Source: Gammaproteobacteria bacterium (GTDB lineage: Bacteria; Pseudomonadota; Gammaproteobacteria; Steroidobacterales; Steroidobacteraceae). Taken from it: DNA of 64,000 nt. This document shows, piece by piece, positions 1-64,000 of this stretch (the first letter of the stretch is position 1; the number at the start of each line of letters is the position of its first letter). The translations under genes were made by a program, and so were the position numbers. The DNA is taken from positions 1-64,000 of the forward strand of contig VBMV01000056.1 in NCBI GenBank assembly GCA_005878835.1, read 5' to 3'. The notes below the pieces were generated by a model, which was given only the letters and a program-made list of their open reading frames with translations, did not search any database and was not told the origin of the DNA.

Positions 1-1
1 C

Positions 2-1246
2 GAGCGGGACCTGACGTTCAACGCGACGACCTACGGCGGAGTCTTTGTCCCCATAAACACGCTGCCGGCCTCAACGTTCGCCGGGGGCTTAACGCCGGGG
101 GACTACCTCAAGAACACCTCCAGCCCGGGCACTTTGACCAGCTATTGGCAGGTGAACACAGGTGCCGTGGAGCGCGTGCTCTTTGCTGAGCTTGAACACT
201 CGGGACGCGTGTTGTATCCGCAGCAGAGCTTCTCTGCACAGGAGAAGACCACGGGCGGCTTTGTCATGGGCAACTTCGAGGGCGATCACTGGCGCGGAAA
301 CCTCGGCCTGCGCATCGTTCGCACGGAGCAGACCACAAACGGTGCAGTCTTCGCCGGCGGACCCGGCTCGATCGATAATCCGTTCGGCCGCTTCATTCCG
401 ACCACCGCGGAGCGCAACTACACGGATACGCTGCCCTCCTTGAACCTGGCCTACGATGTGACGAAGGACGTCGTCGTGCGTTTTGCGGCGGCCAAAGTGA
501 TGGCGCGGCCTGACTACACCGACATCGTGCCGCGCACTACGCTCAACCCCGGCGCGCTGACAGGAGCGGCTGGCAACCCCGATCTCGACCCCTACCGTGC
601 GACCCAGGAAGACCTGGCGGTCGAGTGGTACCCGGACAGGGATACGGCGTTCACCCTGGCGCTCTACAACAAGGACATCAAGTCGTTCATCGTGGACGTG
701 CCGGTAGCCGGGAATTTTCCCATCCAATCGGCGACTCAGCCGAATGCGGCCTGCACGCCGACCAGCACTCCGAACCTGTTCAACTGTCCATTCACGATCA
801 ATAAGCGTGCCAACGGCGGCGGCGGCAAGGCTCGGGGCGCGGAGCTTGGATTCACCAAGCCGATCTGGGGTGGCTTCGGCTTGCAGGCAAACTATACCTA
901 CTCGGATTCGAAATTGGACAGCGGTGATCCGGTCCCGGGCGACTCGAAGAACACCTACAACGTGACGGGCTTCTTCGAGAATAAGCGCCTGAGTGCGCGC
1001 CTCGCGTACACCTACCGATCGGACTTCTTTGTCACCTTCGATCGCTCGACGCACCTCGACCAGTCCGCGCTGAAGTCGCTGGACGCATCGGTTGCGCTGA
1101 ACATTACCGACAATATCGCACTGACCTTCGACGGACTTAACTTGACAGATGACAAGATCGTGCAGTTCGCGGATAACCTCTCAAGACCGCGCGCGATCTA
1201 CGACAATGGTCGGGTGTATTACGCGGGCGCGAAGGCGAGGTTCTGA
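2..1246 (+). CDS. TonB-dependent receptor, C-terminal part (5' end outside window)
   Basis: The frame is open from base 2 to a TGA at 1244-1246, so the gene enters from the left and only about 414 C-terminal residues are visible. They form the beta-barrel end of an outer-membrane TonB-dependent receptor: alternating aromatic and charged strands, a typical 'ANYTYSDSKLDSGD' strand, a 'LNLTDDK' segment near the end, and a terminal Phe (AGAKARF) as expected for BAM-dependent barrels. The plug and TonB box lie outside the window. The substrate cannot be read from this part. The adjacent hexosaminidase-PTS operon makes an amino-sugar oligosaccharide a reasonable guess, which is inference from context. 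Family assignment is strong; substrate is unknown. Confidence 0.88.
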   Translation, partial: ERDLTFNATTYGGVFVPINTLPASTFAGGLTPGDYLKNTSSPGTLTSYWQVNTGAVERVLFAELEHSGRVLYPQQSFSAQEKTTGGFVMGNFEGDHWRGNLGLRIVRTEQTTNGAVFAGGPGSIDNPFGRFIPTTAERNYTDTLPSLNLAYDVTKDVVVRFAAAKVMARPDYTDIVPRTTLNPGALTGAAGNPDLDPYRATQEDLAVEWYPDRDTAFTLALYNKDIKSFIVDVPVAGNFPIQSATQPNAACTPTSTPNLFNCPFTINKRANGGGGKARGAELGFTKPIWGGFGLQANYTYSDSKLDSGDPVPGDSKNTYNVTGFFENKRLSARLAYTYRSDFFVTFDRSTHLDQSALKSLDASVALNITDNIALTFDGLNLTDDKIVQFADNLSRPRAIYDNGRVYYAGAKARF

Positions 1247-1256
1247 TCCAAAGGGC

Positions 1257-1287
1257 AACGGCCATGGGCATGGTGTCCGTGGCCGTT
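1257..1287. terminator. Hairpin between convergent genes, likely bidirectional terminator
   Basis: A perfect 8-bp inverted repeat (AACGGCCA at 1257-1264, TGGCCGTT at 1280-1287), extendable inwards by about 3 pairs, fills the 41-bp gap between the TonB receptor stop and the convergent sulfotransferase stop. There is no long T-run, so it may be a weak or bidirectional terminator. Confidence 0.6.
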
Positions 1288-2988
1288 TCACCTGTAGCCG
1301 TACGCGGTCATGATTGGCGCGAGCCGAGGTACCAATGGCTTCAGAGCCTGCGTGTAGTGCACGTGGCGATTGATTGAGCGGTCGTTGAGCTTCTCGGTGA
1401 CCTGCGCGTAACTTGGCGTGGGCGCATAACGTGGATTCTCGTGAAAGCGCAGGCAGGCATCCTCGAACGGCAGGCCGAGATAGTCGAGGAGGCTCGCGGT
1501 CTGCCCATTCTGATCCTCGACGAGAGATTCATATCTGAGTACGAAGTCGTCCGGCGCGAGCTCGCGGCGATAGTGCTCGACCAGCTCAAACACGGCGGCG
1601 AGGTGATGCGCGATATCCTCGATGCGGTAGCCGCAGTTGAAGCCGTGCGTCATGTTGTTCGACATCATCGAGACGCACACATCCAATGGATGGCGCACCA
1701 CGTGGATGATCTTCGCCTCCGGAAATGCCATCTTCAGGAGGGGAAGATAGACTTCGTTGAACGGCATCTTGTCGGTGAAGAACGCCTTGCCGCTGTGCGC
1801 AAGCCCGTACTGCTCAGCGCGCGCGAGATAGTAGTCGCGAAACAAAGTCGCGGCGTAGCGGTGATCGGCCGTCCAGCTCTGCGCGAGATTTTCCGGAAAT
1901 GGTTCCGGCCCAGGGAACAGGTCCTTGGCGAGCTTGCGCAGCTCGCCAAGGAAGGGGAGCTCGCCGCCGGCCAGCACTGCCGGGTGGCTGCAGAGAATCT
2001 GTTCGACCAAAGTCGTGCCCGAGCGCGGAAAGCCCATGATGAAGATCGGTTGCGTCACATCGGTGCGCGGCTTGGCTCGGGGCAGAAGCTTGATGTTCTC
2101 CCGCGTGAAGAACCGCGCGAGCTGTCCGAAGAACCCGGCGACCGCGTCTGCCTTGTAGTCCAGTCCGCCGCCTTCCTGGGCCAGCTTGTGCTTGCCCTCC
2201 ACAAAGTCTTGCCAGGCTTGTTCATATCTGCCGAGGCGCTCATGCAAACGCCCGCGTGCCAGCTGCCCATCGCCTGCGAGGGTCACTGCGGCATCGAGAA
2301 TCGCGAGCGCCTCTGCATAGCGACCTGCGCGCGCCAGATAATTGCTCCGCAGGAGGTTAACCTCTGCGGCAGAGGAGAGCGCCTGTGCCCGATCGAGCAG
2401 GTTCTGCGCGCGCGCGAGGTCTCCGCGTACCTCATACAGGGTGGACCAGTAGGCGAGCGTCTTCATATCGCTCGGAGCCAGCTCGTGGGCATGAGCGAAG
2501 TAGTGGTCGGCAAGGTCCGTGCGGCCCTGTTTCAACAGGTTGAGGGCGAGGTTCATGAGAAATGGCGCCTGGGGGCCGGCGAGCTCCAACGCGCGGCGGA
2601 AGTGCCACTCCCCGGACGGCAAATCGTTGAGCTCCGAGAGCAGCAGGCCGAAGAGGTTGTGCGCCTGAGCGTTGTGGGGGTTGGCCCGCAGGGCTGCCCG
2701 CGCCACGTGTTCGGCATCCGCACGGCGCCCGTGCGTGAGCAGGAGTTGAGTCAGATCGTTGAAGGCCCAATCTGCCCGCGAATCGATGCCGATGACGGTT
2801 TGCAGCGTGTGCACGGCTTCGCCGATTTGGCCGCGTCGGCGCTGGACGATGGAGCGCAGCTCGAGCGCGGTCACGTCTCGTGCTGCGGTCTTGAGCCGCT
2901 CTTCGGCGGCCGCTTCAACGCCACTCAGGTCGCCGCGCTGCAGGGCCTCGCGGCCGCGAAGGATAAGGGGATGGGGCGCGGTTGCCAT
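1288..2988 (-). CDS. TPR-repeat sulfotransferase family protein
   Basis: The 566-residue product has two parts. Roughly residues 1-300 are tetratricopeptide repeats (regular 34-residue Ala/Leu helix pairs, for example 'NPHNAQAHNLFGLLLSEL'). The C-terminal half is a PAPS-dependent sulfotransferase with the 5'-phosphosulfate loop 'GFPRSGTTLVEQ' and the 3'-phosphate motif 'VRHPLDVCVSMM'. Family members move sulfate from PAPS to an acceptor hydroxyl; the acceptor here is unknown. I chose the ATG at 2986-2988 because a GAGG lies 9 bases upstream and the protein starts MATAPHPLILRGREAL; the open frame extends further upstream without family sequence. It faces the TonB receptor and is divergent from the hexosaminidase. 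TonB receptor/TPR-sulfotransferase pairs are common in Xanthomonadales-type genomes, from general knowledge. Confidence 0.88.
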   Translation of the reverse strand: MATAPHPLILRGREALQRGDLSGVEAAAEERLKTAARDVTALELRSIVQRRRGQIGEAVHTLQTVIGIDSRADWAFNDLTQLLLTHGRRADAEHVARAALRANPHNAQAHNLFGLLLSELNDLPSGEWHFRRALELAGPQAPFLMNLALNLLKQGRTDLADHYFAHAHELAPSDMKTLAYWSTLYEVRGDLARAQNLLDRAQALSSAAEVNLLRSNYLARAGRYAEALAILDAAVTLAGDGQLARGRLHERLGRYEQAWQDFVEGKHKLAQEGGGLDYKADAVAGFFGQLARFFTRENIKLLPRAKPRTDVTQPIFIMGFPRSGTTLVEQILCSHPAVLAGGELPFLGELRKLAKDLFPGPEPFPENLAQSWTADHRYAATLFRDYYLARAEQYGLAHSGKAFFTDKMPFNEVYLPLLKMAFPEAKIIHVVRHPLDVCVSMMSNNMTHGFNCGYRIEDIAHHLAAVFELVEHYRRELAPDDFVLRYESLVEDQNGQTASLLDYLGLPFEDACLRFHENPRYAPTPSYAQVTEKLNDRSINRHVHYTQALKPLVPRLAPIMTAYGYR

Positions 2989-3077
2989 GAAGCAAGCCTC
3001 GGGAGACGGATGCAGACTCAGCTGCTCATACCCGCTATGGTGCCCGCTTCCAGGCGGCTTGTTTAGGGCATTGCTTG

Positions 3078-5231
3078 ATGGCCGGCGCAGGACGGAAGTC
3101 ATTTGCCGCAGCGGCGGCGGCAATTGTGTTGCTGGGCATTGGCACGCCAGCAGGCTCGCGCGCGGCTGACCGCTTCAATTCAATCGCCGATGTCATCCCG
3201 GCACCTGCGCAGGTACTGCCCGGTCGCGGCGTTTTCGCGCTCCGCACCGGAACAAAAGTGTCAATCCCCCGAGATCCTCAAGCCGCGCGGATTGGGCGCT
3301 ATTTCGCTGCTCTGCTGTTGCAGACCCGCGGAACTGCGCTCGAGGTGGTGGAACGCACGGGCGCGAACCCGCCCGCGGGTGCGATCGTCTTCGCACTCGT
3401 TTCCCACCGTGCGAAGCCAGACGCGGGAGACGTGAGATCAGGTCCGGAGGGCTACAGACTCGACGTGTTACCGCAGCGAGTCGTCGTGTCAGCGGGCGAT
3501 CGGCGCGGCTTGTTCTACGGCGCCGTCACCCTGTGGCAGCTGTGCACCGCGAGCGCCCCCGTACACGGCAGCATCACGCTGCCCGCACTGCACATCGTCG
3601 ATGCGCCACGCTTTCGCTGGCGCGGCCTGATGCTGGACTCGGCGCGCCATTTTCAATCGCCCGCGTTCATCATGCGCTACATCGACTGGATGGCGCTGCA
3701 CAAGCTCAACGTGCTGGGCTGGCATCTGACCGATGACCAGGGCTGGCGGCTCGAGATCGGGAAGTATCCGCGCCTCACCAGCGTCGGCGCCTGGCGCGTG
3801 CCGGCGGGCCGCGCGGCAGCGCGCGACATCGATCCGGCCACCGCTCGGCCACGTCTGTATGGCGGCTTCTACACCCAGGACGACGTGCGCCGCATCGTCG
3901 CGCACGCGCAGGCGCGCAACGTCACCATCGTGCCGGAGATCGACATGCCCGGGCATGCGACCGCGGCCATCGTCGCCTATCCGCAGCTGGGTGCGACGAA
4001 TGAGCCGCCGCAGGCAGTGCCGGCTGACTGGGGCATCTACCCGAATCTCTTCAACGTGGAAGAATCCACCTTCGCTTTTCTCGAGGACGTGCTCGCCGAA
4101 GTGATGGGACTCTTTCCCGGGGAATATATCCACGTTGGGGGCGATGAGGCGGTGAAGGATCAATGGAAGGCGTCCGCGCGCGTGCAGGCGCGCATGCGCG
4201 AGCTGGGTGTGGCGAACGAGGAGGCACTGCAGGGCTACTTCACTCACCGAATGGGGGAGTACCTGCGGGCGCACGACCGGCGCCTCGTGGGTTGGGATGA
4301 GATCCTCGAGGGCGGCGTGCCGGCGGACGCAACCGTTATGTCCTGGCGCGGCGTGCAGGGCGCGATCGCCGCCGCCGCCGCCGGACACGACGCAGTGTTG
4401 TCCCCGGACCCGACGCTGTACCTGGATAGCCGCCAGGGCCGCTCGCCGAGCGAGCCGCCGGGCCGCGGCACGGTCGAGACGCTCGCCGACGTCTATCACT
4501 TCGACCCGCTGCCCGGACCCCTCGCGGCCGATGGGCGACACGTGCTCGGGCTGCAGGCGAATCTCTGGACCGAGCACGTGCGCACCGAAGAGCGCGCCGC
4601 CTACATGACCTGGCCGCGCGCGGCCGCCCTCGCCGAGATCGGCTGGTCCCCGCCCGCGCGCCTCGACTGGCCGGATTTTCTCGCCCGGCTGCCGGCGGAG
4701 TTCCGCCGCCTGAGTGGGCTCGGCGTGCACTACTCGGACGATGCGCTCGCGCCGCCTCACACCGTGGGGCCGCACGAGCGCCACATGAGCCAGGATTTGA
4801 AGACCTGCACCGACAAGCTGGTCCTGTCGCTCGAGGATGACGCGCCGATGGAGGGGGCGCGCGCCGTGTTCCTCATCGACATCATGAATCCCTGCTGGAT
4901 TCTGCCGGCCGCCGATCTGTCTCACGGGTCGACGCTGACCGCCGCGGTGGGGCAGGTGCCGTTCAACTTCCAGATCGGCAAGGACATCGAGGCCATCAAA
5001 CTCAATGCGCCGAACACGCCCGCCGGGGAGCTCGAGGTGCGTCTGGACGGCTGCCAGGGTGAGCCCGTCGCGGTGCTGCCACTCGCACCGGCGGCCGACA
5101 ACGACGCGGTGACGACGCTGCCGGCGGTGCCGCTGCCGGGCGCGGCCGGGCCGCACGACCTGTGCTTCCGCTTCACCCAGCGCACGCTCGATCCGCTATG
5201 GGCGCTCGACTGGGTGCAGCTCTTGCCATGA
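3078..5231 (+). CDS. Beta-N-acetylhexosaminidase, glycoside hydrolase family 20
   Basis: The 717-residue exported enzyme has a signal peptide (KSFAAAAAAIVLLGIG..., cut probably after SRAA), an N-terminal GH20b-like domain (about 40-165), the GH20 catalytic barrel (about 170-530) and a C-terminal extension of about 150 residues. The catalytic Asp-Glu pair is in 'IHVGGDEAVKDQWK'. 'FRWRGLMLDSARH' and 'HLTDDQGWRLEI' are also GH20 signatures. It removes terminal beta-linked GlcNAc or GalNAc from chitin fragments or glycans, probably in the periplasm. The ATG at 3078 was chosen; a TTG codon sits directly before it at 3075. Its TGA overlaps the next ATG (ATGA at 5228-5231), so it is translationally coupled to the PTS genes, which supports GlcNAc as the product taken up. 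Confidence 0.93.
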   Translation: MAGAGRKSFAAAAAAIVLLGIGTPAGSRAADRFNSIADVIPAPAQVLPGRGVFALRTGTKVSIPRDPQAARIGRYFAALLLQTRGTALEVVERTGANPPAGAIVFALVSHRAKPDAGDVRSGPEGYRLDVLPQRVVVSAGDRRGLFYGAVTLWQLCTASAPVHGSITLPALHIVDAPRFRWRGLMLDSARHFQSPAFIMRYIDWMALHKLNVLGWHLTDDQGWRLEIGKYPRLTSVGAWRVPAGRAAARDIDPATARPRLYGGFYTQDDVRRIVAHAQARNVTIVPEIDMPGHATAAIVAYPQLGATNEPPQAVPADWGIYPNLFNVEESTFAFLEDVLAEVMGLFPGEYIHVGGDEAVKDQWKASARVQARMRELGVANEEALQGYFTHRMGEYLRAHDRRLVGWDEILEGGVPADATVMSWRGVQGAIAAAAAGHDAVLSPDPTLYLDSRQGRSPSEPPGRGTVETLADVYHFDPLPGPLAADGRHVLGLQANLWTEHVRTEERAAYMTWPRAAALAEIGWSPPARLDWPDFLARLPAEFRRLSGLGVHYSDDALAPPHTVGPHERHMSQDLKTCTDKLVLSLEDDAPMEGARAVFLIDIMNPCWILPAADLSHGSTLTAAVGQVPFNFQIGKDIEAIKLNAPNTPAGELEVRLDGCQGEPVAVLPLAPAADNDAVTTLPAVPLPGAAGPHDLCFRFTQRTLDPLWALDWVQLLP

Positions 5232-5995
5232 CGCCGGTGCGCACCGTGAGGCTGCTCGCGCCGCTCGCCGGCTGGAGCACCCCTCTCGAGGAAGCGCCCG
5301 ATGAGGTGTTCGCCAGAGGCTTGCTCGGCGACGGACTGGCCATCGATCCGACCTCGGCCACGCTCTGCGCCCCCTGTGACGGGGAGCTGATCGTGATCGC
5401 CGCCGCGCGACACGCCGTGACGCTGCGCACTCCGCAGGGGTGCGAGGTGCTGCTGCATGTCGGCATCGATAGCGTGGAGCTCGGGGGGCAGGGGTTCGAG
5501 CTGCACGCGCAGCAGGGCGCGCGCGTTAGAGCGGGCGAGAGGCTCCTCAGCTTCGATCTGGATCTCCTCGCGCGGCGCGCCAGGAGCGTCCTCACCCCGG
5601 TGATCGTGACCGCCGACAGCGGCTTTCGGATTGTGCGCCGCAGCTCGGGCTGCGAGCTCGCGGTCGGGAACCTCCTCATGGAAGTCGCCTCGCAAGCGCA
5701 GGAGGTGTCCGCGCCGGCGGCGCCGGGCGATGCGACAACCGTGCGGCGCCTCAAGGTCGGCGTTGAGCACGGCATTTACACGCGGCCGGCGGCGCTGCTT
5801 GCGGACGCGGTGAGGAGTCTCGCCGCGGACGTGCGCATCGCGGCGCATGGACGCGAGGCCAATGCGCGCAGCATCGTGGCGCTGATGGCGCTCGGGGTCG
5901 AGCGCGGGGAGGAGATCGAGATCCGTGCCACCGGGCCCGACGCCACGGTCGCCGTGCAGGCGCTGGCGGCGCTGCTGTCGGGGACGCTGTCGTGA
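5228..5995 (+). CDS. PTS EIIA(Glc-type)-HPr fusion with His-to-Tyr change in the HPr domain
   Basis: The 255-residue cytoplasmic protein has an EIIA-Glc/Crr-type domain (about 1-150) and an HPr domain (about 170-255). The EIIA domain keeps both active-site histidines: His62 in 'ARHAVTL' and phospho-accepting His77 in 'LLHVGIDSVEL'. The HPr domain has 'HGIYTRPAA' where the family has GLHARPA, so the phospho-His position is Tyr184 (codon TAC, 5777-5779). The Ser46-like 'ARSIVALMALG' region is kept. Related fusions usually continue into an Enzyme I domain, which is absent: the stop overlaps the EIIC start (GTGA). EIIA must therefore be phosphorylated by HPr and EI encoded elsewhere, and the HPr domain here probably cannot relay phosphate. 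That is inference; a Crh-like regulatory role is possible. Confidence 0.88.
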   Translation: MTPVRTVRLLAPLAGWSTPLEEAPDEVFARGLLGDGLAIDPTSATLCAPCDGELIVIAAARHAVTLRTPQGCEVLLHVGIDSVELGGQGFELHAQQGARVRAGERLLSFDLDLLARRARSVLTPVIVTADSGFRIVRRSSGCELAVGNLLMEVASQAQEVSAPAAPGDATTVRRLKVGVEHGIYTRPAALLADAVRSLAADVRIAAHGREANARSIVALMALGVERGEEIEIRATGPDATVAVQALAALLSGTLS

Positions 5996-7749
5996 AGCTC
6001 GGGCTCGCGGGACTGCAGAAGGTGGGCGGCGCCCTGATGCTGCCCATCGCGGTGCTGCCGATCGCGGGCCTGCTGCTGCGCCTGGGGCAGCCCGACCTGC
6101 TCGATTCGGCCTCCGTGGCCGCGGCGGGCGAGGCCATCTTCTCGAATCTCGGCCTGTTGTTCGCGATCGGCGTGGCGGTGGGACTCGCGCGCGAGAATCA
6201 CGGTGCGGCGGGACTCGCGAGCGTGGTCGCCTATCTGGTGGCGACCAAGGGGGCGGAGGTACTGATCGCGGTGCCGTCGGCGGCGGTGGCCGATTTCAGC
6301 GGCCGCGCGCGCGAGCTGGCGGTCGCGGCGTACAAGGCGCACGAGCTCGCCAAGCTCAGTGTGCCGGCGGGCATCCTCTCGGGCCTGACCGCCGGAGCGC
6401 TCTACAACCGCCTCTACAACATCAGTCTGCCGAGTTACCTCGCCTTCTTCGGCGGGCGGCGGTTCGTGCCGATTGCGAGTGGCTTCGCGGGGCTGCTGCT
6501 GGCCGGCGCGTTCGGCACCCAGTGGCAGCACCTCGAGCAGGGGATGGATGCGCTCAGCCGCTCGGTGCTGCACGCCGGGCCGCTCGGCCTGTTCGCCTAC
6601 GGCGTGCTCAACCGCGTGCTGATCGTGACCGGGCTCCACCACATCATCAACAACATCGCCTGGTTCCTGCTCGGCGATTACCACGGCGTTACCGGCGATC
6701 TGAAGCGCTTCTTCGCCGGCGATCCGAGTGCCGGCGCGTTCATGTCGGGCTTCTTTCCGGTGATGATGTTTGGTCTGCCGGCCGCCTGTCTCGCCATGTA
6801 TCACAGCGCTGTCCCCGAGCGGCGCCGCGCGGTAGGAGGGCTGCTCGCCTCCATCGCGCTGACCTCGATCCTCACCGGCGTCACCGAGCCGATCGAGTTC
6901 ACCTTCATCTTCCTGGCGCCGGTGCTGTACGGGGTGCACGCGCTGCTCACCGGAGTCGCGTTCATCATCATGAACGCCCTGCACGTGAGACTCGGTTTCG
7001 GCTTCTCCGCCGGCCTGTTCGACTATGTGCTGAACTTCAGCCGCGCCACGCGGCCGTTGTGGCTGCTGCCGGTGGGCGCGCTGTACTTCGCGCTGTACTA
7101 CGGACTGTTCCGCCTGGTCATCGTCAGGTTGGATCTGAAGACCCCGGGGCGCGACGCCCTGGAGAGCACCGCGGCGGCGCCGCCGCCGCCGGCCGAGCGC
7201 GCGCGTGCCTGGATCGGCGCGCTCGGCGGCGCGGCCAACCTCGTGTCGGTAGACGCGTGCACGACGCGCCTGCGGTTGTTGGTTGCGAATCAGGCGGCGG
7301 TCGATGAGGGTGCGCTGAAGCGACTCGGCGTCCGCGGGCTCGTGCGACCGTCGGCCAACGCGTTGCAGGTGGTGGTCGGTGCCGTCGCCGATCAGATCGC
7401 CGGAGAGATCCGCAGCGCGTTGCAGTCCACGAGCTGCGCCGCAGTGCCCGAGGCCGTCGCGCCGGGCACGTCTGCGCGGGCCGCGCCGGCCGCGCAGACG
7501 CCCGCGCTGGTGGCCCCGGATGCAGAGGCGCTCCTGGCCGCGCTCGGCGGCCGCGCCAACGTGCACGCGGTGGAAACCGCAGCGAGTCGGCTGCGCGTGA
7601 GCGTGGGCGATGCCGCGCTCATCGACCGCGCCGCCATTCGTGGCCTCGGGCTGCGCGGCATCGCGACACCGGTCGCGGGCTGTGTGCACGTGATCGTGGG
7701 TCCTGCCGCGGAGGCAGCGTGTGCGGGGCTGAAGAGACTGCTGGGGTAG
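5992..7749 (+). CDS. PTS EIIC-EIIB permease, NagE-like, with a second degenerate EIIB domain
   Basis: The 585-residue inner-membrane protein starts at a GTG overlapping the upstream stop. Residues 1-385 are the EIIC channel of the glucose/GlcNAc family (for example 'VTGLHHIINNIAWFLLGD' and 'SILTGVTEPIEFTF'). An EIIB domain follows (about 405-475), with the phospho-Cys at residue 423 in 'SVDACTTRLRL'. After a Pro/Ala linker comes a second EIIB-like domain (about 510-585) in which 'VETAASRLRV' aligns with that motif and puts Ala530 at the Cys position, so it cannot carry phosphate. GlcNAc is the likely sugar, because the permease is co-transcribed with a GH20 hexosaminidase. nagA and nagB are not in the window; they could lie to the left. 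Confidence 0.9.
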   Translation: MKLGLAGLQKVGGALMLPIAVLPIAGLLLRLGQPDLLDSASVAAAGEAIFSNLGLLFAIGVAVGLARENHGAAGLASVVAYLVATKGAEVLIAVPSAAVADFSGRARELAVAAYKAHELAKLSVPAGILSGLTAGALYNRLYNISLPSYLAFFGGRRFVPIASGFAGLLLAGAFGTQWQHLEQGMDALSRSVLHAGPLGLFAYGVLNRVLIVTGLHHIINNIAWFLLGDYHGVTGDLKRFFAGDPSAGAFMSGFFPVMMFGLPAACLAMYHSAVPERRRAVGGLLASIALTSILTGVTEPIEFTFIFLAPVLYGVHALLTGVAFIIMNALHVRLGFGFSAGLFDYVLNFSRATRPLWLLPVGALYFALYYGLFRLVIVRLDLKTPGRDALESTAAAPPPPAERARAWIGALGGAANLVSVDACTTRLRLLVANQAAVDEGALKRLGVRGLVRPSANALQVVVGAVADQIAGEIRSALQSTSCAAVPEAVAPGTSARAAPAAQTPALVAPDAEALLAALGGRANVHAVETAASRLRVSVGDAALIDRAAIRGLGLRGIATPVAGCVHVIVGPAAEAACAGLKRLLG

Positions 7750-7769
7750 GGGGTGTATGGGTGGTGGGT

Positions 7770-7927
7770 GGTATACCCATGGCGCGAACGTTCAAGCCCC
7801 CCTGCTGCACAGGGCCGGATTCTCTTTGCGCCGGTTTCCGCGTACCCTACGAAAGGATAAAAACGTGTCGGGAGCGAACTTCAAGTCGCGGTGGCACACC
7901 TAACTATAACGACAGAGGGATTGGAAG
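7770..7927 (+). promoter_or_regulatory. csrA leader region
   Basis: The 178-bp gap after the PTS operon holds an 8-bp palindrome, GGTATACC, at 7770-7777 and an A/T-richer stretch at 7850-7866. Immediately before csrA are two GGA triplets in 'agagggattggaag', overlapping the ribosome-binding site. GGA triplets near the start are typical CsrA contacts, so autoregulation is plausible but only inferred. I see no clear -35/-10 pair and no gene here. Confidence 0.4.
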
Positions 7928-8143
7928 ATGCTCATTCTCACACGCCGGGTTGGCGAGACCGTCATGATCGGCGACGACGTGACCATTACGGTTCTGGGGG
8001 TCAAGGGCAATCAGGTACGGGTCGGCATCAACGCGCCCAAGAGCGTTGCCGTGCACCGGGAAGAGATCTACGAGCGCATCAAGCGCGAGCAGCAGTCGGA
8101 CCTCTCGGACAAGCCCAAGGCCACCGAGTACGCGCCGGTCTGA
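7928..8143 (+). CDS. csrA: Carbon storage regulator CsrA (RsmA)
   Basis: The 71-residue RNA-binding protein begins [18 protein letters not shown] and contains '[22 protein letters not shown]', a near-exact match to the CsrA family over the whole fold. Arg44 (in 'VAVHREEIY'), the key RNA contact, and Leu4 are present. CsrA dimers bind GGA motifs in mRNA leaders and control carbon storage, motility and biofilm genes. The C-terminal tail ([20 protein letters not shown]) is longer than in E. coli. No tRNA-Ser follows it. It stands alone between the amino-sugar PTS operon and the convergent hut operon. Confidence 0.98.
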
Positions 8144-8243
8144 ATCGCCGCGAAGACCTGTAGACCGCATCCTTGGGCGGTGCGCACCGAGGGCTTGAGA
8201 CACCGTCGAGGTGGCCTGCGCCAGCGGCGCGCCTGGGCCTGCG

Positions 8244-9782
8244 TCAGCGGAAGCTCGGTAGCAGAGGGGCGACGAGCGACTGCACCTCGGAGCGGCGCAC
8301 GGTGACGGCGGCGTCGGCGACGTCGGGCGCGAGCAGCCGGTCGGTCTGCGCGAAAGGCACCTTGAGGCGCAGGGCGCTGTGGGCGTCCTGCAGGCGCCGC
8401 GAAGTCTTCAGCGGCGCCCGCAGGTCCACGCCCTGGCAGGCGGCGAGAAACTCGAGCGCGACGATGTTGAGGGCGTTGCCCGCCATGGCGAGGAGCCGCC
8501 GCGCGCCGTGCGTCGCCATGCTCACATGGTCCTCCTGGTTGGCGGAGGTGGGGATGCTGTCGACGCTCGCCGGATGGCACAGCATGCGGTTCTCGGCGAC
8601 CAGCGCGGCGGCGGTGACCTGCGCCAGCATGAAGCCGGAGTTCACGCCGCTGTCGGGGGCGAGGAACGCCGGTAGCCCGCTCATCTTCGGGTCGACGAGC
8701 AGCGCCAGGCGCCGCTCGGCGATCGAGCCCACCTCCGCGCAGGCGAGCGCGAGGATGTCGGCCGCGAAGGCCACCGGCTCGGCATGGAAATTCCCGCCCG
8801 ACAGCACCTCGCCCGTGTCCGGAAAGATCAGCGGGTTGTCGGTGACGGCGTTGGCCTCGATGGTGAGCGTCGCCGCCTGCTGCGTGATCAGGTCGAGGCA
8901 CGCGCCCATCACCTGCGGCTGACAGCGCAGCGAGTACGGATCCTGCACCCGTGTGCAGGTGCGGTGTGATTCGCGGATCTCGCTCCCCGAGAGCAGCTCG
9001 CGATACACCTGCGCGACGCGCGCCTGACCGTCGTGGCCGCGCAGGTGGTGCATGCGCGGATCGAAGGGCGCATCGCTCCCCTGCAGCGCATCGAGCGACA
9101 GCGCGCCGCTCACCACCGCGCCCGCAAACACCGTTTCGATCTCGAACAGCCCGGCGAGCGCCAGCGCGGTCGACACCTGGGTGCCGTTGAGCAGCGCCAA
9201 TCCCTCCTTGGGCCCGAGCGCAAGCGGCGCCAGCGCCTCCTGCGCCAGAGCTTCGGCCGCCGGCAACACCTCGCCGTGGCGGCGGATGTCGCCCAGTCCC
9301 AGCACCGCCAGCGACAGATGCGCCAGTGGCGCGAGATCTCCCGAGGCTCCAACCGACCCCTGCGCCGGCACGCACGGACACAGGCCGGTGTTGATGAGCC
9401 GCTCGAGAAAGCGTGCCAGCTCCGGGCTCACCCCGGAGAAGCCCTGCAACAGGCTCGCGAGCTTCAGCACCAGCGTGAGGCGCACGATCGCATCATCGAG
9501 CAGTGGCCCGACGCCGCAGCTGTGCGACAGGATGATGTTCCGCTGCAGCAACGCGCGCTGCGCGGGGGGAATGCGCGTGTTCGCGAGCAGGCCGAAGCCG
9601 GTGTTGATGCCGTAAGCGGGCGCATCGGCCGCGGCGAGCCGCATGGTGACGGCATGGGCGTCGCGCACCGCGCCGAGCGCCGCCGCGTCGATCTGCACGC
9701 TGACCGGGCCCTGGTACACCCGTCGCAGGTCGGCGAGCCGCAGCGGCCGGGAGCCAAGCTTCAGAGAATCGGGTTCGGCCAT
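8244..9782 (-). CDS. hutH: Histidine ammonia-lyase
   Basis: The 512-residue enzyme converts L-histidine to urocanate and ammonia, the first step of histidine use. The MIO-forming Ala-Ser-Gly is in 'GSVGASGDLAPLAHLSL'. Other family segments are 'YGINTGFGLLA' near the N-terminus and 'QDPYSLRCQPQVMGA'. Length is typical. The start overlaps the hutI 3' end by 22 bases, so it is the last gene of the leftward hutU-hutI-hutH operon. The stop lies 100 bases from the convergent csrA gene. Confidence 0.97.
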   Translation of the reverse strand: MAEPDSLKLGSRPLRLADLRRVYQGPVSVQIDAAALGAVRDAHAVTMRLAAADAPAYGINTGFGLLANTRIPPAQRALLQRNIILSHSCGVGPLLDDAIVRLTLVLKLASLLQGFSGVSPELARFLERLINTGLCPCVPAQGSVGASGDLAPLAHLSLAVLGLGDIRRHGEVLPAAEALAQEALAPLALGPKEGLALLNGTQVSTALALAGLFEIETVFAGAVVSGALSLDALQGSDAPFDPRMHHLRGHDGQARVAQVYRELLSGSEIRESHRTCTRVQDPYSLRCQPQVMGACLDLITQQAATLTIEANAVTDNPLIFPDTGEVLSGGNFHAEPVAFAADILALACAEVGSIAERRLALLVDPKMSGLPAFLAPDSGVNSGFMLAQVTAAALVAENRMLCHPASVDSIPTSANQEDHVSMATHGARRLLAMAGNALNIVALEFLAACQGVDLRAPLKTSRRLQDAHSALRLKVPFAQTDRLLAPDVADAAVTVRRSEVQSLVAPLLPSFR

Positions 9783-10987
9783 CGCAGGACCTCTGCCGCG
9801 CGGACCACGGTCCGGCGCGGGTTAAAGCCAATCCAGTAACCGAGCTCCTCGATGGAGCGCAGGTTCCACACCACGAAGTCGGCTACCTGCCCGGCGGCGA
9901 GCGCACCGCGCTCGCCCTCGAGCCCGAGCGCGCGCGCCGCATGGCGCGTGACGCCCAGCAGCGCTTCCTCCGCCGTCAGGCCGAACAGCCGCGTCGCCAT
10001 GCTCATCGCGGTGAGGAGCGACGCGCCGGGGGCGGAGCCGGGATTGCAGTCGCTCGCGATGGCAAGCATCGCGTGGTGCGCGCGCAGCGCCGCAATCGGC
10101 GGGCGGCGCTCACCGCCGAGGCAGTAGAAGGCCACCGGCAGCAGCACCGCCACGGTGCCGGCGCGGGCGAGCGCCGCCGCTTCCCGCTCCCCGGCGTACT
10201 CCAGATGATCGCACGACAGCGCGCCCTGGCGCGCCGCCAGGAGCGTGCCGCCGAGGTTGCCGAGCTGCTCGGCGTGCATCTTGACCGGGAGCCCCAGCGC
10301 GCGCGCCGCCGCGAACAGCCGCTCGGCCTGCGCGACGCTGAAGGCAATGTGCTCGCAGAATACGTCCACGGCATCGATGAGGCCCTGCGCGCACAGCTGC
10401 GGCAGCCACTCGCGCGCGATGGCCTCGATGTACTCATCGGCGCGGTCGCGGTATTCCGGCGGCAGCGTATGGGCGGCGAGGAGCGTCGTGCGCACCGTGA
10501 CCGGAAACGCCCTTCCCAGGTGGCGCGCGACGCGCAGCATCTTCGCTTCATCCGCCAGCGTCAGGCCGTAGCCGGATTTGATCTCGACCGTGGTGACGCC
10601 CTCGGCGAGCAGCGCCGCCAGCCGCGGCGCGCTCTCATCGAACAGCTGTTCCTCGCTCGCCGCACGCACCGCGCGCACGGTGGCGAGGATGCCGCCGCCG
10701 GAGCGCGCGATCTCCTCGTACGAGCGCCCGCGCAGCCGCTCGGCGTACTCGTTGGCGCGGGTGCCGGCGAACACCAGGTGCGTATGACAGTCGATCAGCC
10801 CGGGCGTGACCCAGGCGCCCGCCAGATCATGTACCTCATCCGCCGCCGCCGCCGGCCGCGCCGCTTCCTCCCCCACCCACTCGATGCGCCCGGCGCGGGT
10901 CGTGAGCGCGCCGCGCGCGATGACGCGCGCCGCGGCGTCGCAGGTCGCGAGCTGCGCGTTGCGCCACAGCTTGAGCGGTTCGGACAC
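9761..10987 (-). CDS. hutI: Imidazolonepropionase
   Basis: The 408-residue amidohydrolase opens the imidazolone ring to N-formimidoyl-L-glutamate, step three of histidine degradation. Metal and active-site residues are visible: His-Thr-His in 'LIDCHTHLVFAGTR', His in 'LPVKMHAEQLGN', His in 'SCDHLEYAG' and Asp in 'IASDCNPGSAPGAS'. It starts 13 bases after the hutU stop and overlaps hutH. No formimidoylglutamase (hutG) or formimidoylglutamate deiminase (hutF) is seen in the window, so the last step must be encoded elsewhere. Confidence 0.97.
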   Translation of the reverse strand: MSEPLKLWRNAQLATCDAAARVIARGALTTRAGRIEWVGEEAARPAAAADEVHDLAGAWVTPGLIDCHTHLVFAGTRANEYAERLRGRSYEEIARSGGGILATVRAVRAASEEQLFDESAPRLAALLAEGVTTVEIKSGYGLTLADEAKMLRVARHLGRAFPVTVRTTLLAAHTLPPEYRDRADEYIEAIAREWLPQLCAQGLIDAVDVFCEHIAFSVAQAERLFAAARALGLPVKMHAEQLGNLGGTLLAARQGALSCDHLEYAGEREAAALARAGTVAVLLPVAFYCLGGERRPPIAALRAHHAMLAIASDCNPGSAPGASLLTAMSMATRLFGLTAEEALLGVTRHAARALGLEGERGALAAGQVADFVVWNLRSIEELGYWIGFNPRRTVVRAAEVLRWPNPIL

Positions 10988-11000
10988 GCGCTCTTACCGC

Positions 11001-12668
11001 TCAGCCTTGCAGGAACGGCAGGTTGAGGTGCCGCGCGCGGGCACACTCGATCGCGCTCTCGTAGCCGGCGTCCGCATGCCGCATGACCCCGCTCGCCGGA
11101 TCGTTCCACAACACGCGCTCGATGCGGCGCGTGGCGGCGGGCGTGCCGTCGCACACGATGACGACGCCGGCGTGCTGCGAGTAGCCGATGCCGACTCCGC
11201 CGCCGTGATGGATCGACACCCAGGTCGCGCCGCTGGCGGTGTTGAGCAGCGCATTGAGCAGCGGCCAGTCCGCCACGGCATCGGAGCCGTCGCGCATCGC
11301 TTCGGTCTCGCGGTTGGGGCTCGCGACCGAGCCGGAATCCAGGTGATCGCGGCCGATGACGATCGGCGCCTTGAGGTCCCCGCGCGCCACCATCTCGTTG
11401 AACGCCAGCCCGAGTCGGTGCCGGTCACCCAGACCCACCCAGCAGATGCGCGCCGGCAGGCCCTGAAACTGGATGCGCTCGCGCGCCATGGTGAGCCACT
11501 GATGCAGGTGCGCGTCGTCGGGCAGCAATTCCCTGACCTTCGCGTCGGTGCGGTAGATATCCTCGGGGTCGCCCGACAGCGCCGCCCAGCGAAACGGCCC
11601 CATGCCGCGGCAGAACAGCGGCCGCAGGTACGCGGGCACGAAGCCCGGAAAGGCGAACGCCTCCTTGAGGCCGGCGTCGAAGGCCACCTGGCGCAGGTTG
11701 TTGCCGTAGTCGAACACCGGGATTTTGAGCTTCTGGAAGGCGAGCATCGCCTCGACGTGCTTGGCGATCGAGGCGCACGCCTCCTGCGCCACCTGCGCCG
11801 GGTTCTCGAGGCGCAGCCGGTCCCACTTCTCGAGCGTCCACCCCTCGGGCAGATAACCGTTGACGGGATCGTGGGCCGAGGTCTGGTCCGTCACGGCATC
11901 GGGCCGCACGCCGCGACGCAGCAGCTGCGGCAGCACTTCGCAGGCGTTGCCGAGCAGGCCCACCGACACGGGCTTGCCGGTGCGCCGCGCCCGCGCGAGG
12001 CTCTCCAGGGCCTCATCCAGGCTCCCGGCCTGCATGTCGAGATAGCGGGTCTGCAGGCGCTTCGCGATGCGCTCCGGGCGGCACTCCACCGCGAGCATCG
12101 AGGCTCCCGCCATGGTGGCGGCGAGCGGCTGCGCGCCGCCCATGCCGCCCAGGCCCGCGGTGAGGATCCACTTGCCGGCGAGGTCGCCGCCGAAGTGCTG
12201 GCGGCCCATCTCCACGAAGGTCTCGTAGGTGCCCTGCACGATGCCCTGGGTGCCGATGTAGATCCACGAGCCGGCCGTCATCTGGCCGAACATCATGAGT
12301 CCCTTGCGGTCGAGCGCGTTGAAGTGCTCCCAGTCGGCCCAGCGCGCCACGAGGTTGGAGTTGGCGAGCAGCACGCGCGGCGCATCGGCGTGCGTGCGGA
12401 ACACACCGACGGGCTTGCCCGACTGGATCAGCAGCGTCTCATCGTCCTCGAGCGCGCGCAGCGCGGCCACAATCTGCTCGAAGCAGCGCCAGTTGCGGGC
12501 CGCCTTGCCGATACCGCCGTACACCACCAGATCCTGCGGCCGCTCGGCGACCTCCGGATCCAGGTTGTTCATGAGCATGCGCAGCGCCGCCTCGGAAAGC
12601 CAGCTGCGGCAGCTGAGGTTCGAGCCGCGCGGGGCGCGCAGCGGCGGGCGGGGGGTAGGCTCGGGCAT
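11001..12668 (-). CDS. hutU: Urocanate hydratase
   Basis: The 555-residue NAD+-dependent urocanase turns urocanate into imidazolonepropionate, step two of the pathway. Family segments include '[15 protein letters not shown]', 'GQTHRL-like' NAD-binding regions such as '[16 protein letters not shown]', the active-site Cys region '[17 protein letters not shown]' and '[15 protein letters not shown]'. The frame is open far upstream on this strand, but the family sequence begins at ATG 12666-12668 and the rest is antisense to rimP and nusA. First gene of hutUIH; no hutC repressor gene is adjacent. Confidence 0.96.
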
Positions 12669-12759
12669 GGTGTTACCTCGGCGGGCGTTGGCGGCCAGTC
12701 TAGCCCCATGGCGGCACGGCGGCGCCGTCGGCTCGCTGTTCCCTGGCCCTGATTTCCGG

Positions 12760-12765
12760 TAGAAT
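12760..12765 (+). promoter_or_regulatory. Possible -10 element (TAGAAT)
   Basis: TAGAAT at 12760-12765 lies between the divergent hutU start and the structured region before rimP. The -35 is weak (TGTTCC at 12737-12742 with a 17-bp gap). It could drive a short transcript that ends at the two hairpins at 12866-12916. Confidence 0.4.
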
Positions 12766-12771
12766 GCCCGG

Positions 12772-12890
12772 CCCCCGGTGGGCTGCATGCCGCGCGGGGA
12801 CGGGTGGCGGGTGTCGCGCGGGTGCAGGTTCGACGCGTGGCGCCCCCGAAAGAGGTGTGATCGGCAAGCCCCCCGTGGGGCTTTTTGCTT
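12772..12890 (+). ncRNA. Candidate structured small RNA or leader upstream of rimP
   Basis: This 300-base gap between hutU and rimP has no convincing protein gene. It holds a possible promoter, then a long interrupted stem: CTGCA (12783-12787) and CCGCGCG (12790-12796) pair with CGCGCGG (12815-12821) and TGCAG (12823-12827). Two intrinsic terminators follow. Many gammaproteobacteria have a tRNA (metY or tRNA-Leu) just upstream of rimP-nusA; no tRNA cloverleaf can be drawn here. It may be an orphan sRNA or an attenuating leader for the nusA operon. The 5' end is a guess. Confidence 0.35.
12866..12886 (+). terminator. Intrinsic terminator 1 upstream of rimP
   Basis: AAGCCCC (12866-12872) and GGGGCTT (12877-12883) form a 7-bp stem with a CCGT loop, followed by a T-run to 12886. 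The orientation is rightward, so it would stop a transcript entering rimP-nusA. Confidence 0.8.
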
Positions 12891-12895
12891 TTTGG

Positions 12896-12916
12896 TGGGC
12901 CTTGGGGCCCATTTTT
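12896..12916 (+). terminator. Intrinsic terminator 2 upstream of rimP
   Basis: TGGGCC (12896-12901) and GGCCCA (12906-12911) form a 6-bp stem with a TTGG loop, followed by five Ts. It lies only 12 bases after terminator 1 and about 55 bases before the rimP start, so readthrough or a promoter squeezed after it must supply rimP transcription. Confidence 0.75.
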
Positions 12917-12971
12917 GTTTACAGCGGTCTGATTTGCAGCGGGCCTGCGGGTGCCGCAAGAGGCGGTGACG

Positions 12972-13418
12972 GTGATTCTGCGCGAGCGCTTGAGCGCACT
13001 GATCGAGCCCCTGCTGGGGCGGCTGGGCTTCGAGCTGGTGGAGCTCGAGTACGCTCCCGCGCACGCGCGCGCACTGCTGCGCCTCTACATCGATCGGGAA
13101 GCGGGCGTGAGCCTCGAGGACTGTGAGCGGGTGAGCCGCGCGGTCGCCTCGCTCCTCGATGTCGAGGACCCGATCCCGTGCGCCTACACCCTCGAGGTGT
13201 CGTCGCCGGGTTTTGACCGGCTGCTGCGCACCCAGGCGCACTTCGGGCGCTTCGTCGGCTCGCGGGTGTTCGTGGAGTTGCGCGAGGCGCGCGCCGGGCG
13301 CCGGCGTTACACCGGCAAGCTCCTGACGGTCGATGACACCGGCATCGCACTCGAGGTGGACCGTGAGCGTGTGGCGGTGGCGTTCGCGGAGATCGGCAAG
13401 GCAAGGCTGGCGTCTTAA
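12972..13418 (+). CDS. rimP: Ribosome maturation factor RimP
   Basis: The 148-residue 30S assembly factor contains '[18 protein letters not shown]', '[20 protein letters not shown]' and '[14 protein letters not shown]', all RimP family segments. I chose GTG 12972 because AAGAGG at 12958-12963 sits 8 bases upstream. In-frame GTG codons at 12951 and 12966 are alternatives that add up to 7 residues. It is the first gene of the rimP-nusA-infB-rbfA-truB operon. Confidence 0.93.
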
Positions 13419-13433
13419 GAGGTACGCGGGACA

Positions 13434-14930
13434 GTGAACAAAGAAATTCTGATGGTGGTCGATGCCGTATCCAACGAGAAGGGCGTCGACAAGGAAGTGA
13501 TCTTCGAGGCACTCGAAGCCGCGCTCGCGTCCGCGACCCGCAAGAAGCACGGCGAGGAGTGGGACGCGCGCGTGTCGATCGACCGCAAGAGCGGCGACTA
13601 CGACACCTTCCGGCGCTGGAAGGTGTTCGCCGACGACTCCAAGGAGCTCGAGGTCCCGGAGCACGAGCTGCGCCTCGAGGATGCTGTGGAGCTCGACCCG
13701 CAGGCGCAGGTGGGCGGCTACGTCGAACAGCCGGTCGAATCGGTGGCCTTCGGGCGCATCGCGGCCCAGCAGGCCAAGCAGGTGATCGTGCAGAAGGTGC
13801 GCGAAGCCGAGCGCGCCCAGGTGGTCGGCGCTTACCGCGACCGCGTCGGCACGCTGGTGAGCGGGGTGGTGAAGCGCGTCGACCGCAACGGCATCTATAT
13901 CGATCTGGGCGGCAACGCCGAAGGCTTCGTGCCGCGCACCGACATGATCCCGCGCGAGCAGGCCAAGCCCCAGGACCGCATCAAGGCCTTCCTCAAGGAA
14001 GTGCGCTCCGAGCCGCGCGGCCCGCAGCTGTTCCTCACCCGCACCGCGCCCGAGTTCCTCATCGAGCTCTTCAAGCTCGAGGTGCCGGAGGTCGGGCAGG
14101 GGCTCATCCACATCCTGGGCGCGGCGCGCGATCCGGGGGTGCGCGCCAAGATCGCAGTGAAGAGCAACGACCCGCGCATCGATCCGGTCGGCGCCTGCGT
14201 CGGCATGCGCGGCTCGCGCGTGCAGGCGGTCTCCAACGAGATCGCCGGCGAGCGCGTCGACATCATCCCCCACGTCGACAACCCGGCGCAGTTCGTGATC
14301 AACGCCATGTCCCCCGCCGAGGTGATGTCCATCGTAGTGGACGAGGATTCGCACAGCATGGACATCGCCGTTTCCGAGGAGAAGCTCTCGCAGGCCATTG
14401 GCCGCGGCGGCCAGAACATCCGCCTGGCGAGCCAGCTCACGGGGTGGGACCTGAACGTGATGACCGAATCCGACGCCGAGGTCAAGAGCGAGACCGAGTC
14501 CAAGGAGCTGGTGCAGAACTTCATGAAGCAGCTGGATGTCGATGAGGACGTGGCGACCATCCTGGCGCAGGAGGGTTTCTCCACCATCGAGGAGATCGCC
14601 TACGTCCCGCAGGCGGAGCTGGCCGCCATACAGGAGTTCGACGCGGATATCGTCAAGGAACTGCGCAACCGCGCGCGCGACGTGCTGCTCACGCAGGCGA
14701 TCGCCAGCGAGGAGACGCTCGATCAGTCGATGCCGGCGGACGATCTGCTGCTGCTCGAGGGCATGAGCCCGGACCTGGCGCTGACCCTGGCGCGCCGCGG
14801 GGTGCGTACCCGCGAGGATCTCGCCGAGCAGTCGGTGGATGAGCTGGCCGACATCGAAGGGCTGGCCGCCGACAAGGCGGCCACGCTCATCATGACGGCG
14901 CGCGCGCCGTGGTTCGAGGCGGGTAACTGA
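13434..14930 (+). CDS. nusA: Transcription termination/antitermination factor NusA
   Basis: The 498-residue RNA polymerase-binding protein starts at GTG 13434 ([16 protein letters not shown]...). It has the N-terminal polymerase-binding domain (about 1-125), S1 domain ('[18 protein letters not shown]', about 135-200), KH1 and KH2 (KH2 GxxG in '[17 protein letters not shown]', about 300-345) and two acidic C-terminal helix-hairpin-helix repeats (about 360-498). Full length for gammaproteobacteria. It lies 15 bases after rimP and 26 before infB. Confidence 0.98.
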
Positions 14931-14956
14931 CAGCAACGGGACGAGGGTTCAAGCCT

Positions 14957-17521
14957 ATGGCCGAAGTGAGCGTTTCCCAGTTTGCCGAGGTTCTCAAGGT
15001 GCCGGTGGACCGGCTGCTGGTACAGCTCGATCAGGCGGGCATCAAGGTGTCCGGTCCGGACGCGCGCATCAGCGACGACGCCAAACTCGAGCTGCTCACG
15101 CACCTGCGCCGCAGCCACGGGAGCGACGCCGACAGCGACGGCGCGCCGCGCAAGATCACCCTCAGGCGCAAGACCCAGAGCGAGCTGAAGCTCGCCAGCG
15201 CGCAGGGGCGCGCGCGCACCGTCAATGTCGAGGTGCGCCGCAAACGCACCTACATCAAGCGCGACGTGCTCGAGGAGCAGGCGCGCGTCCAGCAGGACGA
15301 GCTCGACCACCGCCGTCAGCAAGCCGAAGCGGCGGCGCGCGCCGAGAATGAGCGCGCCGAAGCCGAGCGGCGCGAGCGCGAGCGGCTCGAGGCGGAGAAC
15401 CGCCGCCGCGTCGAGGAAGAGGATGCGCGCCGCCGCGCCCAGGAGGACGCGCGCCGGGTGGCCGAACAGCGCAGCCGCGACGACGAGGCGCGGCGCACCC
15501 GCGAGCGCGAGGAGCACGAGCGGCACGCCGGCGAGCGTGAGCGGCCGCAGGCGCTCACCCCGCCGCCGGCGGCGCCGCGCGAACGCCCGGCCACCGCCGC
15601 CCCCGCCGCGCCGGTGGCGGACGACAAGCAGCACACGCGCTATGGCCGTCAGGAGCTGCACGTCACCGGAGATGTCAGCTCGCGCTACAAGAAGAAGCGC
15701 CGCACCAAGGCGCGCCCCGTTCCGGCGTCCGCCGAAGGGCGGCATGGATTCGAGATGCCGACCGCGCCGGTGGTGCACGAGGTCGGCATCGGCGAGACGG
15801 TCACGGTGGCGGAGCTGGCGCAGAAGATGGCCGTCAAGGCCAACGAGGTCATCAAGGCGCTGATGAACATGGGCGTGATGGCCACCATCAACCAGCCGAT
15901 CGACCAGGACACCGCGGTGCTGGTGGTCGAGGAGATGGGTCACACGCCCAAGGTGCTCAAGGAGAACCAGATCGAACAGGACCTGCAGGGCGCGCAGGCC
16001 GAGGCGGAAGCTGCGCCGCGCCCGCCGGTGGTCACCGTCATGGGCCACGTCGATCACGGCAAGACCTCGCTCCTCGATTACATCCGGCGCACCAAGGTCG
16101 CGGCGGGCGAGGCGGGCGGCATCACCCAGCACATCGGCGCCTATCACGTCGAAACCCCGAAGGGGGTCATCACCTTCCTCGATACCCCCGGGCACGCCGC
16201 GTTCACGGCGATGCGTGCGCGCGGCGCCAAGGCCACCGACATCGTGGTGCTGGTGGTCGCCGCCGACGACGGTGTGATGCCGCAGACCATCGAGGCCATC
16301 CAGCACGCGCGTGCCGCCAGCGTGCCGATCGTGGTGGCGGTTAACAAGATCGACAAGAGCGACGCGGACCCCGACCGCGTGCGCACCGAGCTGTCCAAGC
16401 ACGAGGTCATTGCCGAGGAGTGGGGCGGGCAGAACATGTTCGTCAGCGTATCGGCGCGCACCGGTGCTGGTGTCGACAAGCTGCTCGAAGCGATCCTGCT
16501 GCAGGCGGAAGTGCTGGAGCTGAGAGCGCCGCGCAACGGGCTCGCCTCCGGGGTGGTGATCGAGTCGAGCATCGAGAAGGGCCGCGGCGCGGTGGCGACC
16601 GTGCTGGTGAAGAAGGGCACGCTGCGCATGGGCGACCCGATCATCGCCGGTTCCGAGTACGGGCGCGTGCGCGCGCTGTTCGATGAGAACGGCCAGCAGG
16701 TGGCGCAAGCCCCGCCGTCCATGCCGGTGGTGGTGCTGGGACTCTCGAGCGCGCCCAACGCGGGCGATGAGCTGCTGGCGGTGGAGAGCGAGCGCAAGGC
16801 GCGCGAAGTGGCGCTCTACCGCCAGGGCAAGTTCCGCGACGTGAAGCTGGCGCGCCAGAGCGCCCGTCCCGAGGATGCATTCGCTCAGATGGGCGAGGAG
16901 AAGGCCGGCCTGGTGTCGGTGCTCATCAAGGCCGACGTGCAGGGCAGCGCCGAGGCGCTGCGCGATGCGCTCGCCAAGCTGTCCACCGAGGAGGTGCAGG
17001 TGAAGGTGATCGCGAGCGGCCTGGGCGGCATCACCGAGTCCGACGTGCAGCTCGCCGCGGCCTCCAAGGCGCTGGTCATCGGCTTCAACGTGCGCGCCGA
17101 TGCGGGCGCGCGCGATGCCGTCAAGGAGACCGGCGTCGAGGTGCGCTACTACAGCATCATTTACGAAGCCATCGACGACGTGAAGCAGATGATGACCGGC
17201 ATGCTGCAGCCGGAGATCAAGGAGCAGATCGTGGGTGTGGCGCAGGTGCGCGAGGTGTTCCGCTCGAGCAAGTTCGGCGTGGTGGCCGGCTGCCTGGTGA
17301 CCGAGGGCCTGGTGAAGCGCAACAATCCGATTCGCGTGCTGCGCGACAACGTGGTGATCTTCGAGGGCGCGCTCGAGTCGCTGCGCCGCTTCAAGGACGA
17401 CGTGGGCGAGGTGCGTGCCGGCACCGAGTGCGGCATCGGCGTGAAGAACTACCAGGACGTGCGCGTCAACGACCAGATCGAGTGCTTTGCGCGCGTCGAG
17501 GTCGCGAGAACGCTGCAGTAA
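14957..17521 (+). CDS. infB: Translation initiation factor IF-2
   Basis: The 854-residue GTPase brings fMet-tRNA to the 30S subunit. It has an N-terminal IF2N helix domain, a long charged Arg/Glu/Ala-rich linker (about 90-250), a second IF2N domain, and the G domain with G1 '[13 protein letters not shown]', G3 'DTPGHAAF' and G4 'NKIDK', then domains II, III and the fMet-tRNA-binding domain IV. Its TAA overlaps the rbfA start (TAATG), so the two are coupled. Confidence 0.98.
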
Positions 17522-17943
17522 TGCCGCAGGCCCGCGCCCAACGCATCGAGTCGGAGATCCAGCGGGTGCTCGCGGCGTTGATCGCGCGCGAAGTGAAGGA
17601 TCCGCGCGTGGGCAACGTGACCATCACCGCGGTCAGCGTCGCGGCCGACATGGGCACGGCGCGCGTGTTCTTCACCCCGTTCGCCTCGCGCCACCCGCCG
17701 CACGAGGTGCGCATCGGACTCACCCACGCCGCCGGGTTCCTGCGCGGGGAGCTTGGCCGGCGGCTGTCGCTGCGGCACGCGCCCCGGCTGGAATTCGTGT
17801 TCGATGAGAGCGTCGAGGGCGCGGCCCGCTTGAGCAGCCTCATCGACCGCGCCGTCGCCGGCGACCGTGCCGGCGCGGCCGCGCCGTCCGCCCCGGAGCC
17901 GGGCTCCGGGCCGCCGGCGGGCGCCGACACTTCCCGGCGCTGA
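17521..17943 (+). CDS. rbfA: Ribosome-binding factor A
   Basis: The 140-residue KH-like protein binds 30S precursors and helps 16S 5'-end maturation. 'REVKDPRVGNVTITAVSV' and 'AAGFLRGELGRRLSLRHAPRLEFVFDES' are family hallmarks. The ATG at 17521 shares a base with the infB stop. The last 25 residues are an Ala/Pro/Gly-rich tail with no recognisable fold. Confidence 0.96.
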   Translation: MPQARAQRIESEIQRVLAALIAREVKDPRVGNVTITAVSVAADMGTARVFFTPFASRHPPHEVRIGLTHAAGFLRGELGRRLSLRHAPRLEFVFDESVEGAARLSSLIDRAVAGDRAGAAAPSAPEPGSGPPAGADTSRR

Positions 17944-17955
17944 ACGCGCACGCTC

Positions 17956-18837
17956 ATGCCCAGCGGCATCCTGCTGCTCGACAAGCCGCTCGGCCTGTCG
18001 TCGAACGCGGTGTTGCAGCGTGTGCGCACGCTGTTCCTGCGGCAGAAGGCGGGACATGTCGGCAGCCTCGACCCGCTCGCCACCGGCATGCTGCCGATCT
18101 GCCTGGGCGAGGCCACCAAGATCGCGGGGCAGATCCTCGCCGGCCGCAAGCGCTACCGTTTCACGGTGGCGCTCGGCGCCGCGACCGCGACCGGCGATAC
18201 GGAAGGCGCGGTCACGACAACGGCGCCGGTGCCGCCGCTCGAGCGCGCGGCGCTCGAGGCGCTCCTCACGCGCTTCCGCGGCCCGCAGACACAGACTCCG
18301 CCGATGTACTCGGCCGTGAAGCGCGCCGGCCAGCCGCTGTACAAGCTCGCGCGCGCCGGCGTGACCGTGGCGCGGGCGGCGCGCGCCATCGAGCTGTTCG
18401 AGCTTGCGCTGCTCGCGCTCGGCCCCGCGAGCCTCGAGCTCGAGGCCCTGTGCTCCAAGGGTACCTATATCCGGGTATTGGCCGAGGATCTGGCGGCGGC
18501 GCTCGGCACCTGTGGGCACGTCACGGCGCTGCGGCGGCTGTACGTGGAGCCCTTTGAGAAGGAGCCGATGCACACGCTCGAGTCAGTGGCCGCGACGCGT
18601 GCGCGCGGGGACTGGCCGCGGTTGCTGTCCAGCGACTGGCCGCTCGGGCACCTGACCGCGGTGCGCCTCACCGCGAGCGAGGCGCGACGCCTGCTCAGCG
18701 GTCAGAGCGTCATGGTGGAGGTGGCCGGTGCGGCGGCGGTGCGTCTGTACGACGAGGCCGGCACGTTCCTCGGCCTCGGCGAGGCCGACGGGCGCGGCGC
18801 GGTGCGCCCGCGCAGACTCCTCAACGCCGCGCTCTGA
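17956..18837 (+). CDS. truB: tRNA pseudouridine(55) synthase
   Basis: The 293-residue enzyme makes pseudouridine 55 in the T-loop of tRNAs. It opens 'GILLLDKPLGLSSN' and carries the catalytic Asp in 'GSLDPLATGMLP'. 'CSKGTYIRVLAEDLA' is the conserved substrate-binding segment, followed by a PUA-like C-terminal domain. It sits 12 bases after rbfA. In most relatives rpsO-pnp follow directly; here about 8.9 kb of other genes intervene. Confidence 0.97.
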   Translation: MPSGILLLDKPLGLSSNAVLQRVRTLFLRQKAGHVGSLDPLATGMLPICLGEATKIAGQILAGRKRYRFTVALGAATATGDTEGAVTTTAPVPPLERAALEALLTRFRGPQTQTPPMYSAVKRAGQPLYKLARAGVTVARAARAIELFELALLALGPASLELEALCSKGTYIRVLAEDLAAALGTCGHVTALRRLYVEPFEKEPMHTLESVAATRARGDWPRLLSSDWPLGHLTAVRLTASEARRLLSGQSVMVEVAGAAAVRLYDEAGTFLGLGEADGRGAVRPRRLLNAAL

Positions 18838-18840
18838 GCC

Positions 18841-19119
18841 TCAGTGCCCGTGCACCGTCAGCGCGGGATCGAGCAGCCGCAGGGCCTGGCCGGCGTCGGC
18901 CGCGCCGGTGCGCAGGATGTCCTCCTGGGTATAAGTGCGGCCGAGTCCGGCGCAGTCTGCCTCCTTCACCGGAATGCGCGTGGCCGTATCCGGGACGCAG
19001 CCCGGGGTGCGCGCGAGCGCCAGCGAAGCGCTCTTCGGCGGCTCACGGGTCGCAGACGCGGTCGTGCAGGCCGCGAGCGGCAGGACCAGGAAGGCGCCGA
19101 TGAGGAGTTTCGTCAGCAT
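18841..19119 (-). CDS. Small putative lipoprotein
   Basis: The 92-residue product begins MLTKLLIGAFLVLPLAACTTAS: a lipoprotein signal with lipobox LAAC, so the mature protein would start at Cys18. The remainder has two further Cys (in 'TPGCVPDT' and 'EADCAGLG') and ends 'DILRTGAADAGQALRLLD...'. I do not recognise a domain. The ATG at 19119 is preceded by GAGGTG at 6 bases. The stop lies 3 bases from the truB stop (convergent). Function unknown; the lipoprotein call is fairly secure. Confidence 0.75.
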   Translation of the reverse strand: MLTKLLIGAFLVLPLAACTTASATREPPKSASLALARTPGCVPDTATRIPVKEADCAGLGRTYTQEDILRTGAADAGQALRLLDPALTVHGH

Positions 19120-19218
19120 GGCAGTCACCTCGGCTCGATCCTAGTGCCGGCCTGAATACCGCGCAAACGGCCCCCCGATTCGACAGCCGTTCCTGCCCGA
19201 AGCGCGCCGCCGCTGCCC

Positions 19219-20964
19219 TCAACCCCGCCGCCTGTGCGGCGCCGCCGAGCTTTCCGCCGGCTGCAGGAACTGGCGCTCCAGTTCCGCCGCCGACAGGGGT
19301 CGGGCGAGGAGAAACCCCTGCGCCTCCTGGCAGCCGCGCCCGCGCAGCCATTCGAGTTGCCCCGAGCGCTCGATGCCCTCGGCCGTCACGGTGATGCCCA
19401 GACTCTCGCCGAGCGACAGGATGGCGTTGGCGATGGCGGCATCGCTCGCCGAGCGGTCCACGTCGCGCACGAATGCCTTGTCGATCTTGATGCGGTCGGG
19501 GGGAAAGCGGGTGATGTAGGCGAGCGCGGAATAGCCGGTGCCGAAGTCATCGAGCGCAATGCGGCAGCCGAGCTCGCGCAGCTTCTTGAGCGCGTTGCGC
19601 CCGGCGGCGGAGTCCTTCACCAGCAGCGATTCGGTGATCTCGACCTCGATCAGCGAGGCGGGAACGCCAGCCGCCGCCGCTTCAGCGCGGATGACGCGCG
19701 CCGGATCCCCGTGCAGCAGGTCCTTGCCGGACACGTTGATGGCCACCGGGACGGTGAAGCCCCGATCCATCCACTTGCGCAGCTGCCGGCACACCGCGCG
19801 CACCACCCAGCTGCCCAAATCCAGGATGAGGCCGCTGTCCTCGGCGATCTCGATGAAGCGCAGCGGCGGGATCTCACCGTGCTCGGCATCGCACCAGCGC
19901 AGCAGCGCCTCCACCCCCACGAGCTGATTGTCGTGCAGACGGAACTTCGGCTGATACACCAGGTTGAGACGGTCCTCCACCACCGCGCGGCGCAGGCGCG
20001 CCTCGAGGTCGAGCCAGTTGGCGAGCCGGCTGCTCATCGCGGGGGTGTAGACGGCGACCGACTCCGCGGCGCCGGTCTTGGCCTGGTACATGGCGGTGTC
20101 GGCGTGCTTGAGCACCGTCGCGACATCGGCGCCGTCGTCCGGGTGGACGGCCACGCCGATGCTCGGCGCCGGGTAGAACTCGAGGCCGTCGTAGCGGATG
20201 GGCTCCTTGAACGCCGTGGCGCACGCCTCCGCGATGTGAATGGCGCGCGCGCGCGCACTCGCGTGCCGCACCAGGATGACGAACTCGTCCCCGCCGAAGC
20301 GGGCGAGGGCCAGCTGCTGGCCTTCGGCCTTGAAGCCCTCCAGCAGCCCGCTGAGCTTGCCGGCGACGTTGCGCAGCACCGTGTCACCCACCGCGTGCCC
20401 GAAGGTGTCGTTCACCCGCTTGAAGCTGTTCAGGTCCAGATAGACGACCGCGACCGACTCCTGCAGTTGTGCCGCATCGCGCACCAGCCGCTCGGCGGTC
20501 TCGATGCAGTACTGTCGATTCGGCAGCCCGGTGAGCGGGTCGAAGTAGGCGAGCCGCTCGATGCGCTCGGCGGCGGCGGCATTGCGCAGAATGTACTCGA
20601 GCCGCCGCGGCAGCAGCGCCCAGTTGACGGGCTTGGAGATGAAATCCGTCGCCCCCGCTTCGAAGGCGCGGGTGATGGCGGGCGAATCCTCGTGGCCGGT
20701 CACCATCACGATGGGCACGGTGGCGAAGCGCGACTCCGCCCGCAGGCGGCGGCACACCGAGTTGCCATCCATGCCGGGCATGTCGACGTCGAGCAGCACG
20801 ATGGCGACGTCCTGCGACAAGGCGGCCTCCAGCGCCGCCGTGCCGTTGTCGAAGGCAAGCGGCGTCAGGCCGCCGGCGCTGGCGGCTTCCGCGAGCAGCA
20901 GGCGGCCGAGATCCTCATCGTCGGCGATGATCGCGATGGGCGCCGTGGCGCGTGCCTCGCTCAT
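19219..20964 (-). CDS. Response regulator with GGDEF and EAL domains (c-di-GMP turnover)
   Basis: The 581-residue cytoplasmic protein has a receiver domain (about 10-130; phospho-Asp in 'IVLLDVDMPGMDG', Lys in 'FISKPVNW'), a GGDEF domain with an intact 'RFGGDEFVIL', and an EAL domain with intact 'GVEALLRW' and 'DDFGTGYSALAY'. There is no RxxD inhibitory site in front of GGDEF, so the cyclase would not be product-inhibited at that site. Both synthesis and breakdown of c-di-GMP are possible. The start was set at ATG 20964, which overlaps the stop of the upstream kinase (ATGA), making the kinase its probable phosphodonor. Confidence 0.94.
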   Translation of the reverse strand: MSEARATAPIAIIADDEDLGRLLLAEAASAGGLTPLAFDNGTAALEAALSQDVAIVLLDVDMPGMDGNSVCRRLRAESRFATVPIVMVTGHEDSPAITRAFEAGATDFISKPVNWALLPRRLEYILRNAAAAERIERLAYFDPLTGLPNRQYCIETAERLVRDAAQLQESVAVVYLDLNSFKRVNDTFGHAVGDTVLRNVAGKLSGLLEGFKAEGQQLALARFGGDEFVILVRHASARARAIHIAEACATAFKEPIRYDGLEFYPAPSIGVAVHPDDGADVATVLKHADTAMYQAKTGAAESVAVYTPAMSSRLANWLDLEARLRRAVVEDRLNLVYQPKFRLHDNQLVGVEALLRWCDAEHGEIPPLRFIEIAEDSGLILDLGSWVVRAVCRQLRKWMDRGFTVPVAINVSGKDLLHGDPARVIRAEAAAAGVPASLIEVEITESLLVKDSAAGRNALKKLRELGCRIALDDFGTGYSALAYITRFPPDRIKIDKAFVRDVDRSASDAAIANAILSLGESLGITVTAEGIERSGQLEWLRGRGCQEAQGFLLARPLSAAELERQFLQPAESSAAPHRRRG

Positions 20965-23900
20965 GCGCTCGCTCGCAGGCGCTGTGCCGACAGCTCTTCG
21001 ATCAGGGCCGGGTAGGCCGCCGCCAGCCGCTCGTACAGCTCGCGGGCGCGTTGCGCCTCGCCGGCGGCACACAGCCGCTCGAGCTCGCGAACATCGCGGG
21101 CGAAGGCGTTCGCGCCGACGTTGGCGGCGCTGGAGCCGAGCTTGTGGCAGATGGCGGCGGCTGCGACGAGGTCCGCCGCGTCCAGCGCGGCGGCGAGCTG
21201 CGCCAGCGCCGGCGCGGCTCCGGCCTGAAACAGCTCGACGAGCTTCGAGTACAGGTCGACGCGCTCATCGCTGCGCAGGCGGCGCAGGGTGGCCACTGCC
21301 GCGGCGTCCACGCTCGCCAGTGGATCGCTCGGCGCGCGCGTGCCTGCCGCGAGCGCGCCGCGCACGCCGAAGCGGCGCACCACCTGTGCGCACTCCTCCA
21401 GCGTGTAGGGCTTGCTCAGCATGTCGTCCATGCCCGCCGTGAGGCACGCGTCCCGATAGTTGGCCGCATCGTGCGCCGTGAGTGCGACGATCGGCACCCG
21501 GGCGGCGGCCGCGCCGCGCTGGCGGATCAGGGCCGTGGTCGCGAAGCCGTCCATGCCGGGCATGCTCAGGTCCATGAGGATCAGGTCGAAGCGCTCGGCG
21601 GCATGGCGGGCCACGGCCTCGGCGCCGTCCTTGACCCACACCGAGGTGCAACCCAGAGCCGTGAGGTAGCCCTGCGCGACCGCGGCATTCACCGGCTCGT
21701 CCTCCACCAGCAGCACGTGCGCGCTCAGGGCCTCGGCGGGCGCCACGGCCGGCGCAACCACCGCCTGCGGCGTGCGAGCGCCGGCGGCGGCGAGGGCGTC
21801 GTAGAGTGCGCCGCGCTGCACGGGTTTGAGCACCACGGCCTGGCTCTCGAGGCCCGCCAGGTCCGGTGAGTCGAGCTCGGCGGCGGTGGCGAGCACGATC
21901 AGATTCCGCTGCCGCGCCTGGCCGGCGCCCAGGCGCGCCTTCAGGTAGTCACGCTGGCTGCCGGCATCGGCGAGGACCAGGTCCTGCTCCGCGGGCGGGG
22001 TGGCGTTGTCGGGGAGCACCATGAGACCGAGCGCGCGGGCGTGCCGCGCGAGGGATTCGGCCAGCGCCGGCCGGCGGGTCAGAATGCGCACGCGGCGCTG
22101 CGGCCACATCGGCGCCGGCGCGGCCGCTGCCGGCCCGGCCGGAAGCTGCAGCCGCAGATGAAACGTCGAGCCGGCCCGCGGGCGGCTGTCGACGCTGATG
22201 CTGCCGCCCATGAGCTGCGCGAGCTCGCGGCAGATGGCGAGCCCGAGCCCGCTGCCGCCGAAGCGCCGGGTAGTCGACTCGTCCGCCTGAGTGAAGGGCT
22301 CGAAGATCTTGCCGATCGTGGCCGCATCCATGCCGATGCCCGTGTCGCTCACCGAGATATCGAGGCTCGTGCCGCCCGGGGCTTGCGGGTGCACGTCCGC
22401 CTTGACGATCACCTCGCCCTGGGCGGTGAACTTGACGGCGTTGCCGATCAGATTCATGAGGATCTGCCGCACCCGCAGCGCATCGCCCCGCAGCGAGCAG
22501 TGCTCGCGCGCCGGTGGCCACACGATCAGCTCGATGCCCTTGGCCTGGGCGGCGCCCGCGAACAGGCTGGTGCACTCCTCGAGCACCTGGCCGAGATCGA
22601 ACGGCAGCTCCTCGAGCGCGATCTTGCCGGCATTGATCTTCGACAGATCCAGCAGGTCGTTGACGATCTGCAGCAGCACCCGGGCCGAGGAGCGGATGGT
22701 GTCGGTGAGGCGCGCCTGGGTCGAGGACAGGGGTGTGCGCGCGAGGAGCTCGGTCATGCCGACCACGCCGTTCATCGGCGTGCGCAGCTCGTGGCTCATG
22801 CGATCGAGAAAGTTGCCCTTGGCCTGCACCGCGTCGGCGAGCTGGCGGTTGCTCTCGGTGAGCTCCCGGGTGCGCAGCTCCACCTCCGACTCCAGACGCT
22901 GCCGGGCGCTCACGACGCGCTGGAACTTCAGCCGCTGCAGGCGCACGCGGTAGGCGAGCGCGGCGAGGGCCGCGAGCGCGTAGGCGATGCAGGCCCACCA
23001 CGATTTCCACGGCGCCGGGTCGCGATGGATGGTGAGCCTGAGCGGCGTGCCGCTCCAGATCGAATCGGAGTTCGCCGCCCGCACCTCGAGCAGATGATCG
23101 CCGGCCTCGAGGTTGGTGAGCGTGATGCGCCGCTGCGCGCCGAGGTCGAGCCAGCGATCGGTCAGGCCCGTCATGCGGTAGGCGAGACGGTTGCGCTTCG
23201 GGGATGCGAAGTCGAGCGCGCCGAAATCCAGTGACAGGATGTTGGCCCGGTAACCGAGATCGATGCGCTCGAGCAGCCAGTAGGGCTTCGGGCCCGGCGC
23301 CGGCACGCCCAGGACCTCGACCCGGGTCAGCGCCACGTGCGGGGGCTGGCGGTTCTCGGTGAGCCGCGACGGATCGAAGATGTTGAATCCGCCGGGCCCG
23401 CCGAAGCACAGACGCCCGTCGCGCAGGCGATGGTAGGCGCCGAAGTTGAACTCCTCGCCCTGCAGGCCGTGCTCGCGGTGATAGCTCTTGATGCCGCCGC
23501 TCTCGGGATCGTAGCGCACCAGGCCGGCGTCCGAGCTCAGCCAGATGCGGCCGCCGGCGTCCGCCACCACCCCGTACACGGTGTCGCTCGACAGGCCTTC
23601 CTCGCGCGAGAGCACCTTGAAGCGGATCGCATCCGGTGCCGCCGCGGAGCCTTGCACCAGGGCGAGCCCGCCGCCGTCGGTCCCCACCCACACCCGGTCG
23701 CGCGCATCCACCGCCAGCGCGTAGACCGTGTTTGCGGGCAGCGTCCCCGGGTCGCGCGCGTCGTGGCGGAACACTTTGACGACCGTGCCGTCGGCGCGCG
23801 CCAGGTCGAGCCCGCCGCCGTCGGTCCCCATCCACAGGTTGCCGTGCGAGTCCTGCGCGATCGCCGTGACGTGCGGGGAGCTGAGCGCGCCCGGCGCGCC

Positions 23901-25403
23901 GGAGCCGTAAGGCAGCTGGCGGACGCGTCCGCTCGCGGGGTCGAGCACGTTCGCGCCGCCGCCGTGAGTGCCGACCCAGATCGCACCGTTGCGCGCCTCG
24001 AAAATGGTCATGATGCCGGCGGCGCTCAGGGACTGCGGATCGCCTGCCTTTACGCCTATGGACTGCAGCCGCCCGTCGGGCGAGAGCTTGCGCAGGCCAT
24101 TGCCGAAGGTTCCGATCCACAGCGTGCCGTGGTGATCCTCGCGCAGCGACATCACCCGCGCATCGCCGATGGCATTGTGCCGCCCGGTGATGGCGTCGAT
24201 GTCGGTGGCCTTGCCGCTGTCATCGTCGTACAGGGTGAGGCCGCCTCCGAGGGACGCGATCCACACCTTGTTATCGGGCGCCTCGGCGAATGCCGTCACC
24301 AGCTTGTCTCCCAGCCAGGCCGGGCGGTGCCCGCCGAGCTCCCAGCTGCGGGGATTCCAGCGGCTGACGCCGCCGGCGCGCGTTCCGATCCACACCAGGC
24401 CGGTCTCGTCCTGGTACAGCGACATGACGAAGGAGTCGCGCAACGAGTCGGCATCGCTCGGCTCGTGGCGGTAGTGGCTGAACTGTCCGGTGGCGCGGTT
24501 GAGCATATCCAGCCCGCCCGCGGTTCCGACCCACAGGTGACCCGCCTGATCCTCGAGCAGCGCCCGCACGTCGTCGTTGGCGAGCGAAGCCGGGTTTGCC
24601 GCATCGTGACGCAGCAGCTGCAGTACGCCGCCGGCGCGGTCCATCCGCTCGAGACCTCCATAGCTGCCGACCCACAGGGCGCCCGCCTGGTCCTCCAGCA
24701 CCCGCGAGATGCGGCTGCCGCTCAGGGCGCGCAGATGAAGGAACCCGTGGTGCTCGGGCTGCCAGCGATCGAGCCCCGCTTCGGTGCCGACCCACAGGGT
24801 CCCCGAGCGGTCGAAGGTCAGGGTGCTGATGCGGTCATCGACCAGCGAGCTCGGGTCCGAGGGATCGTGGCGCAGGTGCTCGATGCGCCCCGATGCCGGC
24901 TCCAGAACGTCGAGCCCCGCGTTGGAGGTTCCGATCCAGACACGATCGCCGCCATCGACCATGACAGTGTGCACGGCGTCGCTGGCGAGCGAGGCGGGAT
25001 TGTCCGGGTCGTGGCGGTAGACGATGAAGGTGTCGGTGGTGCGCTGCCAGCGCGCCACGCCGCCGTCCTTGATGGCGATCCACAGATCGTGGTGCCGGTC
25101 CTCGACGATGGCCTGGATGTAGTTGCCCGGCAGCCCGCCGCGGGCGCTGCGCGAGTAGGCGTAGCGGAACAGCTCATGGCCGTCGTAGCGCACCAGGCCG
25201 TCTTCGGTGGCGAGCCATACGAAGCCCTGCGCGTCCTGCAGGGTCGCGAACACCGTCCCCTGCGGCAGGCCGTCGGAGGTCGTCAGGTGATCGAGCACCA
25301 GCGGCGCGTCCGCGGCGTGCGCGCCGGCACACACCCCCAGCAGGCACAGCGCTGCGATGATCAGCGTCGCAGACCGGGTGCCGCCATGGGTGTTCGTGCT
25401 CAT
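20961..25403 (-). CDS. Two-component-propeller hybrid histidine kinase
   Basis: The 1480-residue inner-membrane sensor kinase has a signal peptide (ATLIIAALCLLGVCAGAHAA), about 14 periplasmic two-component propeller repeats ('LWVGTxGGLxR' type, about 40-700), a Y_Y_Y domain (about 710-790) and one membrane helix ('ACIAYALAALAALAYRV'). In the cytoplasm follow HisKA with H-box 'MSHELRTPMNG', HATPase ('LMNLIGNAVKFTAQG'), a receiver-like domain that lacks a clear phospho-Asp, a true receiver ('LILMDLSMPGMDG', 'MLSKPYT') and a C-terminal Hpt domain ('ICHKLGSSAANVGA'). I chose ATG 25403, which gives a proper signal peptide. Members with this architecture often sense glycans; the ligand here is unknown. 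It is cotranslated with the GGDEF-EAL regulator. Confidence 0.93.
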   Translation of the reverse strand: MSTNTHGGTRSATLIIAALCLLGVCAGAHAADAPLVLDHLTTSDGLPQGTVFATLQDAQGFVWLATEDGLVRYDGHELFRYAYSRSARGGLPGNYIQAIVEDRHHDLWIAIKDGGVARWQRTTDTFIVYRHDPDNPASLASDAVHTVMVDGGDRVWIGTSNAGLDVLEPASGRIEHLRHDPSDPSSLVDDRISTLTFDRSGTLWVGTEAGLDRWQPEHHGFLHLRALSGSRISRVLEDQAGALWVGSYGGLERMDRAGGVLQLLRHDAANPASLANDDVRALLEDQAGHLWVGTAGGLDMLNRATGQFSHYRHEPSDADSLRDSFVMSLYQDETGLVWIGTRAGGVSRWNPRSWELGGHRPAWLGDKLVTAFAEAPDNKVWIASLGGGLTLYDDDSGKATDIDAITGRHNAIGDARVMSLREDHHGTLWIGTFGNGLRKLSPDGRLQSIGVKAGDPQSLSAAGIMTIFEARNGAIWVGTHGGGANVLDPASGRVRQLPYGSGAPGALSSPHVTAIAQDSHGNLWMGTDGGGLDLARADGTVVKVFRHDARDPGTLPANTVYALAVDARDRVWVGTDGGGLALVQGSAAAPDAIRFKVLSREEGLSSDTVYGVVADAGGRIWLSSDAGLVRYDPESGGIKSYHREHGLQGEEFNFGAYHRLRDGRLCFGGPGGFNIFDPSRLTENRQPPHVALTRVEVLGVPAPGPKPYWLLERIDLGYRANILSLDFGALDFASPKRNRLAYRMTGLTDRWLDLGAQRRITLTNLEAGDHLLEVRAANSDSIWSGTPLRLTIHRDPAPWKSWWACIAYALAALAALAYRVRLQRLKFQRVVSARQRLESEVELRTRELTESNRQLADAVQAKGNFLDRMSHELRTPMNGVVGMTELLARTPLSSTQARLTDTIRSSARVLLQIVNDLLDLSKINAGKIALEELPFDLGQVLEECTSLFAGAAQAKGIELIVWPPAREHCSLRGDALRVRQILMNLIGNAVKFTAQGEVIVKADVHPQAPGGTSLDISVSDTGIGMDAATIGKIFEPFTQADESTTRRFGGSGLGLAICRELAQLMGGSISVDSRPRAGSTFHLRLQLPAGPAAAAPAPMWPQRRVRILTRRPALAESLARHARALGLMVLPDNATPPAEQDLVLADAGSQRDYLKARLGAGQARQRNLIVLATAAELDSPDLAGLESQAVVLKPVQRGALYDALAAAGARTPQAVVAPAVAPAEALSAHVLLVEDEPVNAAVAQGYLTALGCTSVWVKDGAEAVARHAAERFDLILMDLSMPGMDGFATTALIRQRGAAAARVPIVALTAHDAANYRDACLTAGMDDMLSKPYTLEECAQVVRRFGVRGALAAGTRAPSDPLASVDAAAVATLRRLRSDERVDLYSKLVELFQAGAAPALAQLAAALDAADLVAAAAICHKLGSSAANVGANAFARDVRELERLCAAGEAQRARELYERLAAAYPALIEELSAQRLRASA

Positions 25404-25622
25404 GCGCCTACCATGCACGAGGCCGTCCCTCGATGTGTTGACCGACTTCAGGCGCGCCGCTGCCAGTCCCGGTTTACGACTCGATGCGATACGCATTGTC
25501 AGGGGCTGTGACGTGCGTCGCAGTCGAGCTCAACTCAGGCGCGCGCCCGCGATCGTGACGCGCGTCGCATAACGTCCGGTCAAATCCCCCGCTGCGCCCG
25601 GCGGTGCGGGCGCGAGGCTCGC
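25404..25622. other. Intergenic region upstream of the hybrid kinase
   Basis: These 219 bases lie between the two leftward signalling genes. They would hold the kinase promoter. I see no convincing gene, repeat or clear promoter pair. Confidence 0.4.
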
Positions 25623-27254
25623 TCAGGCCCGGGCCGCCGCGCGCCGCGGTGTCGCGATGTCAGCCGCGGCGTCCCGGAACAGGTCGCCGCTCCCCAGCCG
25701 GCAGCCGAGCGCCAGCAGCGCCGCGCGCTGCTCGGGATCGTCGACGCCGGTGGCGATGGGCGTGACCCCCAGCGCGGTGGCCATGCCGATGCCGGCGTGA
25801 CACACCTTGCGTGCCACCGCGTCGCTGCGCAGTGCGGTCACCCAGGCGCGATCGAGCTGCAATCCCCAGATCGGTGCGCGGGCCAGAAGGTCGAGCGAGC
25901 CCATCCCGCGGCCGACTTCGTCGACCACCAGCTGCACGCCGAGCTGCCCCAGGCAGCGCAGGTCGACCGCGTCGCGCGCAATGAGCGCACGCTCGGAGAC
26001 GCGCAGCTCCAGCCGCTCGGCGGGCACGGCGCCGTCGGACAGGATGCGGCCGATGTCGGCGGCGAAATCCTCGTGCAGCACGTGATGGCGCAGCGCGCCG
26101 AAGGACAGACGCACGTCCGCGTCCGCTGCGGCCGAGAGGCGCGCGAAATCCTCGCCGAGGCCGCCGAGGACGGCGCGCGACAGCGTCGTGGCGAGACCGG
26201 TGGTTTCGGCGACTTTCAGGAATTCCGCCGCACGGATCTCCCCGCGCAGCGGGTGCAGCCAGCGCAGGTATCCCACCCAGGTGACCAGACGACCGCTCTC
26301 GAGGTCGTGACGGCCGACGTAGCGCAGACGGATGTCGCGGTTCGCAATGGCGTCACGCAACTCACGGGCGATGTCGAGCCGCGCCAGGGACCGCAGCCGC
26401 AGGGTGTCGGTGAAGAAGCACACCGCGGAGGATCCGCAGCGGCGCGCTTCGGTGGCGGCGGCGCGCGCGTGATCGAGGAGCAGCTTCGGCGAGGAGGCAT
26501 CCTGGCCCAGAACCGCCACACCAGCGTAGGGCGTCAGATGGAACTCGGCGCCGAGGGTCGCGACCGGCTCGCGCAGGCTGGCGCATACGCTCCCGAGGCA
26601 GGCATCGATGGCCTCGCGATCCGAGCTCTCGAGCACCACCGCCAGGAGACTCTCGCTCAACTGTCCCAGGTACCACCAGGCTTTCTCAGCGCCGGGGTCC
26701 TGGGCCGGCAGCCGCAGGATCGCCGCGCTCAAGATCTGCTCTGCGACTTTGGGGGCGATGATCTGCGCGATATCGGCGATGCCATCGACGTGGATGACGG
26801 CGACGGCGAGCGGCATCTCGCGCAGCGCAGCCATGGACATCGACTCCTTGAAACGGCGCAGGAAGCCGCGGCGGTCGAGCTGCGGCCGGGGGCGCTCATC
26901 GGTGGCATCCAGCGCATCCTCCGGCGCCGTGGCCGCGGCGCGCACGACACAGATCGCGCACTCCGGACCGTGGGCGCTGGCGCGCGCCTCGTAGGCGCAT
27001 CCGCCTTCCTCGAAGCGCGCTTCCGTGGTCGCGCGCGAGGCGATCGCCCGGCGCGCGAGCTGCCTGAGCAGGGCCGCCACGGGTCGCGGCCACACGGCCT
27101 CGAGCCGCTGACCGGTGAGACCCCGCGACGGCCGCAGCTCGGGGACGCCGTGCCCGCCGCCACACTGCAGCACGACGCCATCGCGTCGGACGAGCAGCAC
27201 GAGATCGGGCAGCCCTTCGATCAGCGCATCCGGGGTCTCGGAGAGGTTCGTCAT
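25623..27254 (-). CDS. Degenerate PAS-GGDEF-EAL protein
   Basis: The 543-residue cytoplasmic protein follows the PAS-GGDEF-EAL plan but has lost both catalytic motifs. The GGDEF position reads 'YLGQLSESLLAVVL'. The EAL position reads 'VGYLRWLHPL' in place of EALLRWxHP. 'DDFGTGYS' is replaced by 'DEVGRGMGS', and the later AEGVE motif by 'ATGVDD'. The N-terminal about 100 residues look PAS-like ('LPDLVLLVRRDGVVLQ'). It probably cannot make or break c-di-GMP but could bind it or a partner protein (inference). It is separated from the hybrid kinase by 219 bases in the same orientation. Confidence 0.85.
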   Translation of the reverse strand: MTNLSETPDALIEGLPDLVLLVRRDGVVLQCGGGHGVPELRPSRGLTGQRLEAVWPRPVAALLRQLARRAIASRATTEARFEEGGCAYEARASAHGPECAICVVRAAATAPEDALDATDERPRPQLDRRGFLRRFKESMSMAALREMPLAVAVIHVDGIADIAQIIAPKVAEQILSAAILRLPAQDPGAEKAWWYLGQLSESLLAVVLESSDREAIDACLGSVCASLREPVATLGAEFHLTPYAGVAVLGQDASSPKLLLDHARAAATEARRCGSSAVCFFTDTLRLRSLARLDIARELRDAIANRDIRLRYVGRHDLESGRLVTWVGYLRWLHPLRGEIRAAEFLKVAETTGLATTLSRAVLGGLGEDFARLSAAADADVRLSFGALRHHVLHEDFAADIGRILSDGAVPAERLELRVSERALIARDAVDLRCLGQLGVQLVVDEVGRGMGSLDLLARAPIWGLQLDRAWVTALRSDAVARKVCHAGIGMATALGVTPIATGVDDPEQRAALLALGCRLGSGDLFRDAAADIATPRRAAARA

Positions 27255-27379
27255 GCTGACAATCCTAGGGACGCAGGCGCGCGCAGTCCTCGACGCACGT
27301 CACGGGGCGCCGCGACGCGCCGCATTCGTACGTCATTGATTTGAAGGGGCTATGCTCATCGCCCCGACGCACGGGACCT

Positions 27380-27583
27380 ATGTCGGAGTCAGCATTCCCC
27401 AGGCCCTGGAAACACGTGCCGATGCGACGCCGGCAGGCGCTCGGCACAGTGATGGTGCTGCTCGCCGGTGTTGGCGTCGCCGGCGGGGAGCGCGGCGAGC
27501 GCCGACGATCTGCTCGACCTCACCGCATTCAGGGGGCAGGTCGTGTATGGCGACTTCTGGGCATCCTCGAGCGCATCGTGCCG
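27380..27583 (+). pseudogene. Truncated, frameshifted thioredoxin/TlpA-like gene
   Basis: An ATG at 27380 opens a frame with a signal peptide (MRRRQALGTVMVLLAGVGVAG). A one-base shift at the G-run 27485-27488 is needed to continue into 'SAASADDLLDLTAFRGQVVYGDFWAS', the start of a TlpA-type thioredoxin fold. The expected Trp-Cys-x-x-Cys is degraded to Ser-Ser-Ser-Ala-Ser-Cys (27564-27581) and homology stops there; the rest of the domain is missing. The rpsO promoter region follows. I read it as the relic of an exported thiol-disulfide protein gene. The end coordinate is approximate. Confidence 0.6.
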
Positions 27584-27633
27584 ACGACGCCGAGCGCTTT
27601 CGTCCGCGGCCAGTGGGCGCGGGGCTTGCAGGC

Positions 27634-27663
27634 TTGTGGCAGGCCGGCTCGGCCGGGTACAAT
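27634..27663 (+). promoter_or_regulatory. Likely rpsO promoter
   Basis: TTGTGG (27634-27639) and TACAAT (27658-27663) are separated by 18 bp and lie about 50 bp before rpsO. This would give rpsO its own promoter, independent of truB, in line with the interrupted operon. Confidence 0.55.
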
Positions 27664-27714
27664 CCCGCGCTTATCAAAAGGGCTCTCAAGACAAGTAGTT
27701 AGGATTATCGCGCC

Positions 27715-27984
27715 ATGGCTCTAACCAGCGAAAAAAAGGGCGGGATTCTCGCGCAGTTCCGCCGCGCACCAGCCGACACCGGCTCCCCGGAAGTACAGGT
27801 GGCGCTGCTGTCCGAGCGCATCAATGGCCTCGGCGAGCACTTCACCGCGCACAAGCGTGATCATTCCTCGCGGCGCGGGCTCGTCAAGATGGTGAACCAA
27901 CGCCGCAAGCTCCTCGATTACCTCAGAGCCACGCAACCCCAGAAGTACCAGGAGCTCGTCGAGCGACTGGGGCTTCGCCGCTGA
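27715..27984 (+). CDS. rpsO: 30S ribosomal protein S15
   Basis: The 89-residue protein binds the central domain of 16S rRNA. It matches S15 throughout: '[21 protein letters not shown]', '[25 protein letters not shown]' and '[13 protein letters not shown]'-type end. It is followed by a hairpin and then pnp, the conserved rpsO-pnp pair. Confidence 0.98.
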
Positions 27985-27990
27985 GAACCC

Positions 27991-28018
27991 AAGGGCCGCC
28001 GCTACATGCGCGGCCTTT
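27991..28018 (+). terminator. rpsO-pnp intergenic hairpin
   Basis: AAGGGCCGC (27991-27999) pairs with GCGGCCTTT (28010-28018) in 9 pairs including one G-T, followed by a T-rich stretch. It could be a leaky terminator or a processing hairpin for the rpsO-pnp transcript. Confidence 0.65.
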
Positions 28019-28058
28019 GTGTTTTGTGCTTGAACCTTCCACTTTCGAGGATTGAGCC

Positions 28059-30146
<2,088 letters not shown>

Positions 30147-30152
30147 GCGCGG

Positions 30153-30216
30153 CCCCCGCGCACTCAACCCGGCGGCGGTGCGCGCCCCCGCGCCTTCAAC
30201 CCGGCGGCGGTGCGCG
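30153..30216. repeat. Two-copy 32-bp tandem repeat covering the phaR stop
   Basis: Bases 30153-30184 and 30185-30216 are the same 32-bp unit with 2 mismatches. Copy 2 holds the last codons and stop of phaR (leftward); copy 1 repeats the same stop just beyond it. It looks like a recent tandem duplication of the phaR 3' end in the gap after pnp. Confidence 0.8.
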
Positions 30217-30537
30217 CCCGGCGTTCTCGCTGGCGAACAGCTTCAGGCTCTGCTCCAGGTAGCTGCCGACCATGCCGCGCATGGCGTCACCGTAAGAGCG
30301 GATGACCTGTGAGAGGAAGTCGCGGCTCATGAGCGGCTCGCCGTCGTGTTCCTGCTCGGCGATCACCTGCAGCAGGATCGAGCGCGTGATGTCTCCTTGA
30401 GTCTTCTTGTCGATGACCACGAAGTCGACGCGCTCGATCACCAGGCGGCGGATGTCCGCGAGGGTGATGTAGCGGCTTTCGACCGTGTCATACAACCGCC
30501 TGTTCGGATACTTCTTAATAGTGCGCGGTTCGCTCAT
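30196..30537 (-). CDS. phaR: PHA synthesis repressor PhaR
   Basis: The 113-residue DNA-binding regulator has the PHB/PHA accumulation regulator domain: 'TIKKYPNRRLYDTVESRYITLADI' at the N-terminus and 'VVIDKKTQGDITRSILLQVIAEQE'. PhaR binds polyhydroxyalkanoate granules and represses phasin genes and itself. The ATG at 30537 was chosen because the family always starts just before the KYPNRRLYD motif. No phaC or phasin gene is in the window. Confidence 0.93.
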   Translation of the reverse strand: MSEPRTIKKYPNRRLYDTVESRYITLADIRRLVIERVDFVVIDKKTQGDITRSILLQVIAEQEHDGEPLMSRDFLSQVIRSYGDAMRGMVGSYLEQSLKLFASENAGRAPPPG

Positions 30538-30575
30538 GGACGGATCCCTCACTATGGGTTGTTGCACCTTCCGTA

Positions 30576-30592
30576 GTGCAGGGCGTCTGCAC
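30576..30592. promoter_or_regulatory. Inverted repeat GTGCAG-N5-CTGCAC, possible PhaR operator
   Basis: A perfect 6-bp inverted repeat at 30576-30581 and 30587-30592 lies about 40 bp before the phaR start in an A/T-richer patch, with another TTGCAC at 30562-30567. PhaR proteins are known to bind TGC-containing half-sites, so autoregulation is plausible. Not proven here. Confidence 0.5.
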
Positions 30593-30651
30593 ATACCATA
30601 TTACATCGGCACGTCGAACCCAACTCGGAAAGCGAGAAAGCTGCAAAAATC

Positions 30652-31719
30652 TCAGCAACGCCCCGCGGGTGCAGCACGCACCTGCCGCACGCCGTGGAAC
30701 CGGTCCAGACTCCAATGAGCGCAGGCCCACTCGAGCACCGTTCGGGGTGACTCGAGCTTGAGCGTAACTGGTGGGCCCTGGCCCAGCAGGAGGAGGGCCT
30801 CGTGGAGCTGGCGGCCCGCCTGGGTCGGATCCAGGGCGACGGAGCGCCTGGACTTGGCGAGCTTTGCGCCGCCGGGCTCGGTGACGAGCGGCAGGTGCGC
30901 ATAGCGGGGAGTCGGGAGCCCAAGGGCGCCCTGCAGGGCCAGCTGCCAGGGCGTGCTGTCGAGAAGGTCGGCCCCCCGCACGACATCGGTCACGCCCTGC
31001 AGCGCATCGTCCACCACCACCGCGAGCTGGTAGGCAAACACCCCGTCGCGGCGCCGGATGATGACATCTCCGCGCTCGCGCAATTGAAAGCGGCAGTCCC
31101 CCTGCGCCCGATCCTGGAAGGACACGACCACGTCCTCGACCCTGAAGCGCGTGGCGGTGGGTCCGCGGCGCCTGGGACCGTCGCGGCACGTCCCCGGATA
31201 ACCGCCCTCGGACGTACGCTCGCGCCGCGAGCAACTGCATGGGAAGGTGAGTCCGAGCGCGGTGAGCGCCTGCTGCGCGCGCGCGTAGTGCTCGGTGCGG
31301 GTGCTCTGGTACTCGACGGCGCCGTCCCAGTGCAGGGCAAAGCTCTCGAGCGTACGCAGCATCTGGTCCGCGCAACCGGGAATCACCCGCGGCGCATCCA
31401 GATCTTCCATCCGCAGCAGCCAGCCCCCGCCGCGGCTGCGGGCGTCGAGGAAGCTGCCCACGGCGGCGACCAGGGAGCCGAGGTGCAGCGGTCCGGTCGG
31501 GGAGGGCGCGAAGCGCCCGACGTAGCCCGGGCTCGCGGCGGATGGGGGCGCGTTGGGCTCGCGAGCGCTAGCGATAGCGGTCGTCGCGGTCGCCGTACTG
31601 GCGCTCGCGCCGTTCCCGGCGCTCCTGGGCTTCGATGCTGAGCGTGGCCACGGGACGCGCTTCCAGGCGCTTGATGCCGATTTCCTCGCCGGTCTCGAGG
31701 CAGTAGCCGTATGAGCCAT
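30652..31719 (-). CDS. gluQ: Glutamyl-Q tRNA(Asp) synthetase
   Basis: This truncated glutamyl-tRNA synthetase paralogue puts glutamate on queuosine of tRNA-Asp. 'YVGRFAPSPTGPLHLGSL' is the HIGH-like motif, 'LAKSRRSVAL' replaces KMSKS, and Cys residues in 'CSCSRRE' and 'YPGTCRDG' suit the zinc site. The anticodon-binding domain is absent, as expected. The family sequence begins near 31530, yet the only ATG/GTG/TTG in frame is ATG 31719, inside dksA. The listed start therefore gives about 60 unlikely residues; the true start is uncertain and may be non-canonical. dksA-gluQ adjacency is conserved in gammaproteobacteria. Confidence 0.88.
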   Translation of the reverse strand: MAHTATASRPARKSASSAWKRVPWPRSASKPRSAGNGASASTATATTAIASAREPNAPPSAASPGYVGRFAPSPTGPLHLGSLVAAVGSFLDARSRGGGWLLRMEDLDAPRVIPGCADQMLRTLESFALHWDGAVEYQSTRTEHYARAQQALTALGLTFPCSCSRRERTSEGGYPGTCRDGPRRRGPTATRFRVEDVVVSFQDRAQGDCRFQLRERGDVIIRRRDGVFAYQLAVVVDDALQGVTDVVRGADLLDSTPWQLALQGALGLPTPRYAHLPLVTEPGGAKLAKSRRSVALDPTQAGRQLHEALLLLGQGPPVTLKLESPRTVLEWACAHWSLDRFHGVRQVRAAPAGRC

Positions 31720-32338
31720 CCTCGATGCGCTTCAACGCGTCGTCGATCTTGCGGATCAGCTTGCGCTCGCGGTCGCGGGTGCGCAGCTCGAGGCTGAATT
31801 CCTCTTCCTGGGTGGCGCGGTCGTTGGGATCGGGGAAGTTAGCCGCCTCGTCCTTCATGTGCGTGACCGTACGATCCACCTCCACCATGAGGTCGCGCTT
31901 CCAGCTGTTGAGAATCAGCCGGAAGTGCTCGAGCTGCTGCTTGCTCATGTACTGTTCGCCGCGCTTGGCGATGTACGGCTGTACGTTGCGCGGACCGGCG
32001 AGCAGGCTCCCCGGCTCGATCGTCTCGCCGTCGTCGCCGTCGGCATTCGCGGCGTGCGCCGCGGAGCGGCTCGCCGTGATCATGGTCGCGGTGGCCGGGG
32101 GTGGCGTCGCCGGGGCCACACGCAGGGGCTTTCTCAGCTCCACAGGCGGGGCGCTCCCGGCGGCGGGCGGGGCTGCCACCGGCTTTTTCGGCGCCGCCGC
32201 GCTCTTGCGCGCGTGCCCGGGTGCTGCCCTGACACGCACCGGCTCGGGCTTGTGGCCGACCGCCTTTCTGACCGCTGGCCGGCTTGGCGCCTTCTTGCCC
32301 TTTGCGGACTTGGGCGCTGGTCTTTTGCCCGGCATCAA
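31568..32338 (-). CDS. dksA: RNA polymerase-binding factor DksA with a long basic N-terminal tail
   Basis: The C-terminal about 140 residues match DksA: 'PYIAKRGEQYMSKQQLEHFR', the coiled-coil tip 'NFPDPNDRATQEEEF' with both functional Asp and the Ala, and 'YGYCLETGEEIGIKRLEARP'. Only the first of the four zinc-finger Cys is kept; the others are Thr, Ser and Ala, so this is a Cys-poor DksA. About 115 Lys/Ala/Pro-rich residues precede the core, making 256 residues against about 151 in E. coli. It modulates transcription with ppGpp. A TATAAT on this strand lies 41 bp upstream of the ATG. gluQ follows and overlaps. Confidence 0.94.
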   Translation of the reverse strand: MMPGKRPAPKSAKGKKAPSRPAVRKAVGHKPEPVRVRAAPGHARKSAAAPKKPVAAPPAAGSAPPVELRKPLRVAPATPPPATATMITASRSAAHAANADGDDGETIEPGSLLAGPRNVQPYIAKRGEQYMSKQQLEHFRLILNSWKRDLMVEVDRTVTHMKDEAANFPDPNDRATQEEEFSLELRTRDRERKLIRKIDDALKRIEDGSYGYCLETGEEIGIKRLEARPVATLSIEAQERRERRERQYGDRDDRYR

Positions 32339-32378
32339 TGGCTCCTCAAAACGGCATCAGCCTCGTGAAGAACGCGCG

Positions 32379-32384
32379 ATTATA
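32379..32384 (-). promoter_or_regulatory. Likely -10 element of dksA (TATAAT)
   Basis: The minus strand reads TATAAT at 32384-32379, about 40 bp before the dksA ATG. The -35 is weak (CTGTAC at 32407-32402, 17-bp gap). Confidence 0.5.
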
Positions 32385-32438
32385 CCGGCCGACCCCGCGC
32401 TGTACAGGTAGGTGTTCTGCCGCTTAGGGGCGCGGCGA

Positions 32439-32825
32439 TTACGGCAGGACGGGGGGCTGGGCCTGCCAGCCGCTCTGTCGGCGCTCGGCGACAACGGTGG
32501 TGTAGATTCCGCCGCGCACGTTGAAGCGCGCAGCGAGCCGCAGGAAGCGCGTCTGCAGCGTGGCCTGCAGATGATCGGCGATCTCGTTGGTGACGGCCTC
32601 GTGGTACGCGCCGCGCTCACGAAACGACCACATGTAGAGCTTCAGGGATTTCAGCTCCACGCACAGCCGGTCGGGCACGTACTCGAGATCGAGCGTCGCG
32701 AAGTCCGGTTGCCCGGTGCGCGGACACAGGCAGGTGAACTCGGGGATCTGCATGCGGATCGTGTAGTCACGATCGGCGGCCGGGTTGGCGAAGGTCTCGA
32801 GCTGCGCGGTGGGCGTCAGGGGCAT
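32439..32825 (-). CDS. queF: NADPH-dependent 7-cyano-7-deazaguanine reductase QueF
   Basis: The 128-residue short-form (unimodular) QueF reduces preQ0 to preQ1 in queuosine synthesis. The active-site Cys is in '[16 protein letters not shown]', and '[15 protein letters not shown]' holds the QueF signature with its Glu. Its neighbour gluQ modifies queuosine, so the two genes serve the same tRNA pathway on either side of dksA. It diverges from smc. Confidence 0.96.
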
Positions 32826-32880
32826 ATTCCTCTACACTACACCATCCTCGGGGCCGCTTAAGGGGGCGGACGAACCTACG

Positions 32881-36381
<3,501 letters not shown>

Positions 36382-36401
36382 GCGCGCCCGGTGTCCACGG
36401 C

Positions 36402-39307
<2,906 letters not shown>

Positions 39308-39384
39308 GCCGCGCGCGTTTGTCGGGCGCGAGCGCTCTCGCAAGGCGACGGGCCGCGCGCACCCGCCGGCGGCTGCGCGGCGCG

Positions 39385-40317
39385 TCAGCCCTTCGGTGCC
39401 GGCGCGGGCGCGGGCGCGAGCGCCGGGGCCGCGGCGGGTGCGGGCGTCGTCTCGGCGGCGGGCTTGGCGGCGGGTGCGCCCGCGGCCTGCCCGGAGGACG
39501 GCTTGTCGAGCAGCTTCTCGATCTTGGCGTTGTGCATCAGCTCGTCCGAGTAAGCGCGGAACTTCTTGTTCTGCACGATCTGCTCGAGCCGCGCCCGCAC
39601 CTGCTCGAACGGGGGCGGTGTCAGCCCGCGTGTCTCGAGCAGCTGGATGATGTGCCAGCCGTATTGCGTCTGTATCGGCCGGTGCGTGTATTCCCCCGCT
39701 TTGAGCGTGACCAGCGCGCCGGCGAACTCCGGCACCATGCGATCGGGGGTGAACCAGCCGAGATCGCCGCCGTTGCTCTTGGAGGAATCCATCGACTCCT
39801 GTTTCGCGAGCACGTCGAACTTCTCGCCCTTGTCCAGGCGCGTGACGAGCTTCTCGGCGAACGGCTCGGTGGCCACCAGGATGTGCCGCGCATGGTATTC
39901 CTGCTTGGGGCTTGCGGCGATCTGCGTCTCGTACTCCACGCGCAGCTCCTGCTCGCTGGGCTTGCGGTCCTTCAGGTAGCGATCCGACACCGCCTGCTGC
40001 AGCACGTTCAGGCGCGACAGCTCGAGCATCGAGGCGGTGTCGCTGCTCTTGTCGAGACCCTCCTTGGCCGCTTCCTCGGCCACGAGCCGCGCGCGGATCA
40101 GGTTGTCGAGCGCCAGCTCGCGCTGCTGCGGGGTGAGCTCGGAGGAGCTCTTGCTCGTGATCCCCTTGATGTAGAACTCGTAGAAATCCCGGCTGATGGG
40201 GCGGCCGTCCACGGTGGCGACCGGTGGGGAAGTGTCGGCGGTGGTCACCCCGCTCTTGGGCTGGCAGGCGGCCAGAGCCGCGAGGGCAGCCAGGAAGAGG
40301 ATGCGCGAGTGCTTCAT
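39385..40317 (-). CDS. Parvulin-type peptidyl-prolyl isomerase lipoprotein
   Basis: The 310-residue product begins with a lipoprotein signal (FLAALAALAACQPK, lipobox LAAC, Cys18). Then come a SurA/PpiD-like N-terminal helical region, a rotamase domain ('YHARHILVATEPFAEKL', 'SKSNGGDLGWFTPDRMVPEF', 'THRPIQTQYGWHIIQLL') and a Pro/Ala-rich tail of about 40 residues. It probably assists folding of exported proteins. Last gene of yciB-bolA-ppiase, 45 bases after bolA. Confidence 0.93.
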   Translation of the reverse strand: MKHSRILFLAALAALAACQPKSGVTTADTSPPVATVDGRPISRDFYEFYIKGITSKSSSELTPQQRELALDNLIRARLVAEEAAKEGLDKSSDTASMLELSRLNVLQQAVSDRYLKDRKPSEQELRVEYETQIAASPKQEYHARHILVATEPFAEKLVTRLDKGEKFDVLAKQESMDSSKSNGGDLGWFTPDRMVPEFAGALVTLKAGEYTHRPIQTQYGWHIIQLLETRGLTPPPFEQVRARLEQIVQNKKFRAYSDELMHNAKIEKLLDKPSSGQAAGAPAAKPAAETTPAPAAAPALAPAPAPAPKG

Positions 40318-40362
40318 ACTGACGTTTCCGGTGTGTTGCAGATCATGGCGGTGGGGCCGCGG

Positions 40363-40635
40363 TCAGAGCCCTTCCTCGGGGGTGCGCGCGATGATGTTCA
40401 GCGCGTGCACGGCCCCGCTCATCAGGGGCGCGACCGCAGCATAAACCAGCCGGTGACGCTCGAGCTGCGAGCGGCCGCGGAAGGCCTCCGACACCAGCGT
40501 GACACGAAAGTGACCGCCGCCGCGCGCGCCGGGGTGGCCGGCGTGCCGCGCGCTGTCGTCGACTATCTCGAGCGCGGCGGGCGCGAGGGCGCGCTCGAGC
40601 GCGCCGCGCAACTGCGCCATCACCGGCTCATCCAT
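40363..40635 (-). CDS. BolA family protein
   Basis: The 90-residue protein carries the BolA fold: 'LEIVDDSARHAGHPGARGGGHFRVTLVSEAF' region (His after 'SARH') and 'RLVYAAVAPLMSGAVHALNI'. BolA proteins bind monothiol glutaredoxin and Fe-S clusters and influence shape and stress responses. The ATG at 40635 overlaps the yciB stop by 8 bases; MAQLRG at 40620 is an alternative. Confidence 0.93.
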   Translation of the reverse strand: MDEPVMAQLRGALERALAPAALEIVDDSARHAGHPGARGGGHFRVTLVSEAFRGRSQLERHRLVYAAVAPLMSGAVHALNIIARTPEEGL

Positions 40636-41197
40636 GGGGAACTCCGGGTTCGGCGCGCAGCGGGTCCGGGCGGGTGCTGAGCCACAGCACCTGCAGTGCG
40701 ACGAACAGCAAGGTCAGCAGCGTCAGTCCGAACATCTTGAAGTTGACCCAGGCGCGCTCGCTGGCGTAATGCACCACCGCGAGGTTGAGCGCGCCGAGCG
40801 CGGCATAGAACCCCGCCGACCACAGGTTGAGCCACCGCCACAGCGTCGCGCTCACCCGCAGCCGCTCCTCGAGCGCCGCGCTGAGCAGGCGCTGCGTGAG
40901 CGTGCGCTCGCCGACCCAGAAGCTCGCGATGAAGGCGCCGCTCACTGCCCAGAAGAGCACGGTCGGCTTCCACTGGATGAAGAGGCGATTGTGCAGCAGC
41001 AAGGTCGCTGCGCCCAGAATCAGCACCAGCATGGCAGACAGCGCGTGCAGCGGCGGGACGCGCCGTTGCCGCAACCAGTCGAGGGCGAGCAGCGCGAGCA
41101 TCGCCACCATGAGCACCGCGGTGGCCACGTAGAGGCCGCGCAGACGATAGGTCACGAAGAACGCCACGAGCGGCGCCAAGCCGGTAAGAGCCTGCAT
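40628..41197 (-). CDS. yciB: Inner membrane protein YciB (septation protein A)
   Basis: The 189-residue protein has about five membrane helices and matches the YciB/IspZ family: 'LTGLAPLVAFFVTYRLRGLYVATA', 'LFIQWKPTVLFWAVSGAF', and 'AWVNFKMFGLTLLTLLF'. It is involved in envelope biosynthesis and septation. The ATG at 41197 was chosen; a longer frame to 41242 adds 15 unlikely residues. First gene of the leftward set. Confidence 0.92.
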   Translation of the reverse strand: MQALTGLAPLVAFFVTYRLRGLYVATAVLMVAMLALLALDWLRQRRVPPLHALSAMLVLILGAATLLLHNRLFIQWKPTVLFWAVSGAFIASFWVGERTLTQRLLSAALEERLRVSATLWRWLNLWSAGFYAALGALNLAVVHYASERAWVNFKMFGLTLLTLLFVALQVLWLSTRPDPLRAEPGVPHG

Positions 41198-41230
41198 GGG
41201 AGCGGTGCGCGAGGGTCCTTGAGTCGAGGG

Positions 41231-41255
41231 TATACGCGGCAAACGGCCGCGTATA
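41231..41255. promoter_or_regulatory. Perfect 10-bp inverted repeat between yciB and yciO
   Basis: TATACGCGGC (41231-41240), a 5-base spacer, and GCCGCGTATA (41246-41255) form a perfect palindrome in the gap between the divergent yciB and yciO. Each arm contains a TATA-like segment (TATATT at 41252-41257 rightward), so it may overlap the promoters of both genes. Confidence 0.6.
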
Positions 41256-41294
41256 TTGTCACGCGCCGCGCGTAACTTCCATTGGCTTCAGGTC

Positions 41295-41927
41295 TTGGCC
41301 GAGTACTTCAAGTTGCACCCCGTCGATCCGCAGCTGCGCCTCATCCGCCGCGCGGCGGACCTGGTGCGCTCCGGAGGCGTCATTGCCTATCCGACCGATT
41401 CCTGTTACGCGCTCGGCTGGCACATCGGTGACAAGGGCGCACTGGAGCGCGTGCGCCGCATCCGCCAGGCCGACCGTCATCATCACTTCACGCTGGTGTG
41501 CGCCAATCTCGCGGAGGTCGGGCGCTTCGCACGCCTCGACACCTGGCAGTTCCGCATCCTGCGCGCCTGCCTGCCCGGCCCGTACACCTTCCTGCTGCGC
41601 GCCACGCGCGAGACGCCGCGCCGCCTGCAGCACGCGCGACGGCGCACCATCGGCGTGCGCATCCCCGATCACCCGGTGCCGCGGCTGCTGCTGGTGGAGC
41701 TCGGCGAGCCGCTGATGAGCTCGACGCTGCTGCTGGCTTCCGATGCGCAGCCGCTCACCGAAGGGCGCGAGATCCTGGCGCGGCTCGAGCACGAGATCGA
41801 TGCGGTTCTCGATGGCGGGGACTGCGGCATCGAGCCGACGACGGTGGTCGATCTGTCGGTGACGCCGCCGGTGATCGTACGCAAGGGCAAGGGCGATCTC
41901 GGCCCGATCACGGGGCGTGCGCTATAA
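41295..41927 (+). CDS. YciO-type Sua5/YrdC family protein
   Basis: The 210-residue protein matches E. coli YciO: 'AEYFKLHPVDPQLRLIRRA', 'GGVIAYPTDSCYALGWHI', 'PGPYTFLLRATRETPRRLQ' and 'PTTVVDLS'. The YrdC fold binds threonylcarbamoyl-AMP in tRNA t6A synthesis; YciO members are related but their exact role is less clear. I chose TTG 41295 because it aligns with the YciO N-terminus; TTG 41256 would add 13 residues. The stop codon overlaps a TATAAT that may serve trpS. Confidence 0.9.
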   Translation: MAEYFKLHPVDPQLRLIRRAADLVRSGGVIAYPTDSCYALGWHIGDKGALERVRRIRQADRHHHFTLVCANLAEVGRFARLDTWQFRILRACLPGPYTFLLRATRETPRRLQHARRRTIGVRIPDHPVPRLLLVELGEPLMSSTLLLASDAQPLTEGREILARLEHEIDAVLDGGDCGIEPTTVVDLSVTPPVIVRKGKGDLGPITGRAL

Positions 41928-41928
41928 T
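41923..41928 (+). promoter_or_regulatory. Consensus -10 TATAAT before trpS
   Basis: TATAAT at 41923-41928 overlaps the yciO stop codon and lies 85 bp before trpS. No good -35 is seen at the usual distance, so it is tentative. Confidence 0.4.
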
Positions 41929-42012
41929 TCAGCTCGTGAGCCACAGCCTTATCGTCGTGGGCCGCGCGCCGGCATCCGCTCCCGCACCCGCTGGCCCGCT
42001 GCGGCGACGCAC

Positions 42013-43227
42013 GTGAGTTCGCCGGCGCCGGCGCGGCGCGTCCTGTCTGGCATGCGACCCACCGGGCGGCTGCACCTCGGCAACTATCACGGCGCGCTGC
42101 GCAACTGGGTGGAGCTGCAGTACCAGTACGAGTGCTTCTTCTTCGTGGCCGACTGGCACATGCTCACGACCGGCTACGACGAGACCGCGCAGCTGCAGGA
42201 GCACGTGCACGAGGTGCTCATCGACTGGCTGGCGGCCGGCCTCAATCCCGGGGTCGCGACGCTGTTCATCCAGTCGCACGTGCCCGAGCACGCGGAGCTG
42301 CACCTGCTGCTGTCGATGATCACCCCGCTCGGCTGGCTCGAGCGCGTACCCAGTTACAAGGATCAGCAGGAGCAGCTGAAGGAGAAGGATCTCGGGACCT
42401 ACGGCTTCCTCGGCTACCCGCTGCTGCAGAGCGCCGACATCCTGGTGTACCGCGCCGCCTACGTGCCGGTGGGCGAGGACCAGGTGGCGCACGTGGAGCT
42501 CAGCCGCGAAACCGCGCGGCGCTTCAACCACCTCTACGGGCGCGAGCCGGACTTCGAGGTGAAGGCGGAGCGCGCGGTGAAGAGCCTCGGGGGACGCAAT
42601 TCCACCGCCTACCGGCAACTGCGCCGCAAGTTCCAGGAGAGCGGCGAACGGGAAGCGCTGCAGCGCGCCCAGGCGCTGGTGCAGAGCAACAACCGCATCA
42701 CCGTGGCCGATCGCGAGCGGCTGCTGGGGTTTCTCGAAGGCACCGGAGTGACGATCCTGCCCGAGCCGCAGGCGTTGCTCACCGCGGCGCCGAAGGTCCC
42801 GGGTCTCGACGGGCGCAAGATGTCCAAGTCCTACGGCAACACCATCGGGCTGCGCGAGGAGCCCGATCAGGTCGTGCAGAAGCTGCGCGCCATGAAGACC
42901 GATCCGGCACGCGTGCGGCGCACCGACCCGGGCGACCCGGAGAAGTGCCCGGTGTGGGACCTGCACAAGCTCTACTCCGACGAGGCCACGCGCAAGTGGG
43001 TGAACGAGGGTTGCCGCAGCGCCGGCATCGGTTGCCTGGACTGCAAGCAGCCGCTGATCGACAGGATCGTGGAGGAGATCGGCGGCATGCGCCGGCGCGC
43101 CCAGGAGTTCGAGGACAACCCGGAGCTGGTGCGCGGCATCGTCGCCGAGGGCGCCGACAAGGCGCGCGAGGTCGCGCGCCAGACACTCGACGAAGTGCGG
43201 CGCACCATGCATCTGCGCCCCGACTGA
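42013..43227 (+). CDS. trpS: Tryptophan-tRNA ligase
   Basis: The 404-residue class I synthetase charges tRNA-Trp. 'SGMRPTGRLHLGNYHGAL' holds the HIGH-like motif and 'GRKMSKSYGNT' the KMSKS motif; 'QSADILVYRAAYVPVGEDQ' is the Trp-pocket region. At 404 residues it is longer than E. coli TrpS (334), with extra sequence before KMSKS ('GRNSTAYRQLRRKFQES...'). GTG 42013 is the first start before the family sequence; no strong Shine-Dalgarno is seen. Confidence 0.95.
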   Translation: MSSPAPARRVLSGMRPTGRLHLGNYHGALRNWVELQYQYECFFFVADWHMLTTGYDETAQLQEHVHEVLIDWLAAGLNPGVATLFIQSHVPEHAELHLLLSMITPLGWLERVPSYKDQQEQLKEKDLGTYGFLGYPLLQSADILVYRAAYVPVGEDQVAHVELSRETARRFNHLYGREPDFEVKAERAVKSLGGRNSTAYRQLRRKFQESGEREALQRAQALVQSNNRITVADRERLLGFLEGTGVTILPEPQALLTAAPKVPGLDGRKMSKSYGNTIGLREEPDQVVQKLRAMKTDPARVRRTDPGDPEKCPVWDLHKLYSDEATRKWVNEGCRSAGIGCLDCKQPLIDRIVEEIGGMRRRAQEFEDNPELVRGIVAEGADKAREVARQTLDEVRRTMHLRPD

Positions 43228-43249
43228 CGGCGCGGGCGCCGGAACACGC

Positions 43250-44227
43250 ATGAAGCACAAACCGCAACTGAAGATCGTGGTCTGCAACGCGCCGCCGCCG
43301 GCCGCGGAGGCGCCGCCGCCTGCCCAGACCCCGCCGCAGCAGGCGGAGATGCCGTTCGCGATCGTGAACGGGGAGCCGATCTCGCAGCTGCCGCGCGACC
43401 TGTACATTCCGCCGCAGGCCCTGGAGGTGTTTCTCGAGGCCTTCGAAGGCCCGCTCGATCTGCTGCTGTACCTCATCCGGCGGCAGAACCTGAACATTCT
43501 CGATATCCCACTGGCGGAGATCACGCGCCAGTACATGCAGTACATCGAGCTCATGCAGGGCCTGCAACTGGAGCTCGCGGGGGAGTATCTGGTGATGGCG
43601 GCGACGCTGGCGGAGATCAAGTCGCGCATGCTGCTGCCGCGGCCCAGGCTCGATGAGGACGGCGAGGAGGACCCGCGCGCGGAGCTGGTGCGCCGGCTGC
43701 AGGAGTACGAGCGCTTCAAACGCGCGGCCGCCGGGATCGACGCGCTGCCGCGCCTGGAGCGCGACGTGTGGCCGACCTCAGCCGAGCTCAAGGAACGGCA
43801 GCTGCTGCACACGCTGCCGCAAATCGCGCTGCAGGAGATGCTGCTCGCCTTCAAGGACGTCGTGGTGCGCGCGGAGATGTTCGCCCACCACCACATTCAG
43901 CGCGAGCAGCTGTCGGTGGGCGAGCGCATGAGCGAGATCCTGGCGCAGCTCGGTGCGCGCGCGGAGTTCGTGCCGTTCCAGCAGCTGTTCCGGCCCGCCG
44001 AAGGGCGCATGGGTGTCACGGTCACCTTCGCCGCGATTCTGGAGCTCATGCGCGAGGGGCTGATCGAGATCGTGCAGGCGCAGGCCTACGCGCCGCTGCA
44101 TGTGCGCGCCGTCGGTGCGGGCCGCATGCTGCGCGTGGTGAGCGACAGTACCGAAACTGCGGCGCCCGCCGTCGAGGGCGCACCCGACAGCGGGCCGCCC
44201 GCGCGCGCCGATGAGGATCCCGCATGA
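43250..44227 (+). CDS. scpA: Segregation and condensation protein A (kleisin)
   Basis: The 325-residue kleisin has a Pro/Ala-rich N-terminal extension (about 1-55), then the ScpA core: 'FEGPLDLLLYLIRRQNLNILDIP', 'AGEYLVMAATLAEIKSRMLLP' and the C-terminal winged helix ('VTVTFAAILELMREGLIEIVQAQAY'). It bridges the Smc heads together with ScpB. It overlaps scpB by 4 bases (ATGA). Confidence 0.96.
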   Translation: MKHKPQLKIVVCNAPPPAAEAPPPAQTPPQQAEMPFAIVNGEPISQLPRDLYIPPQALEVFLEAFEGPLDLLLYLIRRQNLNILDIPLAEITRQYMQYIELMQGLQLELAGEYLVMAATLAEIKSRMLLPRPRLDEDGEEDPRAELVRRLQEYERFKRAAAGIDALPRLERDVWPTSAELKERQLLHTLPQIALQEMLLAFKDVVVRAEMFAHHHIQREQLSVGERMSEILAQLGARAEFVPFQQLFRPAEGRMGVTVTFAAILELMREGLIEIVQAQAYAPLHVRAVGAGRMLRVVSDSTETAAPAVEGAPDSGPPARADEDPA

Positions 44228-44937
44228 GTGAGTCATACGTCAGGAACGTCATCGAGGCGGCGCTGCTGGCCGCGGATACGCCGCTGCCGGTGGCGGAGCT
44301 CACGCGGCTGTTCGAGGACAGCGCGCGCCCGAGCGCCCAGCAGGTGCGTGCGGCGCTCGCCGCCCTGGCGGCGGAGTACTCGGGGCGCGGCATCGAGCTG
44401 AAGGAGACGGCGAGCGGCTTTCGCATCCAGGTGCGGCGCGAGCTGGCGGCGGAAATCTCCCGACTGTGGCCGGAGCGCACGGCGCGTTACTCGCGGGCGT
44501 TGCTCGAGACCCTGGCGCTGATCGCCTACCGCCAGCCGATCACGCGCGCCGAGATCGAGGCGGTGCGCGGGGTCACCGTCAACCCCAACATCATCAGGAC
44601 CGTGATCGAGCGCAACTGGGTGCGCGTCGTCGGTCACCGCGAGGTTCCCGGCCACCCGGAACTGCTGGGCACGACGCGCGAGTTCCTGGACTATTTCGGC
44701 CTGCAGAGTCTCGATGAGCTGCCGCCGCTCGCCGAGGTCAAGGCCATGGGCGACTTCAACCTGTCGCTGGGACTCGGCGGCGAGGACGCCGCCGCGGCCG
44801 CGCCGGCCCCCAGCGCGCCGGGCGGCGCGGCTGCCGACAGCCCCGAGGGTGACGACAGCCCCGAGGACGACGAGCTCTCCGCCGAGGGTGATGGCTCGCG
44901 CGAGCTGGTGGCCGGACCGCGCGCTCTGGACGGTTGA
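44224..44937 (+). CDS. scpB: Segregation and condensation protein B
   Basis: The 237-residue partner of ScpA has two winged-helix domains: 'VIEAALLAADTPLPVAELTRLF', 'YSRALLETLALIAYRQPITRAEIE', 'GVTVNPNIIRTVIERNWVRVVGHREVPG' and 'LGTTREFLDYFGLQSLDELP'. An acidic, Asp/Glu-rich tail of about 45 residues follows. The TGA shares a base with the next ATG (TGATG). Confidence 0.96.
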   Translation: MSESYVRNVIEAALLAADTPLPVAELTRLFEDSARPSAQQVRAALAALAAEYSGRGIELKETASGFRIQVRRELAAEISRLWPERTARYSRALLETLALIAYRQPITRAEIEAVRGVTVNPNIIRTVIERNWVRVVGHREVPGHPELLGTTREFLDYFGLQSLDELPPLAEVKAMGDFNLSLGLGGEDAAAAAPAPSAPGGAAADSPEGDDSPEDDELSAEGDGSRELVAGPRALDG

Positions 44938-45767
44938 TGGCGCGCAGCGCGGCGCGCACCGGCGGCGGGCGTCGTGCCGCTCCGGGCTCGAGGGGGGCCA
45001 CGCCCGAGCGGCTGCAGAAGATGCTGGCCCGTGCCGGCCTCGCCTCACGGCGCGAGGCGGAGGCCTGGATCCGTGCCGGCCGCCTCACCATCAACGGGAC
45101 TATGGCGCAGCTGGGCGCGCGCGTCGCTCCCCGCGATGAGGTGCGTCTCGATGGGCGTCTGGTGCGCGCGCGCGCCGCCGAGGCAGGGGCGCGGGCATTC
45201 CTGTGCCATCGCTCAGCGGGCGAACCCTTGAGGACGCCGGCGTTGCCCGCCTCTGAGCCCGGGGCGCGAGCGCCGCGGGCGGCGCTGCTCGAGCGGCTGC
45301 CGCGCCGCTTAGGTAGGCGCTTCATCGCGGTGAGTCCCATGCCGCGGGTCGACGGGGGCCTCGAGCTCGTCAGCTCGGACGGGGCGCTGGCGATGCGGCT
45401 GCAGCGCGCGGTGCACGCGCTGCGGAGCGAATTCGGGGTGCGGGTGCGCGGCGAGCTGAGCGCCGCGCAGCTCGAAGGCATTCGCGCCGGGGCCCTCGAC
45501 AGCGGCGCACGCCTCGCGGTCGAGCGCTGCGAGGCCGCCGGCGGGGAGGCCGCCAATCGCTGGTACACGCTCGGCGTGCAGGGCGCGAGCGGCAAGCAGG
45601 TGCGGCAGCTGTTCGAGCGTCAGGGTGCGCTCGTCAGCCGCGTGCTGCGTACGCAGCTCGGAAGCGTCAGGCTCGAGCGTTCGCTGGCGCGTGGTCAGTT
45701 TCGCGCGCTCACTCAGGAGGAGCTGCGCGGGCTGCTGCCGGACTACCCGGCGAGCGGCGAGGGTTGA
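44937..45767 (+). CDS. RluB/RsuA-like pseudouridine synthase homologue lacking the catalytic Asp
   Basis: The 276-residue protein follows the RluB plan: an S4 domain ('ERLQKMLARAGLASRREAEAWI', about 25-75) and a pseudouridine synthase fold ('GRRFIAVSP', 'RWYTLGVQGASGKQVRQLFERQGALVSRV'). Where RluB has GRLDVNTxGLLLFTTDG, this reads 'SPMPRVDGGLELVSSDG', so the catalytic Asp is Pro136 (codon CCG, 45342-45344). The 'YKP' segment is also changed. It sits after scpB, where many genomes carry a functional rluB. Probably not a pseudouridine synthase; it may still bind RNA. The family call is good and the activity loss is inferred from alignment. Confidence 0.82.
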   Translation: MARSAARTGGGRRAAPGSRGATPERLQKMLARAGLASRREAEAWIRAGRLTINGTMAQLGARVAPRDEVRLDGRLVRARAAEAGARAFLCHRSAGEPLRTPALPASEPGARAPRAALLERLPRRLGRRFIAVSPMPRVDGGLELVSSDGALAMRLQRAVHALRSEFGVRVRGELSAAQLEGIRAGALDSGARLAVERCEAAGGEAANRWYTLGVQGASGKQVRQLFERQGALVSRVLRTQLGSVRLERSLARGQFRALTQEELRGLLPDYPASGEG

Positions 45768-46519
45768 GCGTCGAAGGATCCGCCACTGACGCCGCGGCTC
45801 GCCGGACCCAACAGCGCGATGTACGGAGCGGTGAGCGCCGCCGGCAAGGGCAGGGTCGCGATGTCCTCCGCCGGGTAGGCCTGGCGGCGCATGGCGGTGC
45901 GCGCGCGCCCGGGGTTCAGCGTGTTCACGCGTACCCGGCTGATGCCTTCCAGCTCCGCCGACAGCACCTGCGAGAGCCCTTCGAGGGCGAACTTGGACAC
46001 CGCATACGCGCCCCAGTAGGCGCGCCCCTGGCGGCCCACGGTGCTGGCGGTGAATAGCACCGAGGCATCCGCGGACTTCTTCAGTGCCGGCAGCAGCACC
46101 TGCGTCAGCGCGAAGGCAGCGGTGACATTGACGTGCAGCACGCGGCACCAGGTCGGGACGTCGTAGTGCTCGATGGGCGAGAGGCTGCCGAGGAGCGCGG
46201 CGTTGTGCAGCAGGCCATCGAGGCGCCCGTAGCGCTCGAGCACCGCATCGGCCACCCGGTCGTAGTCCGCGGCCAGCGCACGCTCCAGGTCGAGCACCGC
46301 GATGCTGGCCTCGGGCGCGCCGCCGGCGCCGACCTCGGCGTGCACCGCCTCGAGCTTGCGCTCGTTGCGGCCGATCAGAATGACCGTCGCCTGATGCCGG
46401 GCGCAGGCGAGCGCGACCGCGCGGCCGATGCCATCGCTCGCGCCGGTGATGGCGATCACGCGCCCCGCCAGCTCGGCGGCGGCGGGGATGTGCGTGCGGG
46501 GATCGAACGCGGCACTCAC
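45743..46519 (-). CDS. YciK-like short-chain dehydrogenase/reductase
   Basis: The 258-residue SDR has the Rossmann motif 'ITGASDGIGRAVAL', 'LLHNAALLG' and the active Ser and Tyr-x-x-x-Lys in 'FTASTVG...YAVSKFAL'. It matches YciK-type oxidoreductases of unknown substrate. It starts at GTG 46519, directly after the rmuC stop, and its 3' end overlaps the convergent RluB-like gene by 25 bases. Confidence 0.93.
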   Translation of the reverse strand: MSAAFDPRTHIPAAAELAGRVIAITGASDGIGRAVALACARHQATVILIGRNERKLEAVHAEVGAGGAPEASIAVLDLERALAADYDRVADAVLERYGRLDGLLHNAALLGSLSPIEHYDVPTWCRVLHVNVTAAFALTQVLLPALKKSADASVLFTASTVGRQGRAYWGAYAVSKFALEGLSQVLSAELEGISRVRVNTLNPGRARTAMRRQAYPAEDIATLPLPAALTAPYIALLGPASRGVSGGSFDAQPSPLAG

Positions 46520-47872
46520 TCAGGCCTTGCGGACATTGCTCGCGCCCGCGGTCCCGGCGGGCGGCTCGGCCGCGGCGCACGGCTCGGGCGCGGCGGGCGG
46601 CTCAGCCGCGGTGGGGGCGCCGGGGTTGCGCGCCAGTTGCCCGATCGGCTCGAGCGGCGCGAGCGGCGCGTCTGCGGTCACGCCCAGCTCGCTGAAGCGT
46701 CGCGCCTGCGGCAGCACCTGGCGCTCGAGCGAGCCGACGGCCGCGTTGTAGGCCTCGACCGCGGTGGCGAGACGCTGCCCCATGCGGCCGAGATGTCCGT
46801 TGAAGGTTCCGAGGCGCCGGTACAGCTCCTGGCCGAGGTCGCGGATCAGCGCTGCGTTGCGCGCCACCGCCGACTGCCGCCAGCCGTAGGCCACGGCCTT
46901 GAGCAGTGCGATCAGGGTCGAGGGCGTGGCGATGATCACGCTCTGGCCGAGCGCGGTCTCGAGCAGCTCCGGGCGCTCGGCAAGCGCGGCGGCGAGAAAC
47001 TGATCGCCGGGCAGGAACAGCACCGCAAACTCCGGGCTGCGCTCGAACTGGGTCCAGTAACTCTTGGAGGCCAGCTCGCGCACGCGCGTCTCGACCTGCT
47101 GGGCGTGTCGCCGGAGCGAGAGCTGGCGCTCCTCGTCCGTCGAGGCGTCGAGGGAGGCGAGATAGGCGTCGAGCGGCGTCTTGGCGTCGATCACCAGGTC
47201 GCGTGCATCGGGCATGTGCACGACCAGATCCGGGCGCAGCGCGCCTTCCTCGCCGACCACCTGCAGCTGCTCGGTGAAGTCGCAGTGCTCGCTGAGGCCG
47301 GCAAGCTCCACCAGGCGGCGCAGCGTGAGCTCGCCCCAGCGGCCGCGCACCTCCGGGCGGCGCAGCGCGGTGACCAGATTGCGCGTCTCACGCTGCAGCA
47401 GCGCCTGCCCGCCGGCGAGCGTCTCGATCTGGGTGCGCAGGGTCGCGAAGGCGTCGCGGCGCTCGCGCTCGAGCGCCTGAACCTGCGCCTCGGTGCGCTC
47501 GAGCGCGGCGCGCAGCGGCTCCACCAGCTGCGCGATGGCCAGCTCGCGCTCCTTGAGTGCGCCCTGGGCGAGGACCTGGTCGCGCCCGAGGGCCTCGCGC
47601 GCGAGCCGCAGGAACAACTCGCTGTTGGTGCGCAGTGTCTCGCCGGCGAGCGAATCGAACGCCGCCCGCAGGCGCGTTTCGGACTGCTCCAGGAGCTTCA
47701 GGCGGTCCGCGTCCTGCAGGGCGCTCGATTCCAGGCGCACCGAAGCTGCGGCCAGCTCGATGCGCAGCGTCTCGATGCGCCGCACGGCGCGCAGCTGCGT
47801 GAGCAGCACTCCGAGCAGCGCGCCGGTGGCGAGCGCAGCCCCGGCGACGATGAAAATGACCAGGGTGCTCAT
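46520..47872 (-). CDS. rmuC: DNA recombination protein RmuC
   Basis: The 450-residue protein has an N-terminal membrane helix, a long coiled coil (about 30-150) and the RmuC nuclease-like domain ('GRWGELTLRRLVELAGL', 'RPDLVVHMPDARDLVIDAKTPLDAY', 'FLPGDQFLAAALAERPELL', 'ATPSTLIALLKAVAYGWRQ'). The C-terminus is Ala/Pro-rich. RmuC limits short inverted-repeat recombination. Its ATG overlaps the ubiG stop (ATGA). Confidence 0.95.
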   Translation of the reverse strand: MSTLVIFIVAGAALATGALLGVLLTQLRAVRRIETLRIELAAASVRLESSALQDADRLKLLEQSETRLRAAFDSLAGETLRTNSELFLRLAREALGRDQVLAQGALKERELAIAQLVEPLRAALERTEAQVQALERERRDAFATLRTQIETLAGGQALLQRETRNLVTALRRPEVRGRWGELTLRRLVELAGLSEHCDFTEQLQVVGEEGALRPDLVVHMPDARDLVIDAKTPLDAYLASLDASTDEERQLSLRRHAQQVETRVRELASKSYWTQFERSPEFAVLFLPGDQFLAAALAERPELLETALGQSVIIATPSTLIALLKAVAYGWRQSAVARNAALIRDLGQELYRRLGTFNGHLGRMGQRLATAVEAYNAAVGSLERQVLPQARRFSELGVTADAPLAPLEPIGQLARNPGAPTAAEPPAAPEPCAAAEPPAGTAGASNVRKA

Positions 47873-48558
47873 CGCTGGAAATGCGCCAGGTAGTTCACGG
47901 CGACATCGCGGCCGAGCGCCACGCCTCCGGTGAAGGGGTTGAGCTCGATGCCCACGAGGCTCTGCAGGGTGAGTCCCGCGGCGCGCGCCCAGCGCGCCAG
48001 CTCCGAAGGCAGGATGAGCCGCTCGTACTCGTGCGTGCCACGCGGGATCAGACCGAGGAGATATTCCGCGCCGACAATCGCCAGCAGAAAGGATCTGAGG
48101 TTGCGGTTGATGGTCGAGACGAACAGGGCGCCGCCGGGCCGCAGCGCTCGCGCCAGGGTCGCCGTCATGGCGGCGGGCCGGGGAACGTGCTCGAGCATCT
48201 CCATGCAGGTGACCACATCGAAGGCGGCCGGCTCGGCCGCCGCGACCTCCTCGGCGGCGGCCAGGCGGTAATCCACCGCGAGTGCGGATTCGGCGGCGTG
48301 CAGGCGCGCGACCTCGATCATGCCGGGGGCGAGATCGATGGCGGTGACGCGCGCCCCGGCGCGCGAGAGTGCCTCGGCCAGCAGGCCCCCGCCGCAGCCG
48401 ACGTCCAGCACACGCCGGCCCGCGAGCGCCGTGCGCTCCGCGATGAACTGCGTGCGCACCGGATTCAACAGGTGCAGGGGACGAAATTCGCCGTGGGGGT
48501 CCCAGAACGCCGAGGCGCTGGCCTCGAACTTCGCCAGTTCCGCGCTATCGGCGTTCAC
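47869..48558 (-). CDS. ubiG: Bifunctional ubiquinone O-methyltransferase UbiG
   Basis: The 229-residue SAM methyltransferase performs two O-methylations in ubiquinone synthesis. 'RRVLDVGCGGGLLAEALSRAG' is the SAM motif I; 'PHGEFRPLHLLNPVR' and 'STINRNLRSFLLAIVGAEYLL' are UbiG hallmarks. GTG 48558 overlaps the stop of the MtaD-like gene (GTGA). Relatives often have gph next; here rmuC follows. Confidence 0.96.
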   Translation of the reverse strand: MNADSAELAKFEASASAFWDPHGEFRPLHLLNPVRTQFIAERTALAGRRVLDVGCGGGLLAEALSRAGARVTAIDLAPGMIEVARLHAAESALAVDYRLAAAEEVAAAEPAAFDVVTCMEMLEHVPRPAAMTATLARALRPGGALFVSTINRNLRSFLLAIVGAEYLLGLIPRGTHEYERLILPSELARWARAAGLTLQSLVGIELNPFTGGVALGRDVAVNYLAHFQR

Positions 48559-49913
48559 GCGGCGGCCTCCATCCGTACGCGCTGTGCCCAGCGGGCGGGC
48601 AGAGCGGCCAGCTCCTCCTCGTCGAGCGCCACCAGGCGCGCACCGCTCACGGCGAGACGCCCGCCCGTCCACACATCGCTCACCTGGCTGCGCGTAGCGC
48701 CAAAGGTAATGGCGTCCGCGATGGCCGCGGCCGGCTGGCCGCCGAGCGCGCCGAGATCGATGCAGACGAGATCGGCGGCCTTGCCAGGCTCGATCGATCC
48801 GATCTGTGCCGAAAGTCCCAGCACCGTGGCGCCTCCGAGCGTCGCCATGCGCAATACCTCCCCGGCCGTGAGCCCGGAATGCAGCGCGGCAGCGCGCGCC
48901 TCCGCCAGCAGGTCGAGCGCGCCGGCGGCGACCGGGCTGTCGGTGCCGAGGCCGGTGCGGTTGCCCTCCAGCGCCGCGACCGGCGAGCGTGCCCCGAGGC
49001 GCAGCTCCGCCTGCGGGCAGGCGATGAGGCCCGCGCCGTGGCGCGCCAGCAGTTCCAGATCCGCGCCGTCGCAGCTACCGGCGCCGATGGCGCTGAATCC
49101 CGGGCGCAGCAGGCCGAGCGCGTGGAGCTGGCGCAGCGGCCGCTCGTAGCGGGGCGCGCGCGCGCTGTCCTGCACGCCCTCGCCCTCGAGCGCGCGGGCG
49201 GTGAGCTGCGCGCCGTGCGCGGATTGCGCAGCTCCGGCGAGCTCCGCCAGGTGCACGGCGACGCGGGCGTCGAGCTCATCCGCCACGCGCCGCACGCGCG
49301 CGAGCAGCGCCTCGCTCATGCCGTGCACCGCCAGCGGCGCGAAATACAGGCTGATGCGTGCATCGGAAGCGTACTCGTCCCAGACTCGCGCGGCCCTCGC
49401 CAGGTGCGCGGTCGCGCTCTCGGCCCAGGGCGTGGGAGCGTCCGCGACCGGCAGACCGATGGCCGCGCGCATGTGGGCTGCGGCGGCGGCGCGCGCGGCT
49501 TCCTCCGGAAACAGGCTCAGGTCCGCGAAGCAGGTGATCCCGGCACGCAGCATCTCGGCCACCCCCAGGCGGGTGCCGTCGCGCACCAAATCCGCGCTCA
49601 GGCAGCGCTGCTCCACCGGGCCCATGATTTCGCTCAGCCAGCGCCAGCGCGGGCCGCGCACCGGCAAGCCGCGCAGCAGCGTGTGCCAGGCGCGCGTGTG
49701 GGCGTTCACCAGGCCCGGCAGCAGCGCATGCCGCTCGCGCACCACGCGCTCGCCCGTCTCGAAGCGCTCGCGCAGCTGCGCCGCGGGACCGACGGCCACG
49801 ATGCGTCCGGCGGTCACCGCCACCGCGTGCTGGGCGAGCGCGGTGTTGGCGGGCGCGATCGGCAGCAGCCAGCGGGCCTCGATCAGCAGGTCGGCGCGTT
49901 CTTCGATGGACAT
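48555..49913 (-). CDS. MtaD/TrzA-family amidohydrolase homologue lacking key active-site residues
   Basis: The 452-residue protein aligns over its full length with MTA/SAH deaminase-type amidohydrolases ('VAEMLRAGITCFADLSLFPEEAARAAAAA', 'LRMATLGGATVLGL'). Key residues are lost: the metal HxH is 'NAHTRAW' (second His is Arg74); 'APHA' is 'FAPLAVHG'; the catalytic His of 'AAHCVH' is Gly in 'AIGAGSCDG'. The His and Glu of 'VHLAEL' and Asp of 'LGTDSP' remain. The position next to ubiG and gyrA is where Pseudomonas has mtaD. It is probably not an active deaminase (inference). Confidence 0.85.
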   Translation of the reverse strand: MSIEERADLLIEARWLLPIAPANTALAQHAVAVTAGRIVAVGPAAQLRERFETGERVVRERHALLPGLVNAHTRAWHTLLRGLPVRGPRWRWLSEIMGPVEQRCLSADLVRDGTRLGVAEMLRAGITCFADLSLFPEEAARAAAAAHMRAAIGLPVADAPTPWAESATAHLARAARVWDEYASDARISLYFAPLAVHGMSEALLARVRRVADELDARVAVHLAELAGAAQSAHGAQLTARALEGEGVQDSARAPRYERPLRQLHALGLLRPGFSAIGAGSCDGADLELLARHGAGLIACPQAELRLGARSPVAALEGNRTGLGTDSPVAAGALDLLAEARAAALHSGLTAGEVLRMATLGGATVLGLSAQIGSIEPGKAADLVCIDLGALGGQPAAAIADAITFGATRSQVSDVWTGGRLAVSGARLVALDEEELAALPARWAQRVRMEAAA

Positions 49914-50006
49914 CGTTTCGCCCGGGGCATCGTTTGCCAGTATATCGGTGCGTGGCCGGGCTTAGAATGTGCCTCGCGCGGTTACGCGCAACGCAAGGAG
50001 CACACC

Positions 50007-50327
50007 ATGCCCAAGTACCTCATCGAAGCGGCCTATTCGGCCGAAGGCTTGCGCGGTCTGCAGAAAGACAAGGCCTCCGGTCGCAAGCAGGCAGTCATCA
50101 AGGCTGTGGAGAGCCTCGAAGGCAAGGTCGACGCCTTCTACTTCGCGCTGGGTGAGCAGGACGTCGTCGTCATTGCAGAGCTGCCCGACGCCGTCAGCGC
50201 CGCGGCGCTTTCTCTGGCGGTATCGGCTACCGGCCTCGCCAGAACCAGCACCACGGCACTGCTGAGCGTCGAGGAGACCGATCGCGCGCTGGCGAAGAAG
50301 CTCACGTATCGAGCCCCCGGCGCCTGA
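50007..50327 (+). CDS. GYD-domain protein
   Basis: The 106-residue protein (MPKYLIEAAYSAEGLRGLQ...) matches the small GYD domain family, with 'VESLEGKVDAFYFALGEQDVVVIAELPD'. AAGGAG lies 7 bases before the ATG. The family has a ferredoxin-like dimeric alpha-beta barrel look and no firm function. It is monocistronic between the divergent MtaD-like gene and gyrA. Confidence 0.88.
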   Translation: MPKYLIEAAYSAEGLRGLQKDKASGRKQAVIKAVESLEGKVDAFYFALGEQDVVVIAELPDAVSAAALSLAVSATGLARTSTTALLSVEETDRALAKKLTYRAPGA

Positions 50328-50338
50328 GTGACCAACGC

Positions 50339-50375
50339 CCGCCGCCTGCGGGCGCTCAAGACTCGCAGGCGGCGG
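50339..50375. terminator. Strong hairpin after the GYD gene
   Basis: CCGCCGCCTGCG (50339-50350) and CGCAGGCGGCGG (50364-50375) form a perfect 12-bp stem with a 13-base loop, 11 bases after the GYD stop. The tail is not T-rich, so termination strength is uncertain. Confidence 0.55.
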
Positions 50376-50438
50376 TTGCGCTGACGAGGCGGTGCCCGCA
50401 AGTGCGCCTGTGGCGCGGGTCGCGAGCGCGCCTCGTGA

Positions 50439-50444
50439 TAGAAT
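50439..50444 (+). promoter_or_regulatory. Possible gyrA -10 (TAGAAT)
   Basis: TAGAAT at 50439-50444 lies in an A/T-richer patch 49 bp before gyrA. No good -35 is visible. gyrA promoters are often supercoiling-sensitive; not testable here. Confidence 0.4.
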
Positions 50445-50493
50445 TACCGTTTTATTCTGACGCCCGGCCGGGCGTTGCGGACTACGCTCTTCC

Positions 50494-53097
<2,604 letters not shown>

Positions 53098-53139
53098 GCC
53101 CGTCCCCTCATGGTGTGAGACTGCCCCGGAAGGGTGCTC

Positions 53140-54222
53140 GTGCGCGTATTCAATTTCGCTGCGGGGCCGGCCACGCTGCCGGTGGAGGTCCTCGAACAGG
53201 TCCGCGAGGAGCTGACCGACTGGCAGGGCTGCGGCATGTCGGTGATGGAAGTGAGCCATCGCAGCAAGGCCTTCATCGGCGTGGCACGGGAAGCCGAGCA
53301 ACTGCTGCGCGAGCTGCTGGCGGTGCCCGCGGATTACAAAGTGCTGTTCCTGCAGGGTGGCGCAAGCGGCCAGTTCGCCGCCATCCCGATGAACCTTGCG
53401 CGTGCGGACTCCACGGTCGATTACCTGAACACCGGCGCGTGGTCGAAGAAAGCGCTCGCCGAGGCGCGGCGCCTCACGGGCAAGGTCAACATCGCCGCCG
53501 ACGAGGCGGCCTCGAACTACAGCACCGTGCCGGCGGCGGACGCGCTCGCCTTGAGCGCGCAGGCGGCTTACGTGCATTACACGCCCAACGAGACCATCGG
53601 CGGGGTGGAGTTTCCGTACGTCCCCGACACCGCGGGAGTGCCGCTGGTGGCCGACATGTCCTCGACCATCCTGTCGCGCCCCATGGCGGTCTCGAAGTTC
53701 GCCCTCATCTACGCGGGTGCCCAGAAGAACATCGGCCCCGCGGGACTGGTGGTGGTCATCGTGCGTGAGGATCTCACCGGCAAGGCGCGCCCGGGCACGC
53801 CGGCGGTGTGGGACTACAAGGCGATGGCCGACGAGGGCTCGATGCTCAACACCCCGCCGACCTTCGCCTGGTATTGCGCGGGGCTGGTGTTTCGCTGGCT
53901 GAAGGCCCAGGGCGGGCTCACGGCGCTCGCCGAGCGCAACCGTGCCAAGGCGCAACTGCTGTACGGGGCGATCGACGCGTCCGGCTTTTACGCCAACCCG
54001 GTGGCGGTGTCCTGCCGCTCGTGGATGAACGTGCCGTTCACACTCGCGGCGCCGCAGCTCGAGCGCGCCTTCCTCGCCGCGGCGCACGCGGCCGGGCTGA
54101 CCGGCCTCGAAGGTCACCGCTCCGTGGGCGGCATGCGCGCGAGTCTCTACAACGCCATGCCGCTCGCCGGGGTGCAGGCGCTGGTGGCTTTCATGAAGGA
54201 ATTCGAGCGCCGCCACGGTTGA
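53140..54222 (+). CDS. serC: Phosphoserine aminotransferase
   Basis: The 360-residue PLP enzyme makes 3-phosphoserine and serves PLP synthesis. '[19 protein letters not shown]' starts the family sequence, '[16 protein letters not shown]' and '[18 protein letters not shown]' are typical, and the PLP Lys is in '[12 protein letters not shown]'. GTG 53140 has GGAAGG 6-7 bases upstream and is preferred to GTG 53134. Confidence 0.97.
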
Positions 54223-54228
54223 GCGCGC

Positions 54229-55398
54229 ATGATCTACCGCATTCTCACCCTCAACGACATCAGCCCCCGGGGCCTGGCGCGCCTGCCGCGCGAGCGCTAC
54301 GAAGTGGGCGCCGCGGTGACGCGCCCGGACGCCATCCTGGTGCGCTCGGCGGACCTGCACGGCTTCGAGGTTGCGCCCGGCGTGCGCGCCATCGGCCGCG
54401 CCGGAGCAGGCGTCAACAACATCCCGGTCGCGGACATGAGCCGCCGCGGCATTCCGGTGTTCAACACCCCGGGGGCGAACGCCAACGCGGTCAAGGAGCT
54501 GGTGCTGGCGGGATTGCTGCTGGCGGCGCGCAACATCGCCCCGGCGTGGCTGTTCGCGCGCCAGCTGGCGGGCGATGACGAGGCCATCGAGGCGGCGGTC
54601 GAGAAGGGCAAGAAGAACTTCGTGGGCTTCGAGCTGCCCGGACGCACCCTCGCAGTCGTGGGCCTGGGCGCCATCGGCGTCGAGGTGGCCAACTCCGCCC
54701 TGGCGCTCGGCATGCGGGTGCTCGGCTACGACCCGCAGCTCACGGTGCAGCGCGCCTGGCAGCTGTCCTCGAGCGTCGAGCAGGCGCTGTCGCTCGAGGA
54801 CCTGTTCACGCGCGCGGATGCGATCACGGTGCACGTGCCGCTGAACGAGGGCACGCAGGGGCTGGTGAACGGCGCGCGTCTCGCGCTCGCCAAGCCCGAC
54901 GTCACACTCCTCAACTTCGCGCGCGCCGCCATCGTCGACACCGCCGCGGTGCTGGCGGCCCTGGATGCCGGCCGTCTGCATGCCTACGTGTGCGACTTCC
55001 CCAGCCGCGCGCTCAAGGATCACCCGCGGGTGGTGACCCTGCCGCACCTCGGCGCCTCCACCGGCGAGGCCGAGGAGAACTGCGCCGTCATGGTGGCGGA
55101 GCAGGTGCGCGACTTTCTCGAGAACGGCAACATCAGGAACAGCGTCAACTACCCCGAGGCGGTGCTGCCGCGGGTGCCCAACACCACGCGCTTGAGCGTC
55201 GCCAACAGGAACGTGCCCAACATGGTGGGCCAGATTTCCACCTGCCTCGCGGGTCGCGGGATCAACATCGCCGATCTGCTGAACAAGTCGCGCGGGGAAT
55301 TCGCCTACACGCTCATCGACGCCGACGGCGCGCTCGGCGAGGACCTGCTGGCGAGCATCCGCGCCATCGACGGCGTGCTGTCGGCGCGCATCGTGTGA
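54229..55398 (+). CDS. D-3-phosphoglycerate dehydrogenase (short form with ACT domain)
   Basis: The 389-residue dehydrogenase starts serine synthesis. '[13 protein letters not shown]', the NAD motif '[13 protein letters not shown]', catalytic Arg in 'NFARAAIVD' and His in '[14 protein letters not shown]' are present, with a C-terminal ACT domain ('[21 protein letters not shown]'). The usual 'LDVFExEP' Glu segment reads '[10 protein letters not shown]', typical of a separate short SerA subgroup. It lies 6 bases after serC, so serC-serA are joined, unlike in Pseudomonas where pheA follows serC. Confidence 0.92.
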
Positions 55399-55424
55399 CG
55401 GCAGCCCCTTGGGAACGCCCGTCC

Positions 55425-56609
55425 ATGGCCCGTAAGAGCGGCAAGGCGGCGCGCGCCGCGGGACGAGCTGCCCGCGCGGCGGCCACACCGCGCGCCGCGG
55501 CGACAGCGCCGGCAGCAGCGCCGCCGCCGCTCAACCTCGAGCAGGTGCGCGAGCGCATCGACGCGGTCGATGAGCGCATTCACGCGCTGATCAACGAGCG
55601 CGCGCGCCTCGCGCAGCAGGTGGGGATTTCCAAGAGCAGCGACGGCCGCACGGTGGATTTCTATCGCCCGGAGCGCGAGGCGCAGGTGCTGCGGCGCGCG
55701 CAGGCGCGCAACAAGGGACCGTTGCGCGACGCGGAGGTGCTGCGGCTGTTTCGCGAGATCATGTCGGCGTGTCTCGCGCAGCAGGAGCCGCTCAAAGTGG
55801 CGTTCCTCGGTCCCGAAGGCACCTTCACGCAAACCGCGGTGCTCAATCATTTCGGGCACTCGGTGCGCGCCCTGCCGCTCGCCTCGATCGACGAGGTGTT
55901 TCACGAGGTGGAGGCGGCGAGCGCGGATTTCGGGGTGGTGCCCATCGAGAACTCCACCGAGGGCACGGTCAACCACACGCTGGACCGCTTCCTCACCTCG
56001 CCGCTGAAGATCTGCGGCGAGGTGGAGCTGCGCGTGCGCCATCACCTCATGGGTGCCATGAGCGCGCTGGCGCGCGTCGAGCGCGTCTGCTCGCACCCGC
56101 AATCCCTCGGCCAGTGCCGGCAATGGCTCGAGGAGCATCTGCCGGGTGTCGAGCAGGTGCCGGTATCCAGCAACGCAGAAGGGGCGCGGCGCGCGCGCGA
56201 CGAGAAGGGCAGTGCGGCGATTGCCGGCGAGACCGCCGCGGAGGTCTACGGCCTGAAGGTCCTGGCCGCCGAGATCGAGGATCGCGCCGACAACACCACG
56301 CGCTTTCTGGTGCTCGGGCGCAAGCTCTTCACGCCCAGCGGCGAGGATCGCACGACGCTGCTGGTGTCCGTGGGCCACACCGATGCGCCCGGGGCGCTGT
56401 ACCGGCTGCTCGAGCCGCTGGCGCGCCACCGCGTGTCCCTGACGCGCATCGAATCGCGGCCCTCGAGGCGGCGCAAGTGGGATTACGTGTTCTTCATGGA
56501 TCTCGAGGGCCACGCCGACGAGCCCCACGTCGCCAAGGCGCTGGCGGCGCTGAAAAAGCGCGCCTCGCTGTTTCGCGTGCTCGGCTCCTATCCACGGGCG
56601 GTGCAATGA
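55425..56609 (+). CDS. pheA: Chorismate mutase/prephenate dehydratase
   Basis: The 394-residue P-protein has an Ala/Arg-rich N-terminal extension (about 40 residues), a chorismate mutase AroQ domain ('[26 protein letters not shown]'), a prephenate dehydratase domain ('[13 protein letters not shown]', '[15 protein letters not shown]', 'NTTRFLVLG') and a C-terminal ACT domain with '[10 protein letters not shown]' for Phe feedback. ATG 55425 was chosen; GTG 55395 overlapping the serA stop is an alternative. Confidence 0.96.
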
Positions 56610-57931
56610 GCCATTCCGGCGGCGAGCGTTATCGCATCCGCCCCGGCGGCGGCGTCGGCGGCACGCTCACGGTGCCGGGCGACAAGTCGATCTCGCACCG
56701 CGCGCTCATGCTCGGTGCGCTCGCCGAGGGCGACACGCACATCAGTGGCTTCCTCGCCGGCGAGGATTGCCTCGCCACGGTACGGGCGCTGCAGGGGCTC
56801 GGGGTGCACATCGAGGGGCCGCGGGAGGCGCAGGTGCTGGTGCGCGGGGTGGGCGCACACGGCCTCGCAGCCCCGCGCTCGCCCCTCGACATGGGCAATG
56901 CCGGCACCGCGATGCGCCTGATGATGGGCCTGCTGGCACCGCAGAGATTCGACTCGACGCTCATCGGCGACGAGTCGCTCATGCGCCGGCCGATGGAGCG
57001 CGTCGCGGTGCCGCTGCAGATGATGGGAGCGCGCATCCAGACGCAGCAAGGCCGGCCACCTGTGCTGATTCGTGGTACGCCGCATCTGCGGGCCATTCAC
57101 TACAGCCTGCCGGTGGCGAGCGCGCAGGTGAAATCCGCGATCCTGCTCGCCGGTCTCGCCGCGAGCGGGCGCACGCACCTGACGGAGCCGGCGCCCTCGC
57201 GCGATCACACCGAGCGCATGCTCGGCGCCTTCGGGGTGCAGCTGTCGCACGAGGGCCGCGCCATCGCGATGGAAGGCGGGCAGACCCTGCACGGCACGCC
57301 GGTAGCGGTGCCGGCGGATTTCTCCTCGGCGGCGTTCTTCCTGGTGGCGGGGTGCCTCGCGGCCGATCGCCCACTCACGCTCACCCACGTCGGCGTGAAC
57401 CCGACGCGGACCGGGCTCATCGAGCTGCTGCGGCGCATGGGAGCGGACATCCGCCTGCATCCTCACGCCGCGCCAGGGGGGCCGACGCCCGAGCCGGTGG
57501 CCGACATCGAAGTTCACCGTAGCGCCCTGCACGGCATCACGGTGCCCGAGGCGCTCATTCCGGCCTCGATCGATGAGTTTCCGGTGTTCTTCATCGCCGC
57601 GGCGTGCGCCAGCGGCGAGACCCTGGTGCGCGGGGCACTCGAGCTGCGCGTCAAGGAGAGTGACCGGCTCGCCGCCATGGCCGCGGGGCTGGGTGAGCTC
57701 GGCGTCGAGCACCAGCTGCTGCCCGATGGCCTGTGGCTGCGTGGCGCGGAGGCGCTCGGGGGCGGCACGATCGACAGCCGCGGCGATCACCGCATCGCCA
57801 TGGCGTTCGCGGTGGCGGCGCTGCGGGCGCGCGCCCCCATCGAGATCCGGGACGTCGCCAACGTGGCGACTTCGTTTCCTGGGTTCGTGGGCACGGCGCG
57901 TGCCGCCGGCCTGGATCTCGAAGCGCTCTGA
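56606..57931 (+). CDS. aroA: 3-phosphoshikimate 1-carboxyvinyltransferase (EPSP synthase)
   Basis: The 441-residue shikimate-pathway enzyme contains 'LTVPGDKSISHRALMLGALA', 'DMGNAGTAMRLMMGL', 'SAQVKSAILLAGL' and 'RGDHRIAMAFAVA'. It is closer to the PGDKSISHR type than to the E. coli type; the Pro at E. coli position 101 is Leu here while the Gly of NAGTAMR is kept. ATGA overlap with pheA. Confidence 0.97.
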   Translation: MSHSGGERYRIRPGGGVGGTLTVPGDKSISHRALMLGALAEGDTHISGFLAGEDCLATVRALQGLGVHIEGPREAQVLVRGVGAHGLAAPRSPLDMGNAGTAMRLMMGLLAPQRFDSTLIGDESLMRRPMERVAVPLQMMGARIQTQQGRPPVLIRGTPHLRAIHYSLPVASAQVKSAILLAGLAASGRTHLTEPAPSRDHTERMLGAFGVQLSHEGRAIAMEGGQTLHGTPVAVPADFSSAAFFLVAGCLAADRPLTLTHVGVNPTRTGLIELLRRMGADIRLHPHAAPGGPTPEPVADIEVHRSALHGITVPEALIPASIDEFPVFFIAAACASGETLVRGALELRVKESDRLAAMAAGLGELGVEHQLLPDGLWLRGAEALGGGTIDSRGDHRIAMAFAVAALRARAPIEIRDVANVATSFPGFVGTARAAGLDLEAL

Positions 57932-57946
57932 GGCAAGCCGATCCGC

Positions 57947-58639
57947 ATGCCCCGACACAGCGCCTCTCCCATCGTCACCATCGACGGCCCGAGTGGCTCG
58001 GGCAAGGGCACCATCAGCCGCGCGGTCGCGCGGCGGGTCGGCTGGCATCTGCTCGACAGCGGCGCGCTGTATCGCCTGGTGGCGCTCGCCGGGCTCGCCG
58101 CCGGTGCGGCGAGCGAGGATGAGGAGCGGCACGCCGAGCTCGCCGCGCGCATGGATGTCGCCTTCGATTCGGACCCGGGGGGCGGCGAGCGCGTACGGCT
58201 CGACGGGCGTGATGTGACCGGGGAGCTCCGCTCCGAAGCCGCGGGCCAGGGGGCCTCACGGGTGGCCGCCTGGCCGGGGGTGCGCGCCGCGTTGCTCGAG
58301 CGCCAAAGGGCCTTCGCGCGGCCCCCGGGACTGGTGGCCGACGGCCGGGATATGGGCACCGTGGTGTTCCCCGGGGCGGACCTGAAAATATTCCTGACCG
58401 CCACCCCCGAGGAGAGGGCCCTGCGCCGCCATAAGCAGTTGAAAGACAAGGGTTCCGATGTTAGCCTTCCCGCCCTTTCGCGCGAGATAGCCGAGCGGGA
58501 CTCGAGGGATCAGACCCGTCAGATCGCCCCGTTGCGGCCTGCGCCCGACGCCTGTGTGATCGACTCGACCGGACTTGAGGTCGGGGCGGTGGTGGGACGG
58601 GTGCTGGAACTGATGGCCGCTCGGCGCTTGTGGCGCTGA
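57947..58639 (+). CDS. cmk: Cytidylate kinase
   Basis: The 230-residue kinase phosphorylates CMP and dCMP. The P-loop is in 'TIDGPSGSGKGTISRAVA'; 'LDSGALYRLVALAG', 'VADGRDMGTVVFPGADLKIFL' and 'RDSRDQTRQIAPL' are family motifs. It sits 15 bases after aroA and before rpsA, the conserved order. Confidence 0.97.
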   Translation: MPRHSASPIVTIDGPSGSGKGTISRAVARRVGWHLLDSGALYRLVALAGLAAGAASEDEERHAELAARMDVAFDSDPGGGERVRLDGRDVTGELRSEAAGQGASRVAAWPGVRAALLERQRAFARPPGLVADGRDMGTVVFPGADLKIFLTATPEERALRRHKQLKDKGSDVSLPALSREIAERDSRDQTRQIAPLRPAPDACVIDSTGLEVGAVVGRVLELMAARRLWR

Positions 58640-58686
58640 GGGCGCTCGTCGCGATACGCACGGAAGGTGATTCGAGGTTGGCACGC

Positions 58687-58735
58687 GCAGGATGCGGGTG
58701 CCCGGTGCTTTTTTCCTGGGCCGCAGGATGAGGGT
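58687..58735 (+). promoter_or_regulatory. rpsA leader with repeated GCAGGATG-GGGT motif
   Basis: The 135-bp gap before rpsA holds two copies of GCAGGATGNGGGT (58687-58699 and 58723-58735) on either side of a GGTGC and a six-T run. A short GGCAC/GTGCC stem surrounds the first copy. GGA triplets in leader hairpins are linked to S1 autoregulation in gammaproteobacteria, so this may be the control region. Inference. Confidence 0.45.
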
Positions 58736-58774
58736 CCAGTGCAGGCACGCCGGTAGCGCGTGCAAAGTGAAGGT

Positions 58775-60451
58775 ATGACAGAAAGTTTCGCCCAGCTCTT
58801 CGAGCAGAGTCTCGCCAATCAGCGCATCCGCCCGGGGATGATCCTTACCGGGCTCGTCATCGACGTCACCACGGACGTCGTCATCGTCAACGTAGGCCTC
58901 AAGTCCGAGGCCGTGATTCCCCTCGAGCAGTTCAAGAACGAACGCGGCGAGGTGGAGGTCAAGGCCGGCGACCAGGTGGAAGTGGCGCTCGATTCGGTCG
59001 AGGACGGTACCGGCGAGACGCGCCTGTCGCGCGAGAAGGCCAAGCGGGCACGCACCTGGACGCGACTCGAGGAGGCATTCAACAAGTCCGAGATCGTGAC
59101 CGGCGTCATCACCGGGCGCGTCAAGGGCGGCTTCACGGTGGAGATCGAGAACGTGCGGGCGTTCCTGCCGGGGTCGCTGGTGGACGTGCGTCCGGTGCGC
59201 GACACCTCCTATCTGGAAGGCAAGCCGCTCGAGTTCAAGGTCATCAAGCTCGATCAGAAACGCAACAACGTCGTGGTGTCGCGCCGCGCCGTGGTCGAGC
59301 AGGAGTTTTCCGCCGAGCGCAGCGCGCTCATGGAGAACCTGCAGGAAGGCGCGGTGGTGCGCGGCACGGTCAAGAACCTCACCGACTACGGCGCGTTCGT
59401 CGATCTGGGCGGGATCGACGGCCTGCTGCACATCACCGACATGGCGTGGAAGCGCGTCAAGCATCCTTCCGAGGTCGTCAAGGTGGGCGACGAGGTCGAG
59501 GTGCGCATTCTGAAGTTCGACCGCGAGCGCTCGCGCGTGAGCCTGGGGCTCAAGCAGCTGGGCGCGGATCCGTGGCAGAACATCGCGCGCCGCTACCCGC
59601 CGAGTACCCGCGTGTTCGGCAAGGTCACCAACATCGCCGACTACGGCGCGTTCGTGGAGATCGAGGACGGCGTCGAGGGCCTGGTACACGTCTCGGAGAT
59701 GGACTGGACCAACAAGAACGTCAATCCCGCCAAGGTGGTGCACACCGGGCAGGAAGTCGAGGTGATGGTGCTGGACGTGGACGAGGAGCGGCGCCGCATA
59801 TCGCTCGGTCTCAAGCAGTGCCAGGCCAATCCCTGGAAGGAGTTCGCCGAGAACTACAACAAGGGCGACAAGGTGGCGGGCCAGATCAAGTCGATCACCG
59901 ACTTCGGCATTTTCATAGGGCTACAGGGCAACATCGACGGGCTGGTGCACCTGTCGGATATCTCCTGGGACCAGCCGGGCGAGGAGGCGGTGCGCAACTA
60001 CCAGAAGGGCCAGCAGCTCGAGGCCATGGTGCTGTCGATCGACCCGGAGCGCGAGCGCATCTCACTCGGCATCAAACAGCTGGCGAAGGACCCGTTCTCC
60101 GCCTATATCGCCGACAACCCCAAGGGCACGATCGTCAAGGGTGTGGTGAAGGAGGTCGACCCCCGCGGCGCGGTCATCGATCTGGGCAACGGCGTCGAGG
60201 GCCAGCTGCGCGCCTCCGAGCTCGGCCGCGAGCGCGTGGAGGATGCCCGCGCGGTGCTCAAGGTGGGCGATGCGGTCGAGGCGAAGTTCACCGGGGTCGA
60301 CCGCAAGTCGCGCACCATCTCGCTGTCGATCAAGGCCAAGGAGGCTCACGAGGAGGCCGAGGCGGTGCAGAGCTACCGCTCGGAAGCGGCGCCTTCGGGC
60401 ACCAGCCTCGGGGATCTGCTGAAGGAGCACATCGGTTCCGGAGAGCGTTGA
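58775..60451 (+). CDS. rpsA: 30S ribosomal protein S1
   Basis: The 558-residue mRNA-binding protein has six S1 repeats, for example '[20 protein letters not shown]', '[23 protein letters not shown]' and '[24 protein letters not shown]'. Length is typical of gammaproteobacteria. ATG 58775 follows GAAGG and gives the standard [10 protein letters not shown] start. ihfB begins 4 bases after the stop. Confidence 0.98.
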
Positions 60452-60455
60452 GCGC

Positions 60456-60758
60456 ATGACCAAGTCGGAGCTCATCGAGATGATCACCGCCAAGCAGAAG
60501 CACCTGCCGGCGAAGGATGTGGAGCTCGCGCTGAAGCAGATTCTGGAGATCATGAGCGATGCGCTGTCGCAGGGGGAGCGCATCGAGATCCGCGGCTTCG
60601 GCAGCTTCTCGCTGCATTTCCGGCCGCCACGCCAGGGACGCAACCCCAAGACCGGCGAGGCGGTGGCGCTCTCGGGCAAGCACGTCCCGCACTTCAAGCC
60701 CGGCAAGGATCTGCGCGAGCGGGTGAACGACGGCGCCGACCGGCCGATCCGCGACTGA
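60456..60758 (+). CDS. ihfB: Integration host factor subunit beta
   Basis: The 100-residue DNA-bending protein matches IHF-beta: '[21 protein letters not shown]', '[28 protein letters not shown]' with the DNA-intercalating Pro arm (RNPKTG), and '[14 protein letters not shown]'. It follows rpsA as in many gammaproteobacteria. Confidence 0.98.
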
Positions 60759-60818
60759 CCTCAGGCGCCTTTCACGTGCGGGGCGCAGCCGCGGCGCGGA
60801 CCTGATATCGTCAGCGAA

Positions 60819-61952
60819 GTGTTCGAGCTGCCTCCACTGCTGCTGGCGCTGGCCTTCGTCCTCGTCGGTCTCGCCGCTTATTTTCTCGGCCGCCGTAACG
60901 GCGCGGCACGCACCGTGCGCCTGCCGCGCGACTACTACGTCGGCCTCGACCATCTCATCAACGACCGTTTCGACCACGCCGCGGAGATCTTCGCCCGCAT
61001 GGCCGAGGCCGACGGCGATGCCGCCGAGATCCAGTTCGCGCTCGGGAGCCTGTTCCGGCGCCGCGGCGAGGTCGATCGTGCGATCGCCATCCATTCGCGC
61101 CTGCGCGATCACGGTGGCCCGGGCACGCGCGACAAGGCGGCATTCGCCCTGGCGCTGGACTATCAGAGCGCGGGGCTCATGGATCGCGCCGAACGCGTGC
61201 TCGAGGAGCTCGCGGCCTCGCGCGAATATCGTCACGCCGCACTCGATCACCTGGTAGGCATCTACGAAACCCAGGGCGACTGGGCCAAGGCGCTCAAGGT
61301 GTTTCACGAGCTGCCCCCGGCCGTGCAGCTCGAGCGCGGGCGGATCGCGGCCCACTACCTGTGTGAGCTCGCCGAATACGCCCTGGTACAGGGCGACAGC
61401 GAGCGCGCGCGCACGCTGCTGCGCCAGGCGCGCACCCATCAGCCGGCGTTGCCCCGCGCGGACATCCTCAGCGCGCGCATCAGCGAAGGAGCCGGGGATG
61501 CCGCTGCCGCGCTGCTGCTGTACCTGCACGCGCTGGAGATGGCGCCGGGCCTGGCGCTCGAGATCATTCCCTCGGTGCTCGCCATCGCCCGCCAGACCGG
61601 GCGCGCCGATATGTTGACCGAGCTGTGCGCGCGGCTGCGACACACCGGCCGGGTCACCCCGCGGCAGCTGGCATGGCTGCTCGCCACGGCGATGCCGCCC
61701 GCGGACGTGGCGCGGCTTCCCGGCATTACCGCGGAGTTCGGCGTGGGCGTGCAGTCGCCTGCCGAGGCGAGCTCGCTGGGCGCGCTTCTCACCCGCATCG
61801 GGGATGCCGGCGGCCGCTATCAGTGCGATGATTGCGGGCTCAACAGCGTCGGCTGGTACTGGCGCTGCCCGAAATGCCGTTCCTGGGACAGCATGCGTCC
61901 GGCGGTCTTCAAGTGGGCCGAGCGCACCGATCAGACCGCCGCCAGATCCTGA
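60819..61952 (+). CDS. lapB: LPS assembly protein LapB (YciM)
   Basis: The 377-residue inner-membrane protein has an N-terminal helix ('[18 protein letters not shown]'), TPR repeats (about 40-300) and a C-terminal rubredoxin-like zinc site ('[23 protein letters not shown]'). It recruits FtsH to degrade LpxC and so limits LPS. It starts at GTG 60819. lapA, usually just upstream in enterics, is absent: only 60 bases separate it from ihfB. Confidence 0.95.
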
Positions 61953-62028
61953 GGCGGCCCGTGATCAAGGCGCCATGCGCAGCGGCCAGACTTGCCTCCT
62001 TGAGGCCGCAGGCCCGCGGAGAATGTGG

Positions 62029-63057
62029 ATGAGGAGCAGCTCGAAGTCGGCCATCCGTACCGCGGTGTTTCCGGTGGCCGGGCGCGGCACGCGCTTTCTG
62101 CCCGCGACCAAGGCGAGCCCGAAGGAAATGCTGCCGGTGGTCGACAAGCCCCTGATCCAGTACGCGGTCGAGGAAGCCCTCGCCGCGGGGGCGCGGCGCC
62201 TGGTGTTCATCACCGGCGCTTCCAAGCGGGCCATCGAGGATCATTTCGACTCCGACCAGGAGCTCGAGCTGATGCTCGAGCAGCAGGGCAAGAGCGATCT
62301 GCTCAACCAGCTGCGCAGCGTGCTGCCCTCGTACGCGTCCTGCATCTACATCCGGCAGCCGGCGCCGTTGGGCCTGGGTCATGCGGTGTTGTGCGCACAG
62401 CCGGCGGTGGGCGCCGAGCCATTCTTCGTGCATCTCGCGGACGATCTGATTCGCAGCGACGTCGCCTGCCTGGCGCAGATGGCGCAGGTCTACGAGGCCA
62501 AGCGTGCCAGCGTCCTCGGGGTGCAGGTGGTGCCGCGCCAGGACACCGAGAAGTATGGCATCGTCGCGCTGGAGGCCGACCGCGCGGTGACCAGCCGGGT
62601 GCGCAGCATCGTCGAGAAGCCCAGGCCCGCCGTGGCGCCCTCGAACCTCGCCGTGGTCGGCCGTTACGTGCTGGCTCCGGCCATCTTCGAGCACCTGGAG
62701 AAGCTGAGCTCCGGCACCGGTGGCGAAATCCAGCTCACCGACGGCATCGCCGCGCTGATGCGCGAGGAAGCGGTGTACGCCTATCGCTTCAGCGGCAAGC
62801 GCTATGACTGTGGCAGCAAGCTCGGCTACCTGCAGGCGACGGTCGAGTACGCGCTCGGTCACCCGGAGCTCGGGCGCAGCTTTCGCAGATATCTGCAGGG
62901 TCTGGACCTGGCGGCCGGCGCCGAGGCGCTGGCGCGCCGCGGCGCCGCAGGCAACGGTGGCGCCCTCGACGGCGGGGAGGCGAGCCCGCGCCGCACGGGC
63001 GCCCGCCGCAAGCGCCCGAGCCGCAAAGCCCAGGCGCCGCTGCGCAGGTCCCCGTAG
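62029..63057 (+). CDS. galU: UTP-glucose-1-phosphate uridylyltransferase
   Basis: The 342-residue enzyme makes UDP-glucose for LPS and polysaccharides. '[31 protein letters not shown]' holds the nucleotide loop, with '[11 protein letters not shown]', '[16 protein letters not shown]' and '[16 protein letters not shown]' conserved. ATG 62029 has GGAG 7 bases upstream; ATG 62023 is also possible. An unusual basic tail ([15 protein letters not shown]...) extends the C-terminus. Confidence 0.95.
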
Positions 63058-63071
63058 CGCAGGAGGCCCGG

Positions 63072-64000
63072 ATGTCTACGACGCGCACCTGCTTCCCCGA
63101 CCGGCGACGCCGTCTGGTCACCCTCGCGTGCCTGCTGTTCGGCAGCGCCCCGGCAGCGCAGGCCCAGGTGGTGCTGGTGCCGTCCTCGCCACAGATCGGC
63201 TCTTCGAACCCGATCACCGCGGAGCCACCGGTCTCGCGTCCGCACACGCAGCCCTGTGTAGTGCAACTCTTTCAAAGCCTGAGGTTCGCCGACTTCACCC
63301 CCAAGGTGTTCGCTTACGCCCCGCCCGCTGGCTGCCCGGGACCCTGGGCGCGGGTGGTGCTCAGCGCGGACTTCACGGTGACCGCCGGGCGGCAGTTTGA
63401 CCGTACCGCGGCCTTCTACCTGGGCCACGCCAACATCTATTACGGGACCACGGCCGAGCCGCGGGCTACCCTGAGCCCATCGTGGCACGTGGAGCGCGAC
63501 GTCACCGACCTGACACCGATCTTTGAATCGGCCGAGACGGGCGAGGCCAACATCGGCAACTTCGTGGGCGTATCGGGCGGAGTGACCTACGACGGCATCA
63601 TCTATGCCAGTGCGGCGCTCGAGTTCTATCCCGCCTCGGACGCGCAGCGCGCGCCGCGCACACCTGACCTGGTGGTGCCCGTCAACGGCCCGGGGGGCGA
63701 CGCCGGCACGCTCGGCAGCAGCACCAGTCAGATCACGCAGACACTGACTCTTCCCACCAACGTGGAACGCGCCTATCTGGATGTCATCGCGCAGAGCCAG
63801 TCGAACGACGAATTCTGGTACTTCTGCGTGCCGAGCGATCAGGCCACGAACCTCGAGAGTTGCGGCAATACGCCGTTTCGCGAGACCGAGGTGACCCTCG
63901 ACGGGCAGCCCGCCGGCGTCGCACCGGTATATCCGTGGATCTACACGGGGGGCATCGACCCGTACCTGTGGGAACCGATCCCGGGCGTGCAGACGCTCGA
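63072..64000 (+). CDS. PNGase A-like secreted protein, 5' part (3' end outside window)
   Basis: The frame from ATG 63072 stays open to the window end (about 309 residues seen). AGGAGG lies 6 bases upstream. A signal peptide (LVTLACLLFGSAPAAQA) is followed by segments matching peptide-N4-(N-acetyl-beta-glucosaminyl)asparagine amidase A: 'TAEPRATLSPSWHVERDVTDL', 'LPTNVERAYLDVIAQSQSNDEFWYFCVPSD', 'FRETEVTLDGQPAG' and 'YPWIYTGGIDPYLWEPIPG'. Such enzymes cut N-glycans from glycopeptides and are best known in plants and fungi. Catalytic residues beyond the window cannot be checked. Confidence 0.8.
   Translation, partial: MSTTRTCFPDRRRRLVTLACLLFGSAPAAQAQVVLVPSSPQIGSSNPITAEPPVSRPHTQPCVVQLFQSLRFADFTPKVFAYAPPAGCPGPWARVVLSADFTVTAGRQFDRTAAFYLGHANIYYGTTAEPRATLSPSWHVERDVTDLTPIFESAETGEANIGNFVGVSGGVTYDGIIYASAALEFYPASDAQRAPRTPDLVVPVNGPGGDAGTLGSSTSQITQTLTLPTNVERAYLDVIAQSQSNDEFWYFCVPSDQATNLESCGNTPFRETEVTLDGQPAGVAPVYPWIYTGGIDPYLWEPIPGVQTL

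Follow-up and report, generated by a model that had tools for sequence, protein, structure and literature searches.

How is a PTS permease supplied with phosphate if the fusion protein encoded next to it has no EI domain and carries a tyrosine in place of the phosphorylated histidine of HPr? This question is raised by a gene at positions 5228-5995 of the window, i.e., the stretch of 64,000 nucleotides (bases 1-64000 of the contig) that was analysed. The gene product is probably a reduced NagF, whose GlcNAc EIIA domain is charged in trans by the EI-HPr of a second PTS (locus B), while its own Tyr-HPr domain appears to be dead for phosphoryl transfer.

The EIIA-HPr protein and its HPr active site

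The gene and its domains are as follows:
5228..5995, + strand: EI-less NagF-like protein with a putatively inactivated HPr, EIIA(Glc-type)-linker-HPr(Tyr184), 255 amino acids (ORF call, Pfam, related genes)
5249..5671, + strand: EIIA domain, residues 8-148, both His62 and His77 kept (Pfam, alignment to E. coli EIIAGlc)
5744..5992, + strand: HPr domain, residues 173-255, with Tyr184, Thr185 and Ser215 (Pfam, alignment, model)

In Pfam searches, the 255-aa protein gave a PTS_EIIA_1 match for residues 8-130 (138.8 bits) and a PTS-HPr match for residues 173-250 (76.3 bits, cut-off 23). By the same searches the EIIA domain belongs to the Glc class only and not to the fructose class. Its residues His62 and His77, which are invariant in an alignment of 59 sequences, align with the two active-site histidines of E. 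coli EIIAGlc, presumably His75 and His90. A preliminary description of this DNA had stated that both histidines are kept, and the alignment affirmed it. An AlphaFold2 model of the protein, calculated with the 59-sequence alignment, was well folded (mean pLDDT 93.8, pTM 0.87). Foldseek assigned the EIIA part to EIIAGlc (3our_B, TMt 0.93) and the other part to HPr (3ihs_B, TMt 0.94), which is therefore an HPr domain by fold as well as by family score.

The HPr active site reads HGIYTRPAA (H181-G-I-Y184-T185-R-P-A-A). Tyr184, encoded by TAC at 5777-5779, takes the place of the phosphorylated His15, and Thr185 (5780-5782) that of the Ala next to it. Two details of the earlier description have to be corrected: the HPr domain proper does not start at 5768 but slightly upstream, near 5744, and the nearby histidine is residue 181 instead of 182. 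Its statement that EI is missing was confirmed. The frame stops with the TGA at 5993-5995, which overlaps the GTG start (5992) of the permease gene, and no EI follows the HPr domain.

Genes surrounding the fusion gene

The neighbouring genes on the same strand are:
134..1246, + strand: C-terminal part of a TonB-dependent receptor, frame open to the contig start (profile matches)
3075..5231, + strand: GH20 beta-N-acetylhexosaminidase, upstream of EIIA-HPr (Pfam)
5992..7749, + strand: GlcNAc-type EIIC-EIIB-EIIB' permease, NagE-like (TIGR01998, 611.4 bits, cut-off 553.2)

Since the EIIA-HPr gene is located between the GH20 hexosaminidase and the GlcNAc-type permease, the region (locus A) looks like a GlcNAc uptake locus, and an upstream GH20 gene fits a chitin/GlcNAc locus. 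As in the window, nusA is located close to the locus-A gene, on one contig with it, in several genomes of the genus, two of which (G184 and G156) were followed in detail. A hutU frame was also scored as hutU by its profile. Between the receptor and the hexosaminidase, a TPR-sulfotransferase gene (1288-3123) lies on the opposite strand.

The first EIIB domain of the permease contains the Cys (DACTTRLR). The second one (ETAASRLR, 7528-7626) lacks this phospho-Cys. A second EIIB-like motif was read by eye in 17 of 41 permease frames of the locus-A and locus-B types alike, none of which possesses the Cys (Ala instead, Thr in one frame). Judging by these motifs, a PTS domain without its site, namely the second EIIB, is widely kept.

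Distribution of the tyrosine and of EI loss

Related genes were detected in 38 of 58 genomes of the genus and in 67 of 200 genomes of the family. As judged by frame length, they normally encode EIIA-HPr-EI. Closed EI-less EIIA-HPr frames were found only in the window's genome (G000) and in the two sister MAGs G184 and G156, all of which have Tyr encoded within an identical TAC ACG. Compared with the two other copies, the window gene shows synonymous differences at approximately 36 and 26 sites. An alignment of 43 relatives (39 best matches and four genes of the second locus) has His at the site throughout and Ala right after it. In further loci the site was readable in 31 of 34 fetched cases, all of them His, so that Tyr occurs in three of 77 scored HPr domains and His in the other 74. 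Two genomes (G187 and G163), both of which retain EI, were left unscored because unread letters cover the HPr site. It had been suggested to determine by alignment whether Tyr is clade-wide; it is not, since every other member of the genus and family that was scored carries His, and among the genomes scored Tyr is restricted to the three.

A label 'no EI' obtained by motif for eleven frames turned out to be a motif miss. Nine of these frames comprise 661-949 aa and were taken as EI-bearing by length; of the remaining two, that of G136 ends before HPr and the match of G022 is due to a separate 145-aa frame. The short frames of G033, G157 and G211 are cut by contig ends and were likewise rejected as EI-less relatives. 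G194 possesses a closed frame of 730 aa, shorter than usual, with His. A search of the order (396 genomes, 79 with a match) listed no further EI-less frame of similar length beyond those named, and in the class (369 genomes, 229 with a match) most of the matches listed span the HPr part only.

The closest relatives by sequence (G160, G195 and G196) gave one match each, an EIIA-HPr-EI, with the frames of G160 and G196 cut by contig ends within EI. In the EI-bearing genes of G195 and G203 the stop of EI overlaps the permease start just as the stop of HPr does in the window. Thus, EI looks cleanly removed from the window gene.

A general class of Tyr-HPr proteins was rejected. The pattern [HQ]-G-x-Y-[TA]-[RS]-P-A-A retrieved 87 stretches from 84,980 species, a collection to which the window's genome possibly does not belong, and since it demands His or Gln before Gly and an exact P-A-A, other convergent cases may be missed. 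Only two stretches, both from the sister MAGs, scored as HPr with more than 100 bits. The other 85 comprise 78 that were scored by profile (nine reached 8.9-15.5 bits, none of them HPr by eye) and seven that were read by eye, again without any HPr.

A second PTS as the probable source of phosphate

The preliminary description had reasoned that phosphate must reach EIIA from outside. This reasoning is supported, and a probable source is a second PTS of G000, locus B, composed of EIIA-HPr-EI and an EIICBB permease (contig C153, L005:8401-13042). Its HPr site is GLHARPAA and includes the phospho-His. The permease, tested in the window's genome alone, is of the glucose type (TIGR02002, 638.8 bits, cut-off 591.8; NF008301, 670.7 bits, cut-off 647). 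G000 contains two EIICBB permeases and two HPr domains, that of locus B and the Tyr domain of the window. It also harbors two PEP-utilizer C-domains, one belonging to the locus-B EI and the other one to a PEP synthase (1017.1 bits, cut-off 598), which the EI model scored with 123 bits, under its cut-off of 341.7. The locus-B EI is the only one found in G000, and neither a separate NPr nor an EI-Ntr was seen among these domains, which is unusual for a gammaproteobacterium. Since G000 is a MAG of 95% completeness in 186 contigs, a further HPr or EI might have escaped the assembly.

With two HPr domains, a single EI at locus B and permeases of GlcNAc and glucose types, the simplest phosphate chain runs via locus B: phosphate would pass from PEP to the locus-B EI, the locus-B HPr, the window EIIA, the window EIIB and finally to GlcNAc. 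In this chain the window EIIA would be phosphorylated in trans and then hand its phosphate on, as usual, to that EIIB of the GlcNAc permease which contains the Cys. Most likely, the gene descends from one for a complete EIIA-HPr-EI protein that fed the adjacent permease by itself. In a lineage that also bore another EIIA-HPr-EI, along with a permease belonging to it, a clean deletion would have removed EI and, before or after this event, Tyr would have replaced the phospho-His of HPr. The Tyr-HPr would take no phosphate. Its continued folding might be explained by a recent date of the loss or by a contribution of the domain to EIIA folding or docking.

Within the genus (58 genomes), matches of the second-locus type were obtained in five, G000, G156, G184, G192 and G199. 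G184 and G156 also carry a His-bearing EIIA-HPr-EI at this locus. The contigs of G192 and G199 break off within the first locus, before EIIA-HPr is reached, which leaves these two genomes unscored. The co-occurrence of locus B with the EI-less Tyr gene therefore rests on three genomes with one origin. Furthermore, three genomes of a sister genus (G105, G114 and G140) have both kinds of loci and, by frame length, both EI domains, indicating that EI may be retained even where a second system is present.

Selection on the locus and exchange of the EIIA-HPr gene

Among the three Tyr genomes, omega was 0.10-0.15 for EIIA and 0.10-0.20 for the EIIC part of the permease. Three (31, 82 and 94) of 57 conserved EIIA columns were lost. 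The purifying selection on EIIA and EIIC indicates that the pathway is probably in use, and it excludes a pseudogene decay of EIIA and the permease.

In a nusA tree, G000, G156, G192 and G199 form one clade (100/100), with G184 nearby at a position that the tree leaves unresolved. Between G000 and G184, dS of EIIA-HPr is 0.19 (EIIA 0.26, HPr 0.11), compared to 0.49-0.57 for GH20, permease, hutH, hutI, rimP and nusA and to 0.41-0.57 for two locus-B genes. Five of these dS contrasts were tested by Fisher's test and gave p values from 6e-7 to 3e-10. At the DNA level, determined in 150-base windows, identity of the two genomes amounts to 89-95% over 5250-6150 and drops to 82-89% along the 900 bases of the permease gene that follow, although this change is less sharp than that of dS, with two GH20 windows at 90.7% and 92.7%. 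The EIIA-HPr gene of G156 showed no comparable dip of dS relative to permease, hutH or locus B. A slow synonymous rate of the EIIA-HPr gene would be another reading of its low dS. As dS is low in this gene alone, the data suggest an exchange of the tract between lineages, which best explains the dip: the EI-less Tyr allele may have moved by recombination and most likely has one origin. Conservation as proof of a long-standing function is weakened in consequence, since much of the likeness would stem from recent exchange. The GH20 gene exhibited a dS of 0.41 between G000 and G156, where the other genes of this region gave 0.06-0.14, suggesting a recombination mosaic.

Possible roles of the Tyr-HPr domain

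The HPr part of the preferred explanation comes in two versions. According to the first one, the domain is a plain relic that became useless after the deletion of EI and whose decay is yet to come. Its dS among the Tyr genomes is low (0.09-0.11), which left little time to decay, and omega of the whole domain (0.16-0.44) is mostly above that of the active locus-B HPr (0.06-0.19). On the other hand, HPr is more conserved than the adjacent linker, which looks neutral (approximately 7 synonymous versus 17 nonsynonymous changes, p 0.52), and the allele has apparently spread by recombination instead of being lost. We regard a relic as a serious possibility that falls somewhat short of an even chance.

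In the second version the domain is a docking or braking module, which binds surfaces of EI or EIIA without taking phosphate. It would tether the GlcNAc EIIA to the EI-HPr of the second system or compete with the active HPr, and in this way set glucose against GlcNAc use. Besides the good model of its fold, the domain retained 19 of the 21 HPr columns in which 80% or more of the 43 relatives agree. The two lost columns are His184 and Ala185. HPr also reveals a synonymous excess, with approximately 10 synonymous versus 8 nonsynonymous changes (p 0.015 in a one-sided test of neutrality) and, within residues 198-250, a part picked after seeing the data, 6 versus 1 (p 0.0024). These counts are small and were estimated, as for the linker, by halving the values summed over all pairs of the three sequences. 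The ratio of HPr to EIIA divergence (1.12-1.14) lies within the range of 39 relatives (0.92-1.27), and the domain has thus evolved no faster than active HPr. A precedent for the retention of additional PTS domains is FruA of E. coli, both IIB domains of which are needed for full activity according to the consulted part of the source (PMC2405797). This substitution pattern favours some constraint, which however may reflect folding alone, and the raised omega argues against docking. We therefore entertain this role only tentatively. A more far-reaching proposal, that the dead HPr is a selected pseudo-carrier which docks on the glucose EI-HPr and wires GlcNAc to glucose uptake, the allele having spread because this coupling pays, seems unlikely to us.

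The domain had also been proposed to be a Crh-like regulator, phosphorylated by HPr kinase at Ser215. Crh is a known HPr relative without phospho-His, it was among the sequence and fold matches of the Tyr-HPr, and Ser215 does occupy the Ser46 position of HPr, as noted before. Ser is nevertheless nothing special at this position, since all of the 43 His-type relatives have it, and it is uninformative about the window protein. Moreover, HPr kinase was not found in G000 with the models PF07475 and TIGR00679. This negative result is soft, because the models matched just three of 14 control genomes and missed B. subtilis, which has HPr kinase. Altogether, a Crh-like function is very unlikely. That Tyr184 or His181 itself carries the phosphate is highly improbable: we know of no Tyr carrier in the PTS, and His181, though conserved (seen in 36 of the 43 relatives, with Gln in the other seven), is so in proteins with a normal phospho-His and hence is not a replacement. 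An artefact of sequencing or assembly, conceivable for a MAG, can practically be dismissed, as three assemblies differing elsewhere in the gene agree in the Tyr and Thr codons, which bears out the reported His to Tyr change, and in a clean EI-less frame.

Comparison with known systems

Among the open-licence papers searched, mostly by titles and abstract openings, an HPr with Tyr for His was not found, nor was the inactivation of HPr by Tyr in a GlcNAc fusion. The nearest known system is NagF, which the consulted part of PMC3222305 describes as the EI-HPr-EIIA of the GlcNAc PTS of Ralstonia eutropha, acting with NagE. Relatives of the window gene share IIA, HPr and EI with it, and a GlcNAc-type EIIBC permease adjoins in either case. 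The window protein itself has the IIAGlc domain with both histidines and the adjacent NagE permease, but differs from NagF in lacking EI and in having Tyr184 instead of the phospho-His (three of three members); its permease contains the extra Cys-less EIIB.

FPr differs from the window protein, an IIA-HPr without EI as well, in two respects. Its IIA is of the fructose class, while that of the window protein is of the IIAGlc class, and its HPr is active, whereas HPr is the inactivated domain in the window protein. Enterobacterial FPr (FruB, IIA-M-HPr) lost EI and kept a decayed IIA remnant (M) inside, according to the consulted part of PMC2405797, next to a permease (FruA) with duplicated IIB. 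The likeness thus extends to an EI-less fusion, a retained decayed domain and the permease beside it, and these precedents make EI loss and domain decay known kinds of change. Crh of Bacillus resembles the window HPr in its fold and in the Ser at position 46; it is a protein of its own that is subject to HPr kinase (PMC9631020, consulted part), whereas the window HPr, which also has no phospho-His, is fused to EIIA in a genome in which the two models found no HPr kinase.

The window gene provides a natural variant of the HPr active site inside a fusion, which allows one to ask what the HPr surface does without phosphate. In addition, it places within one genus the transition of a fused PTS from self-sufficiency to dependence on EI and HPr of another system; in the case of enterobacterial FPr, according to the consulted part of PMC2405797, a transition of this kind has been reconstructed between families.
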